The position numbers and the translations under genes were made by a program. 64,000 bases of DNA from Schlesneria paludicola DSM 18645. GTDB taxonomy: Bacteria > Planctomycetota > Planctomycetia > Planctomycetales > Planctomycetaceae. The stretch is from the NCBI GenBank assembly GCA_945862235.1, contig CAMAYU010000001.1, positions 62,001 to 126,000 of the forward strand, written 5' to 3'. Positions 1 through 64,000 of this stretch are shown here, in pieces (within the stretch, counting starts at the first letter, position 1; every line of letters starts with the position of its first letter). Under the pieces are notes generated by a model. The model was not told the origin of the DNA, did not search any database, and saw only the letters and a list, made by a program, of their open reading frames with translations.

Positions 1-113
1 TTCAGCAACGTTTCAAACTCTCGCGAGATTCGTCGATCCCCCAACCCTGTTCTGACATTGCTTGGCATTCCCAGCAAGCTGTCGCAATCACTATTTCTGG
101 ACTCACGCCCACC

Positions 114-2234
114 ATGACCTCTTCTCTCGACTCGCTCCTCGATTCTTCCGACTCCACGTTGTGGGAGGTCATCTCCAAAGGGGACGGGCCGCCGGGGGAG
201 TTGCCTTTGACGGAGGAGATGTTGCTCAACGCTCCTTCTGGCGATTTGTTTGGACTGACGCAGAATGCCGGGATGGGGTGGAAGCCTTCGCAACTGCTGC
301 GAAAACAGTTTTTGATTCTCAGCACGCAGGGAGGGATTCGGGGCGAGGACGGTAAGCCGATTGCGCTGGGATATCACACCGGGCATTACGAGGTCGGGCT
401 GCTGATGCGGGCGGCGGCCGAGGAGTTGGATCGGCTGGAGACGTTGCCGTTTGCCGGGTACGTCAGCGATCCGTGCGATGGGAGGACACAGGGGACGGTC
501 GGGATGATGGACAGTCTGGCCTTTCGCAACGATGCGGCGGTCGTGCTGAAGCGGCTGATCCGGTCGTTGCCGACTCGGCGCGGAGTGATCGGTGTGGCGA
601 CGTGCGACAAGGGGCTGCCCGCGATGATGATGGCCCTCGCCGCGCAGCATGACTTGCCGTGCGTGATCGTGCCGGGTGGAGTCACGCTGCCGCCCGCGAC
701 GGGTGAGGATGCGGGGAAGGTGCAGACGATCGGTGCCCGCTTTGCGCACGGAGAGATCACGCTGGAAGAGGCCGCCGAGGCGGGCTGCCGCGCGTGTGGC
801 TCGCCGGGTGGAGGTTGTCAGTTCCTCGGGACGGCCGCGACATCACAGGTTGTGGCCGAAGCGTTGGGGATGGCGTTGCCGCACTCGGCCCTCGCGCCGT
901 CGGGCCAGCCGATCTGGCTCGACGCCGCGCGCCGCTCCGCGCGAGCGGTGGTCGAGATGGAACGACTCGGCAAGTCGATGCGTGACGTGTTGAATGCCGA
1001 CGCGATCCACAACGCGATGGTCGTCTTCGCGGCCTGCGGAGGCTCGACGAATCTGCTGCTGCACATTCCGGCCATCGCGTTCGAAGCGAAGCTGACTCGT
1101 CCCACGGTCGAAGACTGGAGCCGTATCAACCGGCAGGTGCCGAGGCTCGTCGATTGCCTGCCCAACGGCCCGGTCGGACATCCGACGGTGAGGTTCTTCC
1201 TTGCGGGAGGCGTTCCCGAACTGATGCTCCATCTGCGGACGCTCGGTCTGCTGAAGCTGGACGCCTTCACGGTCGCGGGCCGGCGACTTGGGGATGTCCT
1301 CGAATGGTGGGAGCGGTCGGAACGGCGAACACGTCTGCGCGAGTTGCTCGTGGAACGCGATGGCGTGGACCCCGACACCGTCGTCATGTCGCCCGCCGCC
1401 GCGCGAGAGAGGGGTCTCACGAGCACCGTCACGTTCCCGCTCGGCAACATCGCGCCGGAAGGCTCGGTCATCAAGAGCACGGCGATCGACAAGAGCGTGA
1501 TCGACGCGGATGGTGTCTACCGCAAGACGGGACCGGCGCGTGTGTTCACTTCGGAGCGTGATGCCATCGCGGCGGTGAAGGGAAAGGGAAAACCAGTAGA
1601 GAAGACGAAAGGCAAAGAGCCCCTCACCCTCGCCCTCTCCCCGCAAGGCCGGGGCGAGGGGACAAAGCAAAACCCGCAATCCGCCAATACTGACCCTCCA
1701 TCCTCTGGCTCTCACCCTTCAGCCTTCGATCATCAACCCAACTTCACACCGATCAAGGAAGGGGACATCATCGTTCTGATGTGTCGCGGTCCGCTTGGCT
1801 GCGGGATGGAAGAGACGTATCAGATCACGTCGGCGTTGCGCTACTTGCCGTTTGGAAAGCATGTGGCGCTGATCACGGATGCGCGGTTCTCGGGAGTCTC
1901 GACCGGCGCGTGCATCGGCCACGTTGGCCCCGAGGCTCTCGACGGCGGGCCGATCGGGAAACTACGAGATGGCGATTTCATCCGGATCGAAATCGACACC
2001 CTCCAATTGACGGGCACTCTTAACTTCATCGGCACGCCGGACAACGAGGTGACTCCCGCCGAGGGAGCCGCCATTCTCGCCGCGCGCATCCCGGCGCAGC
2101 CGCTGCATTGCGATCCCAAGCTCCCCCCCGAAACGCGTCTGTGGGCGCTGCTTCAACGAGCGGGCGGCGGCACGTGGGCAGGCTGCGTCTACGACGTGGA
2201 TCGGATCGCGGCGGCTTTGTCGCGAGGCGAATGA
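114..2234 (+). CDS. yjhG: D-xylonate dehydratase, YjhG/YagF type (IlvD/Edd superfamily), with an in-frame repeat insert
   Basis: This 706-residue protein matches the E. coli YjhG/YagF branch of the IlvD/Edd dehydratases along its whole length, including the N-terminal '[18 protein letters not shown]' region and the C-terminal '[20 protein letters not shown]' region. The family dehydrates D-xylonate to 2-keto-3-deoxy-xylonate using an Fe-S cluster and Mg2+. Candidate cluster cysteines are C121 ([10 protein letters not shown]), C164 (CDKGLPA) and C235 (GGGCQFLG). The E. coli homologue has about 655 residues. The excess is a stretch at about residues 491-544 between the two dehydratase domains, which carries the peptide [14 protein letters not shown] encoded by a palindromic repeat (see the repeat at 1618-1662). 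Both flanks of the insert remain alignable and in frame, so the enzyme may still be active. No xylose dehydrogenase or KDX dehydratase lies nearby. The function is confident; activity is inferred. Confidence 0.93.
1618..1662. repeat. Palindromic repeat (SPQGRGEG class) in frame inside the xylonate dehydratase gene
   Basis: A C-rich stretch with CCCTCTCCCC is followed after eight bases by GGGGCGAGGGGA, forming a GC-rich hairpin. The same core recurs at 26413-26457 and 27873-27915 within the RNase R gene. The inserted residues fall between the two conserved dehydratase domains and have no counterpart in the E. coli protein as I remember it. Confidence 0.85.
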
Positions 2235-2304
2235 GTGCCAGTCACTCGCTCTGTCACGGCGTCCAGATAGACTGCGGGCGAATGCTTTGTCAGCCCTCGG
2301 TTTT

Positions 2305-2338
2305 GGGGATTCTGAAGTCGTGAGACTTCAGAATCCCC
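2305..2338. terminator. Perfect 15-bp hairpin after the xylonate dehydratase gene
   Basis: GGGGATTCTGAAGTC (2305-2319) and GACTTCAGAATCCCC (2324-2338) are perfect inverted arms around GTGA. No T-run follows, so it may be a factor-assisted terminator or a repeat element. It lies 71 bases after the dehydratase stop codon. Confidence 0.6.
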
Positions 2339-2445
2339 GAACTTTCACGAGATTCGGCCACCCTCAAACCACAAGCCCTGACGCAGCATCGGGACCACTC
2401 AAAATGTTTCCTTCTCTTGGGCGATTCGATGAAAGGGCGAGCGGT

Positions 2446-3042
2446 ATGGCGATTGTGGATTACACCTGCGTCTGCGGGAAGCAGATGCGGTTCAAGGGAG
2501 AACATGCGGGGAAGCGGACGAAGTGTCCTGAATGCGAAGCGACCATCGTCGTGCCCTTGTCGGAGGCCGACGACGCGGAAGATTACGACGCGGACAATCG
2601 GGACGCGACGACGATGTCTCGCGACCCATCGTCGATTCTGCGCGTGACGGGGCGGCGGGCTGTGGCGTCGTTCGGCGGGCAGATCGTGCCGTCGATGTTC
2701 GGGACGACGACGCTGGAACTGGAAGGAACGCGACTGATTGAAACGACGCGAGGAATCCTCTCGCAACGTCACGCCGAGTTATTGCTGACAGAAGTCGATT
2801 CGGCTGAGGTGCGAATCCAACCGAACCCGGCGTTACTCGGAGCGGGCCTCGCGCTGCTGCCGTTTTACGGTTTGGGACTCCTCGTGCTGCCGTTCTATTT
2901 CTTCGTGAAGTACCGGTTTCTCATCATTCACAGCGGCAATAACACCACCGTTGTGGCGTTCTCCGGGGACGAAGAGTCGTTTCGAGACTTCATGCACAAC
3001 GTGCTGACCGCGGCGGAAGCGACCAAGCACTTCCGACATTGA
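2446..3042 (+). CDS. Zinc-ribbon membrane-associated protein of unknown function
   Basis: From the ATG at 2446 the protein has 198 residues. The N-terminus holds a zinc-ribbon-like CxCx(13-14)CxxC arrangement (CVCGK then KCPEC), as in many planctomycete proteins of unknown role. An acidic linker rich in D and E follows. The C-terminal half has a PH-like stretch and a hydrophobic hairpin (ALLPFYGLGLLVLPFYFF), probably one or two membrane segments. An upstream in-frame ATG at 2404 would add 14 residues. I prefer 2446 because the zinc-ribbon domain begins directly after it. The gene stands alone between a hairpin and a convergent nagA-like gene. The specific function is unknown. Confidence 0.7.
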   Translation: MAIVDYTCVCGKQMRFKGEHAGKRTKCPECEATIVVPLSEADDAEDYDADNRDATTMSRDPSSILRVTGRRAVASFGGQIVPSMFGTTTLELEGTRLIETTRGILSQRHAELLLTEVDSAEVRIQPNPALLGAGLALLPFYGLGLLVLPFYFFVKYRFLIIHSGNNTTVVAFSGDEESFRDFMHNVLTAAEATKHFRH

Positions 3043-3126
3043 GGTTGCACGATTGTGTCGCGTGACCGTCTTCCGCCGTAATCCCTGACACGGTCAAGAC
3101 GCTGCTGTGCCATAGACGTTCGTGTA

Positions 3127-4302
3127 TCACAGCAACACGCCGTTCATCCAGACGCCGCGCACTTCCAGTTGTTGATCGAGCAACACCAAGTCCGCTTGCT
3201 TGCCGACTTCGAGACTGCCGAGGCTGCGGTCCACGCCCAGAATCTTCGCCGGAGTGAGCGTCGCCATCCGAACGGCTTGTGCGAGGTCGAGACCGACAAC
3301 TTGGTGCATGTGGCGCACCATGAAGTCCATGCCGCGCACGCTGCTGGCCAGCGCGGAGCGATCAGCCGTCCAGCCGACTTCGCCATCGCTCACGATCGTC
3401 ACACCTGCATCTTGAGGACCGAAGACGTATTCGCCGGGAGGCATGTCCAACGCCCGGTTGCTGTCCGTCACGAGGGCGACGCGATCGACTCCCAGCATCC
3501 GCACGACGAACCGCAACAAGTCTGGGGCGAGATGTCGGCCGTCGGCAATGATCTCGGTGGTCATCTCGTTCGTCGCGAGGACGAACTCTGCCATGCTCGC
3601 CTGCATCGGGACGCCGAAGCGTTCGCGCAGGCCGGGGACGCTGCTCATCGCACAATAGAAGTGATCGACGTGCCTCATCCCGAGATCGAATGCGACCTGC
3701 ATCTCGAACCACGATGCGTTGGAATGTCCCGCGTTGAGCCGAATGCCGGCCGCCGCCGCGTCTCGAAAGAAGTCGCTCGCGCCGGGGAGTTCGGGCGCGC
3801 AAGTCGCGACCAACATCGTGTTGGCGAAGCGGAGGTATTCGGAGTACTCGGACTTCGTGGGGGAACGCGTTGGGGCGAGTGGATGGCAGCCGACTTTGTC
3901 CTCGTTGAAGTACGGCCCGTATAGGTGAGCACCCAAGACTTGTCCCGCCGCGCGGAAGTGCTCGCTCAGCTCCAGAAACCGCAGCGTTTGCTCGTGCGTT
4001 GCGACGGTGCTGGTCGGGACAAGACCCGTTGTGCCGTGCCGCCGATGCGCCGCAATGGCCTTCGCAAACGCGGCCTGATCGCCGTCCATGAAGTCCGCGC
4101 CGTCGCCCCCATGCACGTGCATGTCGATGAAGCCGGGAGCGAGGTACCGGCCTGCCGCATCCCACGTCTGGCCCGTTTGTGTCGGCATTGATTCGAGTGT
4201 CCCCAATGCCGCGATGCGTCCCGACTGAACGCTCAACCAAGCTCCCGTGAGCAGGCGATCGGGCATTACGAGAGTGGCGTTGAGAATCGTCACATCTGAC
4301 AT
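3127..4302 (-). CDS. nagA: N-acetylglucosamine-6-phosphate deacetylase homologue (amidohydrolase family)
   Basis: The 391-residue protein starts at an ATG (MSDVTILNA), where the short N-terminal beta-sandwich strand of NagA begins. The family hydrolyses GlcNAc-6-P to GlcN-6-P and acetate in the cytoplasm. Visible motifs are GFIDMHVHGGDGADF (metal-site HxH), AGHSNAS and DHFYCAMS (equivalent to metal or substrate histidines), and LVTDSNRA (catalytic Asp). One key position is odd. The LEGP segment that supplies the metal-binding Glu in typical NagA reads HLYGPYFNEDK here, so the Glu is replaced by Tyr (TAC codon). Activity on the classical substrate is therefore uncertain, and it could be a divergent amidohydrolase. 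No nagB or PTS gene is adjacent. The gene converges on the zinc-ribbon gene. Confidence 0.85.
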   Translation of the reverse strand: MSDVTILNATLVMPDRLLTGAWLSVQSGRIAALGTLESMPTQTGQTWDAAGRYLAPGFIDMHVHGGDGADFMDGDQAAFAKAIAAHRRHGTTGLVPTSTVATHEQTLRFLELSEHFRAAGQVLGAHLYGPYFNEDKVGCHPLAPTRSPTKSEYSEYLRFANTMLVATCAPELPGASDFFRDAAAAGIRLNAGHSNASWFEMQVAFDLGMRHVDHFYCAMSSVPGLRERFGVPMQASMAEFVLATNEMTTEIIADGRHLAPDLLRFVVRMLGVDRVALVTDSNRALDMPPGEYVFGPQDAGVTIVSDGEVGWTADRSALASSVRGMDFMVRHMHQVVGLDLAQAVRMATLTPAKILGVDRSLGSLEVGKQADLVLLDQQLEVRGVWMNGVLL

Positions 4303-4357
4303 AGTGTGCTTTCGGTCGGGACGGAAAGAATTGAGGTGGGTGCAATCGTGCCTTGGC

Positions 4358-4484
4358 GGTAGCCCTGTCGCTCCGCGACAGGAGACGCGATCAACGAGGG
4401 ATATCAATTGCTCGAATCAGCTCGAATTAACGGCAAATGTCGCCCGTACGATCACGCTTCCTGTCGCGGAGCGACAGGGCTACC
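4358..4484. repeat. Palindromic repeat with 26-bp perfect inverted arms
   Basis: GGTAGCCCTGTCGCTCCGCG starts the left arm (4358-4383). Its perfect complement is at 4459-4484, with a 75-base spacer. It fills the divergent promoter gap between the nagA homologue and the globin gene. Nothing else was seen in this 312-base gap. Confidence 0.85.
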
Positions 4485-4614
4485 ACCCAGGAACGACGGC
4501 ACCGCGTGGAGATCGGACCGGCGGCGATCATTGGCTCATTGACGAAGACTCTGCAAGGATGCCCTCGTTCGTGATGCCTCAAATTTTGTGTCAGATCTCG
4601 GAAAGGAACATCTT

Positions 4615-5028
4615 GTGACGAACTTGATTCAGGACAGCTTGGCTCCTGCCAGTTTGTATGAGCGGTTGGGCGGCGTGTATGCGATCGCGGCGGTGGTCGA
4701 TGACTTCATCGAGCGGATCATGGACGACCCGCGTTTGAATGCGAACCCGCGTGTGGATGAGGCTCATCACCGCGTCTCGCGTGCGGGGTTCAAGTACCTC
4801 GTCACGGAACAGGTCTGTTGGGCGACGGGCGGACCGCAGCGATACACCGGCCGGTCGATGCTCGACTCCCACGCCCACTTAAACATTACGGGCGAGGAAT
4901 GGACGGCCTTTCTGGACGACTTCCAACAGACACTTACCAAGTTCGGCGTTCCGCTGCCCGAACAACGCGAACTGTTCGCCATCGTCGATTCGACTCGTGG
5001 CGACATCGTGAAGTCGGATGTGTGCTGA
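4615..5028 (+). CDS. glbN: Group I truncated haemoglobin
   Basis: The 137-residue protein is a 2-on-2 globin that binds haem and O2 or NO in the cytoplasm. It shows the N-terminal LYERLGG motif, the VDDFIERIMDDPRL helix B/C region, and the proximal histidine segment SHAHLNIT typical of group I (trHbN). The length fits the family. I chose the GTG at 4615 because GAAAGGA (4601-4607) sits seven bases upstream; a GTG at 4588 lacks such a site. The gene is monocistronic, with a palindromic repeat directly downstream. The physiological role (NO detoxification or O2 handling) cannot be told from context. Confidence 0.9.
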   Translation: MTNLIQDSLAPASLYERLGGVYAIAAVVDDFIERIMDDPRLNANPRVDEAHHRVSRAGFKYLVTEQVCWATGGPQRYTGRSMLDSHAHLNITGEEWTAFLDDFQQTLTKFGVPLPEQRELFAIVDSTRGDIVKSDVC

Positions 5029-5139
5029 GTCACGGTTGGGAATCGTTCGTGCAGAGCAGTGCGAGAATCTGCTGATGTCTCGCGCGAGAGGCGATCCGAA
5101 AATAGCACTTGTCCCACCTCGATCGAGACAAGGACTTTG

Positions 5140-5220
5140 GGTGTCACGGTCACGGCTTTGCGTGGCCGTGCTGTTGTTTAATGCGAAGCCACGGCCACGC
5201 AAAGCCGTGACCGTGGCACC
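5140..5220. repeat. Palindromic repeat (CACGGTCACGGCTTTGCGTGG class)
   Basis: TCACGGTCACGGCTTTGCGT on the left arm pairs with the nearly perfect complement at 5189-5220, around a spacer of about 18 bases. It lies between the convergent globin and DUF1802 genes and may also act as a bidirectional terminator. Confidence 0.8.
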
Positions 5221-5238
5221 CTGAAAATAAGCTGTTCC

Positions 5239-5877
5239 TTAGCCGACCGCCGTCGCACCTCTGAGATGATCTCGAATGGCGGCCATTTGTTCGAGGTGCG
5301 TTTCATCCGACAACACCGGGGTGAGCCCGTTCGTCGCGAAGTCGGCAGGGAAATCGACCCAACTGCGGCAGCCTGCAAAGTGCGGGGACTGAGGGACTCG
5401 CAACGGCTCAGCTCGACGATGAACGCGGACCAGCAGCGCGAATAGGCCGGGCGCTCGGTAGTGAAAGCGATCGTGCAATGTCTGTTCGGACCAGAGGTGC
5501 AGGCCGAGCAGTCGTGGCAGCAGCGACTCATCACGAATCTCGATGACCTCTTCGACAACGACGTAATTGCGGAGCAGTAACATTCCCGCCGCCGACTCCA
5601 TCGCCCGCCATTCCTCCAACGCCGGTTGGGCTTCGGCGGCGAGGACTCCCGGCTGCTGATGGAACTCCGTCGGGAAGAGCCAGAACTCACGATGCTCAAC
5701 GCGAAAGCCGTCGCGTCCTTCGTGAATGCCCCCTTTGCGAAGGATCAAACTCTGACGGCCCGAGTCGAGGGCCGCACAGATAACGCCCCATTCTTTGAAC
5801 GCGAAACGATTGGATGATTGCAACGGACGCTCCTGCGGATGAGTCGGTTCGACGTAAGGGTCTTCAATGTTGGGCAT
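5239..5877 (-). CDS. DUF1802 family protein
   Basis: The 212-residue protein carries the DUF1802 signature: FAFKEWGVICAALDSGRQ, then LILRKGGIHEG, and EFWLFPTEFHQQ near residues 25-75. DUF1802 proteins occur in cyanobacteria, planctomycetes and others and have no established function. The remainder has charged helices and a PQSPHFAGCRSWVDF stretch that is typical of the C-terminal part. The ATG at 5877 gives a normal N-terminus just before the domain. The gene is transcribed towards the globin gene, and its upstream region is filled by two palindromic repeats. Family assignment is confident; function is unknown. Confidence 0.85.
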   Translation of the reverse strand: MPNIEDPYVEPTHPQERPLQSSNRFAFKEWGVICAALDSGRQSLILRKGGIHEGRDGFRVEHREFWLFPTEFHQQPGVLAAEAQPALEEWRAMESAAGMLLLRNYVVVEEVIEIRDESLLPRLLGLHLWSEQTLHDRFHYRAPGLFALLVRVHRRAEPLRVPQSPHFAGCRSWVDFPADFATNGLTPVLSDETHLEQMAAIRDHLRGATAVG

Positions 5878-5880
5878 TGC

Positions 5881-6004
5881 TTTGAAACCCCACCCCGCTT
5901 GCCGGCGTGGTCTTCGGGGCTTTGCACGACTTCCCCAATCCGGTCGTCATCGAGTAGTGCAAAACCTGATTCCACCGGGACAAGCCCGATGGGGTAAGTT
6001 TCAA
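5881..6004. repeat. Palindromic repeat (GGGCTTGCC/TTTGCACTA class)
   Basis: Outer arms TTTGAAACCCCACC.../...GGGGTAAGTTTCAAA and inner TTTGCAC / GTGCAAAA form a long imperfect palindrome. The same class recurs at 16056-16196 and 34956-35089 with the shared segments TTTGCACTA and (C)GGGCTTG(T/C)CC. Confidence 0.8.
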
Positions 6005-6014
6005 AACACAGCCT

Positions 6015-6081
6015 AACCCGCAGCGTGAGCGAGGTCGGTGGGACACACAGAGTGTGATCGCCCTCGCTCACGCTGCGGGTT
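6015..6081. repeat. Palindromic repeat (AACCCGAAGCGTGAGCGAGG class)
   Basis: AACCCGCAGCGTGAGCGAGG (6015-6034) and its perfect complement at 6062-6081 form 20-bp arms with a 27-base spacer. The class recurs at 7437, 22868, 32261 and 33469, plus a half copy at 15502. When accidentally translated it gives peptides such as NPKRERG. Confidence 0.88.
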
Positions 6082-6215
6082 GGTGTTCAGGCGACGACTA
6101 CGATCTTGAGCCTCTTTCGGAAAGAACCTATACCTCGTCCGCGCTGCTGCGGCGATGATGGCGCGTCGTGGAATTGGCAACTGTTGAGCAGGCGGCTGCG
6201 CTTCTGAGGTGGATC

Positions 6216-7385
6216 ATGCGATTGGTTCTGGGATGTCTGTGCTCGGCCATACTGGGGAGCCTGTTCACCGTCTGGTTGCTCAGCGCGGACGGAGGTTCGT
6301 CGGTCGTGGCTCAAGAGCGTGGGAGCAATCCCGCCGCACTTCCGCCGGTTGATCGCATCAAGTCCCTCGCCGCGCGAGCTTTCGATCAGGACGGGCTGAC
6401 TCCCGAAGAGGCGATCAACATCGCCGTCTATGAAACCGCCAATCGGAGCGTCGTGAACATCACGGCCAAGTCGGTGAAGACCGAGCGGCTGATCATGGTT
6501 GAGCAGTCGGAGGGTTCGGGGTCCGGTTCGATCATTGATCTCGATGGGCACATCCTGACGAACCATCACGTTGTCGTGGGAGCGAAGGAGATCGCGGTCT
6601 CGCTATTCAATGGCAAGACCTACGATGCGACTCTGGTCGGTGCCGATCCGCTCAACGATGTGGCCGTGATTCGCATCGACGCGCCGGAAGACGAGCTGTT
6701 CCCCGTGATCCTGGGTGACTCGCGTCCATTGAAAGTTGGCATGCGCGTCTATGCCCTCGGCAACCCGTTTGGTCTCGAGCGGACGCTCACGACGGGGATC
6801 ATCTCCAGCCTGAACCGGTCGTTGCAGATTCATGGCAATTGGAAGATCAAATCGATCATTCAGATCGATGCGGCGATCAATCCCGGCAGTTCGGGAGGCC
6901 CGTTGCTGGACGCGCACGGTCGGTTGATCGGGATCAATACGGCGATCGCGACGACCTCGGGACAAAGTTCGGGAGTGGGGTTTGCGATTCCGGTCAGCAT
7001 GGTGTCGCGCGTCGTCCCGCAATTGCTGAAGCACGGCCGAGTGATCCGTCCGGAGAGTGGCATCGAGAAGGTCTATCAGACCGAGAAAGGGTTGCTGGTC
7101 GCGGAAGTCCGAGCCAATGGCCCCGCTGAAAAGGCTGGCTTGCGAGGCCCAAAGATGACGAAGCAACGTCGCGGGCCGTTCACGGTCACGCGACAGGACC
7201 GCACCGCAGCGGACTTGATCGTGGGCATCGACGACCAAAAAATCGTGACGGCTGAAGACTTTCTCAGTTACATCGAAGCCAAGCGGCCGGGGGACGAGAT
7301 CGTACTGACCGTCGTTCGCGATGGCCGTCGATTGCAGGTGGGACTGGTCCTCGCCAGCTCTGATCAGCTCGACCGGACTGAGTGA
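6216..7385 (+). CDS. HtrA/DegP-type serine protease with PDZ domain
   Basis: From the ATG at 6216 the protein has 389 residues. It begins with a hydrophobic signal or anchor segment (LVLGCLCSAILGSLFTVWLL), so the protease acts outside the cytoplasmic membrane. The trypsin-like domain has the complete triad: H118 in TNHHVV, D148 in NDVAVIRID, and S226 in NPGSSGGPLLD. One C-terminal PDZ domain follows (about residues 275-375), with a DLIVGIDDQKI ligand-loop region. I chose 6216 because GAGG at 6206-6209 is well spaced and the signal sequence starts there; a GTG at 6168 would add 16 residues. HtrA proteins degrade or refold damaged envelope proteins. The gene is preceded by two palindromes and followed by another. 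Confidence 0.92.
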   Translation: MRLVLGCLCSAILGSLFTVWLLSADGGSSVVAQERGSNPAALPPVDRIKSLAARAFDQDGLTPEEAINIAVYETANRSVVNITAKSVKTERLIMVEQSEGSGSGSIIDLDGHILTNHHVVVGAKEIAVSLFNGKTYDATLVGADPLNDVAVIRIDAPEDELFPVILGDSRPLKVGMRVYALGNPFGLERTLTTGIISSLNRSLQIHGNWKIKSIIQIDAAINPGSSGGPLLDAHGRLIGINTAIATTSGQSSGVGFAIPVSMVSRVVPQLLKHGRVIRPESGIEKVYQTEKGLLVAEVRANGPAEKAGLRGPKMTKQRRGPFTVTRQDRTAADLIVGIDDQKIVTAEDFLSYIEAKRPGDEIVLTVVRDGRRLQVGLVLASSDQLDRTE

Positions 7386-7436
7386 CGCGATCCCGGCTAT
7401 GGAACTTGGTCCAAGAATTACGTCGTGTTTTGAACG

Positions 7437-7504
7437 ACACCAACCCGAAGTGTGAGCGAGGACGTATGCCGCGAGACGCTCGCTCACGCTTCGGGTTCGT
7501 GTTG
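7437..7504. repeat. Palindromic repeat (AACCCGAAGCGTGAGCGAGG class)
   Basis: AACCCGAAGTGTGAGCGAG (from 7442) pairs with CTCGCTCACGCTTCGGGTT, which ends at 7496. Flanking ACACC and GGTGT-like bases extend it. It lies between the protease gene and the small membrane protein gene. Confidence 0.85.
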
Positions 7505-7534
7505 CGCTTGGGCAAGTCCTAAGGTGTCGATCCC

Positions 7535-8050
7535 ATGAACTTCAACCCGGTCCAAATTGCAGTCACGGTGATCGCGGCGGTGCTGCTGATGTCGCCCCTG
7601 TTGTTGTGGGCGTATCAGGCGGGACGCGGTGCGAGTTCCACGGGCAAATCGGATCGCTTCAACCGCGTGGTCGCCGAAGTCCATCTCAACGATACGTGGT
7701 GGCAGGCGGAGTTCGATGCGGATGATGCCGCCACCTCACCGCTGGTCATGCGACTGCATCTGCGACAAATCGGCGCTCGGGTGTTTGGCGAGGCACAATC
7801 GCTGGCTGGGATCAGGCACAGCTTCGAGGGAGTGATCCACGGTCGGCAACTCTGCTATGTCTCGCTCGACGATACCCAGCGCAGCGAATTGCCGGGTGCG
7901 ATGTTGGCTGAAGTGCAGTCGGGGGAGCGGCTCATCGTGGGGGTTCGTACCCGGTGGGCGGGGCCACAGCAGGCGATGTTGATACGCAAGGTGACGTTTA
8001 CTCGCCTGAACAATGCCGATTCAGCAATGGAATCGAACGTCAACCGGTGA
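7535..8050 (+). CDS. Small membrane-anchored protein of unknown function
   Basis: The 171-residue protein begins with one N-terminal membrane segment (VQIAVTVIAAVLLMSPLLLWAY), probably leaving a soluble domain outside or in the cytoplasm. The remaining 140 residues alternate short strands with charged turns (WWQAEFDADD, LVMRLHLRQIGARVFGEAQS), which suggests a small beta-rich fold. No catalytic motif stands out. It lies between an HtrA protease gene and a bactofilin gene on the same strand, but gaps of 149 and 445 bases argue against one operon. I do not recognise the family. Confidence 0.65.
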   Translation: MNFNPVQIAVTVIAAVLLMSPLLLWAYQAGRGASSTGKSDRFNRVVAEVHLNDTWWQAEFDADDAATSPLVMRLHLRQIGARVFGEAQSLAGIRHSFEGVIHGRQLCYVSLDDTQRSELPGAMLAEVQSGERLIVGVRTRWAGPQQAMLIRKVTFTRLNNADSAMESNVNR

Positions 8051-8495
8051 ACGAACCGCCGTCAATCCGCCGACACATCGCTCCCCGTGCCAATCGTCGA
8101 TTTGTACTCGCGCGGCAAGTTGCCAGAACGCGGCCCACACCACGTTGACGTGGCAAATCGGCAACATCTTCCGGCCTCATGCGATGTTGGGCCACGTCGG
8201 GTTGCAACGGTTCTAATTTTCGTGCGGGCTGAGGCAGGCACCGTTTTTCCTCCGGTACGCTGTGCAATCCTCACAATCGCTACGACCGGGCCGACTTATC
8301 GGCTTGAGCCGATTCGCACGGAAAAGTTTGCCGAAGTCAGAACGCGGTTTGCTTGAAGTGATCTCCGCGTGGCACTCGTCGGCATCGCAATCCCGCCTCC
8401 AGATCGAATTCGCCAGCGATCGAATAGGCCGTGGGATCACGATCGCTTTTCAGAGCGCTTCCGTTTTCTTCATCACAAGTTTGGAAGGACGACAC
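8051..8495. other. 445-base intergenic region upstream of bactofilin
   Basis: No gene is supported here. The only structure seen is a short hairpin, ATCGGC-TTGA-GCCGAT (8298-8313). No palindromic repeat of the classes found elsewhere is present, so the region may hold the bactofilin promoter. Confidence 0.4.
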
Positions 8496-9035
8496 ATGTT
8501 TGGACCGAAACCGAAGAAGGCCGAGTCGATGGCTGCCTCGGCACCGCTGGCTCAGATGAATCTGAAATCCGCACCACCGATCGAAGAAGAATCCAACAAA
8601 GGGGAGCAGTCAAACATGCCAAATGTCATCGGAAAAGGGACCGTGATCGACGGCAACATCATCGCCGAGGGCGACTTGGTTGTCGAAGGAATCGTTCGGG
8701 GAGATGTCACCACCAAGACCTCGCTCATCGTCGGTCAGTCATGCACCATCGAAGGCAACATTCTGGCTCAGCACGCCGAAGTCGCCGGACGTGTTAAGGG
8801 AACGGTTCAGGCTCTGGGGCTGCTGGTCATCAAGTCCTCCAGCATCATCGACGGTGATGTGCTGACCAAGAACCTGAACGTCGAATCGGGTTCGACCTTC
8901 AACGGCCGTTTCACCGTCGGTTCAGTTACCAGCACGGAGCCAAAGGCCGTCAAGCGACCGGAAGCTGCGGTCACCGAACACTCGGAAGTCCGTCGTTCGG
9001 CTTCTGCCGCCGCACCGAGTCTCGCCAAGGTTTGA
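8496..9035 (+). CDS. Bactofilin (polymer-forming cytoskeletal protein)
   Basis: The 179-residue protein contains the bactofilin right-handed beta-helix core, seen as repeated short-strand motifs such as IGKGTVIDGNIIAEGDLVVEGIVRGDV and TCTIEGNILAQHAEVAGRVKGTV-type turns (about residues 45-145). It is flanked by Lys/Pro/Ala-rich unstructured tails, as usual. Bactofilins polymerise without nucleotides and scaffold envelope or cell-wall enzymes at the membrane. The start at 8496 has GGAAGGA (8483-8489) six bases upstream. A larger open frame extends to 8262 but has no family support. Four same-strand genes of unknown function follow, beginning 319 bases downstream after a nested repeat. Confidence 0.9.
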   Translation: MFGPKPKKAESMAASAPLAQMNLKSAPPIEEESNKGEQSNMPNVIGKGTVIDGNIIAEGDLVVEGIVRGDVTTKTSLIVGQSCTIEGNILAQHAEVAGRVKGTVQALGLLVIKSSSIIDGDVLTKNLNVESGSTFNGRFTVGSVTSTEPKAVKRPEAAVTEHSEVRRSASAAAPSLAKV

Positions 9036-9067
9036 TTGACGTGTCCTACAGATGTGATGGGCAGGGT

Positions 9068-9210
9068 GGCGTCAGGCCAATGGCACTCACTTTGAGCGGC
9101 ACGGCGCTAGCCGCCGGTAAACGCAGTTGTGTTTCCAAGCAAAGAACCGGCGGCTAGCGCCGTGCCGCTCACGGAGTGAATGACAAAGTGAGTGCCATTG
9201 GGCCGACGCC
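9068..9210. repeat. Nested palindromes: one repeat inserted inside another
   Basis: Outer arms GGCCAATGGCACTCACTTTG (left, within 9068-9094) and its complement (9184-9210) enclose a second perfect palindrome, with arms GAGCGGCACGGCGCTAGCCG... (9094-9118) and its complement (9146-9170). The two pairs are unrelated in sequence, consistent with insertion of one element into another. Confidence 0.8.
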
Positions 9211-9354
9211 GCCCGGCTCGCCTGATTCGGACTGCTGTCGGAGACGTCTTGATTGGAATCCTTGGGCATCTCGTCGGATGCTCTAAAGGGCCAGAAAGCG
9301 AAGACTGGGGCCAGCAATGTGCCGATCCCAGCCTCACAGGCGAGAGGGTGAATT

Positions 9355-10023
9355 GTGAAGGAAGTGCTCGACCAATTTCGGAAACGGGTGGGCGAGCTGC
9401 GGCGACGCAGCGGGAGCCTGTCCTCGGGCCTGCGAGAGGCTTCTCGCGGACTGACCGAGAATGGGCGAGTCGCTTCGACGAAAATGATTGAAGAGCTGTG
9501 GCAGTTCCGCAACGACTTCCGCGAATTGCGGTCGTCGTGGCCCGCCAACGAAGGGCGTGAAGAGTCCGTTTTCAACGCGGTCTCAGCTGCCGATTCGCTG
9601 GTCGCGCTGGAACAGGAAGTCGAATGCCAGGTCTGCGTTCGCGGGGCGCTTGCGGTGCTGAATTGCTTGGAGGCGATTCAGTCCACGGGTGACCGCGAGC
9701 TACCGATGTGGCTGGGCTGTGTCTCGGAAGGCCGGGCGCTACGAGATCAGTTGGTGGCCAGTTCTCCCAAAGAGGCAGCGGCCTGTGCGAAGCGACTCTT
9801 GGCGAATGACCATCCGCTGCGAGCCGTCGTCACACTGGTCGTTCATCACGGCGAACTGAGCGACGAACGTTGGTTGATGTTGAACGATGTCGTAGCCGAG
9901 TCCTACGGCCGCGATTTGGTGACGGCGATTGTCCGGCATCGGCTGGCCTTGCCGTCGTCTGCCGATGCTGCTGCAAGGGAACTCCGATTCGGTGAGGACC
10001 TGTCGCCATCGACATGGCAGTAG
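9355..10023 (+). CDS. Unknown protein sharing a domain with the 939-residue protein downstream
   Basis: The 222-residue protein starts at a GTG with GAGAGGG upstream. Residues 1-60 are basic and helical (KEVLDQFRKRVGELRRR), possibly coiled coil. Residues about 80-199 form a domain that recurs in the protein at 10640-13459. The clearest match is NDHPLRAVVTLVVHHGELSD (151-170), then ERW, LND, SYGRDL and AIVRHRL. No signal peptide or membrane segment is visible, so it is probably cytoplasmic. It lies between bactofilin and three more genes on the same strand, which suggests a shared cell-architecture role; this is inference only. I do not recognise the family. Confidence 0.7.
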   Translation: MKEVLDQFRKRVGELRRRSGSLSSGLREASRGLTENGRVASTKMIEELWQFRNDFRELRSSWPANEGREESVFNAVSAADSLVALEQEVECQVCVRGALAVLNCLEAIQSTGDRELPMWLGCVSEGRALRDQLVASSPKEAAACAKRLLANDHPLRAVVTLVVHHGELSDERWLMLNDVVAESYGRDLVTAIVRHRLALPSSADAAARELRFGEDLSPSTWQ

Positions 10024-10123
10024 TTACGTGGGTCGCTGCTGGAATGCGATGTGTTCGTGAGGGGATGGAATCGGATCGGGCGCGTGGTTCCCGACTGGCC
10101 AACGATTTTGAAAGGGCTGAAGA

Positions 10124-10420
10124 ATGAGTGCTCTCCGCTACAAAACATTGTTGTCGTATCTGCCGGGTATGGCCTCGGTGGTGAACACGTTTCAGTCGCC
10201 GCAGGTCCAGAACGCGGTCTACGAAAAGTTGATGGAAGCCTTGGAATGTAAGCTGCAATCCGAGGGGATCGGGCCGATCGAACTGGCTGCGCTGGCCCGC
10301 GAACGCAAGCGGTCTCTTCCGCCAGCGGCCCCCACTGAAGTCACGCACGACTTGGTCGAAGGGGACAGCATTCACGGCGACAGCGCCCGACACGGTGTCT
10401 CGGGTTCGCGAGTCTTCTAG
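10124..10420 (+). CDS. Small protein of unknown function
   Basis: The 98-residue protein starts at an ATG preceded by GAAAGGG. The first 60 residues are helical (YKTLLSYLPGMASVVNTFQSPQVQNAVYEKLMEAL) and the tail is polar and probably disordered. It has no signal peptide or obvious motif. It sits 100 bases after the gene at 9355-10023 and 219 bases before the gene at 10640, and is probably co-transcribed with at least the former. Unrecognised family. Confidence 0.6.
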   Translation: MSALRYKTLLSYLPGMASVVNTFQSPQVQNAVYEKLMEALECKLQSEGIGPIELAALARERKRSLPPAAPTEVTHDLVEGDSIHGDSARHGVSGSRVF

Positions 10421-10430
10421 AACGCAGTTC

Positions 10431-10508
10431 AAAACTAACCCGACGCGCAAGCGAGGGCTTTACTGTCATCGAATGCCCAGCTCTCGCTTGCGCGTCGGGC
10501 TAGTTTTT
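10431..10508. repeat. Palindromic repeat (CCCGACGCGCAAGCGAGGG class)
   Basis: AACCCGACGCGCAAGCGAGGG on the left arm pairs with CTCTCGCTTGCGCGTCGGGC on the right, with AAAAC / GTTTTT extending the stem. The same class is at 46037-46110 and, degenerate, at 50251-50346. Accidental translation gives PTRKRG or RRASEG peptides. Confidence 0.88.
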
Positions 10509-10639
10509 GAGGCAAAAGCAGCTCTTGAAATACGTGCTAACGAGGCTCGGTCTCAGACCGACGAGAAGCTCGTTTCACCGCGTGGCCCACGCGGTTAAAC
10601 AACGGGATTCAGACCTCATACGCCTCGGATGGAGCAGAC

Positions 10640-13459
10640 ATGAACACGTCGAGCGGTCTTCAAGAGCTGCGTCAGGAGCTGGAGCAACTCAGCCAGCGGC
10701 GCGAGCGGCTGGCCGGACGACTCACGGCTGCCGCTGATCGACTCGACTCCATCGGCGAGCCACCCGGTGACGACTTGATCGACGACCTCAATTCGTATCG
10801 CGAGCGGACGCTGCTGTTGGCGGAACAACTGGGCGATACAAGACTGTCGGCAGATGGAACGCCTCACGACCGCGATGCCGCGCGAGGCGAGATCACACTC
10901 GACGATTTGAAGCGGCTGCTGACCGATCGGGAGTGCCGCGAGCAATCCGTGGCCGCACTGAATCAAGTGTTGACGTTGAGTCACGTTGAGACAGCAGACT
11001 TCGCGCCACTCGCACTGTGCCAGGCTGAGGCCCGCCGATTGATTGGCCTCGCATTCCAAGCCAGTCCTTCGGGCCTCGAACCGGAACTGGAAGCCGTTCA
11101 CAACCAAACGCATCCGCTCAACCTGTTACTCAAGCTTTGTGAACACGGCGATCGGCTGTCGGATTCTGAGTGGGTGGAATGCAATGATTGCGTGACGGCC
11201 ACTTATGGACGGCAACTGGCGACCGCGATCGCTCGCGGTCGCGTTCAACGCGGTGCCAGCCCTCGCACCGAAGAGTCCGCCTTGAACATCGTGACAGCAC
11301 CCGTTGTTGCGGTGGCTCCTCCTTCAATTCCGGCAATGCTGGCTGTTGTTGCTGCGGCAACTCCGGTCGCGACGAACGCCACCGCAGACGTACCCGTCCT
11401 CCGCCGTACGATTGTCGATCCTCCATCAGCACGAGTGATCACGGCGACACCGCCGCGCGTTCCGGTCAGGCCTCCCTCGGCGGCGTGGCCCGTCCCTGGA
11501 TCGGACTCGATTTTTCAGCCGTCACCCCTAGAACAAAGCGTATTCGACGAACGGACTCCGCCAGCCAAGATGCGCGGGATGCCGCCAATTGAGTCGCCGA
11601 TCTCGGTCGAGTCCGTCTTCGCCCCGATTGTGAGCGCGGCGTCTGCTCCCGTGCGTCAGCTCGCGGCTCCAGCCAAAAGTGGTGAGGACGCGACTCAGCG
11701 GTCTGCACGCCTGCCGAGCGTGGTGGTGGACCTGCTTGCCGAGAACCGCCTCGCGCTGGCGATGCACTTGGCGCAGTGCGTCGAGTTCCGTTCTTCCTCA
11801 ATTTCATCTTCATCGACGTTGCCCGCTCCGGTCTGGTTGCTCCGATCGTTGGTGCTCGCCGCGCAGGTCAGTGAGTCCCGCGGCGAACTGGCTCGCGAGT
11901 TGGACGACGATTTGCGCCAGTTCCGCCCGGAACTTCTGGCCGACGACAATTCCGAGCGTCGCGTGGCACTCGGGTATTTCCTGCGTGCGGCCGCGTTGCC
12001 GGCCGCGCTGATCTCGGGAGCCAATTCGTCTACGTCGATCTTGCGGGCGTTCAAGATCGCGCCGGGATGCAGTCAGCTCTACAACTATTGCAGTCGCATC
12101 GCGCTCTATGGTGATCGGCTCGACGGACAGGTCGTCGAAATGTTTCGCTCCCCGCTGGCCGCAGGGGACGAATCCAACATCGAGTCTGTCGCGATCGCCG
12201 CCGAACAATGGTTGCAGGACACGGCGCAGAAGGCGGTGAATTACGGCCGCACTTCACCCCTCTTCTTGCACGCCCATTGGACACTCACCGCCAGCACGAG
12301 CATCCGTCACTCCGAGGCCACGCAGGTCTGGTGCAAGTGGCAGGAAGTCTTGCTGTTCGCGTCCCGCTTGCTGCGCCCGGTGATCGAAGACGACGCGGGC
12401 GAACGCAACAGCGTCCGTCAGGAAATCACCCGGCTGACAACACTCCTAAGAACCGATGCCACCGAGAACGGACCGCGAACCGGCACCTCTTCCGCCGTGG
12501 ACGCCACGGTGCGCGGCAACAACACCATGAACGGTGAGATGCAGGCGGTCCTGCACAAAGCCCTCGACTTCGCGAGCCGCTGGCTCAGACTCAGTGGACT
12601 CGGCTCCGCTCAGACTGCCGCTCCACTCCCACCCGATGCCTTTGAACTGCGCGAGGAAGTTCTTCGACGGTCGGCGGGCGTGATCCACGAGTTGGACGAA
12701 CAGTCGCACCTGGCGACTTCGCCGCTGATTCGAGCCGCCATCGCTTGCTGCCGCCGCTCCGTCGAACGGATCCACGGACTGTTCGAGGGGCGGCTGTCCG
12801 TCCCGTTGCAGGAGTTGGAACTGCGACACGCGCTCCACGCCGAACTGCTCAAAATTCCCGGACTGGAGTTGAACGACCAATGGGAACCGGAAGCGGAACC
12901 GGCGACACTCGAACGCGAACTGTTTGACCACCTCGAACGGGGCGACACCAGTTGGGCCTACGCTTACGACGTGCATGCGTTGCACGGCGATCATGTCGCG
13001 ACGGGCCGCTTGCTCGAACTGAACGTCTGGACGAGTGAAGCCAAGCGCGGTGCCCTGCGAGTTCAACGCGCTGCTCAAATCAATGATCACCGTGCGACGC
13101 TCGCTCGCGAAATTGACGAGGTCTCGCACGAGCTGGCCATGGCGGCGAATGCGGGACAGCTCGAAGAGGCCGATGGGACCACGTTCGCGCAACGGTTGGA
13201 TCGGCTCCAACGTGACTTGCCAAAGCAGTTGAACTTCGGTTCTTACCGTTGGCAACTCGATCAGATGCGATCCGCCTTGCAGCGTCGTCGGGCGCGACCA
13301 GCGGCCATGCCTCTGCTCCCACCACCGCTTCCCGTGTGGAGTCCCGCTGCTGCGGAGCCGGTTCGGGGACTGCGTGGCACCACAACGAACACACGCGGCG
13401 ATGACGCCGCCGGTCGCGAAGCCCTCGCGTTTACGACCGACATTTTTTCGAGAGGATAA
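10640..13459 (+). CDS. Large protein of unknown function with N-terminal coiled coil
   Basis: The protein has 939 residues. Residues 1-65 form a charged coiled coil (LQELRQELEQLSQRRERLAGR). Residues about 85-202 repeat the domain of the 222-residue protein at 9355-10023, seen as THPLNLLLKLCEHGDRLSDSEW (157-178) and YGRQLATAIARGR (189-201). A Pro/Ala/Val-rich, probably disordered linker spans about 215-345. The C-terminal two thirds are helical, ending in a Pro-rich tail. There is no signal peptide, membrane segment or catalytic motif. The gene is followed after only five bases by the TPR protein gene, so the two are almost certainly co-transcribed and perhaps partners. Unrecognised family, seemingly planctomycete-specific. 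Confidence 0.75.
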   Translation: MNTSSGLQELRQELEQLSQRRERLAGRLTAAADRLDSIGEPPGDDLIDDLNSYRERTLLLAEQLGDTRLSADGTPHDRDAARGEITLDDLKRLLTDRECREQSVAALNQVLTLSHVETADFAPLALCQAEARRLIGLAFQASPSGLEPELEAVHNQTHPLNLLLKLCEHGDRLSDSEWVECNDCVTATYGRQLATAIARGRVQRGASPRTEESALNIVTAPVVAVAPPSIPAMLAVVAAATPVATNATADVPVLRRTIVDPPSARVITATPPRVPVRPPSAAWPVPGSDSIFQPSPLEQSVFDERTPPAKMRGMPPIESPISVESVFAPIVSAASAPVRQLAAPAKSGEDATQRSARLPSVVVDLLAENRLALAMHLAQCVEFRSSSISSSSTLPAPVWLLRSLVLAAQVSESRGELARELDDDLRQFRPELLADDNSERRVALGYFLRAAALPAALISGANSSTSILRAFKIAPGCSQLYNYCSRIALYGDRLDGQVVEMFRSPLAAGDESNIESVAIAAEQWLQDTAQKAVNYGRTSPLFLHAHWTLTASTSIRHSEATQVWCKWQEVLLFASRLLRPVIEDDAGERNSVRQEITRLTTLLRTDATENGPRTGTSSAVDATVRGNNTMNGEMQAVLHKALDFASRWLRLSGLGSAQTAAPLPPDAFELREEVLRRSAGVIHELDEQSHLATSPLIRAAIACCRRSVERIHGLFEGRLSVPLQELELRHALHAELLKIPGLELNDQWEPEAEPATLERELFDHLERGDTSWAYAYDVHALHGDHVATGRLLELNVWTSEAKRGALRVQRAAQINDHRATLAREIDEVSHELAMAANAGQLEEADGTTFAQRLDRLQRDLPKQLNFGSYRWQLDQMRSALQRRRARPAAMPLLPPPLPVWSPAAAEPVRGLRGTTTNTRGDDAAGREALAFTTDIFSRG

Positions 13460-13464
13460 CCGGA

Positions 13465-15498
13465 ATGGCGACCGAGCAAGACTTGCTGGAAGAGCTTGCT
13501 GCCGTCCGTAACCGGTCGGTGGCCAACGAGCCCGAACAACTGGCGGCGATCCAACGGCTGGCCCGCTGGTACTGCGCGCATCGACAACCGGGTCGCGCCC
13601 GTTCCTATGTGTACGAACTGTGGACTCTCAGCCAGAAGCAGCTCGGCGCAACGCACGAGTTGACGGTTCAACATCTGTCGTGGCTGGCGTCGATCCTCGT
13701 GTCACTCGGCAAGGTCGAACGGGCCGAACAGTTGTTGATCGGTCTCGCCGCCCAATGTCATGACGTACCGGCGGCCGCTGTGGGCGAAGTCGCATCCGCA
13801 CTAAATCAACTCGTCGAACTGCATCACCGTCGCGGTCGCATGGACGTGGCGTTGACCACCTGCCAGCGCGTCATCGCACTGCTGGCTCCTGTTGAGAAAC
13901 TTAGCCCGAAGGCCACTCGCGACGTTCTGGAAAACGAGTCTTCCTCAACGGAGGCGGCCGCTGCTCGCACCGCCACAGAAGTCTCACAATTGGTTCGCGC
14001 CCGCAACAACCTCGCGGCGTTGCACGTCGCGCGGGGCGAGTTCGACCAGGCGCGACGAGCCTTCATCTGCAATCTGCGACTCGCCCGGAAGCGGCTCCGT
14101 CCCGGTGATCCGACGCTCGGAGTGCAGCTCATGAATCTGGCTGCGGTCCTACGATTGGGCGGCCGCTTGAAACAATCCGAACGATTGACGATCCGCGCGG
14201 TGCGACAGACTCACACCCACGTCGGTTGGTATCACCCGCTCGTGGCTCAGGGCTTGTCGAACCTCGGCGCTTACCGCTTGCAGGCGGGGCGGTTCGAGTC
14301 AGCGGAATCGCTGCTGCGTAAGGCCACGACGATTCGTCGACGCCTTCATCCCGTGGGACATTTCCTGATCGCCAAGACGCAGCGTCAATTGGCGGAAGCG
14401 ATGTTGGCTCTCGGAAAACATGCGGCCGCCGAACGGTTGCTCGATCAGACGGTGAGTGCGTTTGAAAAACATCAACCGGTCGATGAAGTGCAACTCGCAC
14501 TGACGTTGTGCAGCCTGGGCTATGTCCATCTGACGGCGGGACGACACGCCAACGCCGAACGCATCCTGAACCGAGCACTCGAAATTCAACAGCGCTGTCT
14601 CCCGGCACGCGATCCGCAATTGGTGCAGACCCTGAATGGTCTCGGTTGTCTCAACGCCGCGAGGATGAACTTGGATGCCGCGCACGGTTTTCACCGTCGG
14701 GCACTCGATCTGTCCGAGCAATTGTTCGGTAAGGAACATCCCGAGTTGGTCAAGACGCTCGTCTGGCTCGGTGAGGTCGCGTTGGCTCGTACCGATTTGG
14801 CAGAGGCAGAGGTCGTTCTCAATCGGGCGCTGGTCCTCCGCGAGCAAACTTTCGGAAAAGAACACCCACTCGTGGCGGAGGTGCTCACGCGGTGCGGGCA
14901 ACTTGCGCTGGCCCAAAGTCAGCCAGCCCGAGCCATGTCGATCGGAGCCAGAGCGACCGCGATCTATCAGTCCGCCAAAGAATGTCCGCCGCTGGCGATG
15001 GCCGATGTTCTGGCCGTCGCCGCCGAATCGGCGCGCCGACTGACGAGGGTCTCACAGGCCGAGTCCTTAACCATTCAAGAACTGGCCCTGCGCCAGAAGG
15101 TAGTCGGCGAGGAACACGTCTCGCTGTTGCCGGGGATCAAGCGGCTGGCCAAAACGTATCTGGCACGAGAACGCTTCGCCGAAGCCGAGCAGGCTCTGCG
15201 CCTGGGACTGGCGATCAGTGAGAAAGCACTTGGCATTGGCAACCCGAACGGCATTCGCTTCGCCAACAGCATCGCGCGGCTCTGTTTGGCGAAGAGCCGC
15301 TTGGACGAGGCGGGCGAATGGATGGAGCGAACGGTCAAGATGTGCCAACGCTGCTACGGCAATGAATCCGAACAAGTAGCCGACGCGCTGCTGGTCTTTT
15401 CCGGTTTGCTCCGCGAGGCCCAACAAACGTCCAAGGCTGACGAATACGAACGCCGCGCCATCGATCTCCGCAATCGCAACTGCCATGTCCTGCTGTAA
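13465..15498 (+). CDS. Tetratricopeptide-repeat protein (NPHP3/kinesin-light-chain type repeats)
   Basis: This 677-residue protein is built almost entirely of about 42-residue TPR units with the kinesin-light-chain spacing, for example NLGAYRLQAGRFESAESLLRKA, LGYVHLTAGRHANAERILNRAL and LGEVALARTDLAEAEVVLNRAL. Intervening PxGHPLVA-like turns are typical. Such repeats act as protein-binding scaffolds and have no enzymatic activity. There is no signal peptide. It begins five bases after the 939-residue gene and closes the bactofilin-proximal gene group. It probably works with the preceding protein; the target is unknown. Confidence 0.9.
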   Translation: MATEQDLLEELAAVRNRSVANEPEQLAAIQRLARWYCAHRQPGRARSYVYELWTLSQKQLGATHELTVQHLSWLASILVSLGKVERAEQLLIGLAAQCHDVPAAAVGEVASALNQLVELHHRRGRMDVALTTCQRVIALLAPVEKLSPKATRDVLENESSSTEAAAARTATEVSQLVRARNNLAALHVARGEFDQARRAFICNLRLARKRLRPGDPTLGVQLMNLAAVLRLGGRLKQSERLTIRAVRQTHTHVGWYHPLVAQGLSNLGAYRLQAGRFESAESLLRKATTIRRRLHPVGHFLIAKTQRQLAEAMLALGKHAAAERLLDQTVSAFEKHQPVDEVQLALTLCSLGYVHLTAGRHANAERILNRALEIQQRCLPARDPQLVQTLNGLGCLNAARMNLDAAHGFHRRALDLSEQLFGKEHPELVKTLVWLGEVALARTDLAEAEVVLNRALVLREQTFGKEHPLVAEVLTRCGQLALAQSQPARAMSIGARATAIYQSAKECPPLAMADVLAVAAESARRLTRVSQAESLTIQELALRQKVVGEEHVSLLPGIKRLAKTYLARERFAEAEQALRLGLAISEKALGIGNPNGIRFANSIARLCLAKSRLDEAGEWMERTVKMCQRCYGNESEQVADALLVFSGLLREAQQTSKADEYERRAIDLRNRNCHVLL

Positions 15499-15501
15499 GT
15501 C

Positions 15502-15615
15502 ACTAACCCGAAGCGTAAGCGAGGATGATGTAGGGTGCGTCGAGTCTTCGGAACGCACCGTCCTCGAAGAGACGCGACTTCAATTGATGCGTTCCGAAGA
15601 CTCCACGCACCCTAC
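15502..15615. repeat. Half copy of one palindrome class followed by a complete second palindrome
   Basis: AACCCGAAGCGTAAGCGAGGA (about 15505-15525) is a single arm of the AACCCGAAGCG class without its partner. Directly after it, GTAGGGTGCG... (15530-15559) pairs with GATGCGTTCCGAAG...CCTAC (15586-15615). The second element may have replaced or displaced the missing arm. Confidence 0.7.
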
Positions 15616-15629
15616 CCTGAGGCTCAATC

Positions 15630-16061
15630 ATGACCATCGTCAATGCGGGTGATCGCGTTCAACTGCACTACACGTCGTTCGCGGCCGATGGCTGTGTGAT
15701 CGAGACCTCCGGGCGTCGCGAACCGATGGAATTCGTCGCGGGCGGTCCCGAGGTGATTCTGGGAGTCAGCCGCGCGGTGATTGGAATGCGTGTCGGCGAA
15801 CGACGACGGATTGCCGTTCCGCCCGAGCAGGCCTTCGGGTTTCGCGATCCGAAGCTGCAACAACTGGCTCCGCGACTCGGCGTTCTCGAAAAGATCGGCG
15901 CGGGAGATCAGCTCACGGCGGAGATCAACGGGTGCGAACTCGATGTGTGGGTCCGCAACGCCTCGGTAGATGAGATCACTCTGGACGGCAACCATCCGCT
16001 GGCCGGTGAGTCCCTCGTGTTTGAGATCGAAGTGATGGGAAGAACACCGGGCACTGTTTGA
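15630..16061 (+). CDS. FKBP-type peptidyl-prolyl isomerase (SlyD-like)
   Basis: This 143-residue cytoplasmic protein has the SlyD-type FKBP layout. The N-terminal half-domain is GDRVQLHYTSFAADGCVIETS. An insert-in-flap region precedes the conserved GMRVGERRRIAVPPEQAFG segment, and the C-terminal strand is LVFEIEVMG. It catalyses prolyl cis/trans isomerisation and often acts as a chaperone. It lacks the His-rich metal-binding tail of E. coli SlyD. The length fits the short SlyD-like class. The stop codon overlaps the start of a palindromic repeat. It probably forms a single-gene unit. Confidence 0.88.
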   Translation: MTIVNAGDRVQLHYTSFAADGCVIETSGRREPMEFVAGGPEVILGVSRAVIGMRVGERRRIAVPPEQAFGFRDPKLQQLAPRLGVLEKIGAGDQLTAEINGCELDVWVRNASVDEITLDGNHPLAGESLVFEIEVMGRTPGTV

Positions 16062-16196
16062 GACCCGACCGGGCTTGTCCCGGTGGTATCAGGTTTTTGC
16101 ACTACTCGATTCTGAAGATGACTACTGGATTCTGAAATAGTGCAAAAACCTGAAGACCACCCCGGCAAGCGGGGTGGGATTTCAAACAGAGCATAG
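16056..16196. repeat. Palindromic repeat (GGGCTTGTCC/TTTGCACTA class)
   Basis: Outer GTTTGAGACCC / GGGATTTCAAAC, middle CAGGTTTTTGCACTA / TAGTGCAAAAACCTG and inner GATTCTGAA copies form one long palindrome. It begins within the last codons of the FKBP gene. The rest of the gap to 16433 shows nothing else. Confidence 0.82.
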
Positions 16197-16433
16197 GAAA
16201 CGGGCGACAACGGTTGTAGGGGGGCCTGAATGGCGTTGCCAATTGGCAACGTTTCGGCGTGACCGACCTAGCTCGGGTGAAATGTTGAGAGAATCTCCGA
16301 GTCGTGGAACATCTCATCGACATTGATCCTCTGGCGCGGCGACACTGATAGAGGGCTGTGATTGTGTTGAACGTCGGAGCGGAGCTCGCACGTCGAGACC
16401 GGCATTCGGCTGGAGTTGAAGGACAAGGATTCC

Positions 16434-18065
16434 ATGACGCTCAAACTTACTGCCGCCTCATTCCTCGCCGGGGTCAAGCAAAGCGGCTTGATCGACGCAG
16501 GGCGTGTTGATTCCATTTTGGCGGAACTCGTCCAGGCGGGAGTGGACGACAGCGACTCGTGCGCGATCGCGTCTGCGATGGTCGATCGCAAGCTCCTCAC
16601 TGAGTGGCAATCAGAAAAACTGCTTCAAGGTCGTCACAAGGGTTTCATCCTCGGACGCTACCGCCTGCTGTCGTTGCTCGGCGCGGGTGAGATGAGCGCT
16701 GTGTACCTCGCCGAACACATCATGATGGAGCGACGCTGCGCCATCAAAGTTCTGCCCGCGAACAAAGTGCAAGACACGTCGTACCTCGGCCGCTTTTATC
16801 GCGAGGCCCGTGCGGTCGCGGCGATGAACCACATGAACATCGTTCGCGCCTACGATGTCGATAAGCAGACCGAGAGCGGCACCGATATTCACTTCCTCGT
16901 CATGGAGTACGTCGAGGGCCGCAATGTCGAACAGGTCGTGAAGGAACAGGGGCCGCTCGATTACGTCACGGCCGTGGATATGATTCGTCAAGCGGCTGAC
17001 GGACTCGGTCATGCCCATCAACTTGGCATGGTTCACCGCGATGTGAAACCGGGCAATCTGCTGATCGACAATACTGGGATCGTGAAGCTGCTCGATCTCG
17101 GGCTGGCTCGGTTCTTTAAATCGGACGATGAAGAATCACTGACGATCAAGCACGATGAAAAGGTACTTGGTACGGCCGACTACCTCGCGCCGGAACAGGC
17201 TGTCGATAGTCATCAGGTCGATGCCCGAGCCGACATCTACAGTCTCGGCTGCACGATGTACTTCGCCCTCACCGGACACCCGCCGTTCACCGATGGCACG
17301 CTGGTGCAGCGGCTGCTCGCCCATCAAACCAAGACGCCGCCCTCGGTCAGCTACGAACGGCCAGACATCGACCCTTCGTTGCTGGCGATCCTCGACAAAA
17401 TGATGGCCAAGAAAACGTCTGATCGTTACCAGTCGTCGGCCGAAGTCTCGGAAGCCCTCTCGCGCTGGTTGATCGAACATGCCCCGACCGCATGGAAACA
17501 GAAGCACCTGATGTTGGTGGCTTCGCTGTGCGGAATGGATTCGTTTTCCGAGGCTGGCCTTGGCAAGGCGAGCCCCATTCAGGCTGACAGCGACGAACTC
17601 AGCGTGTTGGCGCCGGAGTCGATGGAGAAGGACCGCATCGCCTCGGGAGATTCTCCCGCGAGCGGATCGAGCCCGAGCGGACCGCGATCTAAATCCTCGG
17701 TCAAGCTAAAGTCGCGAGAGCGTCGCCCCGGTTCCAGTCTAAAACTCTTCAATACTGGCGTCAGATCGGGAGCCGCCGTGCCTGCGCTTCAAGAGTTGGC
17801 TTCAAAACTTAGCAAGCCACCGTCAAATGCTCTCCTGAACACGGCTGTTGGCGCTGCCCAGAAGCCGTCCGGTTCCAAGCCGCCGTTGGATGAGATGACC
17901 AAAACGGTCCTCATCGGAGCGGCAATGCTCGCGGCCATCGTCGTCTGCAGCTTCGGAATGTTCTACTTCTTCCAGAAGCCAGGCCAAGGCAACAACGCGA
18001 ACAACGAATCGAAAGTTTCGCCAACGACGCAGGTCACTCCCGTCGAACTTCGCACGTCTGTCTGA
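16434..18065 (+). CDS. Membrane-anchored Ser/Thr protein kinase (Hanks type)
   Basis: From the ATG at 16434 (purine-rich AAGGA just upstream) the protein has 543 residues. Residues 1-70 form an N-terminal helical extension common in planctomycete kinases. The kinase domain, about 75-345, has the glycine loop GAGEMSAVY, invariant lysine K105 (AIKVL), catalytic HRDVKPGN (D203, N208), the metal-binding DLG motif (D221, in place of DFG) and APEQ. A disordered Ser/Lys/Pro-rich region follows, then one membrane segment (VLIGAAMLAAIVVCSFGMFYFF, about 490-512) and a short extracytoplasmic tail with no sensor domain. All catalytic residues are present. Its substrate is unknown, and the neighbours do not point to one. 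Confidence 0.93.
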   Translation: MTLKLTAASFLAGVKQSGLIDAGRVDSILAELVQAGVDDSDSCAIASAMVDRKLLTEWQSEKLLQGRHKGFILGRYRLLSLLGAGEMSAVYLAEHIMMERRCAIKVLPANKVQDTSYLGRFYREARAVAAMNHMNIVRAYDVDKQTESGTDIHFLVMEYVEGRNVEQVVKEQGPLDYVTAVDMIRQAADGLGHAHQLGMVHRDVKPGNLLIDNTGIVKLLDLGLARFFKSDDEESLTIKHDEKVLGTADYLAPEQAVDSHQVDARADIYSLGCTMYFALTGHPPFTDGTLVQRLLAHQTKTPPSVSYERPDIDPSLLAILDKMMAKKTSDRYQSSAEVSEALSRWLIEHAPTAWKQKHLMLVASLCGMDSFSEAGLGKASPIQADSDELSVLAPESMEKDRIASGDSPASGSSPSGPRSKSSVKLKSRERRPGSSLKLFNTGVRSGAAVPALQELASKLSKPPSNALLNTAVGAAQKPSGSKPPLDEMTKTVLIGAAMLAAIVVCSFGMFYFFQKPGQGNNANNESKVSPTTQVTPVELRTSV

Positions 18066-18302
18066 ACGCCACCGTCGAGTGACTGGGATCGGCGTTTCCT
18101 CAGTCCCCGCAAGGCGCTCTCCGTAGCGAATCATCTCCGTGATCGGCGCCTAGTTTATTGCGACCGACACACCTGATTCGAGACGACGATCTTCGAGATG
18201 GTGATGGTCTCGTGTGAGTGACTTGGTACTCGCAAACGACGAGTGCCAACGATATGACTTCGCTCTCAGACGTTCCCCCCGTTTCTCTCGAAAGACGCCG
18301 TG

Positions 18303-19826
18303 ATGTCCCTGCCCGTGCTGGTCCGGAGTTCGCTGCGGACTTGGGACTTCACGCTGCTCGTCCTCGTGGGAGTCGCCGCATTTGTCGGCGGTTGGATCGC
18401 ATTAATGAACGGTGAGCGGGCCGTTGGCATCACACTTCAAGTTGTCGGTGGGTTGTGTGCTGCCGGGAGCGCGATCGGACTGCGGAGGCGGATCTCTCGC
18501 CGTCAATGGGCCACACTCAACGACAGTGGCTTCACGCTGAGTGATCGGCGCGGTGAGACCGACTACACCGATGCCGAGGTCCGCAGCATGGCTCTCCATC
18601 GGAAGCCCAACTACATCCAAGGAGTCGAGAGGTCGGTCACACGGACGCTGCTGGTTTGGATCCGCGAGCGAGACGCAGATACGCCGCCCGAGCGACTCGA
18701 ATTGACGACCACCTACAAGACGGGCGAGGCCGATCCGCTGGACGTACTCATCAACCGACTGAGTCGGTGCGTTCTCGATCTCGCCCGTAAACAACTCACC
18801 GAGGGGAGCACGTTTGCGGGAAATGACTGGGTGCTGGAGGAACAAAACCTGGTCGTTGCGGCTAAGCCCGCGCCTTTACACGCGCCGCTCGATGAGATCG
18901 TGATGACGGGAGTTGTCGATCAGAAGCTGTGTCTGTGGCGACGCGGTGAGGACGAAGTCTGGGCACGCATTCCGATCGACTCGATCAATGCCTACGTTTT
19001 GAAATGGCTGCTCGATGAACGACTGGCCGAATGTGAAAGTGAAGCGGAGGAGCCGGTTGCCGGAGGGTTGGGCCGCGTTCTCTTTGAACGCAAGCCGGGG
19101 AGGGCGCAGGTTGTGTCCTGTGTGCTCGTCGGCCCCGTCGCGCTGATGGCCGGAATCTGGTTGATCGTGGATGGCATCGTCGGGAAACGGGATCCAGATG
19201 TCTGGTTGGGCATCGTTGGAATGGGCTGTCTGGCGGGCGCCATCGGTTGCGGTTACGGCATCGTTCATGCGCGCTTCGCAACGTTTCGATGCCACCAGTT
19301 CGGCCTCGTCAAACGTGGAGTGCGAAACAGCAAGACGCTGCGATACGAACACGTCGAACAATTCACCTACCAAGCAACTCGGACGTATCACAACGGCGTC
19401 TACACGGGCACGTTGTTCGCCCTCGACTTCGAGCCGTTTCCCGAACACCAGGCGAACCGCATCCGATACATGGTCAACATTCAGAACGCCGATTCGGAAC
19501 TCGACAACCTGCGCGATCAGGTCTCGACAATCATCGGGACGCGAATGCGGCGCGACATCAATGCGGGGCGCGAGGTTGTGTGGACACCCGGCCTCACGTT
19601 TCGCGGCGATACGCTGCTGTATCGCGCGTCGGGCTTTCTCGTACGGAACAAAGTCGCCGTCGCGATCCCGCTGTCCGAGATCGGCGAGCACCAATGCGAC
19701 GAGGGGACCTACCGTCTGTTCCTCAAATCGGGTGGCAAAGCGGTCGTGCAGGAGAGTACGTCCGTACGCAATTTCTATCCCGGCTTCTACTGCATGGCGG
19801 GTCTCATCGGCGCGACGACTCGATAA
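18303..19826 (+). CDS. Large membrane protein of unknown function
   Basis: The 507-residue protein starts at the ATG at 18303 (a GTG directly precedes it). It has two hydrophobic N-terminal segments (FTLLVLVGVAAFVGGWIALM and a second before residue 60). A second membrane pair lies near the middle (VVSCVLVGPVALMAGIWLIVDGI and VWLGIVGMGCLAGAIGCGYGI). After each pair comes a soluble domain with alternating strands (LRYEHVEQFTYQATRTY; LLYRASGFLVRNKVAVAIPLSEI) that resembles a PH-like fold. The two halves may therefore be internal duplicates. No catalytic residues are evident. It is a stand-alone gene downstream of the kinase, on the same strand. Family not recognised. Confidence 0.75.
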   Translation: MSLPVLVRSSLRTWDFTLLVLVGVAAFVGGWIALMNGERAVGITLQVVGGLCAAGSAIGLRRRISRRQWATLNDSGFTLSDRRGETDYTDAEVRSMALHRKPNYIQGVERSVTRTLLVWIRERDADTPPERLELTTTYKTGEADPLDVLINRLSRCVLDLARKQLTEGSTFAGNDWVLEEQNLVVAAKPAPLHAPLDEIVMTGVVDQKLCLWRRGEDEVWARIPIDSINAYVLKWLLDERLAECESEAEEPVAGGLGRVLFERKPGRAQVVSCVLVGPVALMAGIWLIVDGIVGKRDPDVWLGIVGMGCLAGAIGCGYGIVHARFATFRCHQFGLVKRGVRNSKTLRYEHVEQFTYQATRTYHNGVYTGTLFALDFEPFPEHQANRIRYMVNIQNADSELDNLRDQVSTIIGTRMRRDINAGREVVWTPGLTFRGDTLLYRASGFLVRNKVAVAIPLSEIGEHQCDEGTYRLFLKSGGKAVVQESTSVRNFYPGFYCMAGLIGATTR

Positions 19827-19838
19827 GGGCTGACGAGC

Positions 19839-19903
19839 GTAGGGTAAGCGTCTCGCTTGCCGATTCTTCAACTGCAATCGCGGGCAAGCGAGACGCTTAC
19901 CCC
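19839..19903. repeat. Palindromic repeat (GTAGGGTAAGCGTCTCGCTTGCC class)
   Basis: GTAGGGTAAGCGTCTCGCTT (from 19839) pairs with GGGCAAGCGAGACGCTTACC (from 19882), around a 20-base spacer. A single arm of the same class is at 40918-40945. Confidence 0.85.
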
Positions 19904-20017
19904 ACGGCTGCTCAGAGGCTGTGCATGGATTACGTCCGAGAGTTGGTTTCACCAAGGTGTTGAGCCGCGCTGCGGCTCAAGAAATCTCAACTCTCGGCAG
20001 TTGAAAATGCACCGCCC

Positions 20018-20314
20018 CTAAGCCGCAGCTTCGATCAGTTGGATCGATTGCGTCAACGATTCCTTGTGGAAGCGTTCGCCCCGTGCGTCATAGAAGTAAA
20101 GCTGATTCTGTTGCGACGCCCAGACGGCCCCCAGCCGGACGCTGCGCGGTCCTCGCAAGATGAACTGCAAGCCGCAGTTTTTGCCAGACTGCGTGAGCGG
20201 GATGACCTGCAACACGAACTGGTCCGCCACGAGATTTTCGTGACCGCACAGCGTGTCGTGAACGTAACGGCGCAGATCGTCCACGGTGTGGACGTGAGCG
20301 GACCCATCAGTCAT
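20018..20314 (-). CDS. Small conserved-looking protein of unknown function
   Basis: The 98-residue protein has a compact alpha/beta look: helix VDDLRRYVHDTL, then strands VLQVIPLTQSGKNCGLQFILRGP and VWASQQNQLYFYDARGERF, and a final helix. There is no signal peptide. It is transcribed against its neighbours, with over 500 bases to the next forward gene. A frame on the other strand overlaps it, but this strand gives the more protein-like composition. Unrecognised family. Confidence 0.55.
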   Translation of the reverse strand: MTDGSAHVHTVDDLRRYVHDTLCGHENLVADQFVLQVIPLTQSGKNCGLQFILRGPRSVRLGAVWASQQNQLYFYDARGERFHKESLTQSIQLIEAAA

Positions 20315-20851
20315 CGAGTGGCCTCAACGAATTTCGGTGTTGTCGATCTCGGTCTGTCGCGTCATGTGTGGGCGACGGGTTTGATCGGCTGCGGATCGCC
20401 AAGGCTTCTCACGCACGTTGGCCCGCCGTTCGACCGGTAGACTTCGCAACGTCGCTCGAGTTGCCCCAATCGGATTCCCGAAGGCTTGAGTGAAGTTTTG
20501 GAGAACACTCCGTGAACACTTGGCAGCGTGTTCAGTTCACTCGCATGGACTGAATGGCCAATCTGAGTCTGACGTGATACCTCACGCGGCCTGAAGTGGG
20601 GCAGCTCACCAAGGAAGCCTCATTACCTACGGCGCGAAGTATAGAACGATTCAAGTTCGGTCAGAGCAAGCGTAATGAGCGACTCGCGCGTGGAGATCGA
20701 ACGAGTCATTCTGCCGAACGGGCGTCGAGCTTTCAGCAACGTGGGTTGATTCCGACGCCAACGGGCGGTGGCTACAATCCCGCCGCGTTGGTGGCCCCTT
20801 GTTCCTCATGGCCGTGCTGTCCGCGATCACACCGCATCGGGAGTCTTGTTC
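20315..20851. other. 537-base intergenic region with no gene seen
   Basis: No supported coding sequence and no repeat of the classes seen elsewhere. A TACAAT hexamer at about 20772-20777 lies upstream of the oxidoreductase start at 20852 and could be a -10 box. No well-placed -35 box was found. Confidence 0.3.
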
Positions 20852-21850
20852 ATGAAAGCCGCTTTTATCCGCCAGACCGGCGCACCGTCCGTGATTGAAT
20901 TCGGCGAACTGCCCACGCCGAAGCCTCGCCCCAACGAAGTCCTCGTCAAAGTGGGAGCTGTCGCGGTCAACCCGATTGACACGTACATCCGCGCCGGCGC
21001 GGTCTCGATGATCAACCACTTTCCGTACATTCTTGGGTGCGACTTGGCGGGGACGGTTGAGCAAGTCGGCACCGAAGTCAAACGGTTCAAAGTGGGCGAT
21101 CGTGTGTGGGGCAGCAATCAGGGGCTGTTCGGTCGTCAGGGAACGTTCGCCGAATACGCCTCGGTCGATGAACGCTGGCTGTATGCCACTCCCGCCAAGA
21201 TGACGGACGCGGCGGCGGCGGCGGGAGCACTCGTCGGGCTGACGGCGCACTTGGGACTGTTTCTGCACGCGAACTTGAAGCCGGGCGAAGTGGTCTTCGT
21301 GAACGGTGGTGCGGGCGGAGTCGGTTCGGCCGTCGTGCAGCTCGCCAAAGCGGCGGGAGCATTCGTGGCGACAACCGGGGGCAACGACGAGAGCCTCGCG
21401 CTCTGCAAGCAACTCGGTGCCGATATGGCGGTGAACTATCGCGATGCCAATCTCGACGATCAGCTTCGCGCGTTCAGCATCCCGCACGGCGGTGTCCATC
21501 TGTGGTTTGAGACCCTGCGCGAACCGACGATGGACCGCACGATCAGCTTAATGGCTCCGCGAGGCCGCCTCGTCCTGATGGCCGGTCGGGCGGCGCGGCC
21601 CGAGTTCCCCGTTGGCCCCTTCTACGTGAAGGACCTCCGGCTGATCGGCTTCGCGATGTTCAACGGCACTCCCGAAGAACAACGCGCCGCTGCGGACAAG
21701 CTCAACACGCTCCACGAATTCGGACGCTGGAACCCGCTGATCGGCAAGACGCTGCCGCTCAGCGAAGCCATCGCCGCGCATCAACTTCAAGAAGACAACA
21801 CGATCGGCAAACAGGGAACGCTGCGCGGCAAGATCGTGTTGGTGCCGTAA
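20852..21850 (+). CDS. Zinc-independent MDR oxidoreductase (NADPH:quinone reductase-like)
   Basis: The 332-residue protein starts at the MKAAFIRQTG motif typical of quinone oxidoreductases. It shows PTPKPRPNEVLVKV and VNPIDTYIRAG, the GCDLAGTVEQVG substrate-domain segment, and the Rossmann fingerprint VNGGAGGVGSAVVQLAKAAGA. The structural and catalytic zinc cysteines of alcohol dehydrogenases are absent. The family reduces quinones or activated double bonds with NADPH in the cytoplasm; the actual substrate is unknown. An in-frame extension to 20768 lacks homology, so I placed the start at the conserved MKAA. Confidence 0.9.
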   Translation: MKAAFIRQTGAPSVIEFGELPTPKPRPNEVLVKVGAVAVNPIDTYIRAGAVSMINHFPYILGCDLAGTVEQVGTEVKRFKVGDRVWGSNQGLFGRQGTFAEYASVDERWLYATPAKMTDAAAAAGALVGLTAHLGLFLHANLKPGEVVFVNGGAGGVGSAVVQLAKAAGAFVATTGGNDESLALCKQLGADMAVNYRDANLDDQLRAFSIPHGGVHLWFETLREPTMDRTISLMAPRGRLVLMAGRAARPEFPVGPFYVKDLRLIGFAMFNGTPEEQRAAADKLNTLHEFGRWNPLIGKTLPLSEAIAAHQLQEDNTIGKQGTLRGKIVLVP

Positions 21851-21989
21851 TCGGGACAAACCGAAGCCACGGCCTTCCTACCGCCACCGATGAAGTCACT
21901 TCTCACTTCGCCGAAATTTCTTCGCACGATGCACCGAATTGCCTGACAAAGACTCAAACTCGATCACCTCCCCCACTCCCGAGCATCCC

Positions 21990-22859
21990 ATGTCCCGACC
22001 ATCGACCCTGTTCCTCTGCTGGCTCTCTCTGACAGCCGTCGCTCCCGCTGCGGACGTGTTTGAGCGACATGCCGCTCCGCTCGTGAAACGGCTCGCCAAT
22101 GACGGCGCTGCGACGAAAGAGCTGACGATGGTCGAGGCCTCCAAGCTGAAGCCGCTCGCCGCCAACATTGGTTCGCCGTGCATCGTCCTCAAGACCGACG
22201 CGGGCAACTACACGAAGGCGCTGGTGAGCTGGGGGCTACGAAAAAGCCAAGGGACGGAGAAGCCGACACCGTTGCTGTTGCTCGAACGCTACGCCAGCTA
22301 TCGCGGTGAGCGACTCGACCTGACGGCGGCGATCGGCAAAGACGTGATGCTCTTCCCCGGTTTCGGATTCGACTTCGACATCGGTCAAGTCGTCCCCGCA
22401 GGACAAGGTGCCGACATCGAGTTCACGGCCGAAGGGATTCTGACCGTGTGTGGCGAGGCCAAGCTCGTCGTCCTCAACGGCTCACAGCTTCCTGTCGCCG
22501 ACAAGACCGCGAAGAAGCACGATCCCAGCGATCACGATGGTGTCGTTGCTCTCGACTTCGCCGGGACGTGGAAGTTGAACGCGGACGGTCGTTGGTTGGG
22601 CGAACTGGATTTGAAGATCAACGAAGCGGGCCGCGCGACCGGTTCGTTCACGTCCGACGAGTCCCAAAACGCCTACGAGATCAGCGGCCAAACCGGCAGT
22701 ACGCCGCACAACCTCAAACTGGAAGTGTTTCTCGCCAACACGCAGCTTTCTGTGGACGGCTATCTCTGGACGAAGGACAAGTCTCAGATGGCTGGCACGG
22801 TGACGATGTCCGGTCGCAAGTTCGGCTTCGTCGCGACGAGAGTGACGAGTGACGAGTGA
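21990..22859 (+). CDS. Secreted protein of unknown function
   Basis: From the ATG at 21990 the protein has 289 residues and opens with a signal peptide (STLFLCWLSLTAVAPAADV). Residues 20-165 have no recognisable motif but include a GKDVMLFPGFGFDFDIG segment. The C-terminal 100 residues form a beta-rich module (FAGTWKLNADGRWLGELDLKIN, then GRATGSFTSDESQNAYEISG) similar in character to lipocalin-like or avidin-like eight-stranded folds found on planctomycete secreted proteins. The stop codon lies inside a tandem GTGACGA heptamer array (about 22838-22867). Function unknown. Confidence 0.7.
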   Translation: MSRPSTLFLCWLSLTAVAPAADVFERHAAPLVKRLANDGAATKELTMVEASKLKPLAANIGSPCIVLKTDAGNYTKALVSWGLRKSQGTEKPTPLLLLERYASYRGERLDLTAAIGKDVMLFPGFGFDFDIGQVVPAGQGADIEFTAEGILTVCGEAKLVVLNGSQLPVADKTAKKHDPSDHDGVVALDFAGTWKLNADGRWLGELDLKINEAGRATGSFTSDESQNAYEISGQTGSTPHNLKLEVFLANTQLSVDGYLWTKDKSQMAGTVTMSGRKFGFVATRVTSDE

Positions 22860-22867
22860 CGAGTGAC
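22838..22867. repeat. Tandem heptamer (GTGACGA) spanning a stop codon
   Basis: About four head-to-tail copies of GTGACGA overlap the stop of the secreted-protein gene. Because seven is not a multiple of three, copy-number change would alter the C-terminal residues of that protein. Confidence 0.75.
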
Positions 22868-22940
22868 ACACACCAACCCGAAGCGTGCGCGAGGACGCGG
22901 GCGCAAATCGCGAATCCTCGCGCACGCTTCGGGTGAGTGT
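22868..22940. repeat. Palindromic repeat (AACCCGAAGCGTGAGCGAGG class)
   Basis: ACACCAACCCGAAGCGTGCG (left) pairs with CGCACGCTTCGGGTGAGTGT (right), around GAGGACGCGGGCG-type spacer bases. It lies in the leader of the downstream dehydrogenase gene. Confidence 0.85.
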
Positions 22941-23048
22941 GACTGGCGTCCAAGTTCGCTGGGGGCGGCGAAGCGCCGACCCCAGCCACACCGAATCAAG
23001 TTTGAACTCAACCATTTCAATCCATCCCATCTTTGCAGGAGATGTCCG

Positions 23049-24104
23049 TTGCCCACGATTCAAGAGTCCAGTTTGGTCGAGTTCACGACCGCGTTGTTCC
23101 TCGCGGCTGGGGTCGAGCCTGCCGAGGCGCGCATCGTTGCGGTCAGTCTTGTCGAAGCGAATCTGCGCGGGCATGACTCGCACGGTGTCATGCGGGCACC
23201 GTTCTACATTCAGAAGGTGCAGGATGGTTCGCTCAACCCGAAGGCCCATCTGATGGTCGAGAAAGAGTCGGCCAGCTCGATCGTGGCCGATGGCGGTTGG
23301 GGACTCGGACAGGTTCTCGCACAGGAACTGATGACGAAGCTGATCGCGAAGTGTGAGACCTCGGCCATCGCGTGCGGGACCATTCGTCGCGCGGCTCACA
23401 TCGGACGGTTGGGCGAGTACGCCGAGATGGCGGCCGCGCGAGGCTTCACGTCGATGATCGTCGCCAACACGCACGGATCGGGACAGCGTGTGGCCCCGGT
23501 CGGCGGTAAGCGGCCTCGTTTGGGGACGAATCCCATTTGCATTGGGATGCCTGGCGGGGCAAGCGGACCATTCGTGTTCGACATCGGCACGAGTGCCACG
23601 GCCGAAGGCAAAGTCCGCGTGAAGAAGATCGCCGGACAGCCGGTTCCCGCTGGTTGGGTACTCGACCCGGATGGCAAACCGACCACCGATCCGAACCAAC
23701 TTTACGGTGACCCACCGGGCACGATCCTGCCGCTCGGTGGCGATCAGGCGTACAAAGGCTTCGGCCTCGCGTTCATGATCGACATGCTCGCGGGCGGTCT
23801 TTCGGGCGGTCAATGCCCGTTCGCGAGTCCTCCGCCACCGCTCGGCAACTGCGCCGTCTTCTGGGTCATCAACCCCGAGTTCTTTGGAGGCTCGACTCAC
23901 CTACTGAACGAAGTCGGCAAGTTGGAGACCTACGTGCGCGATGTCCCCAAGATCGACGGCGTTCAAGATGTGACCCTCCCCGGCGATCCCGAGCGTCGCA
24001 CGCTCGCCATACGTCGCGCGAACGGCATTCCGCTCGACGAGGGCAATTGGAAAGCATTGCTCGACATGGCAGGCAAGCTGAACGTGCCCGTTGCGTCACT
24101 GTGA
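23049..24104 (+). CDS. LDH2/malate dehydrogenase family NAD(P)-dependent oxidoreductase, TTG start
   Basis: The 351-residue protein belongs to the LDH2/MDH2 oxidoreductase family (malate, ureidoglycolate and sulfolactate dehydrogenases). It has LRGHDSHGVMR (with the catalytic His), RRAAHIGRLGEYAEMAAARG, the GTNPICIGMPGG nucleotide-binding region and KGFGLAFMIDMLAGGLSGG. The start is a TTG at 23049, chosen because AGGAGAT lies about seven bases upstream and the family N-terminus (helix with FTTALFLAAGVEPAEA) begins right after it. No ATG in this frame lies between the upstream repeat and the domain. Length fits the family. The exact substrate cannot be told from context. Confidence 0.88.
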   Translation: MPTIQESSLVEFTTALFLAAGVEPAEARIVAVSLVEANLRGHDSHGVMRAPFYIQKVQDGSLNPKAHLMVEKESASSIVADGGWGLGQVLAQELMTKLIAKCETSAIACGTIRRAAHIGRLGEYAEMAAARGFTSMIVANTHGSGQRVAPVGGKRPRLGTNPICIGMPGGASGPFVFDIGTSATAEGKVRVKKIAGQPVPAGWVLDPDGKPTTDPNQLYGDPPGTILPLGGDQAYKGFGLAFMIDMLAGGLSGGQCPFASPPPPLGNCAVFWVINPEFFGGSTHLLNEVGKLETYVRDVPKIDGVQDVTLPGDPERRTLAIRRANGIPLDEGNWKALLDMAGKLNVPVASL

Positions 24105-24126
24105 TCTCCGACCTCGATGTCGTTGC

Positions 24127-24197
24127 AACCGCGTGGGCAACGCCCCGCGCGGCAGGCAAGTTCACCTCTTGACGCGCGGGGCGTTGCTCATGCGGTT
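24127..24197. repeat. Palindromic repeat (GGGCAACGCCCCGCGC class)
   Basis: AACCGCGTGGGCAACGCCCC (from 24127) pairs with GGGGCGTTGCTCATGCGGTT (to 24197). It fills the gap between the dehydrogenase and PQQ-propeller genes. Confidence 0.8.
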
Positions 24198-24233
24198 AAA
24201 CGATGCATCACCCTCACCTCCGAAAGCTCTTCC

Positions 24234-25484
24234 ATGCTGAACCGAAAACTGATGCTGCTCCTGTTGTCACTGCTTCCGGCAGTCGTATCCGCCGAGAACT
24301 GGCCCGGATGGCGAGGGCCGCGCGGGGATGGGAGCAGTGTTGAGGCGAACGTGCCGCTGAAGTGGGATGCCACAAAAAATGAGGGCGTAGCGTGGAAGGT
24401 GGCCGTGCCGTATGGAGGTCATTCGTCACCGGTCGTGTGGGATGACCGTGTCTTCGTGGCGGGGGCCGACGAAGCGAACCCGCGTCGCATGTTGATGGCG
24501 TTTGATCGGACCAGCGGCAAGCTGCTGTGGGAGAAGGAAGTCGCCCAGACGCCGCTCGAAAAGAAGCACAAGCTGAATAGCTGGGCCTCGGGAACGCCGG
24601 CGACCGACGGCAAGCTGGTCTATGCCGCGTTCCTCGATCAGAAGGAGATGCTCGTCACCGCGTATGACTTCGATGGCCAGGAGAAGTGGACCGTGCGGCC
24701 CGGTGTTTTCTCCAGCGTTCACGGCTATTGCAGTTGCCCCGTGCTGTTCGAGAAGTCGGTGATCGTGAATGGCGATCACGATGGCGAGGCGTACCTCGTG
24801 GCACTCGATCGCGAGACGGGCAAGACCGTCTGGAAGACACCGCGCGAGAACAAGACCCGCAGTTATTGCACGCCCATCATCCGCGATATCGAGGGCCGGA
24901 CGCAGATGATCCTGTCGGGCAGCAAGTGCGTGGCGAGCTATGACCCACGCACAGGCAAGCGACACTGGCTGCTCGATGGTCCGACCGAGCAATTCGTCGC
25001 GTCACCCGTCATGAATAAGGGACTGGTTTTCATCACCGGCGGCTTCCCCGACAAGCACATCCTCGCCATCGACCCGCGCGGCTCGGGCAAGATCAGTGAA
25101 GAGAGTCATGTGAAGTGGCACCATCTCAACAAGGGAGTCTCTTACGTTCCGTCCCCTGTCGCCGCGAACGATTTCTTCTTTTGTGTGTCTGATGGGGGCG
25201 TGGCCAGTTGCTACGACGCAGTGACCGGCGACGTGAAGTGGCAGGAACGGCTCGGTCGTCACCACAGCGGGTCACTCGTCGCCGCTGCCGGTCGCGTTTA
25301 CTTCGTCGATGACGACGGCATCACACACGTCATGGACGCGGGGCCGGAATTCAAAGTCCTCGCCACGAACCCGCTTGGCGAAGAGGTCTATTCGTCTCCC
25401 GCCATCAGTCGCGACCAAATGCTCATCCGCGGCGAGAAGCATCTGTTCTGCATCGGAGCCGCGACGAAAACGGCTGCGCGGTGA
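24234..25484 (+). CDS. Secreted PQQ-like beta-propeller protein
   Basis: The 416-residue protein starts at ATG 24234 with a signal peptide (LMLLLLSLLPAVVSAENWPGWRG). The WPGWRGPRGDG motif at the mature N-terminus is the hallmark of planctomycete PQQ_2 propellers. Several WD-like blades follow, such as LLMAFDRTSGKLLWEKEV, YLVALDRETGKTVWKT and SCYDAVTGDVKWQERL. Related dehydrogenases bind PQQ, but the catalytic Ca/PQQ ligands are not evident, so this may be a binding or assembly scaffold outside the cytoplasm. A second family member is at 33603-34928. Confidence 0.9.
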   Translation: MLNRKLMLLLLSLLPAVVSAENWPGWRGPRGDGSSVEANVPLKWDATKNEGVAWKVAVPYGGHSSPVVWDDRVFVAGADEANPRRMLMAFDRTSGKLLWEKEVAQTPLEKKHKLNSWASGTPATDGKLVYAAFLDQKEMLVTAYDFDGQEKWTVRPGVFSSVHGYCSCPVLFEKSVIVNGDHDGEAYLVALDRETGKTVWKTPRENKTRSYCTPIIRDIEGRTQMILSGSKCVASYDPRTGKRHWLLDGPTEQFVASPVMNKGLVFITGGFPDKHILAIDPRGSGKISEESHVKWHHLNKGVSYVPSPVAANDFFFCVSDGGVASCYDAVTGDVKWQERLGRHHSGSLVAAAGRVYFVDDDGITHVMDAGPEFKVLATNPLGEEVYSSPAISRDQMLIRGEKHLFCIGAATKTAAR

Positions 25485-25630
25485 AGTGCCGGACTCAAGT
25501 GGACTCGCCCGCTTGGCGAGCGTCCGGCTTAGGCCGGATCGTTCAGACTGCGTTGAAAACGCCAATGCCCCTGAAGTCGTCAATGGGCTGACACCCACCG
25601 CTCACCGAAGAAACGGTTTTCAGACTCATC

Positions 25631-28456
25631 ATGCGCGACTACCAAGCTCTCCTCCGTGACTACTTTGCCGCTCCACTTTCAAAGCCGCTCCGGCCGAAGG
25701 AGCTGGCACAGGAGTTGGGGCTGGGCAAGAACGACTACAAGCGATTCAAGGATGCGATTGAAGGACTCGTCGCGGACGGTCGGTTGCTAATGGGGAGCAA
25801 CAAGCTGGTGCGATCGGCCGCGCCGGCGGACACGATCGCGGGGACGATCAAACGAACGGGGAAGGGGAACGGGTACTTCCGGCCTCACGATCCGGCGTCC
25901 CTTGAGGCGGATGAGTCGCTCTACGTCTTCCCCGAAGATATGAAAGACGCTTACACCGGCGATGAGGTGCTGGTGCAGTTGCTCCGCACACGGAATCGCG
26001 GCCAGCGGTGCGGGCGCGTGGTCGAGATCCTCTCGCGCGGGTCGAAGGCATTCGTCGGGAGTTACTTCGAGCGGCGCGATCACGGTTTCGTGCGGATCGA
26101 CGGCAACCAGTTCGAGAGTGCGATTTCGGTGGGCGATCCCGGTGCGAAGGGGGTCATCCCCGAAGACCGCGTCGTCGTCGAGATGCTTCGTTTTCCCAGT
26201 CGCGACGATGCTGGTGAGGCCGTCATCACGAAGGTCCTCGGCGTGCGAGGTGCTCCCGGCGTTGATCTGCTCACGATCATCCATGAGTTCGAGTTGCCCG
26301 ACGAATTCCCCGAAGCGGTGCTGGCCGAGGCTCGATTGCAGGCGCAGATGTTTGAGGCGGAAGAAGCTTCCGTGGTGGGTGGGTCTGTTGCCTCCGCGCA
26401 GCAAAGCGAAGAACCCCTCACCCTAGCCCTCTCCCCGCAAAGCCGGGGCGAGGGGACAGGAGAAGCAGGAGAAGCAGCAGCAGAAGAAGACACTTTCGAT
26501 GACTCTCGACGCTCGACTCTCAGCCCCCGCCTCGACCTGACCCGCGACACGATCATCACCATCGACCCGATCGACGCGCGGGACTTCGATGACGCGATCT
26601 CGCTGACGCGCGAGGACGATGGGAACTGGCGACTCGGCGTTCACATTGCCGATGTGGCGCACTTCGTTCGTCCGGGGACGCTGCTCGACCGCGAAGCACA
26701 TTCGCGCGGGACGAGCGTTTATTTGCCCGACAAGGTGCTGCCGATGTTGCCCGAGGTGATCTCGAACGCACTCGCGAGCCTTCAGCAGGGAAGGGTGCGC
26801 TACACGAAGTCGGCCTTTATCACATTCAGCCCCGAGGGCATTCCGCTCCATTCCGAGTTCGCGAACACGAAGATCAACGTCACGCAACGGTTCGCCTATG
26901 AACAGGTGATGCCGTTGATTAGCGGGTTGAAGGTTGAAGGTGGAGGGTTGAGGGGTGGAGAAGCAAATCCATCGACGGAACCCGAGGCTGAACGCACTTC
27001 CACTTCTTCTGCCCCTCAACCCGCCACTCTCAACCCTCAACCTACTGCCGTCGCTCCGCACGTCCTCGCGCTGCTGCGCGACATGCACGGGTTGGCGATG
27101 ATTCTGCGGAAGCGGCGGTTTGCACGCGGGGCGCTCGATCTAAATCTGCCCGAGGTCAAGATCGACATGACTCGCGACGGAGCGGTCGTCGGGGCGCATC
27201 GCGCATCGCACGATGAGAGTCATGAGATCATCGAAGAGTTCATGCTGGCGGCCAACATCGCCGTCGCGACGAAGCTAACGGATTGTGGTCACGCGTTCCT
27301 GCGACGTACGCATGACTCGCCCGACGAAATGAAGCTCCGCGTGCTGGGCGAGTTCGCCAAGTCGCTCGGTTACAAAACGAAGCCAATGCCGGGCCGGGCC
27401 GATCTTCAGAAGTTGCTGAAGGAAGTCCACGGGACTCCGCACGAGTACGCGATCAGTTACGCGATCCTCCGCAGCATGAAGCAGGCGATGTACGGACCCG
27501 ATGATGACATCGGTCACTACGCCTTGGCGGAAGACAACTACGCGCACTTCACCAGCCCGATTCGCCGTTATCCCGACCTGACCATCCACCGGTTGCTGGA
27601 TCAGGTGATTCAGAAAGAGGGCGGCTTAAAGGGCGATGGTCCGGCCCCTCATTCACATCGCGCGGCGATCACCGTTCCCTCTTCACCTTCCTCTGAAGAG
27701 ACCGCGAGTGTGAGGGGGGCGAGCGGTGAGGACGGTTTCGGTAAGGACTCAGACGCGGGCGATACTGCGAGTTCGGTCGTTAGCTCGCTCACGGAACGAC
27801 GGGACGGTTCTTCGTCCGAGCTTCGAGTCGATGCCGACGGAAGACGAGCGAAGAAAAAGCCAAAGGCGAAGAGCCCTCACCCGGGCCCTCTCTCCGCAAA
27901 GCCGGGGCGAGGGGACAAGCACAGCGAAGGCGGGAGAACAAAAGGCGGGAGAGACGAGGGGCGGAAGGAGAGTCGCTTCCCCAGCGAACTCATCATGCTC
28001 GGCAAATGGTGTTCGATGACGGAGCGTCGGGCGCAGGAGGCCGAACGCGAACTGATCAAGCTCAAACTGCTCGGGTATCTCGCCAATCACATCGGCGACG
28101 AGTTGCATGCAACGATCACGGGAGTCGAAAAATTTGGCCTGTTTTGCACCGGGATCGAACTCCCCGCCGAGGGTCTCGTCCACATCAGCACGATGGGTGA
28201 TGACCAGTATGACTATGACGACCGCTCGCACACGCTGGTCGGCCGCCGCAGTAATCGCACGTATCGACTGGGTGACTTCGTGAAAGTGGTCGTCGCCAAA
28301 GTGGACCTCGCCGAACGAAAGCTGGAGATGCGATTGGTGATCGATCCGCGTGACGGATCAAATGAGTCGAGGCGACGCGAAACACAGTCGCGACAGGATC
28401 GCGAAGCTCCTCGACACGGATCGCACGGCCCGCCGAAGCGAGGCCGACGCCGGTAA
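25631..28456 (+). CDS. rnr: Ribonuclease R (RNB family) carrying three in-frame repeat insertions
   Basis: The 941-residue protein degrades structured RNA 3' to 5'. It has an N-terminal winged-helix region, cold-shock domains, the RNB catalytic motif TIDPIDARDFDDAISL (acidic Mg2+ ligands), HFTSPIRRYPDLTIHRLLDQ, a C-terminal S1 domain (GVEKFGLFC...VHISTMGDD) and a basic Arg/Lys tail. Typical RNase R has about 700-820 residues. The excess lies in three linkers encoded by palindromic repeats: about residues 261-276 ([13 protein letters not shown]), 431-471 (LKVEGGGLRGG ... ATLNPQP) and 660-785 (a long polar stretch containing SPHPGPLSAKPGRG). The insertions keep the frame and spare every catalytic motif. 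The start at 25631 follows a plain leader. Confidence 0.93.
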   Translation: MRDYQALLRDYFAAPLSKPLRPKELAQELGLGKNDYKRFKDAIEGLVADGRLLMGSNKLVRSAAPADTIAGTIKRTGKGNGYFRPHDPASLEADESLYVFPEDMKDAYTGDEVLVQLLRTRNRGQRCGRVVEILSRGSKAFVGSYFERRDHGFVRIDGNQFESAISVGDPGAKGVIPEDRVVVEMLRFPSRDDAGEAVITKVLGVRGAPGVDLLTIIHEFELPDEFPEAVLAEARLQAQMFEAEEASVVGGSVASAQQSEEPLTLALSPQSRGEGTGEAGEAAAEEDTFDDSRRSTLSPRLDLTRDTIITIDPIDARDFDDAISLTREDDGNWRLGVHIADVAHFVRPGTLLDREAHSRGTSVYLPDKVLPMLPEVISNALASLQQGRVRYTKSAFITFSPEGIPLHSEFANTKINVTQRFAYEQVMPLISGLKVEGGGLRGGEANPSTEPEAERTSTSSAPQPATLNPQPTAVAPHVLALLRDMHGLAMILRKRRFARGALDLNLPEVKIDMTRDGAVVGAHRASHDESHEIIEEFMLAANIAVATKLTDCGHAFLRRTHDSPDEMKLRVLGEFAKSLGYKTKPMPGRADLQKLLKEVHGTPHEYAISYAILRSMKQAMYGPDDDIGHYALAEDNYAHFTSPIRRYPDLTIHRLLDQVIQKEGGLKGDGPAPHSHRAAITVPSSPSSEETASVRGASGEDGFGKDSDAGDTASSVVSSLTERRDGSSSELRVDADGRRAKKKPKAKSPHPGPLSAKPGRGDKHSEGGRTKGGRDEGRKESRFPSELIMLGKWCSMTERRAQEAERELIKLKLLGYLANHIGDELHATITGVEKFGLFCTGIELPAEGLVHISTMGDDQYDYDDRSHTLVGRRSNRTYRLGDFVKVVVAKVDLAERKLEMRLVIDPRDGSNESRRRETQSRQDREAPRHGSHGPPKRGRRR
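26413..26457. repeat. Palindromic repeat (SPQGRGEG class) inside RNase R
   Basis: CCCTCACCCTAGCCCTCTCC, then GCAAAGCC, then GGGGCGAGGGGA; the same core as at 1618-1662. Read in the same frame as in the xylonate dehydratase gene, it yields [13 protein letters not shown]. Confidence 0.88.
26925..27042. repeat. Second palindrome class (GGTTGAAGGTTGAAGG) inside RNase R
   Basis: GGTTGAAGGTTGAAGGTGG...GAGGGGTGG (26925-26963) and the complement-like CTGCCCCTCAACCCGCC...AACCCTCAACC (to 27042) form an imperfect inverted repeat around a variable 45-base spacer. It lies between two conserved RNB-domain segments. Confidence 0.8.
27873..27915. repeat. SPQGRGEG-class palindrome inside RNase R, read in another frame
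   Basis: GCCCTCACCCGGGCCCTCTC, GCAAAGCC, GGGGCGAGGGGA. This copy is translated in a different frame (SPHPGPLSAKPGRG) from the other two, so the DNA element rather than the peptide is conserved. Confidence 0.85.
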
Positions 28457-28727
28457 GGAACGAGGGTTAACACGGAACAATCGACGGGGCTTGGCATTTC
28501 GCAGGTGCTTCGATCCCGGCCAGTCTCACAAAACCCGATTCAGTTGCAGCGATTGTGCTGGTCGGGGCGACGTGGCCTGTTTGGTCACGACAAGAGGTCG
28601 CGACAGTGGCCAGCAAGTGGGAGTGAATGAACGTCTGCGGTATAGAGTTCTTGTTGAATCAACGCATCTGGCAAAGGCGGTCGTGCTGGACGCGGTTCGC
28701 GTGAGGGAAATTGGTGAGGCGGTGAGC

Positions 28728-30638
28728 ATGAATCGTGATCCTAAGGCCAACCGGCGCGAGCCTTACATCGGCCTCGCGCGGCACGCAGTGAGGCATTTCC
28801 GAGCGGAGTGGCGTCTGCCGCCCTGTTCCTCCCATCAGGGCTTACACCCAAGAACGAGGGGGCTGACGCCGCCCCGCTCAGATGTTTCATCACTAACCGC
28901 GCGAGGTAAAGCACCCGCCCGTCTAGCGTTGGCGGTCGCGATGTGTGGGTGTCTCATCGCGGTCACTTCGTGGTGTCCGGCATGGGGACAGGAACGGTCT
29001 CCGCGTCCCTTTTTTCCGCGCAGTCGCATGGCACCGCTACCGCTGGAATCGGGGATGGCACCCGTACCGGTTCAGCCTTGGAGAACTGTCTCGCCACAGC
29101 CCCTCGGTGTGGGACCGGTGGTCTTCGCGCCGCCCGGTTACTTCGCGTCGTCGCCCGATTATTTTGGCTCGCCGGGGTTGGGGCCGTCTCCCTTCTTGCC
29201 GGTGCAAGGAGCCATTCCAGTTCAACAGCCGCTTCCCCAATTTGTCGGTCCCTACCCTGTAGTGTCAGCCGCGGGACTGAGTTCGACGAACGAAGTCTGG
29301 CGGGTTCCTGTTGAGCGATCCATTTCTCAACTGCCGCGTCCTGCGAACTTGCGCGTCTCTGTGAGTGAAGAGTTTCTCAATCGCCTCGTCGCCCGCGATG
29401 ACGTTCAGCCGGGGCCGGTGCGAGACACGGTACTCGGTGCGGACGTGACGGGACGACAGACGACGACCTCGCGACTGATACTCGATCTTCGACCGTCCCT
29501 CGATCGTGCTCACGCCGCATTCGTACTGACGGGCGACGTTCAGATGCAGGTCACGGGAACGACTCCGCAGGCGATGGTCGATACCGCCGGGCAGCATCAT
29601 TTCGTCGCGGTGAAGGACGTGTTTTTCGATGGACGGCTGCTCGCCACGAAGCACGCGACGGTGTTTGTTCGCGCCCGCAACCAGACGGTCGGCGCGATGA
29701 CTCCTCTCAGCGGCTCGCTCTTCGGCGGACTGGCCGAGCGGATCGCCTATCAATCGGCCGAGCGGATGAGGCCCGAGTCTGAAGCGATTGCCCGCGACCG
29801 ACTGGCCGATAAGGTCTATCCCACATTTGATGGCGAAATCGACGAACAGCTTTCAACCGCGAACAAACTCCTCGAACAACAGCTTCGCAAACGTCTGGAA
29901 TTGGCTCAGCTCGCACCGTCGTCGCAGTTCGTTTCGACCACCGACAACCACTTGGAATACGGAGCGGTGATCGGTGGGAAGTCGGTGACGGATGCGGCGC
30001 GAGTGCCTCAGGTCACTACAACTGAGGATCCACTCAATGCCGACGGCGCGTTGAAGCTCATGCTGCACGAGAGTCTGTTGAACGAATTGATCGCACGGAC
30101 TGAGTTGCGTGGCTATCAAACGACCGACACGAAGCTCAAGCAGCAAGTCGCCGAGTTACTCGGGGGATTGCCGGGCGTGAAGGTCTCGATGCCCGAAGAA
30201 AAGCCTGTAACCGCGCCGTTCGGATTGCCTTTACCGGGAGTGGACATCGTCACCCACATCGAGTTCGACGAAGTCGATCCGCTGGCCTTGCACCTCGACC
30301 AAGATCGGCTGACGGCCACGATCAAGGCGGCTTTCAAACCGGGCGGGCAAAACCTGTTTCCGCCGATGACGGTCACGATCGAGTACCAAGCGGTGGTCAA
30401 AGGGAGCGAAGTGCGACTCATCGCGGGCAAGCCCCGCGCGCGGATTCAGGGGCAAGCAGATTCGTCACGCGAGCCGACTGTCGCCGAATTGACGATCCAG
30501 AATTCCTTTGCTGCCGCGCTGCCAACACTGGAGATCGATCAGACTCAAGCCGCCGCGTATTGGCCGCATCGCAGCCCTGCCCCTCGCGTGAGATCATTCA
30601 AATCGCGCGACGGTTGGATGAGCGTCGCGATCGACTGA
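28728..30638 (+). CDS. Secreted protein of unknown function with a duplicated domain
   Basis: I placed the start at the ATG at 28728, which has GGTGAGG well spaced upstream, giving 636 residues. A signal-like segment (LALAVAMCGCLIAVTSWCPAWGQ) appears only about 70 residues in, because a palindromic repeat (28801-28881) lies in frame between start and signal core. Starts at 28929 (TTG) or 28941 (ATG) would avoid it but leave a poorer signal peptide. After a Pro-rich region, two similar domains follow: LRVSVSEEFLNRLVARDDV, and about 240 residues later LKLMLHESLLNELIARTEL, each leading into beta-rich sequence. I do not recognise the family. It is probably exported. Confidence 0.65.
   Translation: MNRDPKANRREPYIGLARHAVRHFRAEWRLPPCSSHQGLHPRTRGLTPPRSDVSSLTARGKAPARLALAVAMCGCLIAVTSWCPAWGQERSPRPFFPRSRMAPLPLESGMAPVPVQPWRTVSPQPLGVGPVVFAPPGYFASSPDYFGSPGLGPSPFLPVQGAIPVQQPLPQFVGPYPVVSAAGLSSTNEVWRVPVERSISQLPRPANLRVSVSEEFLNRLVARDDVQPGPVRDTVLGADVTGRQTTTSRLILDLRPSLDRAHAAFVLTGDVQMQVTGTTPQAMVDTAGQHHFVAVKDVFFDGRLLATKHATVFVRARNQTVGAMTPLSGSLFGGLAERIAYQSAERMRPESEAIARDRLADKVYPTFDGEIDEQLSTANKLLEQQLRKRLELAQLAPSSQFVSTTDNHLEYGAVIGGKSVTDAARVPQVTTTEDPLNADGALKLMLHESLLNELIARTELRGYQTTDTKLKQQVAELLGGLPGVKVSMPEEKPVTAPFGLPLPGVDIVTHIEFDEVDPLALHLDQDRLTATIKAAFKPGGQNLFPPMTVTIEYQAVVKGSEVRLIAGKPRARIQGQADSSREPTVAELTIQNSFAAALPTLEIDQTQAAAYWPHRSPAPRVRSFKSRDGWMSVAID
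28801..28881. repeat. Palindromic repeat (GGTGAGCCGGGCGGCGT-related) in a gene leader
   Basis: GAGCGGAGTGGCGTCTGCCG (28801-28820) pairs imperfectly with GGGGGCTGACGCCGCCCCGC (ending near 28879). The arms resemble those at 43602 and 60883. It lies in frame within the N-terminal region of the gene starting at 28728. Confidence 0.7.
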
Positions 30639-30737
30639 TGGTGGGCACTCAGGCGGGCACGGCTGGTTTGTGAGTTGAAGAGTGTCGTCTGACGCAACCG
30701 CCCACAGGAACGGGGCGCAATCACGTTCCGAACACTC

Positions 30738-30818
30738 GTAGTCCGGTCCCCTTGGTCCGGACTGGTCACTTCGTAGTCGTCGACGATCACTTCGTTCGGG
30801 CCAAGGGGGCCAGACTAC
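30738..30818. repeat. Palindromic repeat (GTAGTCCGGTCCCCTTGG class)
   Basis: GTAGTCCGGTCCCCTTGGTC (from 30738) pairs with GGGCCAAGGGGGCCAGACTA (to 30817). It separates the convergent secreted-protein and ribBA genes and ends at the ribBA stop. Confidence 0.78.
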
Positions 30819-30820
30819 AG

Positions 30821-32068
30821 TCAGTTGGTCGGCGTCTCACCGCCGGGCAGCTTGTGGCCCATCTTGTCGCGTTTGGTGGCGAGGTAGTGTTCTCGCTGTT
30901 TCTCGGGTGGGGCGATGATCGGGACTTGTTCGACGAGTGCCAAATCGAAGCCGGGGAAGGCGTTCACTTTTTGCGGGTTGTTAGTCAGCAGACGAACCGA
31001 TGTCAGGCCAAGGTCTTTCAGAATTTGCAGGCCGATGCCGTAGTCGCGCGTGTCGGACTTGAAGCCGAGTTTGTGGTTGGCTTCGACCGTATCGAGGCCC
31101 TGATCCTGAAGCTGGTACGCCTTGAGCTTGGCTGTCAGTCCGATGCCGCGTCCCTCTTGCGGCAGGTAAATCACGGCACCGGTTCCCTCGGCGTGGATCA
31201 TGCGCATCGCCATGTGGAGCTGGTCGCCGCAATCGCAGCGCAGTGAGTCGAGTACGTCACCGGTGAAGCACGACGAGTGGACTCGGACGAGCGGGGCGGG
31301 AACCGAAGTGAGGTCGCCCCACACGATGGCGACCGGTTCCTGGTCCTCGTGCTGGACCGAGTAGGCGATGACGCGGAACTGGCCGTAGTCGCGCGTCTCG
31401 AACGGAACATCGGCTTCGCGTTTGACGAGTTGATCCCGTCGTCGGCGATGACGAACGATCTGTTCGATCGAAATGATCGGGATGTTGTGGCGTTGTGACA
31501 GCTGGCGCAGCTCGGTCATCTCGGCCATACCGGTCCCGTGCTCGCTTAGGATTTCAATCAGCACGCCGGCGGGAGTCATCCCCGCCAAGCGGAGCAGATC
31601 GACAGTGGCTTCGGTGTGCCCAGTCCGCCTCAACACGCCGCCGTCTTTCGCCAGCAGCGGATTGATGTGACCCGGTCGTACAAAATCGGAGGCTTTGCCG
31701 TCAGGATGACTCATCGCCCGGATGGTCTTCGCGCGGTTCTCGGTACTCACCCCGCTTCCCGCGTCGCGGTGATCGACCGGCGTGAGAAAGTGCGTCTGAT
31801 TGGGAGCCGTGTTCCGCTGGCTATCGACGATTGGCGTGAGGCCCATCCGTTCAGCCGCTTCTTGCAGGAGTGGCACGCACAACACGCCCGCTCCATACCG
31901 CAGCATGAAGCTCACCTGTTCGGGTGTGATCGTTTCGGCCGCACAGACGAAGTCGCCTTCGTTCTCTCGTTCCTCTGCATCGACGACGATGATCAAACGA
32001 CCGGCCTTCAGAGCGTCGAGGGCTTCTTCAATGGAATGGAACGATTCAGGAGGAATGGGAGTGGTCAT
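30821..32068 (-). CDS. ribBA: Bifunctional RibBA: DHBP synthase / GTP cyclohydrolase II
   Basis: The 415-residue protein fuses two riboflavin-pathway enzymes. Residues 1-205 are 3,4-dihydroxy-2-butanone-4-phosphate synthase (DAEERENEGDF acidic loop, GHTEATVDLLRLAG). Residues 210-400 are GTP cyclohydrolase II, with zinc cysteines in SSCFTGDVLDSLRCDCGDQL, the catalytic QEGRGIGL loop and LLTNNPQKV. All key residues are present in both halves. Together they supply both precursors of lumazine in the cytoplasm. No other rib gene is near, and I found no FMN (RFN) riboswitch in the upstream region, only a hairpin at 32199-32223. Confidence 0.96.
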   Translation of the reverse strand: MTTPIPPESFHSIEEALDALKAGRLIIVVDAEERENEGDFVCAAETITPEQVSFMLRYGAGVLCVPLLQEAAERMGLTPIVDSQRNTAPNQTHFLTPVDHRDAGSGVSTENRAKTIRAMSHPDGKASDFVRPGHINPLLAKDGGVLRRTGHTEATVDLLRLAGMTPAGVLIEILSEHGTGMAEMTELRQLSQRHNIPIISIEQIVRHRRRRDQLVKREADVPFETRDYGQFRVIAYSVQHEDQEPVAIVWGDLTSVPAPLVRVHSSCFTGDVLDSLRCDCGDQLHMAMRMIHAEGTGAVIYLPQEGRGIGLTAKLKAYQLQDQGLDTVEANHKLGFKSDTRDYGIGLQILKDLGLTSVRLLTNNPQKVNAFPGFDLALVEQVPIIAPPEKQREHYLATKRDKMGHKLPGGETPTN

Positions 32069-32198
32069 GGTTCGATGGAATCTGGGTGAGTGTCGCGAGG
32101 ATCAACGCGGCTCCATTGTAGGCGGGCCGTCAGCAAATCGCCCGGCCGACGCTACTGGAGAAAACCTGCGAGGGCAGATATACCCCCGCACGGCACAC

Positions 32199-32223
32199 GC
32201 GGACACCAATCCTTAGTGTCCGC
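32199..32223. other. 8-bp hairpin between divergent ribBA and rfbB
   Basis: GCGGACAC-CAATCCTTA-GTGTCCGC. It lies about 130 bases upstream of the ribBA start and could be an operator or an attenuator-like structure. The role is unknown. Confidence 0.45.
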
Positions 32224-32260
32224 GAGGACTGACATGCTCTTCCTCACGGAGAGCTAGTCC

Positions 32261-32346
32261 AAGAACAACACCAACCCGAAGCGCGAGCGAGGACGAGCGT
32301 CGAGCGACATGCGTCCTGCTCACGCTTCGGGTTGGTGTTGTTCAAG
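32261..32346. repeat. Palindromic repeat (AACCCGAAGCGTGAGCGAGG class)
   Basis: AACAACACCAACCCGAAGCG (left) pairs with CGCTTCGGGTTGGTGTTGTT (right), with GAGCGAGGA / TCCTGCTC inner bases. It lies 76 bases upstream of the rfbB start. Confidence 0.88.
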
Positions 32347-32421
32347 ACAGACCGTAATTCCTGGACAAGTTCTGACGCTGCGGGTTGGTGTGAAACGAAA
32401 ACCTCTGTTGTTGAGTCAAAC

Positions 32422-33450
32422 ATGAAGCGAATCCTCGTCACGGGCGGTTGTGGGTTCATTGGATCGAATTTCATTCGGCACGAGTTGGCCACGTATCCCG
32501 AGCTATCGATCATCAACCTCGACAAGCTGACGTACGCGGGGAATCCGGAGAACCTCGCGGATCTCGCGAACGATCCCGCGCTGGCCGCTCGGTATGAGTT
32601 CGCGCGCGGCGATATTTGCGACCGTGAGTTCCTGACCGGACTGCTCCAGCCGGGAGGAATCGACGCCGTGGTTCACTTCGCAGCGGAGAGCCATGTCGAT
32701 CGGAGCATTCTCGACAGCGGACCGTTTGTTCAAACGAACATTGTCGGGACGCAGGTGCTGCTCGATTGCTGTCGTCAGGCAGGCATCTCTCGCTACGTGC
32801 AGGTCTCGACCGATGAGGTTTATGGATCGCTCGGTGACGACGGGAAGTTCACCGAAGAGACGCCACTCGCCCCGAACAGTCCGTACTCAGCGTCTAAGAC
32901 GGCGGCCGATCTGTTGGTGCGAGCCTACTTCCACACGTTTGGCTTTCCAGCGGTCACGACCCGCTGCTCGAACAATTACGGGCCGTATCAGTTTCCCGAG
33001 AAGCTGATCCCGCTGTTCATCTCGAACGCATCTCAAGACCAGCCGCTGCCGGTCTACGGCACGGGCCTCAACGTGCGAGATTGGATTCACGTTCTCGATC
33101 ACTGTCGCGGAATCGATGCGGCGTTGCGACGAGGTACGCCCGGTGAGGTCTACAACTTTGGCGGCGACTGCGAACTGACGAACCTCGACCTGACATACTC
33201 GCTGCTGGAGGCACTCGGCAAGCCGAAGACGCTCATCAAGTACGTCGCCGACCGGCCGGGACACGATCACCGCTATGCCATCGACGCCACGAAGGCCAAA
33301 CGCGAGCTCGACTGGGAGCCGCAGGTCACGTTCCGCGAGGGCTTGAAGCAAACGGTTGAGTGGTATCAGGCGAACACGGATTGGATCGCACGCATCAAGT
33401 CAGGTGAGTACCTTTCGTACTACGAACGTCAATACGGTGCGCGGCTGTGA
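32422..33450 (+). CDS. rfbB: dTDP-glucose 4,6-dehydratase
   Basis: The 342-residue protein is an extended short-chain dehydrogenase. It has the NAD-binding GGCGFIGSNF motif at residues 7-16, HFAAESHVDRSI, the catalytic STDEVYGSLG (Thr-Asp-Glu of the dehydratase active site), the Tyr-Lys pair in PYSASKTAADLL, and TRCSNNYGPYQFPEKLIPL. It converts dTDP-glucose to dTDP-4-keto-6-deoxyglucose for rhamnose and other deoxysugars. No rfbA, rfbC or rfbD gene is adjacent, so the pathway genes are dispersed. The start is the MKRILVTGG methionine. Confidence 0.94.
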   Translation: MKRILVTGGCGFIGSNFIRHELATYPELSIINLDKLTYAGNPENLADLANDPALAARYEFARGDICDREFLTGLLQPGGIDAVVHFAAESHVDRSILDSGPFVQTNIVGTQVLLDCCRQAGISRYVQVSTDEVYGSLGDDGKFTEETPLAPNSPYSASKTAADLLVRAYFHTFGFPAVTTRCSNNYGPYQFPEKLIPLFISNASQDQPLPVYGTGLNVRDWIHVLDHCRGIDAALRRGTPGEVYNFGGDCELTNLDLTYSLLEALGKPKTLIKYVADRPGHDHRYAIDATKAKRELDWEPQVTFREGLKQTVEWYQANTDWIARIKSGEYLSYYERQYGARL

Positions 33451-33468
33451 GGTGAGCGGTGTCTTGTG

Positions 33469-33534
33469 ACACCAACTCGAAGCGTGGGCGAGGATACCGA
33501 AAGACCGTCCTCGCTCACGCTTCGGGTTGGTGTT
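33469..33534. repeat. Palindromic repeat (AACCCGAAGCGTGAGCGAGG class)
   Basis: ACACCAACTCGAAGCGTGGG (left) pairs with CTCACGCTTCGGGTTGGTGT (right), around a short ATACCGAAAGACCG spacer. It lies just after the rfbB stop. Confidence 0.87.
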
Positions 33535-33602
33535 GGCTCCGGCCGCGTGAAGGTTGACTCGCGATCAAAAAAACTCGGAACGAAACCAAGGAGGTGTTGA
33601 AG

Positions 33603-34928
33603 ATGTCCGTCACAACAAGTCGTCGAGTGAACTTCTGGACTCTGGCCGCAGCGTGCTTGGCTCTGTTGACGGCAGTCCCAGATCGAGCAGCCGCTCAGCC
33701 GCCTGCCTCGCAAAAAGCGGGAGCCGCAGCGCCAGAAGCCATGCTGGCTGGCGAGTGGCCGCAGTTTCTTGGGCCGCAACGCAACGGTATTTCGAGCGAA
33801 CCTAATCTGATCGAAACGTGGCCGGAAGGCGGGCCGAAGGTCGTCTGGCGTGTTCCCGGCGGAGTCGGCATGTCGGGGCTGGCTATCAGTCGCGGTCGAG
33901 TCCTCACGCTGGTTCAGAACAAGCGGCAGCAATGGGTGGTCGCGTTGAACTCGCGCACAGGTGAGTCGCTCTGGGAGACGGCGATTGCCGACGCCTATCG
34001 CAACCCGATGGGAGACGGACCGCGTGCGACGCCCGCGATTGTGGGCAATCAGGTCTTCGTCTTCAGTGGTGAAGGACTGCTGGTCGCACTTGATGTGCGC
34101 GACGGGAAGAAGCTCTGGTCGGCCGATCCACTGACGGAGCTTTCCGGCAAAGAGGCCGAATACGGTATGGCCAGTTCGCCGCTTGTGATCGGCGATCAAG
34201 TCATCGTGACGGTCGGTGCGGGGACCGGAACTCTCGTGGCCTACGACACGAAAACCGGCAAGCAGGTCTGGACGGCAGGCAAGGATCCGGCGGGCTACTC
34301 GTCGCCGACGTTGCTCGAAGTGGGAGGCCGCTCTCAGATCGTGTCGTACACGGGACGTTCGGTTCTCGGCGTCGCTCCCCAAACGGGTGAGGTGCTTTGG
34401 CGCTATCCCTTCGAGACGAACTATGACTGCAACATCGCGACGCCACTCTCAATCAAAGGCCAACTTTTTTTGTCGGCCGGCGAGAACCACGGTAGCGTGC
34501 TGCTCGACCTGAAACCCAAGGCCGACAAGTTTGAGATCACCGAAGCCTGGCAGTCATTCGGCCCGAAGAGCGTCCTGCGCAGCGAATGGCAGACACCGAT
34601 TCTGCTCGATGGCTTTCTGTACGGCATGGACAACGTCGGTGGTGCTGGCCCGGTCACTCACCTGACGTGCGTCAACGCGACGACGGGCGAGCGAGCGTGG
34701 CAGGTGCCCCGTTTTGGCAAGGGCAACCTGATCGCCGCCGACGGCAAACTTTTCATGACCACGATGGCGGGCGAGTTGGTCGTCGCCCGCGCCTCCTCAA
34801 AGAAGTACGACGAACTCGGACGAGCCACCGTCCTTGAGACAACTCGCCAAGCCCCCGCACTCTCCAATGGACGCCTCTTCCTGCGCGACGGTCGCGAGAT
34901 CATCTCCCTCGACGTGCGTAGACCGTGA
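33603..34928 (+). CDS. Secreted PQQ-like beta-propeller protein (second copy)
   Basis: The 441-residue protein starts at ATG 33603, with AAGGAGGTG (33588-33596) six bases upstream. A signal peptide ends near DRAAAQPP. The mature part opens with the family motif WPQFLGPQRNGIS. Propeller blades follow, including WVVALNSRTGESLWETAI, LVALDVRDGKKLWSADPL, LVAYDTKTGKQVWTAG and THLTCVNATTGERAWQV. It shares the fold, but only moderate similarity, with the protein at 24234-25484. No PQQ-ligating catalytic set was identified; a structural or binding role outside the cytoplasm is likely. Confidence 0.9.
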   Translation: MSVTTSRRVNFWTLAAACLALLTAVPDRAAAQPPASQKAGAAAPEAMLAGEWPQFLGPQRNGISSEPNLIETWPEGGPKVVWRVPGGVGMSGLAISRGRVLTLVQNKRQQWVVALNSRTGESLWETAIADAYRNPMGDGPRATPAIVGNQVFVFSGEGLLVALDVRDGKKLWSADPLTELSGKEAEYGMASSPLVIGDQVIVTVGAGTGTLVAYDTKTGKQVWTAGKDPAGYSSPTLLEVGGRSQIVSYTGRSVLGVAPQTGEVLWRYPFETNYDCNIATPLSIKGQLFLSAGENHGSVLLDLKPKADKFEITEAWQSFGPKSVLRSEWQTPILLDGFLYGMDNVGGAGPVTHLTCVNATTGERAWQVPRFGKGNLIAADGKLFMTTMAGELVVARASSKKYDELGRATVLETTRQAPALSNGRLFLRDGREIISLDVRRP

Positions 34929-34955
34929 GTTTCTCACGCGAAATTGTCTCGCGTT

Positions 34956-35089
34956 AAACAAGCGATCCCACTGGGCTTGCCCCGATGGCTCGCGGGTTTT
35001 TGCACTACTCGCTGCGCCGATTTGAGTGACTGGCAAATAGTGCAAAGCCCTGCTTCCACCGGGGCAAGCCCGGTGGGGTTCGCTTGTTT
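34956..35089. repeat. Palindromic repeat (GGGCTTGCC/TTTGCACTA class)
   Basis: Outer AAACAAGCG / CGCTTGTTT, next CCCACTGGGCTTGCCCC / GGGGCAAGCCCGGTGGGG, and inner TTTTTGCACTA / TAGTGCAAAG arms. It sits between the convergent propeller gene and the secreted-protein gene. Confidence 0.85.
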
Positions 35090-35105
35090 GAGGACTACTC
35101 AAAAC

Positions 35106-36914
35106 TCACTGCTGCTTCCCGATGACCGTCAGCCACAAGGAGTCGAAGCAGGCGTTCAACTGAAGCGGCGTGCGGACGAGTCGTTGGATCGTCGCAGGTT
35201 GGCTGGCAGTTCCTTTGAGGCGGAGGCGTCCTGAGAATGCGGGGCCGGTGGTGGTGAGGCTGAGCGTGACTTTGGTCGCCGTCGCGCCGGTCGGTTCTGA
35301 GATGACGGCGGCGGCGGTGACGCCGGGCGGGAGATCGACCGCTTCGATGGTGATCGGTCCCACGGTCACGCCGGGCGGTGCGCGACGGACGACGTTGATG
35401 ACGAACTCGGTCGGCTTATCGGGGTTGATGATCAGCGCATCGGCGGCGGCGGTCAGTTCGAAGTCGGGCTCTTCCAGTCGCGCGGTGAGCCGAAAGAAAC
35501 TGCGGTTGCTGCCGCGGTTGTGTCGGTCGCGCACGGTGAGTTGATAGTCGCCGTCTTGTGAGGCGGCGTGAGTCAGCACGACGGCTCGCATCGGAGTCGT
35601 GTCGTTGACGTTCAGCACCACACTGCCAGCGGGGTCGGTCAGCCGCAGCATGGGGTCGAGGTTGAAGTCGAGGCTGCGGGCTTCGACCGAGGCGACGAGT
35701 TGCTGTCCCTTCTTCAACGGGATGCGCACGGTGGCCGTCTCGCGCGGCTTTGGCAATCGGCCCGTGATGGAACTCGGGGGAGTGATCACGGTCAGGTTGT
35801 TGGGATCGAGAGACGCGATCTCGGGGACGATCGCATGGGGGACCAAGCGGACGCGAGCGGACCCGGCGATGTCGGGCGCGACGACGAATCCCAGCCGCGC
35901 GTTGTCCACGATCCTCAGATCGCCGCGCGTCTCCAGCTCGACGAGATCGGTGTGCTGCGGTCCACCAAACGGGACGACGAGTCGCTTGGCGTCGGGAGGA
36001 AGATTCCAGCCGAACAGCTCCACCTGTCCCAAGCCCGCCGCTGCCGTCGGATCGCCGAGTGAGACACTGAGCGGAACGGCGTGCGTGACGAACGGGCCGG
36101 TCGTGAGTGTCAGTCGGTAGATGTAGTTCGCCGCGCCGTGGAACGCGATCGACGAATCGGGGGCCGAGGGAAACGCGAAGACGCGTACGATGTGCGGCCC
36201 CGGTTTGGTCGCTGTGAAGATCAGACGCGGATCGAGATCAACGGCGTCGTGGTTCTCGGCTAAGACGAATCCGTCGGGCGTGACCACTTGCAAGATCGCG
36301 TCCATCGGCGAGCCAAGTTTGGCGTGAGCATCGAGCGATGCGACCAGCGTTTGCCCGATGGCGAGTGTCACGTGAAAGCCATCGACATCACCGAAGGCCG
36401 ATAACGTCCCGTTGATCGTGACGGGCAGCTCGGCAACGGCTTGAGCTTTCGTCGGCGCGTTGTTCGGCTCGACCTCTTCGATCTCTTTGACGTTGCCGAT
36501 CAGAAACGGGACGGCGGCTGAAGCTCCCTCGGTGTTGAAGAGCCGGAACCAGACACGATCGGCAGCGAGGTCCGCCGGGATCGTGACCTCCAGTTTGTTG
36601 GCCTCGGTCCCGACGACAACATCGACGCCGGGAGCCGTCACGCTGACCGGCCACATCGCCGCGTTGCCCGCGCACGTCACCGTCACCTTCGTCCCGCGCT
36701 GGCCTCCCGCCGGAAAGAGATGCGTGAGCGCGGGAGCAGCGGCGTGTGCGAAGTCCGGCAGCATGGCAATGGCAAATGCCAGCGCGAGGAAGCGGGTCCG
36801 CAGCCTGTAGGATGGGCACTCCTGCCCGTCCGATTTTGGCTTTGAAGAGCGGACGGGCAGGAGTGCCCATCCTACAGACGCTTTCGTGAGGTTCTTCATC
36901 GAGTGCGACCTCAT
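35106..36914 (-). CDS. Secreted protein with pre-peptidase-like beta domains, coupled to the DUF1501 gene
   Basis: The 602-residue protein starts at an ATG that overlaps the stop codon of the DUF1501 gene (ATGA at 36911-36914), implying translational coupling. The hydrophobic signal core (FLALAFAIAMLPDFAHA) comes only after about 35 residues, because a 73-base perfect palindrome is translated in frame in between (VGWALLPVR ... DGQECPSY). The mature protein is beta-rich. It contains an IPT/TIG-like start (LTHLFPAGGQRGTKVTVTCAG), EVEPNNAPTKAQ followed by a pre-peptidase C-terminal-like domain (GDVDGFHVTL), and a further similar unit. It is typical of the third gene in planctomycete DUF1549-DUF1501 loci. 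The precise role is unknown. Confidence 0.85.
   Translation of the reverse strand: MRSHSMKNLTKASVGWALLPVRSSKPKSDGQECPSYRLRTRFLALAFAIAMLPDFAHAAAPALTHLFPAGGQRGTKVTVTCAGNAAMWPVSVTAPGVDVVVGTEANKLEVTIPADLAADRVWFRLFNTEGASAAVPFLIGNVKEIEEVEPNNAPTKAQAVAELPVTINGTLSAFGDVDGFHVTLAIGQTLVASLDAHAKLGSPMDAILQVVTPDGFVLAENHDAVDLDPRLIFTATKPGPHIVRVFAFPSAPDSSIAFHGAANYIYRLTLTTGPFVTHAVPLSVSLGDPTAAAGLGQVELFGWNLPPDAKRLVVPFGGPQHTDLVELETRGDLRIVDNARLGFVVAPDIAGSARVRLVPHAIVPEIASLDPNNLTVITPPSSITGRLPKPRETATVRIPLKKGQQLVASVEARSLDFNLDPMLRLTDPAGSVVLNVNDTTPMRAVVLTHAASQDGDYQLTVRDRHNRGSNRSFFRLTARLEEPDFELTAAADALIINPDKPTEFVINVVRRAPPGVTVGPITIEAVDLPPGVTAAAVISEPTGATATKVTLSLTTTGPAFSGRLRLKGTASQPATIQRLVRTPLQLNACFDSLWLTVIGKQQ
36805..36877. 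repeat. 28-bp perfect palindrome in the N-terminal leader of a secreted protein gene
   Basis: CTGTAGGATGGGCACTCCTG... (36805-36832) and its exact complement (36850-36877) flank a 17-base loop. It is translated in frame between the coupled start codon and the signal-peptide core. Confidence 0.9.
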
Positions 36915-38245
36915 CCCATCAACTCCGCGATCGGGCGCGAGTCGCTGACGAGGTGCGTGGGGCGGCCAACAGTGTTGTAGAGCATCTTGTCGGGATTGAT
37001 GCCGAGCTTGAGATAGACCGACGAGACGAGGTTTTCGGGAGCGTAGATTTTTTCGATTGCGGTGTAGCCGTTGCGATCGGTGGCTCCGACGACTTGGCCG
37101 CCCGGCGTGCCGCAACCGGCGACGAGGATCGAGATCGCGTTGGACCAGTGGTCGCGACCGGGAGTGGTCGAACCGGGCAGCGTCGAGATGGTCGGTGTCC
37201 GCCCGAACTCGCCCATCACGATGACGAGTGTGGTTTCCAACAGGCCGCGTTGGTCGAGGTCTTCGATCAGCGTGGCGACGACGGACTCCAATTCCTGCCC
37301 CTGCTTCTTGAACGCCGGGAAGATGTTCGAGTGATGATCCCAGCCGCCGTTGTTCAGCGTGACGAACGGAACGCCCGCTTCGACGAGTCGTCTCGCAAGC
37401 AGAGCACGCTGCCCGAAGGCACTCCGTCCGTAGTTGTCGCGCACGAGCGGCGACTCGCGCTGAATCTCGAACGCGGCGAGGGCGGCAGGTGAAGTCATCA
37501 GGGAGACCGCTTGGTGAAAGTTCTCATCGACACCGAGGACCGGGTCGCCGGTCGAACGATCCTGGAATCGCAACAGGCCGTCCATTTGATTGCGAAGTTC
37601 GCGGCGAGTCATCGCGCGACCGTCGGCCACGTCCTTGGGGATTGTCACGTCGCGGACTTGAAACGCCGCGTTGTTCGGATCGTCGGCCACGACGAACGGC
37701 GCGTGACGGGCACCGAGAAAGTTGGGGCCGCCGGAGCGAGTCATGTCGGGAAGCGAGAAGTATGGCGGCAGTCCCGCTGGCGCGCCGCGCTCGGCCGACG
37801 TGACCGATCCCATGCTGGGATGGAAGCTGACGAAGGCTCCGCAACTGACCGGGATGCGCGTCGGCGAACCGGTCGTCATGTAGTGGTTCCCCGCGCCATG
37901 ATTGTTCTGATCGTGACGCACTGAGCGGATGATCGTCAGCTTGTCGCTGATCGCCGCCAGCTTGGTCATGTTCTCGGAGAAGTTGACACCGGGAATCTTG
38001 GTCTGAATCGAGGAGAACTCACCGCGAATCTCAGCGGGCGCGTCGGGCTTGGGGTCGAACGTCTCGAAGTGACTCGGCCCGCCATCGAGCCAGACGAGGA
38101 TGCAACTCGTCTTGCGTGCGGTCTTTGGTTCGGCGTTGGTCCGCAGCCGGAGGGCATCCACAAACCCGCCGCCGAGCAACGCCCCCAGCCCCAGCTTGAG
38201 GCAGTCTCGTCGCTGGAGTCCTTCACAGTTGCGATGCGTTGTCAT
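36911..38245 (-). CDS. DUF1501 family exported protein
   Basis: The 444-residue protein is a DUF1501 member of the alkaline-phosphatase/sulfatase-like superfamily. It opens with a Tat-like signal (QRRDCLKLGLGALLGGG). It shows CILVWLDGGPSHFETFDPKPDAP, the metal-site-like HDQNNHGAGNHYMTTG, LNNGGWDHHSNIF and VMGEFGRTP...GRDHW. In planctomycetes these genes nearly always pair with DUF1549/DUF1553 genes, as here. The pair is probably co-transcribed, with a 128-base gap that contains a hairpin. The biochemical activity of the family is not established. Its stop overlaps the start of the next gene. Confidence 0.94.
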   Translation of the reverse strand: MTTHRNCEGLQRRDCLKLGLGALLGGGFVDALRLRTNAEPKTARKTSCILVWLDGGPSHFETFDPKPDAPAEIRGEFSSIQTKIPGVNFSENMTKLAAISDKLTIIRSVRHDQNNHGAGNHYMTTGSPTRIPVSCGAFVSFHPSMGSVTSAERGAPAGLPPYFSLPDMTRSGGPNFLGARHAPFVVADDPNNAAFQVRDVTIPKDVADGRAMTRRELRNQMDGLLRFQDRSTGDPVLGVDENFHQAVSLMTSPAALAAFEIQRESPLVRDNYGRSAFGQRALLARRLVEAGVPFVTLNNGGWDHHSNIFPAFKKQGQELESVVATLIEDLDQRGLLETTLVIVMGEFGRTPTISTLPGSTTPGRDHWSNAISILVAGCGTPGGQVVGATDRNGYTAIEKIYAPENLVSSVYLKLGINPDKMLYNTVGRPTHLVSDSRPIAELMG

Positions 38246-38284
38246 GATTTCGTCTCAAGGGAAAGTTGAGGATTGTCTAGGTTT

Positions 38285-38347
38285 GGGGTCAGGTGGTTCA
38301 AAGTTCATTTTTCGCCGCGAAAAATGAACTTTGAACCACCTGACCCC
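38285..38347. repeat. Perfect 30-bp hairpin with a 3-base loop (REP-like)
   Basis: GGGGTCAGGTGGTTCAAAGT... (38285-38314) and its exact complement (38318-38347) enclose only CCG. It lies between the DUF1549/1553 and DUF1501 genes. The tight hairpin resembles REP sequences handled by IS200/IS605-like (RAYT) transposases. Confidence 0.88.
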
Positions 38348-38373
38348 GGCTTTCACGCTGCGGGTTGGGGTTC

Positions 38374-40629
38374 TTAATCAACGAAGTAAAACTCGGGAGT
38401 GTTCATCAGTGCCCAGAAGAGGTCTTCGACGTTCGGGCGGCGTGATTCTTTGGCGGGGAGGATGGCGGCGGCTTTAGTCATTTCGGCCGTTGTTGGCGGA
38501 CGGCAATAGATTCTCAGAAAAACTTCTTCGACGAGTTTGTCGTTCGGCAATTCGCTGGCCGCCAATCGTGCCGGTTGTGCGGTGTCGGTCGCGAGCTTCT
38601 TGTTGAAGGCAGGCGAGTTCATCAGATGCAAGACCTGCGGCGTCGTGACATCGCTCGTTCGTTCGCACGGCGGGTCTTGGTTCGGGTCGGGGCGTCCGAA
38701 GGTGTCGAGGAACTGCGACGCCGCGCGGTGGGTCCACAGTTGAGAGGCTCGTGAACCGGGAGCCATCGCGGCGAAGTCCTCTTCCGTACCGAGGACATCG
38801 TTGACCGAGTCGAGCAACACTTCGGCGCGCAGTCGCTGGCGATAGTACCGCGAGAAGTTCTTGGTGTCGGAGATGTTTCGCTCGGACGGGTTCGAGCTGA
38901 GACCGAAGACGTGCGAGGTCATGATGCGGCGGATCAGATGCTTGATGTCGTACTTGTGCTGGCGGAAGTCGGCGGCGAGGTAGTCGAGCAGCGGTTCATT
39001 CGACGCGGGGTTCGTCGCGCGGATGTCATCGACCGGATCGACCAAGCCTTGGCCCATCAACTCGGACCAGACGCGATTGGCCATGACCTTTGCGAAGAAG
39101 GGGTTCGATTCGCTCGTTATCCATTCGGCGAGGACTTCGCGCGGGTCGTCGTCCGGGCCGATCTTCAGCGACTGGCCGGTGAGCGTTTTCGGTTCCACGG
39201 GGAGTCCCGTGCGACCGTGATTCAACAGGCCGGCCGGCAGGTTGTAGATGATCTCTTCCGTCCCCGAGATCGGGGGCGAGATGCCACCGTGATGACCGAC
39301 GCGGGCGAAGAACGAGGCGAAGCCGTAGAAGTCGTCTTGGCTCCAGACCTCGAACGGATGGTGATGGCACTTCGCACATTCGAGCCTCACGCCGAGAAAC
39401 AGTTGGCTGACGGACGAGCCGATCTCAACGGGCGTCGGGCGATCGCGATAGAGGACCGTCGCCCCCTCGCGAAACGTGTTGCCTTGCGCCGTGACTAACT
39501 CGCGCACGAACTGATCGTACGGCATGTTTCTGCGGAAGGCGTCTCGCAGCCAGGAGTCCAAATTCCAAACGGCTTTGACCCCGACGCGGTACGGATTGGG
39601 TCGGAGCAGGTCGGCCCATTTGTTCGCCCAGAAGTCGGCGTACTCGGGCCGTTGCAGGAGTTGATCGACGAGGAGTTGCCGCTTGTCAGAACGGTTGTCG
39701 GCGAGGAACGCCCGGGTCTCATCGGGAGTCGGCAAGCGACCGATGACTCGCAGGAACGAACGTCGGTGAAAGGTCGCGTCGCTCGTGTTTGGGGACGGGA
39801 GCATCCCCATCAGCTTGAGCTTCTTCCACACGAGAGCGTCGATCTCATTGAGTCGCGGGAGTGCGTCGTAGGCCGCGTCGGGGACGGCTCCCGGCAACGG
39901 AATCGTGATCGCGCAGACGGCAATGTGGCTCATGTAACGCGCCATGATCGCGGTCTCGCCAGGAAGCGATCCGGCTTGAACTTGTCCTTCGCCGTTGATG
40001 GCCACGACGGCGCGATCGTTCGATTGGAAGGCGGTGCTATCAGTGACATCGCGCCGGGCTCCGTTTGAGTATTCCGCGATCGCTTTGAGCGCGAAGCTCT
40101 CCTTCGGGACGAGGCTGCGATTGGCTGGCTCGACAACAACGCGCACGATCTTGGGCGCATCGGCCGGAGTGCGCGGGGCACCGCTCAGCAACCACGCGCT
40201 GATGAGTTCATAGTGAGGCGTCCCCGGCGCGAACCTCGCTCCGCCACCATGAGGAACTTGGCCAGTCGCCTTCCGCAACAAGAGGCTCGTCGCAGGTGAC
40301 GCCGAGAAGACGCGACGGCCTCGCCCTTCATGGACCAACGCTGCGTAGTCCATGTCGGAATCAAAGCCCAGCAGCGAAAGAGCGAATCCATTCTGACCGC
40401 GCGACTTGCCGTGGCACGCCCCCGCGTTGCAGCCGAAGCGCGTGAGCAATGGCTGGATGTCGGACTCGAACGTCACGGCAGAAGATGGTTCGGCGGCTGC
40501 GATGTCTGCGGAAGGGATCGCGAACAAAGAGAAGAGGAGTGCGAAGTGCAAAGTGAGAAGTGAGAAGTGCAAAGTGCCGGACGGGCCACGTTCGGGAGCG
40601 CTCTTCAGTTTGCACTTCGCACTTTTCAC
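38374..40629 (-). CDS. DUF1549/DUF1553 domain exported protein with Ig-like domain
   Basis: From a GTG at 40629 the protein has 751 residues. After the signal region comes a c-type-cytochrome-like segment (LLTRFGCNAGACHGKSRGQNGF), then a BIG2-like domain (VVVEPANRSLVPKES...), the DUF1549 domain (NEIDALVWKKLKLMGMLPSP; ECAKCHHHPFEVW), and DUF1553 to the end (NPFFAKVMANRVWSELMGQGLVDPVDDIR; TPEFYFVD). Function is unproven, possibly electron transfer or degradation at the cell surface. The start is uncertain. The signal peptide core itself is encoded by a tandem-heptamer palindrome (40537-40640), and the frame stays open to an ATG at 40833 through another repeat. TTG 40572 is an alternative. Confidence 0.88.
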   Translation of the reverse strand: MKSAKCKLKSAPERGPSGTLHFSLLTLHFALLFSLFAIPSADIAAAEPSSAVTFESDIQPLLTRFGCNAGACHGKSRGQNGFALSLLGFDSDMDYAALVHEGRGRRVFSASPATSLLLRKATGQVPHGGGARFAPGTPHYELISAWLLSGAPRTPADAPKIVRVVVEPANRSLVPKESFALKAIAEYSNGARRDVTDSTAFQSNDRAVVAINGEGQVQAGSLPGETAIMARYMSHIAVCAITIPLPGAVPDAAYDALPRLNEIDALVWKKLKLMGMLPSPNTSDATFHRRSFLRVIGRLPTPDETRAFLADNRSDKRQLLVDQLLQRPEYADFWANKWADLLRPNPYRVGVKAVWNLDSWLRDAFRRNMPYDQFVRELVTAQGNTFREGATVLYRDRPTPVEIGSSVSQLFLGVRLECAKCHHHPFEVWSQDDFYGFASFFARVGHHGGISPPISGTEEIIYNLPAGLLNHGRTGLPVEPKTLTGQSLKIGPDDDPREVLAEWITSESNPFFAKVMANRVWSELMGQGLVDPVDDIRATNPASNEPLLDYLAADFRQHKYDIKHLIRRIMTSHVFGLSSNPSERNISDTKNFSRYYRQRLRAEVLLDSVNDVLGTEEDFAAMAPGSRASQLWTHRAASQFLDTFGRPDPNQDPPCERTSDVTTPQVLHLMNSPAFNKKLATDTAQPARLAASELPNDKLVEEVFLRIYCRPPTTAEMTKAAAILPAKESRRPNVEDLFWALMNTPEFYFVD

Positions 40630-40640
40630 TTGGCACTCGC
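40537..40640. repeat. Palindrome of AAGTG-type heptamers forming a signal-peptide coding region
   Basis: GAGTGCGAAGTGCAAAGTGA... (from 40537) pairs imperfectly with CAGTTTGCACTTCGCACTTT...GGCACTC (to 40637). On the minus strand it encodes a Lys-rich stretch followed by LHFSLLTLHFALLF, which looks like the n- and h-regions of a signal peptide. Confidence 0.8.
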
Positions 40641-40682
40641 TTCCGAAGAGGTCGCTGGTTCGATTGTCTGAGTTCGCCAAAT

Positions 40683-40740
40683 GTAGGATGAGCTGTGCCC
40701 ACCACGCGATACCGGTTGTGGTGGGCACAGCCCACCCTAC
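40683..40740. repeat. Palindromic repeat (GTAGGATG...GTGCCCACCAC class)
   Basis: GTAGGATGAGCTGTGCCCAC (left) pairs with GTGGGCACAGCCCACCCTAC (right), around CACGCGATACCGGTTGTG. Related GTAGG(A/G)TG arm ends occur at 15530 and 36807. It lies directly upstream of the heptamer palindrome. Confidence 0.85.
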
Positions 40741-40917
40741 GGAAAGTCGTACAGTCGAACTCTTGACGGGCGTTTTGAGCGGAACATAGGAGCGGCATCG
40801 CACCGCTTGCGACCGGCTCGCCCGAGCACGCATCGATTCTTCCTGCCGTGTCAGCGTGCGTCAACCTCAATGAGGAAGTTGACGGCAAAGTTTGTGCGGG
40901 GGAGTTGGTCGCTGCGC

Positions 40918-41162
40918 CGTAGGGTAAGCGTCTTGCTTGTTCGGGTGTCGGGATCAAACCGCTCAACAGCTCAGATGGTCAGCCATGAGGCGTTCGGAGC
41001 AGGTGATGTGTAGGCCCCGTTCTGATGCTGACGGCGGTGCCTGAGGGACCAAGGCGGGCAAGTGAGCCCCGTCCCAGCCTATTGGGAAAACGTAGCACAG
41101 GCGGCTCGCCTGTGTTTTCCAACTAGAGATGCGAGCAGGCGAGCCGCCTACTTTACGTTTTT
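40918..41162. repeat. Half copy of the GTAGGGTAAGCG class and a complete GGCGGCTCGCCTG palindrome
   Basis: GTAGGGTAAGCGTCTTGCTTG (about 40919-40939) is a lone arm of the class at 19839. Further on, CGTAGCACAGGCGGCTCGCC (from 41091) pairs with GGCGAGCCGCCTACTTTACG (to 41157). Together with the two preceding repeats, these account for most of the 580-base gap; no gene was seen. Confidence 0.75.
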
Positions 41163-41209
41163 CAACAGGCTGTTTACCGCATGTGTGACAGAGCCGCTGG
41201 CTCGGAACA

Positions 41210-42268
41210 TCATTCGTCGAAGTAGACGAAGTGGCGGATGGCGGCGGCGATGTCGGGCTGGCAGTAATAGTGCGCCCAGACGTGGCCCAGTTCGACCAGT
41301 TGCGTGACATCGCAGTCGTCGATCCGACAATTGTGAACGCCCAGTTGTCGGCGATCGCTGTGTGTCACGCCGGTGATGGCGAGTGCTCTCGAAGAGAACA
41401 GCCGGCGCGTCGGATAGAACAGCAGCGGGAAGTCGTGGCGATTCCGGAGATTCAACACGGCTTCCGCGCGACACAGTGTGCGGTCGAGATGTCCGCCCGG
41501 ATTGAACCAATCGTGGTCGATCGCGGCGGCCGCCAACACGATTCGGACGCGATGTCGAAAATCGGGACCGTTCGCAAAACAACGTCCATCAATTTCGCCT
41601 CCGGCCATGGCGTGAGCCGTCGCGCTCACCATGCGTGCTCCGTGGCTGTGACCGATCAAACTAATCGGATGTCCCTCGGGCACCGCCGCGATCAATTGCG
41701 CGAGATAGAGGCCGTTCAACTCGGCGCGTCGTCCAAGCTTATTGACATCCAAAGTTCGGACCAGCCGGACGGAGTCATCGCTGGGCCAAGTAAAGAAGAC
41801 GATGTGCAACGGTTGGTGAGGGGCCGCTTGCCGCAGCCAGCGATACGTTTGGGCACAGTCCTGCATCATCGAGTCCCACTCGACAAAGCTGCCGTGGGCC
41901 ATGAAGCAGACCGGAACGCCGGGCTGAAGTGAGGAGTACATCTCATTCAAATCAGCGGCGCGGCCGGGGCAAGGTCCGTCAAACCGATAGACCTGATAGT
42001 TGCAGGGTTGGCAACATTCGACCTGCGACTTGCAGCCGCGCGTACTGACGAGCCAGTAGTCGGGATCGCACGGGCCGCGAACAACAACGGGCTGCGGAGC
42101 GGAGGGAACGGTCGTAGGTGAAGCGGCTACCGCGAGCGACCGGGTCGACAGCGCGTCGGGAATTGGGGGCTGAGACCATGACTGGCAGGGTGCGACGATC
42201 AGCAGCCACACCAGTGTGCAGACTGTCGTCAGCCAGGCAGGAATGCCCAGTTCTTTGCGGTTCGCCAT
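41210..42268 (-). CDS. Exported alpha/beta-hydrolase
   Basis: The 352-residue protein starts at ATG 42268 with a hydrophobic export signal (IPAWLTTVCTLVWLLIVAPCQSWSQ). A Cys-rich region follows (CDPDYWLVSTRGC, CCQPCNYQVYRF). The alpha/beta-hydrolase core includes PVCFMAHGSFVEWDSM, HIVFFTWPSDD and the nucleophile elbow ISLIGHSHGARM (GxSxG with Ser). A candidate Asp is in AAAIDHDWF and a candidate His is in the C-terminal VWAHYY segment. It is probably an esterase- or lipase-like enzyme outside the cytoplasm; the substrate is unknown. The four cysteines before the core may form disulfides. Confidence 0.85.
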   Translation of the reverse strand: MANRKELGIPAWLTTVCTLVWLLIVAPCQSWSQPPIPDALSTRSLAVAASPTTVPSAPQPVVVRGPCDPDYWLVSTRGCKSQVECCQPCNYQVYRFDGPCPGRAADLNEMYSSLQPGVPVCFMAHGSFVEWDSMMQDCAQTYRWLRQAAPHQPLHIVFFTWPSDDSVRLVRTLDVNKLGRRAELNGLYLAQLIAAVPEGHPISLIGHSHGARMVSATAHAMAGGEIDGRCFANGPDFRHRVRIVLAAAAIDHDWFNPGGHLDRTLCRAEAVLNLRNRHDFPLLFYPTRRLFSSRALAITGVTHSDRRQLGVHNCRIDDCDVTQLVELGHVWAHYYCQPDIAAAIRHFVYFDE

Positions 42269-42428
42269 GAAGCCACATTCAAAGGATGAGACGCCAGCCT
42301 TTCGCCGGCGCGGACGCAAGGGTCATGAGTGAGTGCCTTATCGGCTACCGCTCGTCGCCAGCCCGAGCGGAATTTCACCGCAGTCGCGAAACAGGCGGAT
42401 TCATCACAGCAAGCTCAAACAACACGAA

Positions 42429-42459
42429 CGCCCCTCGGAAACTAAAAATCCGAGGGGCG
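42429..42459. terminator. Hairpin terminator downstream of the OmpH-like gene
   Basis: CGCCCCTCGGA-AACTAAAAA-TCCGAGGGGCG is a perfect 11-bp stem. It lies 91 bases past the stop of the OmpH-like gene (minus strand). No T-run follows on that side. Confidence 0.65.
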
Positions 42460-42549
42460 CGGCGTGCGAGTTGAATCAGCGTGTTCAAGGATCACTGTCA
42501 CTGAAATCTATTCCAGCAACGAGGCAATTCACTTGGCAATTTCGTCGGA

Positions 42550-43209
42550 TTACTTGGTGCTTTCGTCAGCTTCCTTCGGCATCGCCGCAGCCGTTTTGGC
42601 GGGGGCGGTGGATTTGGCTGGGATCGGCGTGGGTGTTGCCGCAGTGCTCGCGGCAGTTGGGGCGGGTCGCTTGGCGAGGTACGCCTTGATCACGTCGTCG
42701 GTGATGTCAACACCGGGATCAACCGACAGCAACAAGCCTTCGTTTTTCGGAATCACGACGCTGAGGCCTCGCTTCATAGCGATCTCTTGAGCGAGCGGCT
42801 TGATTTCCGAACGGAACTTGGCGATCTGATCCTGCCGAGCTTGGCCCAGCCTGGTGCTGGCTTCGTTTTGCAGTTTTCCCAACACGTTGCCCGCATTCAG
42901 ACGGAACTGCTGGAGATCCTTCTGCTGTTGGTCGGAGGGAGTCTCGCCGGCCTCCTTGACCTTGGCATCCAGTTGTGAGTTCGCGCTCATCTGGGCGCGA
43001 GCCAACTGCTGCTTGACCGAATTTTCCTGAAGTTGGAACACATTCTTCATGTCGATGTTCTTGCCGGTCTCAGCGGCAACTTTGTCCAAATCGACGACTG
43101 CGAGACCGCCTCGCGCGGACGACGCCGCAGGACTGCCCAACTGCATTCCACAGCCGGTGAGCCACACAGCGGTACCAGTCAACACGAGAGCAACGCCAAA
43201 CTTACGCAT
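42550..43209 (-). CDS. OmpH/Skp family lipoprotein
   Basis: The 219-residue protein starts at ATG 43209, with AAAGGAG just upstream. It has a lipoprotein signal with lipobox LTGC near residue 20. The mature part follows the OmpH/Skp plan: a strand AVVDLDKVAAETG, a long Gln/Ala-rich coiled coil (residues 55-130), then AMKRGLSVVIPKNEGLLLSVDPGVDITDDVIKAYL, the returning strands. A Pro/Ala/Thr/Lys tail ends the protein. Skp proteins chaperone outer-membrane proteins in the periplasm. Lipid anchoring and the long disordered tail differ from E. coli Skp. It is divergent from pgk, with a 533-base gap. Confidence 0.87.
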   Translation of the reverse strand: MRKFGVALVLTGTAVWLTGCGMQLGSPAASSARGGLAVVDLDKVAAETGKNIDMKNVFQLQENSVKQQLARAQMSANSQLDAKVKEAGETPSDQQQKDLQQFRLNAGNVLGKLQNEASTRLGQARQDQIAKFRSEIKPLAQEIAMKRGLSVVIPKNEGLLLSVDPGVDITDDVIKAYLAKRPAPTAASTAATPTPIPAKSTAPAKTAAAMPKEADESTK

Positions 43210-43742
43210 CCAAAACTCCTTTTCTGGAAGGGGGGGTGACAAACGAGATGCCAGCGGCGGGAAATTAGGAGAATCGTTAAAGACCGTCCAGACCGGATTG
43301 TCCGACAAGCCGACTCACGATGATCCTTTCCACAGATTTGATCCGACTCCGGCACGAACGGCCGCGTTCATCGAATCTTTTTCTCCTCGACCTCCCACTC
43401 CGTTGCCTGCTCAATACGCAACGAATGGTCACGGGGCTGTTTTTCAAGAGGCTGTTGCCCCGTTGGTCGGTCGCTTGGCAGTCTTCTGAGCGGCCTCTAA
43501 CATACCATCCGATGCCGCAGGCTCGCGTTTGGCGGCTTGGAAACGAGTTGCGAATCACATTCTCTCACACCTCTTTGACGTAACCGACAGAAGTCCGAAT
43601 TAGGTGAGCCGGGCGGCGTAAGACCCCGGATTCTTAACGGCTATCTCAAGAGTCCGAGGGCTTACGCCGCCCGGCTCACCACTTCCGTCGGAAACGTCCT
43701 CTTTTCAATCCCCCGAAAAGCTCAACGAAAGTTCTCTCGATC
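43210..43742. other. 533-base divergent intergenic region between the OmpH-like gene and pgk
   Basis: It must hold promoters for both genes, but none could be assigned by eye. The part nearest pgk is a palindromic repeat (43602-43680). The remaining 390 bases show no supported gene. Confidence 0.4.
43602..43680. repeat. Palindromic repeat (AGGTGAGCCGGGCGGCGT class)
   Basis: AGGTGAGCCGGGCGGCGTAA (from 43602) pairs with TTACGCCGCCCGGCTCACC (to 43680), with ACCCCGGA / TCCGAGGG inside. The class recurs at 60883-60961. Confidence 0.88.
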
Positions 43743-44942
43743 ATGGCCAAGCTGTCTGTTGCCGATGTCTCCGTTTCCGGCAAAGCCGTTCTCATGCGGT
43801 GCGATTTCAACGTTCCGTTGGATGACGCGCAACAGATCACCGACGACCGCCGCATCACCGAAGCATTGCCGTCTATTAAGTCGGTCTTGGATCGCGGTGG
43901 TCGAGTCATCCTGATGAGTCATCTCGGTCGGCCCGAAGGGAAGGACGCAGCGGCTGATGCGAAGTACAGCCTCGCGCCGGTGGCCGTTCGATTGCAGGAA
44001 CTGCTCGGTTGTCCGGTCCACTTCGCAGCGGACACGATCGGTGACGAAGCCCAGTCCAAGTCGGCGGCCTTGAAGAACGGCGAAGTCTTGTTGCTCGAAA
44101 ACGTTCGCTTCAACAAGGGCGAGAAAAAGGGAGACTCCGAGTACGCGGCGGTCCTCGCGGCAATGGGCGACATCTATTGCAACGATGCGTTCGGGACGTG
44201 CCATCGCACGGAAGGTTCGATGGTCGCCGTGCCGAACGCGATGTCGGGCAAGCCCAAGGTCTGCGGGTTTCTCGTTGAGAAAGAGATCAAGTTCCTGTCA
44301 GAAGCAATCGCGAATCCCGCTCGCCCGTTCGTGGCGATCGTGGGCGGCGCAAAGGTCTCGGACAAAATCAACGTCATCCAAAACTTGCTCGCGATCTGCG
44401 ACAAAGTGCTGATTGGTGGAGCGATGGCCTACACGTTTGCCCTCGCGCAGGGAGGCAGCGTCGGCCGGAGTCGCGTCGAAAAGGATAAGGTCGATCTGGC
44501 GAACGAACTGATCGCCAGCGGTGGCGACAAACTGCTGCTGCCGCTCGACACGCACTGCGGCGATGACTTCAAAGGGACGTGTAACAAACAGGTTGTCGCG
44601 GCCGGAACAATCCCGAACGAAGGGGGCTGGGAAGGTTTTGATATTGGCCCCGCGACGATCGCGAAGTACGAGGCTGTCATCAAGTCGGCGAAGACGGTTG
44701 TCTGGAACGGCCCCATGGGAGTGTTCGAGATGCCACCATTCGATGCCGGGACGCGCGCCGTCGCAGACGCGATCGTCGCCAGCGGTGCGGTCAGCATCAT
44801 CGGCGGTGGCGACAGCGCGGCGGCCATTCAAGAATTCGGGCTGGCCGACAAGGTGACACACGTCAGCACGGGCGGCGGTGCCAGTTTGGAAATGCTCGAA
44901 GGCAAGAAGTTCGCGGCGGTTGAACTGCTCGACGACAAGTGA
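43743..44942 (+). CDS. pgk: Phosphoglycerate kinase
   Basis: The 399-residue glycolytic enzyme interconverts 1,3-bisphosphoglycerate + ADP and 3-phosphoglycerate + ATP in the cytoplasm. Signatures are the substrate-binding [10 protein letters not shown] and [10 protein letters not shown], the [17 protein letters not shown] segment, the nucleotide-domain [16 protein letters not shown] and the C-terminal [13 protein letters not shown] with [13 protein letters not shown]. Length is normal. It is not clustered with gap or tpi. A repeat lies 62 bases upstream of the start. Confidence 0.97.
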
Positions 44943-45063
44943 GCGTCGTTGCGATTTTGGTCAGCTCTAACGCGGTCATTCGTCATCGGCCTGAACGGCG
45001 TCCTCTTCCGGTTGGGCCGATGCTTTCTCGGTGTGTTGAACGAACTCTTAGAACGGCCCAGCC

Positions 45064-45981
45064 ATGTCTCATGTTTCGCGGCGCATGTTTTTGGAAACAG
45101 CAGCGGGGGCGACATTGGCGGCCGGACTCGGGGCGCTGCCGGAGACTTGCATCGCTCAAGAGAAGCCTGTTGCCACCCGCGAGAAAAAAGGGGGCGACAT
45201 CCGCTACGGACTCGTCACCTACCAATGGGCCAAAGATTGGGACTTGTCCACTCTGATCGCCAACTGCGCGAAGGCCAAAGTGCTGGGCGTTGAGTTGCGC
45301 ACGACGCACAAGCACGGTGTCGAGCCGAACCTGTCGATGCAGGAACGGTCTGACGTGCGGAAGCGGTTCGCTGACAGCTCGGTCAAGTTTCTCGGGATCG
45401 GCAGCAATGAGCGTTACGACAGCCCCGATCCAGCCGTTGTCGCCAAGGCCATTGAGGCGACGAAGCAGTTCATTGAGTTGAGCCACGATGTGGGTGGTTC
45501 AGGTGTGAAGGTCAAGCCGGACTCATTCCACAAGGACGTGCCGCGCGAGAAGACCATCGAGCAGATCGGCAAGTCGCTCAACCAACTCGCTGAGTTCGCG
45601 ACCGGCTTCGGTCAGCAGATCCGTCTCGAAATTCACGGGGGCTGTGCGCAGTTGCCAACCGTTAGGGCGATCATGGACGTGGCCGACAATCCCAATGTTG
45701 CTCTCTGCTGGAACTCAAATCCACAAGACCTCGAAGCCCCCGGACTCGAACACAATTTCAATCTCGTGAAGGCTCGGCTCGGTGAGACAACACACGTGCA
45801 TCTGATGGACTCGAAGACGTACCCGCATCAGCAATTGCTCGACCTGTACGTGAAGCTCGATTACTCCGGCTGGTGGCTGTTGGAAGAGGGCGTGCTTCCC
45901 GTCGATCCCGCCGCCGAACTCATCACGCAGCGCGAGTTGTTCGACAAGATGCTGGCCGACAGCCGGGCGCGTGTCGGTTAA
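45064..45981 (+). CDS. Tat-exported sugar phosphate isomerase/epimerase-like TIM-barrel protein
   Basis: The 305-residue protein begins with a twin-arginine signal (SRRMFLETAAGATLAAGLGA). The mature part has the xylose-isomerase-like (AP endonuclease 2) TIM-barrel pattern: RYGLVTYQWAKDW, LGVELRTTHKHGVEP, GSGVKVKPDSF, IRLEIHGGC and HVHLMDSK, in which acidic and His residues would bind a divalent metal. Planctomycetes export many such proteins; the substrates are mostly unknown. It lies 121 bases after pgk on the same strand and may be transcribed separately. Confidence 0.88.
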   Translation: MSHVSRRMFLETAAGATLAAGLGALPETCIAQEKPVATREKKGGDIRYGLVTYQWAKDWDLSTLIANCAKAKVLGVELRTTHKHGVEPNLSMQERSDVRKRFADSSVKFLGIGSNERYDSPDPAVVAKAIEATKQFIELSHDVGGSGVKVKPDSFHKDVPREKTIEQIGKSLNQLAEFATGFGQQIRLEIHGGCAQLPTVRAIMDVADNPNVALCWNSNPQDLEAPGLEHNFNLVKARLGETTHVHLMDSKTYPHQQLLDLYVKLDYSGWWLLEEGVLPVDPAAELITQRELFDKMLADSRARVG

Positions 45982-46036
45982 GTCGCAGCCTGATGAATTC
46001 TCAAAGGGAATTTCAAAACCTGTGTTTGCCTCGAAC

Positions 46037-46110
46037 AACTAGCCCGACGCGCAAGCGAGGGCTGGGCATTCGATGATCGTGAAGCCCTCGCTTGCGCGTC
46101 GGGCTAGTTT
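46037..46110. repeat. Palindromic repeat (CCCGACGCGCAAGCGAGGG class)
   Basis: AACTAGCCCGACGCGCAAGC (from 46037) pairs with GCTTGCGCGTCGGGCTAGTT (to 46109), around a 19-base spacer. The arms match those at 10431-10508 nearly base for base. Confidence 0.9.
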
Positions 46111-46182
46111 TGCAATGCCCTCTAATCAATGCCCTCTAATCAAAGCCCGAACCCCGCGATTTGCGAAAGTGAGCCAGCTCTG

Positions 46183-46674
46183 ATGAACGACGGATTCCTA
46201 GGCTATCGCACGTCATTCATGCTCGACTTTGTCGTCGTCGCGTTGGTGTTGATCGTTCCGGTTCTCGTCTACAGCCTGATTGCGGTGAAAGTCCGGCATC
46301 AGTACGGATTGCACCGAACGTTGCAGTTGCTGTTGGGCATCGTTCTGCTAGTCGCGGTTGGTCTGTTTGAGATCGACCTGCAATGGATTCAAGGCGGCTG
46401 GAAGAACGTCGTCGCCAAACGCGAGATTAAACTGACGGAGGACCAACTCGCCTTCGCCCAACGGGTGCTGTGGGTTCATCTCGCCTTCGCGATTTCGACT
46501 CCGCTGCTGTGGGCCACAACGATCGGGCTGGCTCTGCGCCACATCCCCTCGCCACCGCAGCCATCTCCACACAGCCGCCTGCACAAAACGCTCGGCTGGC
46601 TTTCCACGCTCGACATCGTGCTGACCTCGGTCACCGGATTGGTCTTCTACTTCTTTGCCTTTGTGACGAAGTAA
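46183..46674 (+). CDS. DUF420 family membrane protein
   Basis: The 163-residue integral membrane protein has four hydrophobic segments: FVVVALVLIVPVLVYSLIA, LQLLLGIVLLVAVGLFEI, VLWVHLAFAISTPLLWATTIGLAL and LDIVLTSVTGLVFYFFAF. It also has the conserved VRHQYGLHRTLQ and RLHKTLGWLS histidine-containing loops of DUF420, a family often linked to cytochrome oxidase assembly or function. No oxidase genes are near. I preferred ATG 46183 over the ATG at 46129, which lies within short direct repeats of TGCCCTCTAATCAA. Confidence 0.85.
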   Translation: MNDGFLGYRTSFMLDFVVVALVLIVPVLVYSLIAVKVRHQYGLHRTLQLLLGIVLLVAVGLFEIDLQWIQGGWKNVVAKREIKLTEDQLAFAQRVLWVHLAFAISTPLLWATTIGLALRHIPSPPQPSPHSRLHKTLGWLSTLDIVLTSVTGLVFYFFAFVTK

Positions 46675-46712
46675 CGGCATCACAGGTGCCAGCCTGAGTC
46701 ACAACGGACAAC

Positions 46713-46737
46713 GCCGCAACAGCGCTGCTGTTGCGGC
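46713..46737 (+). terminator. Terminator after the DUF420 gene
   Basis: GCCGCAACAGC-GCT-GCTGTTGCGGC is a perfect 11-bp hairpin followed by CTTGTTTCATTT. It lies 39 bases after the stop codon. Confidence 0.8.
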
Positions 46738-46764
46738 CTTGTTTCATTTCCGTTGTCGCACATG

Positions 46765-46792
46765 GATGCCGGGCCGCAAACAGCCCGGCATC
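46765..46792. terminator. Second hairpin, probable terminator for leftward transcription
   Basis: GATGCCGGGC-CGCAAACA-GCCCGGCATC is a 10-bp perfect stem. It closes the pilin-like island on its left edge. Confidence 0.6.
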
Positions 46793-46794
46793 AA

Positions 46795-46925
46795 GCCGAC
46801 AGTAGTACCGCAGACCAGTTCACAGGTCGTGTTGGTCTCACAATCGTCTGTGACATCATCCACACGACGCGGTCCAGAGAACGAACCTTGGTGATTGTCT
46901 TCGTCACCAGTGAAGTTAAATGTCG
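46795..46925 (-). pseudogene. 3' remnant of a pilin-like gene
   Basis: On the minus strand this stretch reads ...RRVDDVTDDCETNTTCELVCG, closely matching the C-terminus of the intact pilin-like protein at 47050-47388 (TDGVDDCDVNTTCEIVCG). A TGA stop lies in frame just upstream, and the N-terminal hydrophobic segment is absent. The terminator of the next gene separates the two copies. I interpret it as the surviving 3' end of a tandem duplicate. Confidence 0.65.
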
Positions 46926-46977
46926 CTCAGAGGGGCTGAGAGCAGAGGCGTACTTGTTTGGTAGGTCAAATGACCGA

Positions 46978-47009
46978 CAGACTCCGAAAGGCGAACCTTC
47001 CGGAGTCTG
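46978..47009 (-). terminator. Terminator of the 112-residue pilin-like gene
   Basis: CAGACTCCG... and ...CGGAGTCTG form a 9-bp stem extended by AAGG/CCTT after one mismatch, with a CGAA loop. It lies 41 bases downstream of the stop on the minus strand. Confidence 0.6.
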
Positions 47010-47049
47010 CGAGTTGTTAGCCAACCGAAAGAGGGCGGCGGATACCGGC

Positions 47050-47388
47050 TTAGAGGATCGATCCGCCGTCGCCAACAGGCGTCGTAGGCGCTCCGCAGAC
47101 GATTTCGCAAGTCGTATTCACGTCGCAATCATCGACGCCGTCGGTAAACCGTGAACCACCCGTGGTACTTTTGATCTTCGTGAGGGCGGTCCCCGCAGCG
47201 AAGCCGGTTACCGCAAAGCTCTGATTCAGAGACCCGATAGCGTTCGAGATGTCATTCAATTCGGTGTTGACCGCGACAGCGACTTCGCTGAGGCCGACAA
47301 CCATCGCCAGCACGGCGATCGTCAGAACGAGGGCCAATTCGGCGGAGATGATCACGCCTGATTCGTCATTCCAAAGATTCTTGAGCAT
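47050..47388 (-). CDS. Pilin-like small exported protein (Flp-type N-terminus)
   Basis: The 112-residue protein starts at ATG 47388, preceded by AAAGG. Its N-terminus is a short basic or polar leader (LKNLWNDESG), then one long hydrophobic helix containing a Glu (VIISAELALVLTIAVLAMVVGL), as in Flp/type IV-like pilins cleaved after Gly. After the helix, ELNDISNAIGSLNQSF and GSRFTDGVDDCD are shared with the protein at 48873-49382 (ELNDLGLAFSSLNQTY; GSSFIDIYD), which defines one family. A Cys pair (TTCEIVCG) ends it. No tad/pil secretion genes lie in the window. Role inferred: surface fibre or appendage subunit. Confidence 0.75.
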   Translation of the reverse strand: MLKNLWNDESGVIISAELALVLTIAVLAMVVGLSEVAVAVNTELNDISNAIGSLNQSFAVTGFAAGTALTKIKSTTGGSRFTDGVDDCDVNTTCEIVCGAPTTPVGDGGSIL

Positions 47389-47772
47389 GTGAGAGACCTT
47401 TTTTTGAGAGACTGAACTGTACTGAGTTGAAACCAACCAAACTTTGCCGCCGGTGCCCGTTGAGTACGGAACAACAACCGGCTGCGAGTCCAGAATTCAC
47501 CAGTGTGTGGCGAGTGAATTCCGAACGATTGCCAGACTGATTCAGCTTCCGGGCCCTGGCCGCTGAACCAACCTCGTCTGACGCGAGGAGACCGCCTGTG
47601 GCTCGCGACGCCGCAGGCAATTGCACCCAACACGGAATCAGGTCGGCGAGACCGTCTCCGAGAAAATTCACTGACTTGAGTCCACGTGCTCCCCCGCCAA
47701 CGACGGGGAGGTCGGACACTAACCTCAAAGAATCGTGCCCATCGGGGCGGCGAACGCCAGCGTTCGCGGCCA

Positions 47773-47961
47773 ATGGCCATCTCGCTCTGCCGTGCCGGAA
47801 CTCCCTCGCTTTGCGAGTGAAGCCGGAGTTGCGGCAGGTCTGTATCCACAGGGAGGCCCGACCCGAAGATCGGGGACCGCCCCGCAAGGAACTCAGAGGC
47901 GTTTCGATCTCGGTACTTGGGTGTTTTCCCGAAGTCGAAGGTCGCGTCCCGAGCAGTAGTT
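47773..47961. repeat. 189-bp direct repeat, copy 1 (hairpin-rich)
   Basis: It begins ATGGCCATCTCGCT and ends GAGCAGTAGTT. It contains several hairpins: CCGGAACTCC/GGAGTTGCGG around CTCGC-TTT-GCGAG, CTGT-ATCC-ACAG, and CCCGA-AGA-TCGGG. It is nearly identical to copy 2, 248 bases downstream. Confidence 0.92.
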
Positions 47962-48020
47962 CACGTCATTGGCCATCTCGCCAGTCAAGTGCCGAAGCGT
48001 CACTTCGACACTTGCCGCCG

Positions 48021-48209
48021 ATGGCCATCTCGCTCCGCCGTGCCGGAACTCCCTCGCTTTGCGAGTGAAGCCGGAGTTGCGGCAGGCCTGTATCCACAGG
48101 GCGGGCCGACCCGAAGATCGGGGACCGCCCCGCAAGGAACTCAGAGGCGTTTCGATCCCGGTACTTGGGTGTTTTCCCGAAGTCGAAGGTCGCGTCCCGA
48201 GCAGTAGTT
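48021..48209. repeat. 189-bp direct repeat, copy 2 (hairpin-rich)
   Basis: It has the same length and boundaries as copy 1, with only a handful of substitutions. The 59-base spacer between the copies has its own partial GGCCATCTCGCC match to the repeat start. Confidence 0.92.
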
Positions 48210-48764
48210 ATTCGGACAATCAATTCAATCGCTGTATTCCACCCAAGCGGCAAACACGGCTCCCGCCGTCCAAGCGATCTTCTATGCGAAATCGAACTTA
48301 GCGTTACTGACGGTTCTTGTCAGAGCAGTTCCTACATTCCCGATGACTGGTATGTTAGGCACATCCGGTGCCAGACACGGATTCGGCACAGAACAGAACA
48401 GCGGAATAATCGGGCAAGTCGGGCTTATCACCATACTGGTCAGTATGTTAAGCCGACTGTGGCGATTGGGGGATGCAGGACGGACGGGTTTCCGAGCCGG
48501 TAATACCGTTCAGGCCGGTTGACGCGACTCTTATCATGATGTCACGGAAGACGATTATTCTGCATAGGTGCAGCAGGCCAGCTTTGAGGCTCAATCTCGA
48601 TTTGACCGTCGTCCTCCCTGTGATATTTGTAGCGATTCGTCGTACAGGCGCGATGATTTCCATTGAAGCGAATGCAGGGAAGAAATGGAGGTCGTGCGAG
48701 GTTGGAAGGCAATGACCCGGTCGTCGCGCGGAATCGCTATCCGTCGGCTTGCCGGACAACACGA

Positions 48765-48810
48765 ATGCGGGCCGCACACCGAGCGAAGTCGTTCGGTGTG
48801 CGGCCCGCAT
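48765..48810 (-). terminator. 18-bp perfect hairpin, probable terminator of the 169-residue pilin-like gene
   Basis: ATGCGGGCCGCACACCGA (48765-48782) and its exact complement (48793-48810) enclose a 10-base loop. It lies 63 bases past the stop of the minus-strand gene. Confidence 0.7.
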
Positions 48811-48872
48811 CGGGATGGCTCGCGCTGGCCAGCCGAACGGAATTCGAGGCAGTGGCTGCGCGACTCCGTGGC

Positions 48873-49382
48873 TCAACGCTGGCTGGGAACAGTTGGGACC
48901 GTGATGGGGCAGGGGACGACCTCAGTCCCGGGTGGGCAAACCTCACACGGCCTGCCGACTCCCTGTGGTTGCGGCATTGGCGCGGCGGGCAGACAGGCAT
49001 TCGACGGCGTTGTGACGATACGGCAACCCACTCCGGTGTTGATCTCCGACACGGCACCAAAACTTGTCGTCACCGGTGCCATGGAACTTCCCTGTACGCC
49101 AGCGCCACCGTCGTAGATGTCGATGAAACTCGATCCCGCGACGAACGATTTGTTGCCTCCGCCGAAGCATTTCCAGCCACCGCGATAGCTGGGCGTCCAG
49201 TAGGTTTGGTTGAGGCTTGAGAACGCCAACCCAAGGTCATTCAACTCGTAGACCACCGCCTGCTGAACGCAGGCCAATCCGGTGACCATTCCGATCACGC
49301 CGATCGTCAGGATCAAAACCAACTCAGCGGACAGAATGAGTCCACTCTCGTTCGCAATCAATTTGTTCCACAGTGTTTTCAT
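48873..49382 (-). CDS. Pilin-like exported protein, larger paralogue
   Basis: The 169-residue protein starts at ATG 49382, with AGGAAAGG upstream. It has the same layout as the 112-residue paralogue at 47050: a short polar leader ending in NESG, a hydrophobic helix with an internal Glu (LILSAELVLILTIGVIGMV), then AVVYELNDLGLAFSSLNQTY. The rest is a Gly/Ser-rich region (GGWKCFGGGNKSFVAGSSFIDIYDGG) and a Pro/Cys-rich tail (CEVCPPGTEVVPCP). Exported and possibly polymerised. The two intact copies, the remnant and the repeats together suggest local duplication. Confidence 0.75.
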   Translation of the reverse strand: MKTLWNKLIANESGLILSAELVLILTIGVIGMVTGLACVQQAVVYELNDLGLAFSSLNQTYWTPSYRGGWKCFGGGNKSFVAGSSFIDIYDGGAGVQGSSMAPVTTSFGAVSEINTGVGCRIVTTPSNACLPAAPMPQPQGVGRPCEVCPPGTEVVPCPITVPTVPSQR

Positions 49383-49597
49383 CGGATGCCTTTCCTAGGG
49401 GGCGGAGGACCGCAGCGGATTCGGCGATTTGACGCCTGTGACAGATGCCTGGCTGCGCGAAGCGGATCAAGGGATTGGTGCCTTTCCGGCGAGGCGGCAT
49501 GGCACTCACCACCCGCAGCCGAACGCGCCGCCGGTCGCGAACGGGTTCGACAACGGATGGAGAGCCGTGCCGCTTCGGCGGCGAGGCAAGGACAAAG

Positions 49598-49626
49598 GAC
49601 CGGCGGGTGCCACACACCCGCCGGTC
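49598..49626. other. 12-bp hairpin in the leader of the larger pilin-like gene
   Basis: GACCGGCGGGTG-CCACA-CACCCGCCGGTC, 216 bases upstream of the start codon on the minus strand. It could be an attenuator or a terminator of an upstream transcript. The role is not determined. Confidence 0.45.
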
Positions 49627-49754
49627 GCTCAACTCAGCGCAGCAGCGGTCTCTCAGGTCGCCACGCACGCTCGAACTGCGAAGAAAAATGAGGTTGCCTA
49701 AATCGCGGTCGCTCTGTTTCGAGTGGGCTGCATGAAGCCTCGCGCCCCGACACA

Positions 49755-49898
49755 TAACCGGTTCAATCATGGTAACCGATTCAATCGATGCGACTGATGT
49801 AATCGAGATGATCGCTTCAATCAGCACAATCGACACAGCAAGCAGATTGCGGACCACTCGGATAATCATCTCAATCATAACAATCGCTACAACCGGAC
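49755..49898. repeat. Degenerate 9-bp tandem repeat (about 16 units, consensus YAATCGNNN)
   Basis: Reading in nonamers from 49755 gives TAACCGGTT, CAATCATGG, TAACCGATT, CAATCGATG, and so on to CAATCGCTA. CAATC occurs at 49764, 49782, 49818, 49827, 49872 and 49881, all in the same phase of nine. It lies about 375-515 bases upstream of the larger pilin-like gene. No spacer/repeat pattern of a CRISPR array is present. Confidence 0.7.
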
Positions 49899-50140
49899 TT
49901 TCGCGGGAAGTGCCTTACCCGTAATGCGGTTGCGTCGGATCTTGCTTGAAGAGATGGTCGAGCGTCTCCCGGAACGGCCGAGTGGGCTGCTAAGCCGGCT
50001 TTGCGCTATGTTAATTTGCGCGTTCACATTCATTGTCGGGGGCCGCGCCGGAAATAGGCCGGCGGCCTCGGAGTGGTCTCGCCTGAACTGGACGCCGTCC
50101 CAGCCATTTAGGAGCAACACGCCTTGCAACGCGCCCGACG

Positions 50141-50346
50141 CGCCAGTTTTGAAGTTGCGTTCTTTGACGGACTGAGACACCTGTTTCACGTTCCGTCCCC
50201 ACCGACGCGAGGTCGGTGGGGAGCATCCACAAAACTCCAAAGAGCGCAACTTCAAAACGCGCCAGCGAGGGCTTCGCGTGATCAAGGCGAGGGCGGGGCG
50301 TTCAATCGCGGTGAGGCCCTCGCTGGCGCGTCGCGCTGGTTTTGAA
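50141..50346. repeat. Composite of three interlocked palindromes
   Basis: GCCAGTTTTGAAGTTGCG (from about 50142) pairs with CGCAACTTCAAAACGCGCC (about 50246-50264). Between them sits a perfect hairpin, CCCCACCGAC-GCGAG-GTCGGTGGGG (50197-50221). The right arm also pairs onward: TTCAAAACGCGCCAGCGAGG (from 50251) with the complement at 50312-50346. This last pair is a degenerate CCCGACGCGCAAGCGAGGG-class element. Confidence 0.75.
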
Positions 50347-50592
50347 ATGAGCGAATAGGCTCGGTTGAAATTCGTGGTCAGCCCTTTGTTTCTTGGCCAC
50401 CTCGCGACGCAAGAGTTTGAATCACGGTCGAGCGGGATCACAAACGGATGGCTCGGTTGTTGAAGGTCGTCCGGGTTCTGTATCGTCTGGGCCTCGCATC
50501 GGCTTCGAGATCACCAGACCGCTGGAGGTGTGCGTGGGATCCATCGAGATCGGCTTCGCGCCGGACCGGCTTTGCGAATTCAAAGGGACGAC

Positions 50593-51582
50593 ATGGCGCG
50601 GTGTTTGGTTACGGGGGGTGCCGGTTTCATCGGTAGCCATCTCACGGAGCGGCTGTTGGAGCTGGGGCACGACGTTGTCGTCCTCGACAATCTTTCGACG
50701 GGTCGCGCGGCGAACATCGTGCATCTCGAAGGCCATGCGCGACTGACGATTCGAGTCGGTTCCATCACCGATCCGGTGTTGTTGGCGGAAGTCACCACCG
50801 GGACCGACGTGATCTATCACATGGCAGCGGCCGTGGGTGTGAAGCTGGTGGCCGATGATCCCGTGCGCACGATTGAGACCAACATCTATCCGACCGAAGT
50901 GCTGCTGCGATTGGCGGCTCAGGGGAAGCAGCGTGTGTTTCTCGCTTCAACCAGCGAGGTCTATGGCAAGAACCCGAAGGAGCGGTGGACGGAAGAGGAT
51001 GACCTGCATTTCGGTCCCACCTCGCGGCCGCGTTGGGCCTACGGATGCTCGAAGGCGATCGACGAGTTCTTGGCGCTGGCCTATTACCGCAAGTTCGGGC
51101 TGAAGGTGGCGATCGGCCGGTTCTTCAATGTCGTCGGGCCGCGACAAGTCGGCCATTACGGCATGGTGATCCCCAGATTCGTCGATCAGGCTTTGAGCGG
51201 CGGTCCCGTCGTGGTCTATGACGATGGCGAGCAAGTCCGCTGCTTCGGTCATGTGCGTGAAGTCGTGGATGCGGTGATCGGCTTGGTCGAAACGCCAGCC
51301 GCCCACGGTTCGGTCTTCAACATTGGCAGCGATGAACCGGTCTCAATTCGTGGCTTGGCGGAAGAGATCATTCGACGAGTCGATCCTCAAATACGCATCG
51401 AGTATCTGCCGTATCGCGACGCGTATGGTGACGACTTCGAGGATGTGCGGCGTCGCGTCCCTGATGTCTCGAAGCTGGCGACCGCCCTCGGCCGGAAGCC
51501 CTCCTTGAAGTTGGGCGAAATCCTCGACGACATCATTCGCTGGAAGCGGTCTCAGCGCGACGGCGGTGGCGTTGCGTCGTGA
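50593..51582 (+). CDS. NAD-dependent nucleotide-sugar epimerase/dehydratase (SDR)
   Basis: The 329-residue protein is an extended SDR enzyme. It has the NAD-binding [10 protein letters not shown] motif at residues 8-17, the ribose-binding DNLSTG, the MAAAVGV segment, the catalytic STSEVYGK and the YGCSK Tyr-Lys pair, and [10 protein letters not shown] as in UDP-glucose 4-epimerases. A C-terminal substrate domain carries [18 protein letters not shown]. The closest subgroups are UDP-glucose/GlcNAc 4-epimerases and UDP-glucuronate decarboxylases; substrate choice is unclear. The start at ATG 50593 lies directly before the NAD motif. It is the first gene after the repeat-rich island and is probably independent of the VWA cluster. 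Confidence 0.9.
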
Positions 51583-51771
51583 GGCACGAGGAAGCCCCCC
51601 AGCTTCCGTGGGGGTGTGGTCGTGCTGCGGAGCCGTCGGGGCAGTCATTTTGTGCCGCGCGTCAGGAAGCAGTCCGGTTTCCGATGAGCCACTCTGGGCC
51701 GCAGTGCTCCCACGTTCATCATGCCGTTTGAAAAATACGTAACCAACTCCGTCGCTGCACCAATTCTCACT

Positions 51772-52908
51772 ATGAAACATCTTTCGCCTGTCTCCCGATT
51801 GTTGCTCTTGTTGCCAACGTTCTGGTTGGCGCTGGCCGCTCCGCTTCTCGCCCAGAACGAGTGGGAAGTGAATCCCGAAAGCGAACTGGCGCTGGAACGC
51901 GGCATCGCGTGGCTGGCGCGGACACAGGGGTCGCAAGGGAACTGGGAGTCGAACGATCTTGGGTTGGTCGGGCTTGGGGCGTTGGCCTTTATGTCGGCGG
52001 GGCACATGCCGGGGCGAGGCAAGTACGGCGAGAACGTTGATCGGGCGTTGAAGTACATCGTCAAGAACGCCAAGCCGTCGGGGTTGCTCAACATCGCCGA
52101 TGCTCAGCGAGACCTCTACAACCATGGACTGACGGCCTTCGTTTTGGGGCAGGCTTATGGGATGACCGACGATCCGGCGATTGGCAAGACGCTCGACAAG
52201 GCTCTCAAGTTGATCGCCAACACGCAGTGCGATGATGGCGGCTGGGACTATCGAGCCAAACGGCAACCGCACGGTCACGACCTGAGCATCGTCGTCATGC
52301 AGGCCAAAGCGCTGCGGAGTGCCGTTGATAGCGGGTTTGAAGTGCGCGGCGATGTCATCAAGCTGGCTATTCAATCGGTGCGAGACCACTACAAAGCCGA
52401 CAACGGCGCACGTGGGTTCGACGAACGGGCGAAAGAGGGTGGCGGTCAGTTCACCTACGACGGCAATCGGGGCACGCTGGCGATGTCCGCTTGCGGCGTG
52501 GTCTGTCTCCAAGAGTTCGGCCAGTACGACGACTGGCGGATTCCGAAGAACCTCGACCTGATCTCAAAAGAGATTTCGCGCTTGAAGCCGGTCAAAGGAA
52601 ACGGCGAAGTCCCGTTCGACGCCTATACGCTCTACTACGTCGGCCAGGCGCTCTATCAGTCGGGCGGAGAAAGCTGGCGCACGAACTACCCGCTCCTGCG
52701 AGACCACCTCATCGCCTCGCAACTGCGCAAACCCGAAAACGCCGCCGAAGATGGCTCGTGGCGAGACACCCGCTGGGTCCACGGCAAACAAGGACACCTC
52801 TACGGCACCGCCGTAAGCTGCTTCATCCTCGGAATTCCCAACCGTTACCTTCCCATCCTCCAAGAAGGGAAGATCGAAGGGCTGCGCGAGAAGCTAGGGC
52901 AGAAGTGA
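51772..52908 (+). CDS. Exported prenyltransferase/squalene-cyclase-fold protein
   Basis: From ATG 51772 the protein has 378 residues and a clear signal peptide (SRLLLLLPTFWLALAAPLLAQ). The mature part has QW-like alpha/alpha-barrel repeats typical of the squalene-hopene cyclase and prenyltransferase beta-subunit fold: ALERGIAWLARTQGSQGNW, ALKLIANTQCDDGGWDYR and AYTLYYVGQALYQSGG. The DxDD cyclase motif is absent, so enzymatic cyclisation is unlikely; related planctomycete proteins accompany VWA/BatA clusters. ATG 51721 would add 17 residues before the signal. It is separated from the BatA-like gene by a palindromic repeat. Confidence 0.82.
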   Translation: MKHLSPVSRLLLLLPTFWLALAAPLLAQNEWEVNPESELALERGIAWLARTQGSQGNWESNDLGLVGLGALAFMSAGHMPGRGKYGENVDRALKYIVKNAKPSGLLNIADAQRDLYNHGLTAFVLGQAYGMTDDPAIGKTLDKALKLIANTQCDDGGWDYRAKRQPHGHDLSIVVMQAKALRSAVDSGFEVRGDVIKLAIQSVRDHYKADNGARGFDERAKEGGGQFTYDGNRGTLAMSACGVVCLQEFGQYDDWRIPKNLDLISKEISRLKPVKGNGEVPFDAYTLYYVGQALYQSGGESWRTNYPLLRDHLIASQLRKPENAAEDGSWRDTRWVHGKQGHLYGTAVSCFILGIPNRYLPILQEGKIEGLREKLGQK

Positions 52909-52912
52909 TTTG

Positions 52913-53031
52913 AACCACAGATCACGCGGATGGGCACGGATAAGAGGCCCAAGCCATTGTTCGACGTGACGCTTTTGACTTTGCCTTAATTTGACTTTCA
53001 CTTGTCTGTGCCCATCCGTGAAATCCGTGGT
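52913..53031. repeat. Palindromic repeat (AACCACAGATCACGCGGATGGGC class)
   Basis: AACCACAGATCACGCGGATG (from 52913) pairs with CATCCGTGAAATCCGTGGT (to 53031), with GGGCACGGATAAG / CTTGTCTGTGCC inside. It fills the gap before the BatA-like gene. Confidence 0.88.
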
Positions 53032-53056
53032 AGTACCTCTTGAGCACTGAAGTCTG

Positions 53057-55738
53057 ATGCTGAGTTTCGACGCCAGTTTGTTTGCGATTGCCGGAGCCGT
53101 GGCGGCTGCCGGGCCGATCATCATTCACCTGCTCAACCGACGCCGGTTTCGGACGGTCAGTTGGGCGGCGATGGATTTTCTGCGTGAGGCCCTCGAGCGC
53201 AACCGCAAGATTCTGCACATCCGCGATATTTTGTTATTGGCACTGCGAGTGCTAGCCGTCGTGTTGTTTGGGCTTGTTCTGGCGAGGCCGTTCTTTAAGG
53301 GGTCGGCCGCCGGGGCGATGTGGCATGGCGTGTTGTTGGCCTTCTGTCTGCTGGTCGTGTTTGGATCTGCCATCGGCTGGGCCACGTCGCCGAAGGGGCA
53401 ACGGAAGGGGCTTGGGTTCGGGTTGCTCGGCGGGTTGTTGGTCTCGATCTTCCCGATCATGGGGATGTTGAGAGAAGCACGCTCGGCCGGTGAGTCGGTC
53501 GCGAGTGCGCGGGCTCCCGTGCATGCCGTCGTCGTCGTCGACAACAGCCGCAGTCTCGGAGTCGAAGCACTCGGCGGGACGCTACTCGATCGAGCCAAGG
53601 GGAAGGGGGCCGAGTTTATTGACTCGCTGCCACCCGAAAGCCGCATCACGGTAATTCCGCTCGCCGGTTCGGAGGACCCGTTCACGCTCGACGCCTATCG
53701 CAACAAGGAGGACGCCCGGCGGGTTCTCGACCGCGTGAAGCTGGTCGATGTTGAAGGCAGCATTCGCGCGGGGCTCGAACTGGCGGAACAGGCATGCCAG
53801 CAGGCTCCCGATCTGCCATCGAAGCGTGTCGTTGTGCTGACCGATCTTCAGGCGAATGCGTGGCAGGCGGGAACCCCCACCGAACTGCTGCAACGTCTCT
53901 CCGGCTTGCAGATCGTCAACGTGGCGACGGCTCTGGCGAGCAACGTCTGGGTCTCGGACTTTCATGTGGAGGACGGTCTCGCCAGTGCCGAGGTTCCGTG
54001 TCGATTGCTGGCACGCGTCGAAGCCAGCGGCTCCACCGACAGCGGCTCGGACACGTCGTTTGAAGTCCAAGTAAAACTCCTCATCGACGGAACCGAAGTC
54101 GGCAGTCAGGCGGTCGAATTGTCCCCCGGTCAGGCGCGTGAGATCGAGTTCTCGCACCTGTTCGATGTCCTCGCCGATCCACTCAAACCGAGTTCCGCCG
54201 TCGCCACGCTGGTCGTGCAGTCCGAGTTGCAGTCGACCGACCAGCTTCCCGCCGACAACCAGCAGCAGATCGTCGTTCCGATCGTCGCGTCGCTGCCTGT
54301 CGTGTTCGTCGATCAATACGGCGACGAAGAGAATCTGGAAAAGAACAAAATCGGCGAGACCTATGCCCTCCGCCACCTGATGGCACCGCGGTCGAGCAGT
54401 GACAAATCGCAGCGCCGCCTGATTCACGTCGAGCATGTGCGGCCCGAAGGTCTCACGCAGGAGTTGCTCGAAACCGCACGGCTCGTCGTGATCGCTGGCA
54501 TCGAGAAACCGGATGAGGCTCTCGTTCCTCTGCTTCGCGATTACGTGCAGCAGGGCGGGCCGCTGGTCATTCTCGCGGGAGCCGGTTTCGATCCGGTGGC
54601 TTGGCAGGAGCGGGCGTGGCTCGACGGACAGGGGCTGTTGCCCGCGCCGCTCGATCCCAAGCCGCACGGCGTCACGCCGGAAGAGGCTCCGCAACAGGTG
54701 GTGCCGTTCTATGCCGCGTTCGCGTCGATGCAGCACGATTTCTTTCTTGTCGAGGGAGAGTCCTCGCAGTCGTTGTCGTCGCTGTTTGAAACGACGCCGT
54801 TCTTCAAGGTGGTGCAGGCCGACCTGAGCAAGAGTCTGCTCGACTCGCTCGCCAAGTCCGACGAGAAGCGGTTCACCGACGAGAAGGCGTTTCTCGACGG
54901 ATACTCCGCGCAACAAGCGGCCCGCGCGACGGAGAAGTCGCCCGCCGCGGCCCACAACGCCGACGAAGACCGCAAGTACCGCGAGATCGAACCGGTCTGG
55001 TGGCACTGGCGTTCACCGCTGCCGCTGGTCGACAGGTCGCTCGCGCCGGAGGAGCTTGCCAAACGGAGCCAGCCGCGGGTCCTCGCCACCTACGACACCA
55101 AAGCCCTGCCGTTCGCCATCGAACGCCGCATGGGAGCGGGCCGCGTCGTGATGTTCACCAGCGGAGTCACCTCCAACTGGAACCTGATGCGCGGCTCGGG
55201 CGCGATGTACCTGTACCACCGCGCGTTCTGCCAGTTGATGGAGGGAACGCTTCCCGCGCGAAACTACCTCGCCGGACAAAAGATCACGCTGCCGGTCGAG
55301 CGTCGCGCCGACACGCGGCTGACCGTCGTCCGCCCGTCGGGTTCGCGCGAGCCGCTCAACGTTGACGCTCTCGGGCCGAACGTCTCTGGCGTGACGGTGC
55401 GCCGTCCCGTTCTGGCGGGGACGTACACGATCTCGGCCGAACAAACCGAGACCTTGGCCCCCGGCTCCGCCTCAAACAGACTCGAAGACATCCCGCTCGC
55501 GGTGAACGGCGCGGCGAGCGAATCGAATCTCACGCCGATCGCCGTCGCCGACCTGCAAACCAAACTTGGCCACGACCACGCGCGAGTCCTCACCGCCGAC
55601 GAACCAATCCGCGTCGAAGGAGGCACCCGCCGCGGCCAAGACTTGTGGAAACTGTTCTGTTGGTGCGTGCTCAGTTGTCTGCTGCTGGAGCAACTCGTGC
55701 TGGCTTGGCCAATGTTCGGTAAGAAATCGCAGGCGTGA
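53057..55738 (+). CDS. BatA-like membrane protein with VWA domain
   Basis: The 893-residue protein opens with the aerotolerance-regulator (BatA) N-terminal domain: GPIIIHLLNRRRFRTVSWAAMDFLREALERNRKILHIRDILLLALRVLAVVLFGLVLARP. Further membrane segments follow, then a VWA domain with the metal-site VVVDNSRSLG (DxSxS) and KRVVVLTDLQANAW. The middle holds a ThuA/glutamine-amidotransferase-like region (RLVVIAGIEKPDEALVPLLRDYVQQGGPLVILAGAGF). A C-terminal membrane anchor (LFCWCVLSCLLLEQLVLAWPMF) ends it. Such proteins are membrane scaffolds linked to MoxR ATPases; no moxR gene lies in the window. It probably acts with the next VWA protein. Confidence 0.9.
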   Translation: MLSFDASLFAIAGAVAAAGPIIIHLLNRRRFRTVSWAAMDFLREALERNRKILHIRDILLLALRVLAVVLFGLVLARPFFKGSAAGAMWHGVLLAFCLLVVFGSAIGWATSPKGQRKGLGFGLLGGLLVSIFPIMGMLREARSAGESVASARAPVHAVVVVDNSRSLGVEALGGTLLDRAKGKGAEFIDSLPPESRITVIPLAGSEDPFTLDAYRNKEDARRVLDRVKLVDVEGSIRAGLELAEQACQQAPDLPSKRVVVLTDLQANAWQAGTPTELLQRLSGLQIVNVATALASNVWVSDFHVEDGLASAEVPCRLLARVEASGSTDSGSDTSFEVQVKLLIDGTEVGSQAVELSPGQAREIEFSHLFDVLADPLKPSSAVATLVVQSELQSTDQLPADNQQQIVVPIVASLPVVFVDQYGDEENLEKNKIGETYALRHLMAPRSSSDKSQRRLIHVEHVRPEGLTQELLETARLVVIAGIEKPDEALVPLLRDYVQQGGPLVILAGAGFDPVAWQERAWLDGQGLLPAPLDPKPHGVTPEEAPQQVVPFYAAFASMQHDFFLVEGESSQSLSSLFETTPFFKVVQADLSKSLLDSLAKSDEKRFTDEKAFLDGYSAQQAARATEKSPAAAHNADEDRKYREIEPVWWHWRSPLPLVDRSLAPEELAKRSQPRVLATYDTKALPFAIERRMGAGRVVMFTSGVTSNWNLMRGSGAMYLYHRAFCQLMEGTLPARNYLAGQKITLPVERRADTRLTVVRPSGSREPLNVDALGPNVSGVTVRRPVLAGTYTISAEQTETLAPGSASNRLEDIPLAVNGAASESNLTPIAVADLQTKLGHDHARVLTADEPIRVEGGTRRGQDLWKLFCWCVLSCLLLEQLVLAWPMFGKKSQA

Positions 55739-55744
55739 AGAGTT

Positions 55745-55838
55745 TTGAAACACAGAAACACGGAGGAGGCGATCAATGCGTTTCTCCGTGAATGCTCCCC
55801 GCCTTCTCTTGAAATGAAACACAGCCGCTCTGTGGTAA
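55745..55838. repeat. Degenerate palindromic repeat (CACAGAAACACGGAG class)
   Basis: GAAACACAGAAACACGGAGG on the left and CTCCGTGAATGCTCC / CTCTGTGGT-like sequence on the right form an imperfect palindrome between the two VWA genes. It is related to the CACAGAGACACAGAG elements around the GxxExxY gene. Confidence 0.65.
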
Positions 55839-55851
55839 AGAAAGTTTGACG

Positions 55852-58323
55852 ATGAACTGGACGACGATGATTGGTCGCATGCTGGGCTACGACGATGTGT
55901 CGCGGATCGACGCGGCGCGGGTGTCGTTTGGTTCGGCGTGGGCGCATTCGTCGCCGGCACTGGTGGCGTTTGGTTGTGTCGGACTGGTGGCGTTGTCGTT
56001 TTGGTTCTACCTCCGCTGGCAGGCGCGGGGGCACCGGCCGACTCGACTGGCGCTGGCGGCTCTGCGTGCGGTGGCCCTCTGCCTGTTGTTGCTGATTCTG
56101 TCCGACCCGACGCTCGAACTGACGTTTGTCAGTCAGCCGAAGCCGGTGTTGTGGGTGGTGCTCGACGGCAGCGACAGCATGTCGATCCCCGACGAGTTGC
56201 CCGAGGACGAGCGGACGAGCCTCGCGAAGGCTGTCGATCTGAGCGGCTATCAGGCGACGCAGGCTCCGAAAGACGGAGCCCGTCCCGCGCGGGCCGACTA
56301 TGCACGGGCGCTGCTGGCGAAGAAGGACAAGAACCTCGTCGAGCGGCTGACGAAAACTTTTCGATTGCGCTCGTTCGTGTTTGGAGATGGCGAGGGCGTT
56401 CAATCGCTGAACTCGACCGAGGCACGCGGCGGTGCCGACGAGAAGTCGTCCGTTTCCGGCAGCGAGTTGGCCGGACAGTGGCAGACGGCCGGGACCGTGA
56501 CCGCGTTGGGAGACGCCTTTGAAGATCTGGCCCGCAAACATGCGACGGACAATCTGGCTGGCGTCCTGGTCCTCAGTGACTTCGATCAGAACGCGGGTGC
56601 AGCTCCGTTGGCGGCTGCGAAGAAATTGGGCGTGCCCGTGTTTACCGTCGGCGTCGGACCGCTGACAGCGGTTGATCTGAGTGTCGATCTGCTCGCGCCG
56701 CCCACGATGAAGAAGGCCGAATCGTCCACGATCAGCGTCACCGTCCGGCAGCGTGAATTGGAGAACGCCTCGGTCCACGTGAAGCTGTTCGCTCACCAAC
56801 CGGGCGAGTCGACGAACGGCGAGCCGGTCCGAACGCTGGTCGGTGAGAAGACCGTTACGATCACCGGCTCCAGCGCACCGGTCGAGTTTCCCTACACGCC
56901 CGATGCGACCGGCCGCTTCCTGTTCACGGCTGAAGTCGATCCGGTCGAAGGGGAAGTCGTCACGCAGAACAACAAGGCGGAACGCGAAGTCAAAATCATC
57001 GACGATTTCCTGCGGCTGATGTACGTCGAGTACGAGCCGACGTGGGAATGGCGTTTCGTCAAGGAGGTCTTTCACCGCGACAAGCTGGTTGGTGCGCGCG
57101 GCTTCCGCACGTTCATCCGTTCGGCCGATCCGGTCGTCCGCGAGACGAACGAATTGTTCCTGCCGAACCTCACGCTGCCCCGCAGCCAGTTCTTCGAGAA
57201 CGATGTGATTTTCCTGGGCGATATGCCGGCGACGGCGCTCAGCACGCGCTTCTGTGAGATGACCAAGGAATTTGTGAGTCAGTTCGGCGGGGGGCTCGTC
57301 GTGATGGCGGGGCCGCGGTTCGGACCGGGACAACTGGCCGAGACACCTCTGGCCGACATGCTCCCTGTCGTCGTTGATCCCGATGCGAAACGGCGCGATG
57401 ACAAAGAGTTTCGGCTCACGCTCACGCCGGTCGCCGCACAGTTCGATTTCATGCGGCTCGGGCAGACCGAACAGGACAATCTCAAGGGTTGGAACAACCT
57501 CGGCAAGCTGCCGTGGTATCAGCCGGTGCGACGGATTGAGGCGAAAGGGACTCAGGTTCTGGCCGAGCATCCGACCGACATGTGCGTCGATGGCAAGACG
57601 CCTCAACCGCTGATCGCCGTACGGCAGTATGGCCGCGGTGAAGTCGTCTATGTCGGCTTCAACGAAATGTGGCGGCTGCGGCGTGTCTACGGCGAGGAGT
57701 ACTACCGCCAGTTCTGGGGCCAGCTGATTCATCGGCTTGGTCTCAGCCACGCCCTCGGCAGTCACAAGCGGTTCGTGGTCCGGACGGACCGGCAGCAGTA
57801 CCGCTCGGACGATCAGGTGCTGATCACGGTCGAAGCCTATGACAAGGAGTTCCATCCGCTCGACGAGAAGGACATCCCCGACCGGCGTCTGACGGCGGAA
57901 CTGATCCGCCCCGATCGTGACTCCGACGGTAGCCGCTCACAGATCCTGAGCGTTCCGCAACTGAGGCCCGGCGTGTTCGAGACGCGCGTCCCGGTCTTCA
58001 GCGGGGGAGAGTACCGCCTGCGCGTCAGCGACCCGATCGCGAACGAAGTGGCCGAGATCAACTTCGAAGTGGCCAACGTCTCGGTCGAACGACGCAATCC
58101 AGTGAGAAACGTTTCGCTCCAAAAGAACATCGCCGCCGAAACGGGTGGCAAGGCGTACGAACTGCTCGACGTGGACCGTTTTCCCGATGACTTCTCGCCA
58201 CCGCGACTGAGGGAAACCAGCGTAGAAATCTTTCCACTCTGGAGCACCTGGCTGACGTTCGGCACGGTGATCGGCTTGCTGATGGTAGAATGGTTTGTAA
58301 GGAAACTGGTGAACTTGGCGTGA
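55852..58323 (+). CDS. Large membrane protein with VWA and glutamine-amidotransferase-like domains
   Basis: The 823-residue protein starts at ATG 55852. Two membrane segments occupy residues about 35-90 (VAFGCVGLVALSFWFYLRW; LAALRAVALCLLLLILSDP). A VWA-like domain follows with VLDGSDSMSI (DxSxS metal site) and GVLVLSDFDQN. Then come an Ig-like stretch and a class I glutamine-amidotransferase-like domain (LFLPNLTLP; DVIFLGDMPATALS; FGGGLVVMAGPRFGPGQL) that lacks an obvious catalytic Cys. The last 25 residues are a membrane anchor. It pairs with the preceding BatA-like protein in planctomycete clusters. Function unknown, probably envelope complex assembly. Confidence 0.87.
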   Translation: MNWTTMIGRMLGYDDVSRIDAARVSFGSAWAHSSPALVAFGCVGLVALSFWFYLRWQARGHRPTRLALAALRAVALCLLLLILSDPTLELTFVSQPKPVLWVVLDGSDSMSIPDELPEDERTSLAKAVDLSGYQATQAPKDGARPARADYARALLAKKDKNLVERLTKTFRLRSFVFGDGEGVQSLNSTEARGGADEKSSVSGSELAGQWQTAGTVTALGDAFEDLARKHATDNLAGVLVLSDFDQNAGAAPLAAAKKLGVPVFTVGVGPLTAVDLSVDLLAPPTMKKAESSTISVTVRQRELENASVHVKLFAHQPGESTNGEPVRTLVGEKTVTITGSSAPVEFPYTPDATGRFLFTAEVDPVEGEVVTQNNKAEREVKIIDDFLRLMYVEYEPTWEWRFVKEVFHRDKLVGARGFRTFIRSADPVVRETNELFLPNLTLPRSQFFENDVIFLGDMPATALSTRFCEMTKEFVSQFGGGLVVMAGPRFGPGQLAETPLADMLPVVVDPDAKRRDDKEFRLTLTPVAAQFDFMRLGQTEQDNLKGWNNLGKLPWYQPVRRIEAKGTQVLAEHPTDMCVDGKTPQPLIAVRQYGRGEVVYVGFNEMWRLRRVYGEEYYRQFWGQLIHRLGLSHALGSHKRFVVRTDRQQYRSDDQVLITVEAYDKEFHPLDEKDIPDRRLTAELIRPDRDSDGSRSQILSVPQLRPGVFETRVPVFSGGEYRLRVSDPIANEVAEINFEVANVSVERRNPVRNVSLQKNIAAETGGKAYELLDVDRFPDDFSPPRLRETSVEIFPLWSTWLTFGTVIGLLMVEWFVRKLVNLA

Positions 58324-58336
58324 CGCCTAAGAGGAT

Positions 58337-58523
58337 TTACCACAGAGACACAGAGGCACCGAGAAGGCGAAGGCAGAGAAGGGAAGCGGTGGTGGGCATG
58401 AGCGGCCAAGGCAGAAAGTTCAGGTTGATGTGGAGTGTCGGATTCAACGACCTTCGTTGAATCAAACTTTGCTGCTTGTTTTCTCTGCCTTGTTTCCTCT
58501 GTTCCTCTGTTCCTCTGTGGTTC
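58337..58523. repeat. Palindromic element left of the GxxExxY gene (CACAGAGACACAGAGGCA class)
   Basis: TACCACAGAGACACAGAGGC (from 58338) pairs with the complement-like TTTCTCTGCC...CCTCTGTGGTT (to 58522). The centre holds GATTCAACG-ACCTT-CGTTGAATC. It ends 25 bases before the GxxExxY start. Confidence 0.82.
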
Positions 58524-58547
58524 AATCCCCGCTTGAAGGACACCCAC

Positions 58548-58925
58548 ATGACTGAAGAACGCGACCCGCTGACTCACGCCGTGATTGGTGCCGCGATCGA
58601 AGTTCATCGGGAATGGGGACCAGGGCTGTTGGAGTTGCCCTATCAGAAGAGTATGGAGTTGGAATTGAAGTGGCGTGAGATTCCGTTTGTGGCTCAGCTC
58701 CGATTGCCACTCATCTACAAAGGTGTGTCGCTGGAAGAAGACTATGTCTTGGACCTGTTCGTACAGAAGCAACTTGTCGTCGAACTGAAGGCCGTTGAGA
58801 AACTTCTGCCAATTCATGAGGCTCAATTACTGACCTACATGCGACTGATGAAGGCACCTGTGGGACTGCTGATCAATTTCAATCTGTCGGTACTTAAGGA
58901 TGGCATCAAACGGATGGTGCTTTGA
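58548..58925 (+). CDS. GxxExxY protein (PD-(D/E)XK nuclease superfamily)
   Basis: The 125-residue protein starts at ATG 58548, with GAAGGA upstream. It carries the naming motif GLLELPY (GxxExxY) in VHREWGPGLLELPYQ. The nuclease-like core is DYVLDLFVQKQLVVELKAVEKL (Asp...Glu-x-Lys), followed by HEAQLLTYMRL and LLINFNLSVLKDGIKRMVL. Family members occur in many copies in planctomycete, verrucomicrobial and other genomes; their function is unknown. This copy interrupts the VWA gene cluster and is bracketed by two palindromic elements of the same class, which suggests it moved in together with them. All putative catalytic residues are intact. Confidence 0.9.
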   Translation: MTEERDPLTHAVIGAAIEVHREWGPGLLELPYQKSMELELKWREIPFVAQLRLPLIYKGVSLEEDYVLDLFVQKQLVVELKAVEKLLPIHEAQLLTYMRLMKAPVGLLINFNLSVLKDGIKRMVL

Positions 58926-58930
58926 TTGAC

Positions 58931-59110
58931 TTCACAAAATGAGACACAGACACACAGAGAAGACAAGACCGAGGGAGGATAGGAATTGGCACAGACTTTG
59001 AATGACTCACCTTCCCCTTTTGATGTTGTCGTCCTGAACGCACATCCCTCGGTCTCAGCCTTCGCCTTCTCTCGCCTTTGCTTTCTCTGTGCCTCTGCGT
59101 CTCTGTGGTA
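58931..59110. repeat. Palindromic element right of the GxxExxY gene (CACAGAGACACAGAGGCA class)
   Basis: CACAAAATGAGACACAGACACACAGAGAAG (left arm, from 58933) pairs with CTTTCTCTGTGCCTCTGCGT plus CTCTGTGGT (to 59109). Inside, GACCGAGGGA (58957-58966) and TCCCTCGGTC (59045-59054) are perfect complements. It lies 12 bases before the next gene. Confidence 0.82.
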
Positions 59111-59121
59111 AACCCTCTTCC

Positions 59122-60837
59122 ATGCAAACCAAACTCGCCACACTTCGATCTCAATTGGGCAGCCTGCGGCAGAAGCGGGCCGCTGTGCGATGGGGGAGCG
59201 CGCTGTGTGCGCCGCTGGCTGTCGCGCTGTGGCTGCTTGTGGCGGCGTTTCTGTGTGACTGGTCGTTCAATCTGCCGGTTGGTCTGCGCGGCGTCTCGAT
59301 GTTGGCTTGGGTTGTGGGCGGAGCGTGGGGGATCAGGCGGTTTGCCTGGCCGCTCATTACGGTCAGGGAGACCGAACAGGATGTGGCGTTGATTGTCGAG
59401 CAGCAGCACAAGATCGACAGCGATTTGGTTGCGGCGTTGCAGTTTGAACAGCCTCGCGCGGCGACGTGGGGTTCATCGCGACTCGAACAAGCGGTGGTGG
59501 ACTATGTGGCCGAGTTCAGTCCCGGCCTGAATGTCTTCGAAGGGTTTTCGTATGAGCCCTTGCCGAAGCGGGCGATGGCACTCGGGCTGACCGTGTTGCT
59601 GCTGCTCGTGGCGGCTCTGGTCTTTCCCGGACATGGTTCGGCGTTTTGGAACCGCTTCCTACTCGGGTCGGCTCACTATCCGACCAAGACGAAGATCGAG
59701 TCGATCACGGTCAGCGGCCAACCGGTCTCGGTCTTTCACGCGGGTGAGACGCCTCGGGTGAGCGTGCCTTACGGTCAGAAGATTGTGGTCGCGGTGAAGT
59801 GTGGCGGCGAGGTGCCTCGCGCGGGGTTCGTGCAGTTGTCGGGCGTGAAGACTGACGCCGTGAACCGAGTTGACCTGAACGCGACCGCGCCCGAGGCCGC
59901 GACGTTTTCCGGTGAGATCGTGCACGTCGCCGATTCGTTCCGAGTGCGGTTTCATTTTGGAGACGCCGTGTCGGACTCGGCCGAGGTCGTGATCGTGCCG
60001 CTGCCGTTGGTGGACGTTGCGTGGGAGATCGAACCGCCAAAGTACGCGGCCTTGGCGATGAAACCGGGCGAGACCGATGGCGGCTCGCGCCAGTTGGCGG
60101 TCATCGAAGGCTCGGTCGCGAAGTTGAAGCTGGTTTGCTCGAACAAGCCGCTCAAGTCGGCGACTCTTACCGTGGGCGCGGGCGGCTCGCCTGTGCCTCT
60201 TCTCAAAATGAATGCCAAAACAAATACAGGCGGGCCGCCCGCGACTACGACTGAATGGACTCTCCCCCCCGGCACGCCGTTCGATTCGATCCGCGAGGGA
60301 CTCAAGTACGAGATCCAAGTCCTCGACGAAGATGGGCTGTCGCTGGAGACGCCGATCTCGGGACAGATTCGTTTGAAGCCCGATCGGTTACCGAGGATTG
60401 TGGCGACGGCGGTGACGCGGTTCGTGTTGCCGACCGCGCTGCCGAAGCTCGACTACGCTGCCGGAGACGACTTCGGTGTCGCGAAGATCGTGGCGGTCAT
60501 CAGCATCTCGCGCGAAGACGGTCGCACGTCGCAGCATGAGGTCGTCACCAAGACGGTCCGGCAGTCCGATCAACCGCAAACGATCCTGCGAGGGCAACTC
60601 TCCATTCCGCTCTCCCCTTACGAATTGCAGAAGGGGGACGAAGTGAAGGTCACGCTGGAAGTGACCGACTGGCGCGGAGACCTCACCGGCCAGAAGGGCC
60701 TCGGCGAACCAATCACCTTCGCCGTGACCGACCTCAACGGCATCCTCGCCCAGACGGGCGACGAAGATAAGAAGACGGCAAAGCAGTTAGACGAAATCCT
60801 GCGGCGCGAGTTGGGGATTGGTGGCGACAAGAAGTGA
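59122..60837 (+). CDS. Membrane protein of unknown function in the VWA cluster
   Basis: The 571-residue protein starts at ATG 59122. A basic N-terminal helix (TKLATLRSQLGSLRQKR) precedes two close membrane segments (APLAVALWLLVAAFLCDW; GVSMLAWVVGGAWGI), and a third lies near residue 160 (ALGLTVLLLLVAALVFPG). The rest is a long beta-rich extracytoplasmic part (TKIESITVSGQPVSVF; EIEPPKYAALAMKPGE; QKGDEVKVTLEVTDWRG). The layout recalls DUF4175-type proteins, three membrane spans followed by Ig-like units and a coiled-coil partner, but I cannot assign a family. The giant coiled-coil gene follows on the same strand. Confidence 0.75.
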   Translation: MQTKLATLRSQLGSLRQKRAAVRWGSALCAPLAVALWLLVAAFLCDWSFNLPVGLRGVSMLAWVVGGAWGIRRFAWPLITVRETEQDVALIVEQQHKIDSDLVAALQFEQPRAATWGSSRLEQAVVDYVAEFSPGLNVFEGFSYEPLPKRAMALGLTVLLLLVAALVFPGHGSAFWNRFLLGSAHYPTKTKIESITVSGQPVSVFHAGETPRVSVPYGQKIVVAVKCGGEVPRAGFVQLSGVKTDAVNRVDLNATAPEAATFSGEIVHVADSFRVRFHFGDAVSDSAEVVIVPLPLVDVAWEIEPPKYAALAMKPGETDGGSRQLAVIEGSVAKLKLVCSNKPLKSATLTVGAGGSPVPLLKMNAKTNTGGPPATTTEWTLPPGTPFDSIREGLKYEIQVLDEDGLSLETPISGQIRLKPDRLPRIVATAVTRFVLPTALPKLDYAAGDDFGVAKIVAVISISREDGRTSQHEVVTKTVRQSDQPQTILRGQLSIPLSPYELQKGDEVKVTLEVTDWRGDLTGQKGLGEPITFAVTDLNGILAQTGDEDKKTAKQLDEILRRELGIGGDKK

Positions 60838-60844
60838 AAATTGG

Positions 60845-60989
60845 GAACCACGAAATACACGAAAGTAGAGCAAGGAAAAGTTAGGTGAGCCGGGTGGCGT
60901 CAGCCCCCGGACTCTTCGAGTTGAATGAAGAATCCGGGGGCTGACGCCGCCCGGCTCACCTGTTCCTGTTTTCGTGTGTTTCGTAGTTC
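60845..60989. repeat. Nested palindromes: a GGTGAGCCGGG element inside an ACCACGAAATACACGAAA element
   Basis: Outer arms GAACCACGAAATACACGAAA (60845-60864) and TTTCGTGTGTTTCGTAGTTC (60970-60989) enclose a complete inner palindrome with arms AGGTGAGCCGGGTGGCGTCA... (60883-60911) and its complement (60933-60961). The inner element is the class found alone at 43602-43680. Confidence 0.87.
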
Positions 60990-61044
60990 AAACGAATTTG
61001 GTTGGTGTCGAACCGAGTGGATCAATTGTTCGAGGAGAACGATC

Positions 61045-64000
61045 ATGACCGCGACCTTTGGGCGAGTTGTTGTGCTGGTCGGCTTGATGTGTTGGGCGGG
61101 CGGGCCGGTGATGGCTCAGGTGCTCGAACCCGAGGCTCTGCAGCGGAAGCAGGAGGATCAGCAGCGGGCGCGGACGATGACGCGCGAGTTACTGGGCGGG
61201 GTGCTTGATGTGCAGCTTCGGCAGCTCGACGAGAACGGGTTGTCGGGCGAGGAGATTTACCGCGACATCAAACTGATGCGTGGGAGTCTCAACCATCTCA
61301 TCGACCACGAAATGTCGAAGGTTGTCGATCTGCTGGCCGAAGCGCAGCGGTTGCCGCAGGACAAGCGTGAGGCTGCGTTCGTCGAGGCTCGTCAGCAGAT
61401 CAGAACCGTCGTGAGGCAGCTTGCGGTGGAGCGGCAGAACCTGATGAAGCGGCTCAAAATTGCCGAGTTGGCCGAACAGGTGCGGCGGTTAATTCGTATT
61501 CAGACCACTGTGCAAGTCGCCACGAAGGGGCTTCCCGCCGAGGCCAAGACGCGGCAGGAAGCGCTGACGCTGAAGGCGATCGAAGACCAGCGCGATGTGA
61601 AGGAACTGTTCCTGCATCTGGTCGATACGCTGGTGGACATGAAGTCGTGGAGTGGTTTGCTCGCGGCGACCGCTGCGGACGGGTTGCGAATCCTCAAGGC
61701 GGCGGATGTCGGCAAGCATCTCGATGGCGCGGGAAGCACGCTGCAATCCGTGAAGTACGACCTCGCGGTCGATCATCAGGACAAGGTGATCAAGGGACTT
61801 CGTGACTTGCTGAAGGTGATCGAGCGGACTCAGGGAGCACTCAACTCTGAAAAAATGCAAACGATCGACAAGGTCCGCGCCCTGGCCGAGAAGCAGAAGG
61901 CGCTGAAGGAAGAGACGAAGAAGCTCGACGAGAATCAAAAGCCGTCACAGGAGTTGGTCGAAGCGCAGGCGAAGCTCCAGCAGGAGATCGCCTCGTTGCA
62001 AGAAAGCATCAAGGAGAACGCAAAGGCTGACGCACTGATTCAACAGGCGGAGACGGCGGCTCTCGATGCGGCCGCCGATCTGCTCGACAGCAAGCCGCAG
62101 GAGGCACTCGACGATCAGAGCAAGGTGCTGGGGAATCTCGCCGCGTTGGAGAAGGCGCTGAAGGATCAGGCCAAGCAAGACTCGCAGGCGAAGTCGGCGA
62201 ATGAACTGGCTCAGGCAGTGAAGGCGCTGGAAGAGACGAAGCAGACGCTCGCCGAGGCTCAGAAGAAGCAGGACGCCGCCGAAGCGAAGGCCAACCAAAA
62301 TGCTCAAGCCGCCGCGCCGGAAGAGAAGGCCGTGGCCGAGACCGTTCAAGCCGCCGCCGACAAGAATGAACTTCCGCCCGCCGTCGAACAGGCTCTGGCC
62401 GAAGCGACCGCCGCAGCAAAAGAGGCCGAGAAGAATCTCATCGAGGCCAAGCCGGAAAGGGCGACGGCTCTCGAAGAGAAGGCTCTCGACAAAGCTCAAG
62501 ATGCGCTCGAGCGAGCGATGGATACGGTCGATGCCGCGATCGCTGATACCAAGCGACAAGAAGCGGCCGTGAAGATCGGTGAACTTGCGCGGGCCGCCGA
62601 AGTGCTGGAGCGTGCCGCTGCCGAAGAGAAGGCTATCGCCGCCGATGCGACGGAACTCGCCGAGGCCGCTGCTCAGAAGGATGCGACCGTCGAGGACAAA
62701 GCCGAGATCGCGAAGGACGCGAAGGAACTTGCTGAACGTCAGGCCGATGTGAAAGAGATCGCGAGCAAGATCGCCGAGGCGTTGGCTCAAACGTCACCGG
62801 AAGCGGCGAAGGATGCGGCCGAGGGAGCGACCGAGGCGATGGAGTCGGGTGCCGATTTGCAGGCTGTCGCGGATGCCAAGGCTGCTGATCCACAGGCTGC
62901 TGCGACAGACGCGGCCAAGGATGCGAAAGAATCCTCGCAGAAGTTGGCCGAAGCAGCCAAAGAAATTCGCAAGGAGATTGCCGCCACCGCGAAGGAACTC
63001 GCCAAGGTGAGTGAAGCTCAAGCGAAGGAACTGACCGAAGCGCGCGAAGCGGTCGAGAAGGCAATCGACGCGATCCCTGACAACGAGAAGACGGCGAAGC
63101 TCGAAGCGGCCAAGGACAAATTGCAAGAGGCGATGCAGGAACAGGCCAAGGCGCAGGGGAAGCCGGAAGCGGCTGCGGCACTGGAACTCGCGAACCAGAT
63201 CGCCGAAGCGAAGGAAGCTCAGAACGACGCGGATGCCGCCGCCGAAGCGGCCGATGCGGGAGAAGGTTCGGAGCTGAAGGCCGCGACCAAACAAGAAGAG
63301 GTGGCGGAGAAAGCTCAAGCCGCCGCTGAGACTGCGGCCAAACGGCCTGAAGCGGCGAAGGCCAAGGCGGAAGGAAAACCGGATGCACTGACGAAGGCAT
63401 TGGATCAGGCTCAACAAGCTGCGACCGAAGCGGCCAAGCAACAACTCGATGGTAATGAAGCGGCGGCGGAAGCCTCGCGCGATGCGGCCGAAGCGGCACT
63501 CGACAAGGCGGCTGAGTTGGCTCAAGTGGAAGCGGCTGCCGCAATGGAAGCTCCTTCGACCGGGAAACCTGATGCGAAGGCACAAGCCAAGGCTGCCGAG
63601 GCGGCCGAGGCGGCTCAAGAGTTGGCCGCCGAAGTCACTCCCGAAGCGGGGCAGGCTCTCGAACCCGCGGCCGGTGCGACGGAAGCGGCTGAACAGGCGT
63701 TGGCCAACAATCCTGAAGCGGCTCCGGCAGCTCAGGCCAAGGCAGCGGAAACGCTAAAGAATGCGGGGAAGAACCTCGACGACGCGATCCAGAAGGCGGC
63801 GACCGAACAGGCGAAGGCTCTCGCCGAACAAGGGAAGCAAGCGGAAGCTCTGGCCGATCAAGTCGCGAAGGCCGATCCCGCGGCCGCCGAAGCGATTGAT
63901 GCGGCCGCTGACGCCGCTGAGATGGGAGCCGAAGCAGGCAACTCGCCACAGCAACTCGAAGCGGCCGCGAACACCGCCGAGATGGCACTCGAACGAGCCG
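61045..64000 (+). CDS. Giant exported Ala/Glu/Lys-rich coiled-coil protein (3' end outside window)
   Basis: From ATG 61045 (GAGGAGAA upstream) the frame stays open for 985 codons to the window edge, so the gene is 3'-truncated here. A signal peptide (VVVLVGLMCWAGGPVMAQ) indicates export. Residues 30-260 are ordinary helical sequence (RELLGGVLDVQLRQLDENGLSGEEIY). From about residue 270 the protein is almost entirely Ala, Glu, Lys, Asp and Gln with short repeats such as AAAEAAD and KAQAAAETAAKRPEAAKAKA, forming a very long coiled coil or single alpha-helix. It is the last visible gene of the VWA cluster and may be an envelope-spanning or surface filament. I cannot name a family. Confidence 0.82.
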   Translation, partial: MTATFGRVVVLVGLMCWAGGPVMAQVLEPEALQRKQEDQQRARTMTRELLGGVLDVQLRQLDENGLSGEEIYRDIKLMRGSLNHLIDHEMSKVVDLLAEAQRLPQDKREAAFVEARQQIRTVVRQLAVERQNLMKRLKIAELAEQVRRLIRIQTTVQVATKGLPAEAKTRQEALTLKAIEDQRDVKELFLHLVDTLVDMKSWSGLLAATAADGLRILKAADVGKHLDGAGSTLQSVKYDLAVDHQDKVIKGLRDLLKVIERTQGALNSEKMQTIDKVRALAEKQKALKEETKKLDENQKPSQELVEAQAKLQQEIASLQESIKENAKADALIQQAETAALDAAADLLDSKPQEALDDQSKVLGNLAALEKALKDQAKQDSQAKSANELAQAVKALEETKQTLAEAQKKQDAAEAKANQNAQAAAPEEKAVAETVQAAADKNELPPAVEQALAEATAAAKEAEKNLIEAKPERATALEEKALDKAQDALERAMDTVDAAIADTKRQEAAVKIGELARAAEVLERAAAEEKAIAADATELAEAAAQKDATVEDKAEIAKDAKELAERQADVKEIASKIAEALAQTSPEAAKDAAEGATEAMESGADLQAVADAKAADPQAAATDAAKDAKESSQKLAEAAKEIRKEIAATAKELAKVSEAQAKELTEAREAVEKAIDAIPDNEKTAKLEAAKDKLQEAMQEQAKAQGKPEAAAALELANQIAEAKEAQNDADAAAEAADAGEGSELKAATKQEEVAEKAQAAAETAAKRPEAAKAKAEGKPDALTKALDQAQQAATEAAKQQLDGNEAAAEASRDAAEAALDKAAELAQVEAAAAMEAPSTGKPDAKAQAKAAEAAEAAQELAAEVTPEAGQALEPAAGATEAAEQALANNPEAAPAAQAKAAETLKNAGKNLDDAIQKAATEQAKALAEQGKQAEALADQVAKADPAAAEAIDAAADAAEMGAEAGNSPQQLEAAANTAEMALERA

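Follow-up and report, generated by a model that had tools for sequence, protein, structure and literature searches.

In-frame palindromic repeats in three loops of the RNase R gene of a Schlesneria-related planctomycete

Known dispersed and intragenic palindromes

REPINs are units in which a short palindrome is present twice in inverted orientation, and which occur in high copy number as copies similar to each other, are mainly extragenic, and are associated with a RAYT transposase. Short tandem heptamer repeats, for their part, occur in cyanobacteria. REPs and REP dimers have been described inside open reading frames (ORFs), where they are read as protein: uvrA is hit at two sites, and the dimers or groups of REPs encode 20-30 amino acids, RNase R being absent from the main text of that report (PMC3733652). 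Finally, the Rickettsia RPEs, with a length of ~105-150 bp, are palindromic selfish DNA inserted in frame into numerous conserved genes that are unrelated to each other, and one tested host protein stays active despite its insert (Ogata 2000, as described in PMC10969869 and PMC2229807).

The present analysis deals with two repeat classes, A and B, in a Schlesneria-related planctomycete whose genome is available as a 6.83-Mb draft, and more precisely with an RNase R gene located in the window, i.e. the whole stretch of 64,000 nucleotides that was analysed. The class A consensus, AAGAACCCCTCACCCTAnCCCTCTCCCCGCAAAGCCGGGGCGAGGGGACA, defines a unit of ~50 nt. As in REPINs, neighbouring class A copies are paired at short distance in a fixed inverted orientation, but ~40% of the copies lie in predicted genes, whereas REPINs are mainly extragenic. 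Like the GTAG/CGTC REPs, class A is a short palindrome dispersed in high copy number in one genome, from which it differs in that its consensus carries neither GTAG nor CGTC at the stem and in that no class A copy was detected in the ~1.5-kb flanks of six Y1_Tnp (RAYT-like) loci of the draft assembly. Since both the tag and, as tested, the RAYT neighbour are missing, class A is termed REP-like rather than a GTAG/CGTC REP. The class B arms resemble short tandem heptamer repeats, being short arrays of seven-base units, but they can pair in inverted orientation and thereby form long hairpins. The likeness is also clear with the intragenic REPs, in that class A too is a short high-copy palindrome present as single copies or dimers in coding genes, including uvrA (PMC3733652). 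With respect to the RPEs, class A likewise occurs in frame in a wide range of unrelated, conserved genes, a likeness of behaviour, and differs in its shorter unit and in its planctomycete instead of Rickettsia host (PMC10969869, PMC2229807). In-frame intragenic palindromes are already known from Rickettsia and other bacteria, and class A behaves alike in a planctomycete. In the open-licence literature, no paper was found on Schlesneria repeats or on insertions in planctomycete RNase R.

The RNase R protein and its three linkers

The gene (25631..28456, + strand) is an intact ORF of 941 aa encoding RNase R, an RNB-family 3'-5' exoribonuclease. Pfam recognises RNB (E=2e-94), CSD2, OB_RNB, and S1 in it, with two cold-shock/OB domains, and the nearest solved structures in terms of both sequence and fold are RNase R, e.g. 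8cdu (30S-bound) and 5xgu (E. coli). The protein thus has the CSD-RNB-S1 architecture of the family together with the RNB catalytic acidic motif, whose residues D312, D318, D320, and D321 are invariant in an alignment of 51 sequences, the other invariant residues being retained as well; the survival of the catalytic motifs announced by an earlier note on this DNA is thereby borne out. AlphaFold2 assigns a pLDDT <50 to aa 252-296, 438-468, and 670-777 and to the C-terminal tail, while the remainder is well modelled with a normal RNase R fold (mean 76, pTM 0.74).

The three internal low-confidence segments are the three linkers of the protein, each of which connects two secondary-structure elements. 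Linker 1 (26354..26527, + strand; aa 242-299, 58 aa) joins the CSD2 part to the RNB domain, linker 2 (26918..27049, + strand; aa 430-473, 44 aa) lies within the RNB domain with two flanking helices, and linker 3 (27611..27985, + strand; aa 661-785, 125 aa) leads from the RNB domain to the last helix before S1. Mapping on the predicted structure and the alignment, as the earlier note had proposed, places the inserts in loops and leaves the enzyme core intact, and the exonuclease core should keep working with its linkers in place.

In the 50 planctomycete relatives of the alignment, the median lengths of the three linkers are 7, 10, and 11 aa, and the RNase R of the window is the longest at all three. 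Taken together, its linkers amount to 227 aa, compared to ~28 expected from these medians, giving ~199 extra residues, at the upper end of the 150-200 that had been estimated from the gene alone. Some 90 of them correspond to recognisable repeat DNA, and about half match no repeat. Linker 1 measures 7 aa in most relatives, including G009, whose RNase R is the nearest to that of the window, a length that, judging from the alignment, appears to represent the empty-like state. Linker 3 is also long in G009 (114 aa), although that genome has no class A match. When linkers 1 and 3 were each folded whole, no unusually strong folding was found.

Repeat copies within the gene

Two palindromic repeat classes in frame in RNase R had been claimed, and both are present. 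Class A is represented by a copy at 26409..26458 (+ strand, sense; 54.9 bits) in linker 1 and a second one at 27869..27917 (+ strand, sense; 43.6 bits) in linker 3, whose frame is read as PHPGPLSAKPGRG; the best score among 300 codon-shuffled genes was 6.0. The first copy is identical in 50 of 50 nt to L116:1929-1978, which lies within an unrelated cytochrome gene. The two copies are translated in two different frames, the second one giving KSPHPGPLSAKPGRGD, in agreement with what had been noticed earlier. Tested as single-strand hairpins, they reach z values of -2.2 (26409) and -0.8 (27869), the class having two alternative left arms and one common right arm.

A third, decayed class A copy, missed in the first reading, is found in antisense at 27674..27723 (- strand) in linker 3, with 37 of 50 nt identical to L146:12589-12634 and an alignment score of 48 compared to a maximum of 38 in 100 shuffles. 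The class A HMM did not find it, and since a genome-wide DNA-level search with the 255-nt stretch 27612-27866 matched only itself, this copy rests on direct alignment. It is probably the dimer partner of the 27869 copy, from which it is separated by a spacer of 145 nt in the expected '-+' orientation. Further class A traces sought in the linkers beyond these copies were no better than shuffles, or marginal (site 2, equalled by 2 of 40 shuffles).

Class B, the GGTTGAAGG-class, forms a hairpin at 26920..27047 (no strand assigned) in linker 2, in which inverted arms of GGTTGAA-type heptamers (~26924-26963 and 27000-27045) enclose an unrelated loop. The region 26919-27050 folds at -68.3 kcal/mol, where shuffled sequences average -40.4 (z -7.2), and a second test gave z -5.6; the arms recur elsewhere in the genome.

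Class A across the genome

The genome sample comprised 100 stretches and the window, ~2.06 Mb in total, three hit-rich contigs being excluded from the rate estimates. The resulting 2.0-Mb unbiased sample holds 78 class A copies, which scales to ~260 per genome. Forty-six of them lie between predicted genes, and 24 sense and 8 antisense copies lie within genes, compared to a predicted coding fraction of 77%, these in-gene counts being approximate as the gene calls stem from a simple purpose-written codon model. The copies are discrete and dispersed, with sharp borders, conservation falling to background at ~5 nt on the upstream side and ~6 nt on the downstream side. Close pairs are oriented '-+' in 14 of 16 cases and '+-' in none, with spacers of 28-204 nt, so that the '-+' dimer, with its inverted ends TGTCCCC...GGGGACA, is probably one mobile unit, as in REPINs.

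Identity of the core to the consensus is 93% in genes and 94% between them, and several frames are used; since genic and intergenic copies are near-equally close to the consensus, the DNA is the conserved unit, as the earlier note had proposed. Stops interrupt a single frame of the sense consensus and two frames of the antisense one. Of 47 intergenic copies, 42 have two open sense frames, and open antisense frames are less frequent; this distribution of stops fits the excess of sense copies in genes. The genic sense copies use their frames in a ratio of 17:4:1 although most of them have two open frames, an unevenness that chance and stops do not explain. A bias of the changes in genic copies towards certain codon positions (21/6/15, p=0.02) was discarded, one variable spot being located at fixed codon positions.

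The family is unevenly spread over related genomes: G014 has 23 matches, the genus otherwise shows few or none, and G009, like G010-G012, has none at all. Given this distribution, together with the high copy number in the present genome, the amplification of class A looks recent. No pair of genomes with exactly the same site filled in one and empty in the other was found among those compared, and no target-site duplication is therefore readable. The collections searched yielded no close strain of this species.

The window also holds other repeats. Another high-copy family, ACACCAACCCGAAGCGTGAGCGAGG, with ~50 copies in 1.66 Mb, is present at positions 7432, 22865, and 32263; a 196-nt direct repeat occupies 47766-47961 and 48014-48209 (96% identical, start-to-start distance 248 nt); and an AGTGACG heptamer array at 22838-22869 overlaps the start of the ORF 22863-24104.

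RNase R among the genes carrying class A

Class A copies are found in frame in unrelated conserved genes of many kinds, among which RNase R, UvrA, oxoprolinase, a NirB-like protein, IlvD (in the same window, an IlvD/Edd-type dehydratase carries one in frame at 1615..1664, + strand), a TrpE/PabB-like enzyme, a PLP decarboxylase, HypD, and many planctomycete PSCyt/PSD proteins. In the 2.0-Mb sample, five genes have at least two separate class A events, compared to 0.45 expected at random, which indicates a clustering of events in tolerant genes. Contigs chosen for their richness in class A hits hold three other genes with even more copies: the heaviest load seen is that of a UvrA ORF of 2628 aa cut at the contig end (L276:11053-18936), with eight copies arranged as four inverted dimers, followed by an oxoprolinase ORF (L277) with six and a nitrite-reductase-like ORF (L278) with five. 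RNase R is one of several multi-copy genes, and its description in the earlier note as a remarkable hotspot does not hold.

The same applies to its description as an essential-type housekeeping enzyme. Full-length RNase R is absent from 9 of the 15 genomes of the genus, and is therefore not essential in it: G001-G008 have instead an RNB-domain protein of ~500 aa (L237-L244), and in G014 no RNB protein was found. Besides, G011 carries both the full RNase R and the ~500-aa kind, and the short one of G012 is broken.

The same loops in relatives

The RNase R loops of other planctomycetes hold unrelated hairpin repeats that are native to those genomes, an observation that is new here. G047 and G051 belong to different genera, two in all, within another family; in both, site 2 holds a GC-rich inverted repeat (folding z of -12.7 and -4.1, respectively) with 115 and 37 matches in their own genomes. 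In G011 and G012, which belong to the same genus as the genome of the window, site 1 holds inverted AGTAACG/AGTGACG heptamers with 16 and 8 matches in their own genomes. Between the RNase R genes of these last two (L044 and L042), DNA identity is 89-95% outside sites 1 and 2 and drops to 74% and 71% in the two sites themselves, which also contain indels. The outcome that the earlier note had named as refuting its reading, the same peptide encoded by different codons in relatives, was not seen, the linkers of the relatives being unrelated.

Origin of the inserts

Very probably, REPIN-like mobile class A units and class B hairpins insert or expand throughout the genome, and the loops of RNase R have accumulated in-frame copies that are tolerated. 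Class A would be a non-autonomous mobile palindrome of ~50 nt, often a '-+' dimer, inserting widely by transposition through a moving enzyme, and class B heptamer-repeat hairpins would likewise insert or expand genome-wide. Insertions in genes would persist only if the frame is kept, no stop is introduced, and the loop is tolerant, the others, including those that hit the core, being purged by selection. Having three tolerant loops, RNase R would thereby have gained one class B hairpin and two class A events, of which one is probably a complete dimer whose second copy has decayed, with the inserts presumably translated as disordered linkers that are close to neutral.

The part of this explanation that concerns class B meets a serious competitor, to which we give a little less than an even chance and which is compatible with the explanation given for class A: class B would be a local heptamer expansion, by slippage and inverted duplication, mobility being restricted to class A. 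The presence of 14 period-7 arrays with several unrelated motifs, compared to 0-5 for the other periods from 4 to 12, points in this direction, as do the varying arm lengths and the loops, which appear mutually unrelated. However, class B loci recur genome-wide, partly as inverted arms, and 4 of 25 are within 200 nt of a class A copy compared to 0.43 expected.

That the loops are merely long, of low complexity, and fast-evolving, having grown by ordinary linker evolution in which mobile DNA is not involved, is improbable. The 114-aa linker 3 of G009 and the half of the extra residues that match no repeat would be in line with it, but the exact 50-nt identity with the copy of an unrelated gene, the use of several frames, the sharp borders, and the antisense copies refute it for the class A parts.

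A third possibility, considerably doubtful, is that the repeats are retained for the function of RNase R, for example because hairpins in the mRNA delay its translation or act back on its decay, or because the linkers bind RNA or partners. Hairpins derived from unrelated repeat families do occur in the RNase R loops of three lineages, and those at site 2 reach -68 and -136 kcal/mol, a very high stability. Nevertheless, the same repeats are carried by uvrA, the NirB-like, oxoprolinase, IlvD, and TrpE/PabB-like genes, and many cytochrome genes, which have nothing in common, most relatives have short loops, and the full gene is dispensed with in most of the genus. Slightly less probable still is the broader proposal that the RNase R loops are recurrent landing sites for unrelated hairpin repeats across Planctomycetota since the rnr mRNA makes use of its hairpins, e.g. 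in a feedback loop where the enzyme, able to degrade structured RNA, encounters them in its own transcript. Finally, an assembly artefact or a decayed gene, as might be feared from a draft in 377 contigs, is hardly credible for a gene located in a continuous 142-kb contig, with a frame open throughout, a positive coding score, and its invariant residues kept, all the more as independent assemblies carry similar inserts.

Significance

Under the explanation by REPIN-like class A units and class B hairpins, Planctomycetota offer a case of selfish palindromes residing in protein-coding genes. The load of class A, with tens of copies in genes and up to eight per ORF, allows the study of the tolerance of proteins towards such inserts. 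A word of caution is that the annotation and the protein alignments of these genomes include repeat-derived linkers, e.g. SPQSRGEG and PHPNPLPAKPGRG. In this context, RNase R constitutes a natural series, in which the same loops hold different repeat families depending on the lineage and are short in others, and the effect of the linkers on one enzyme is therefore directly testable.
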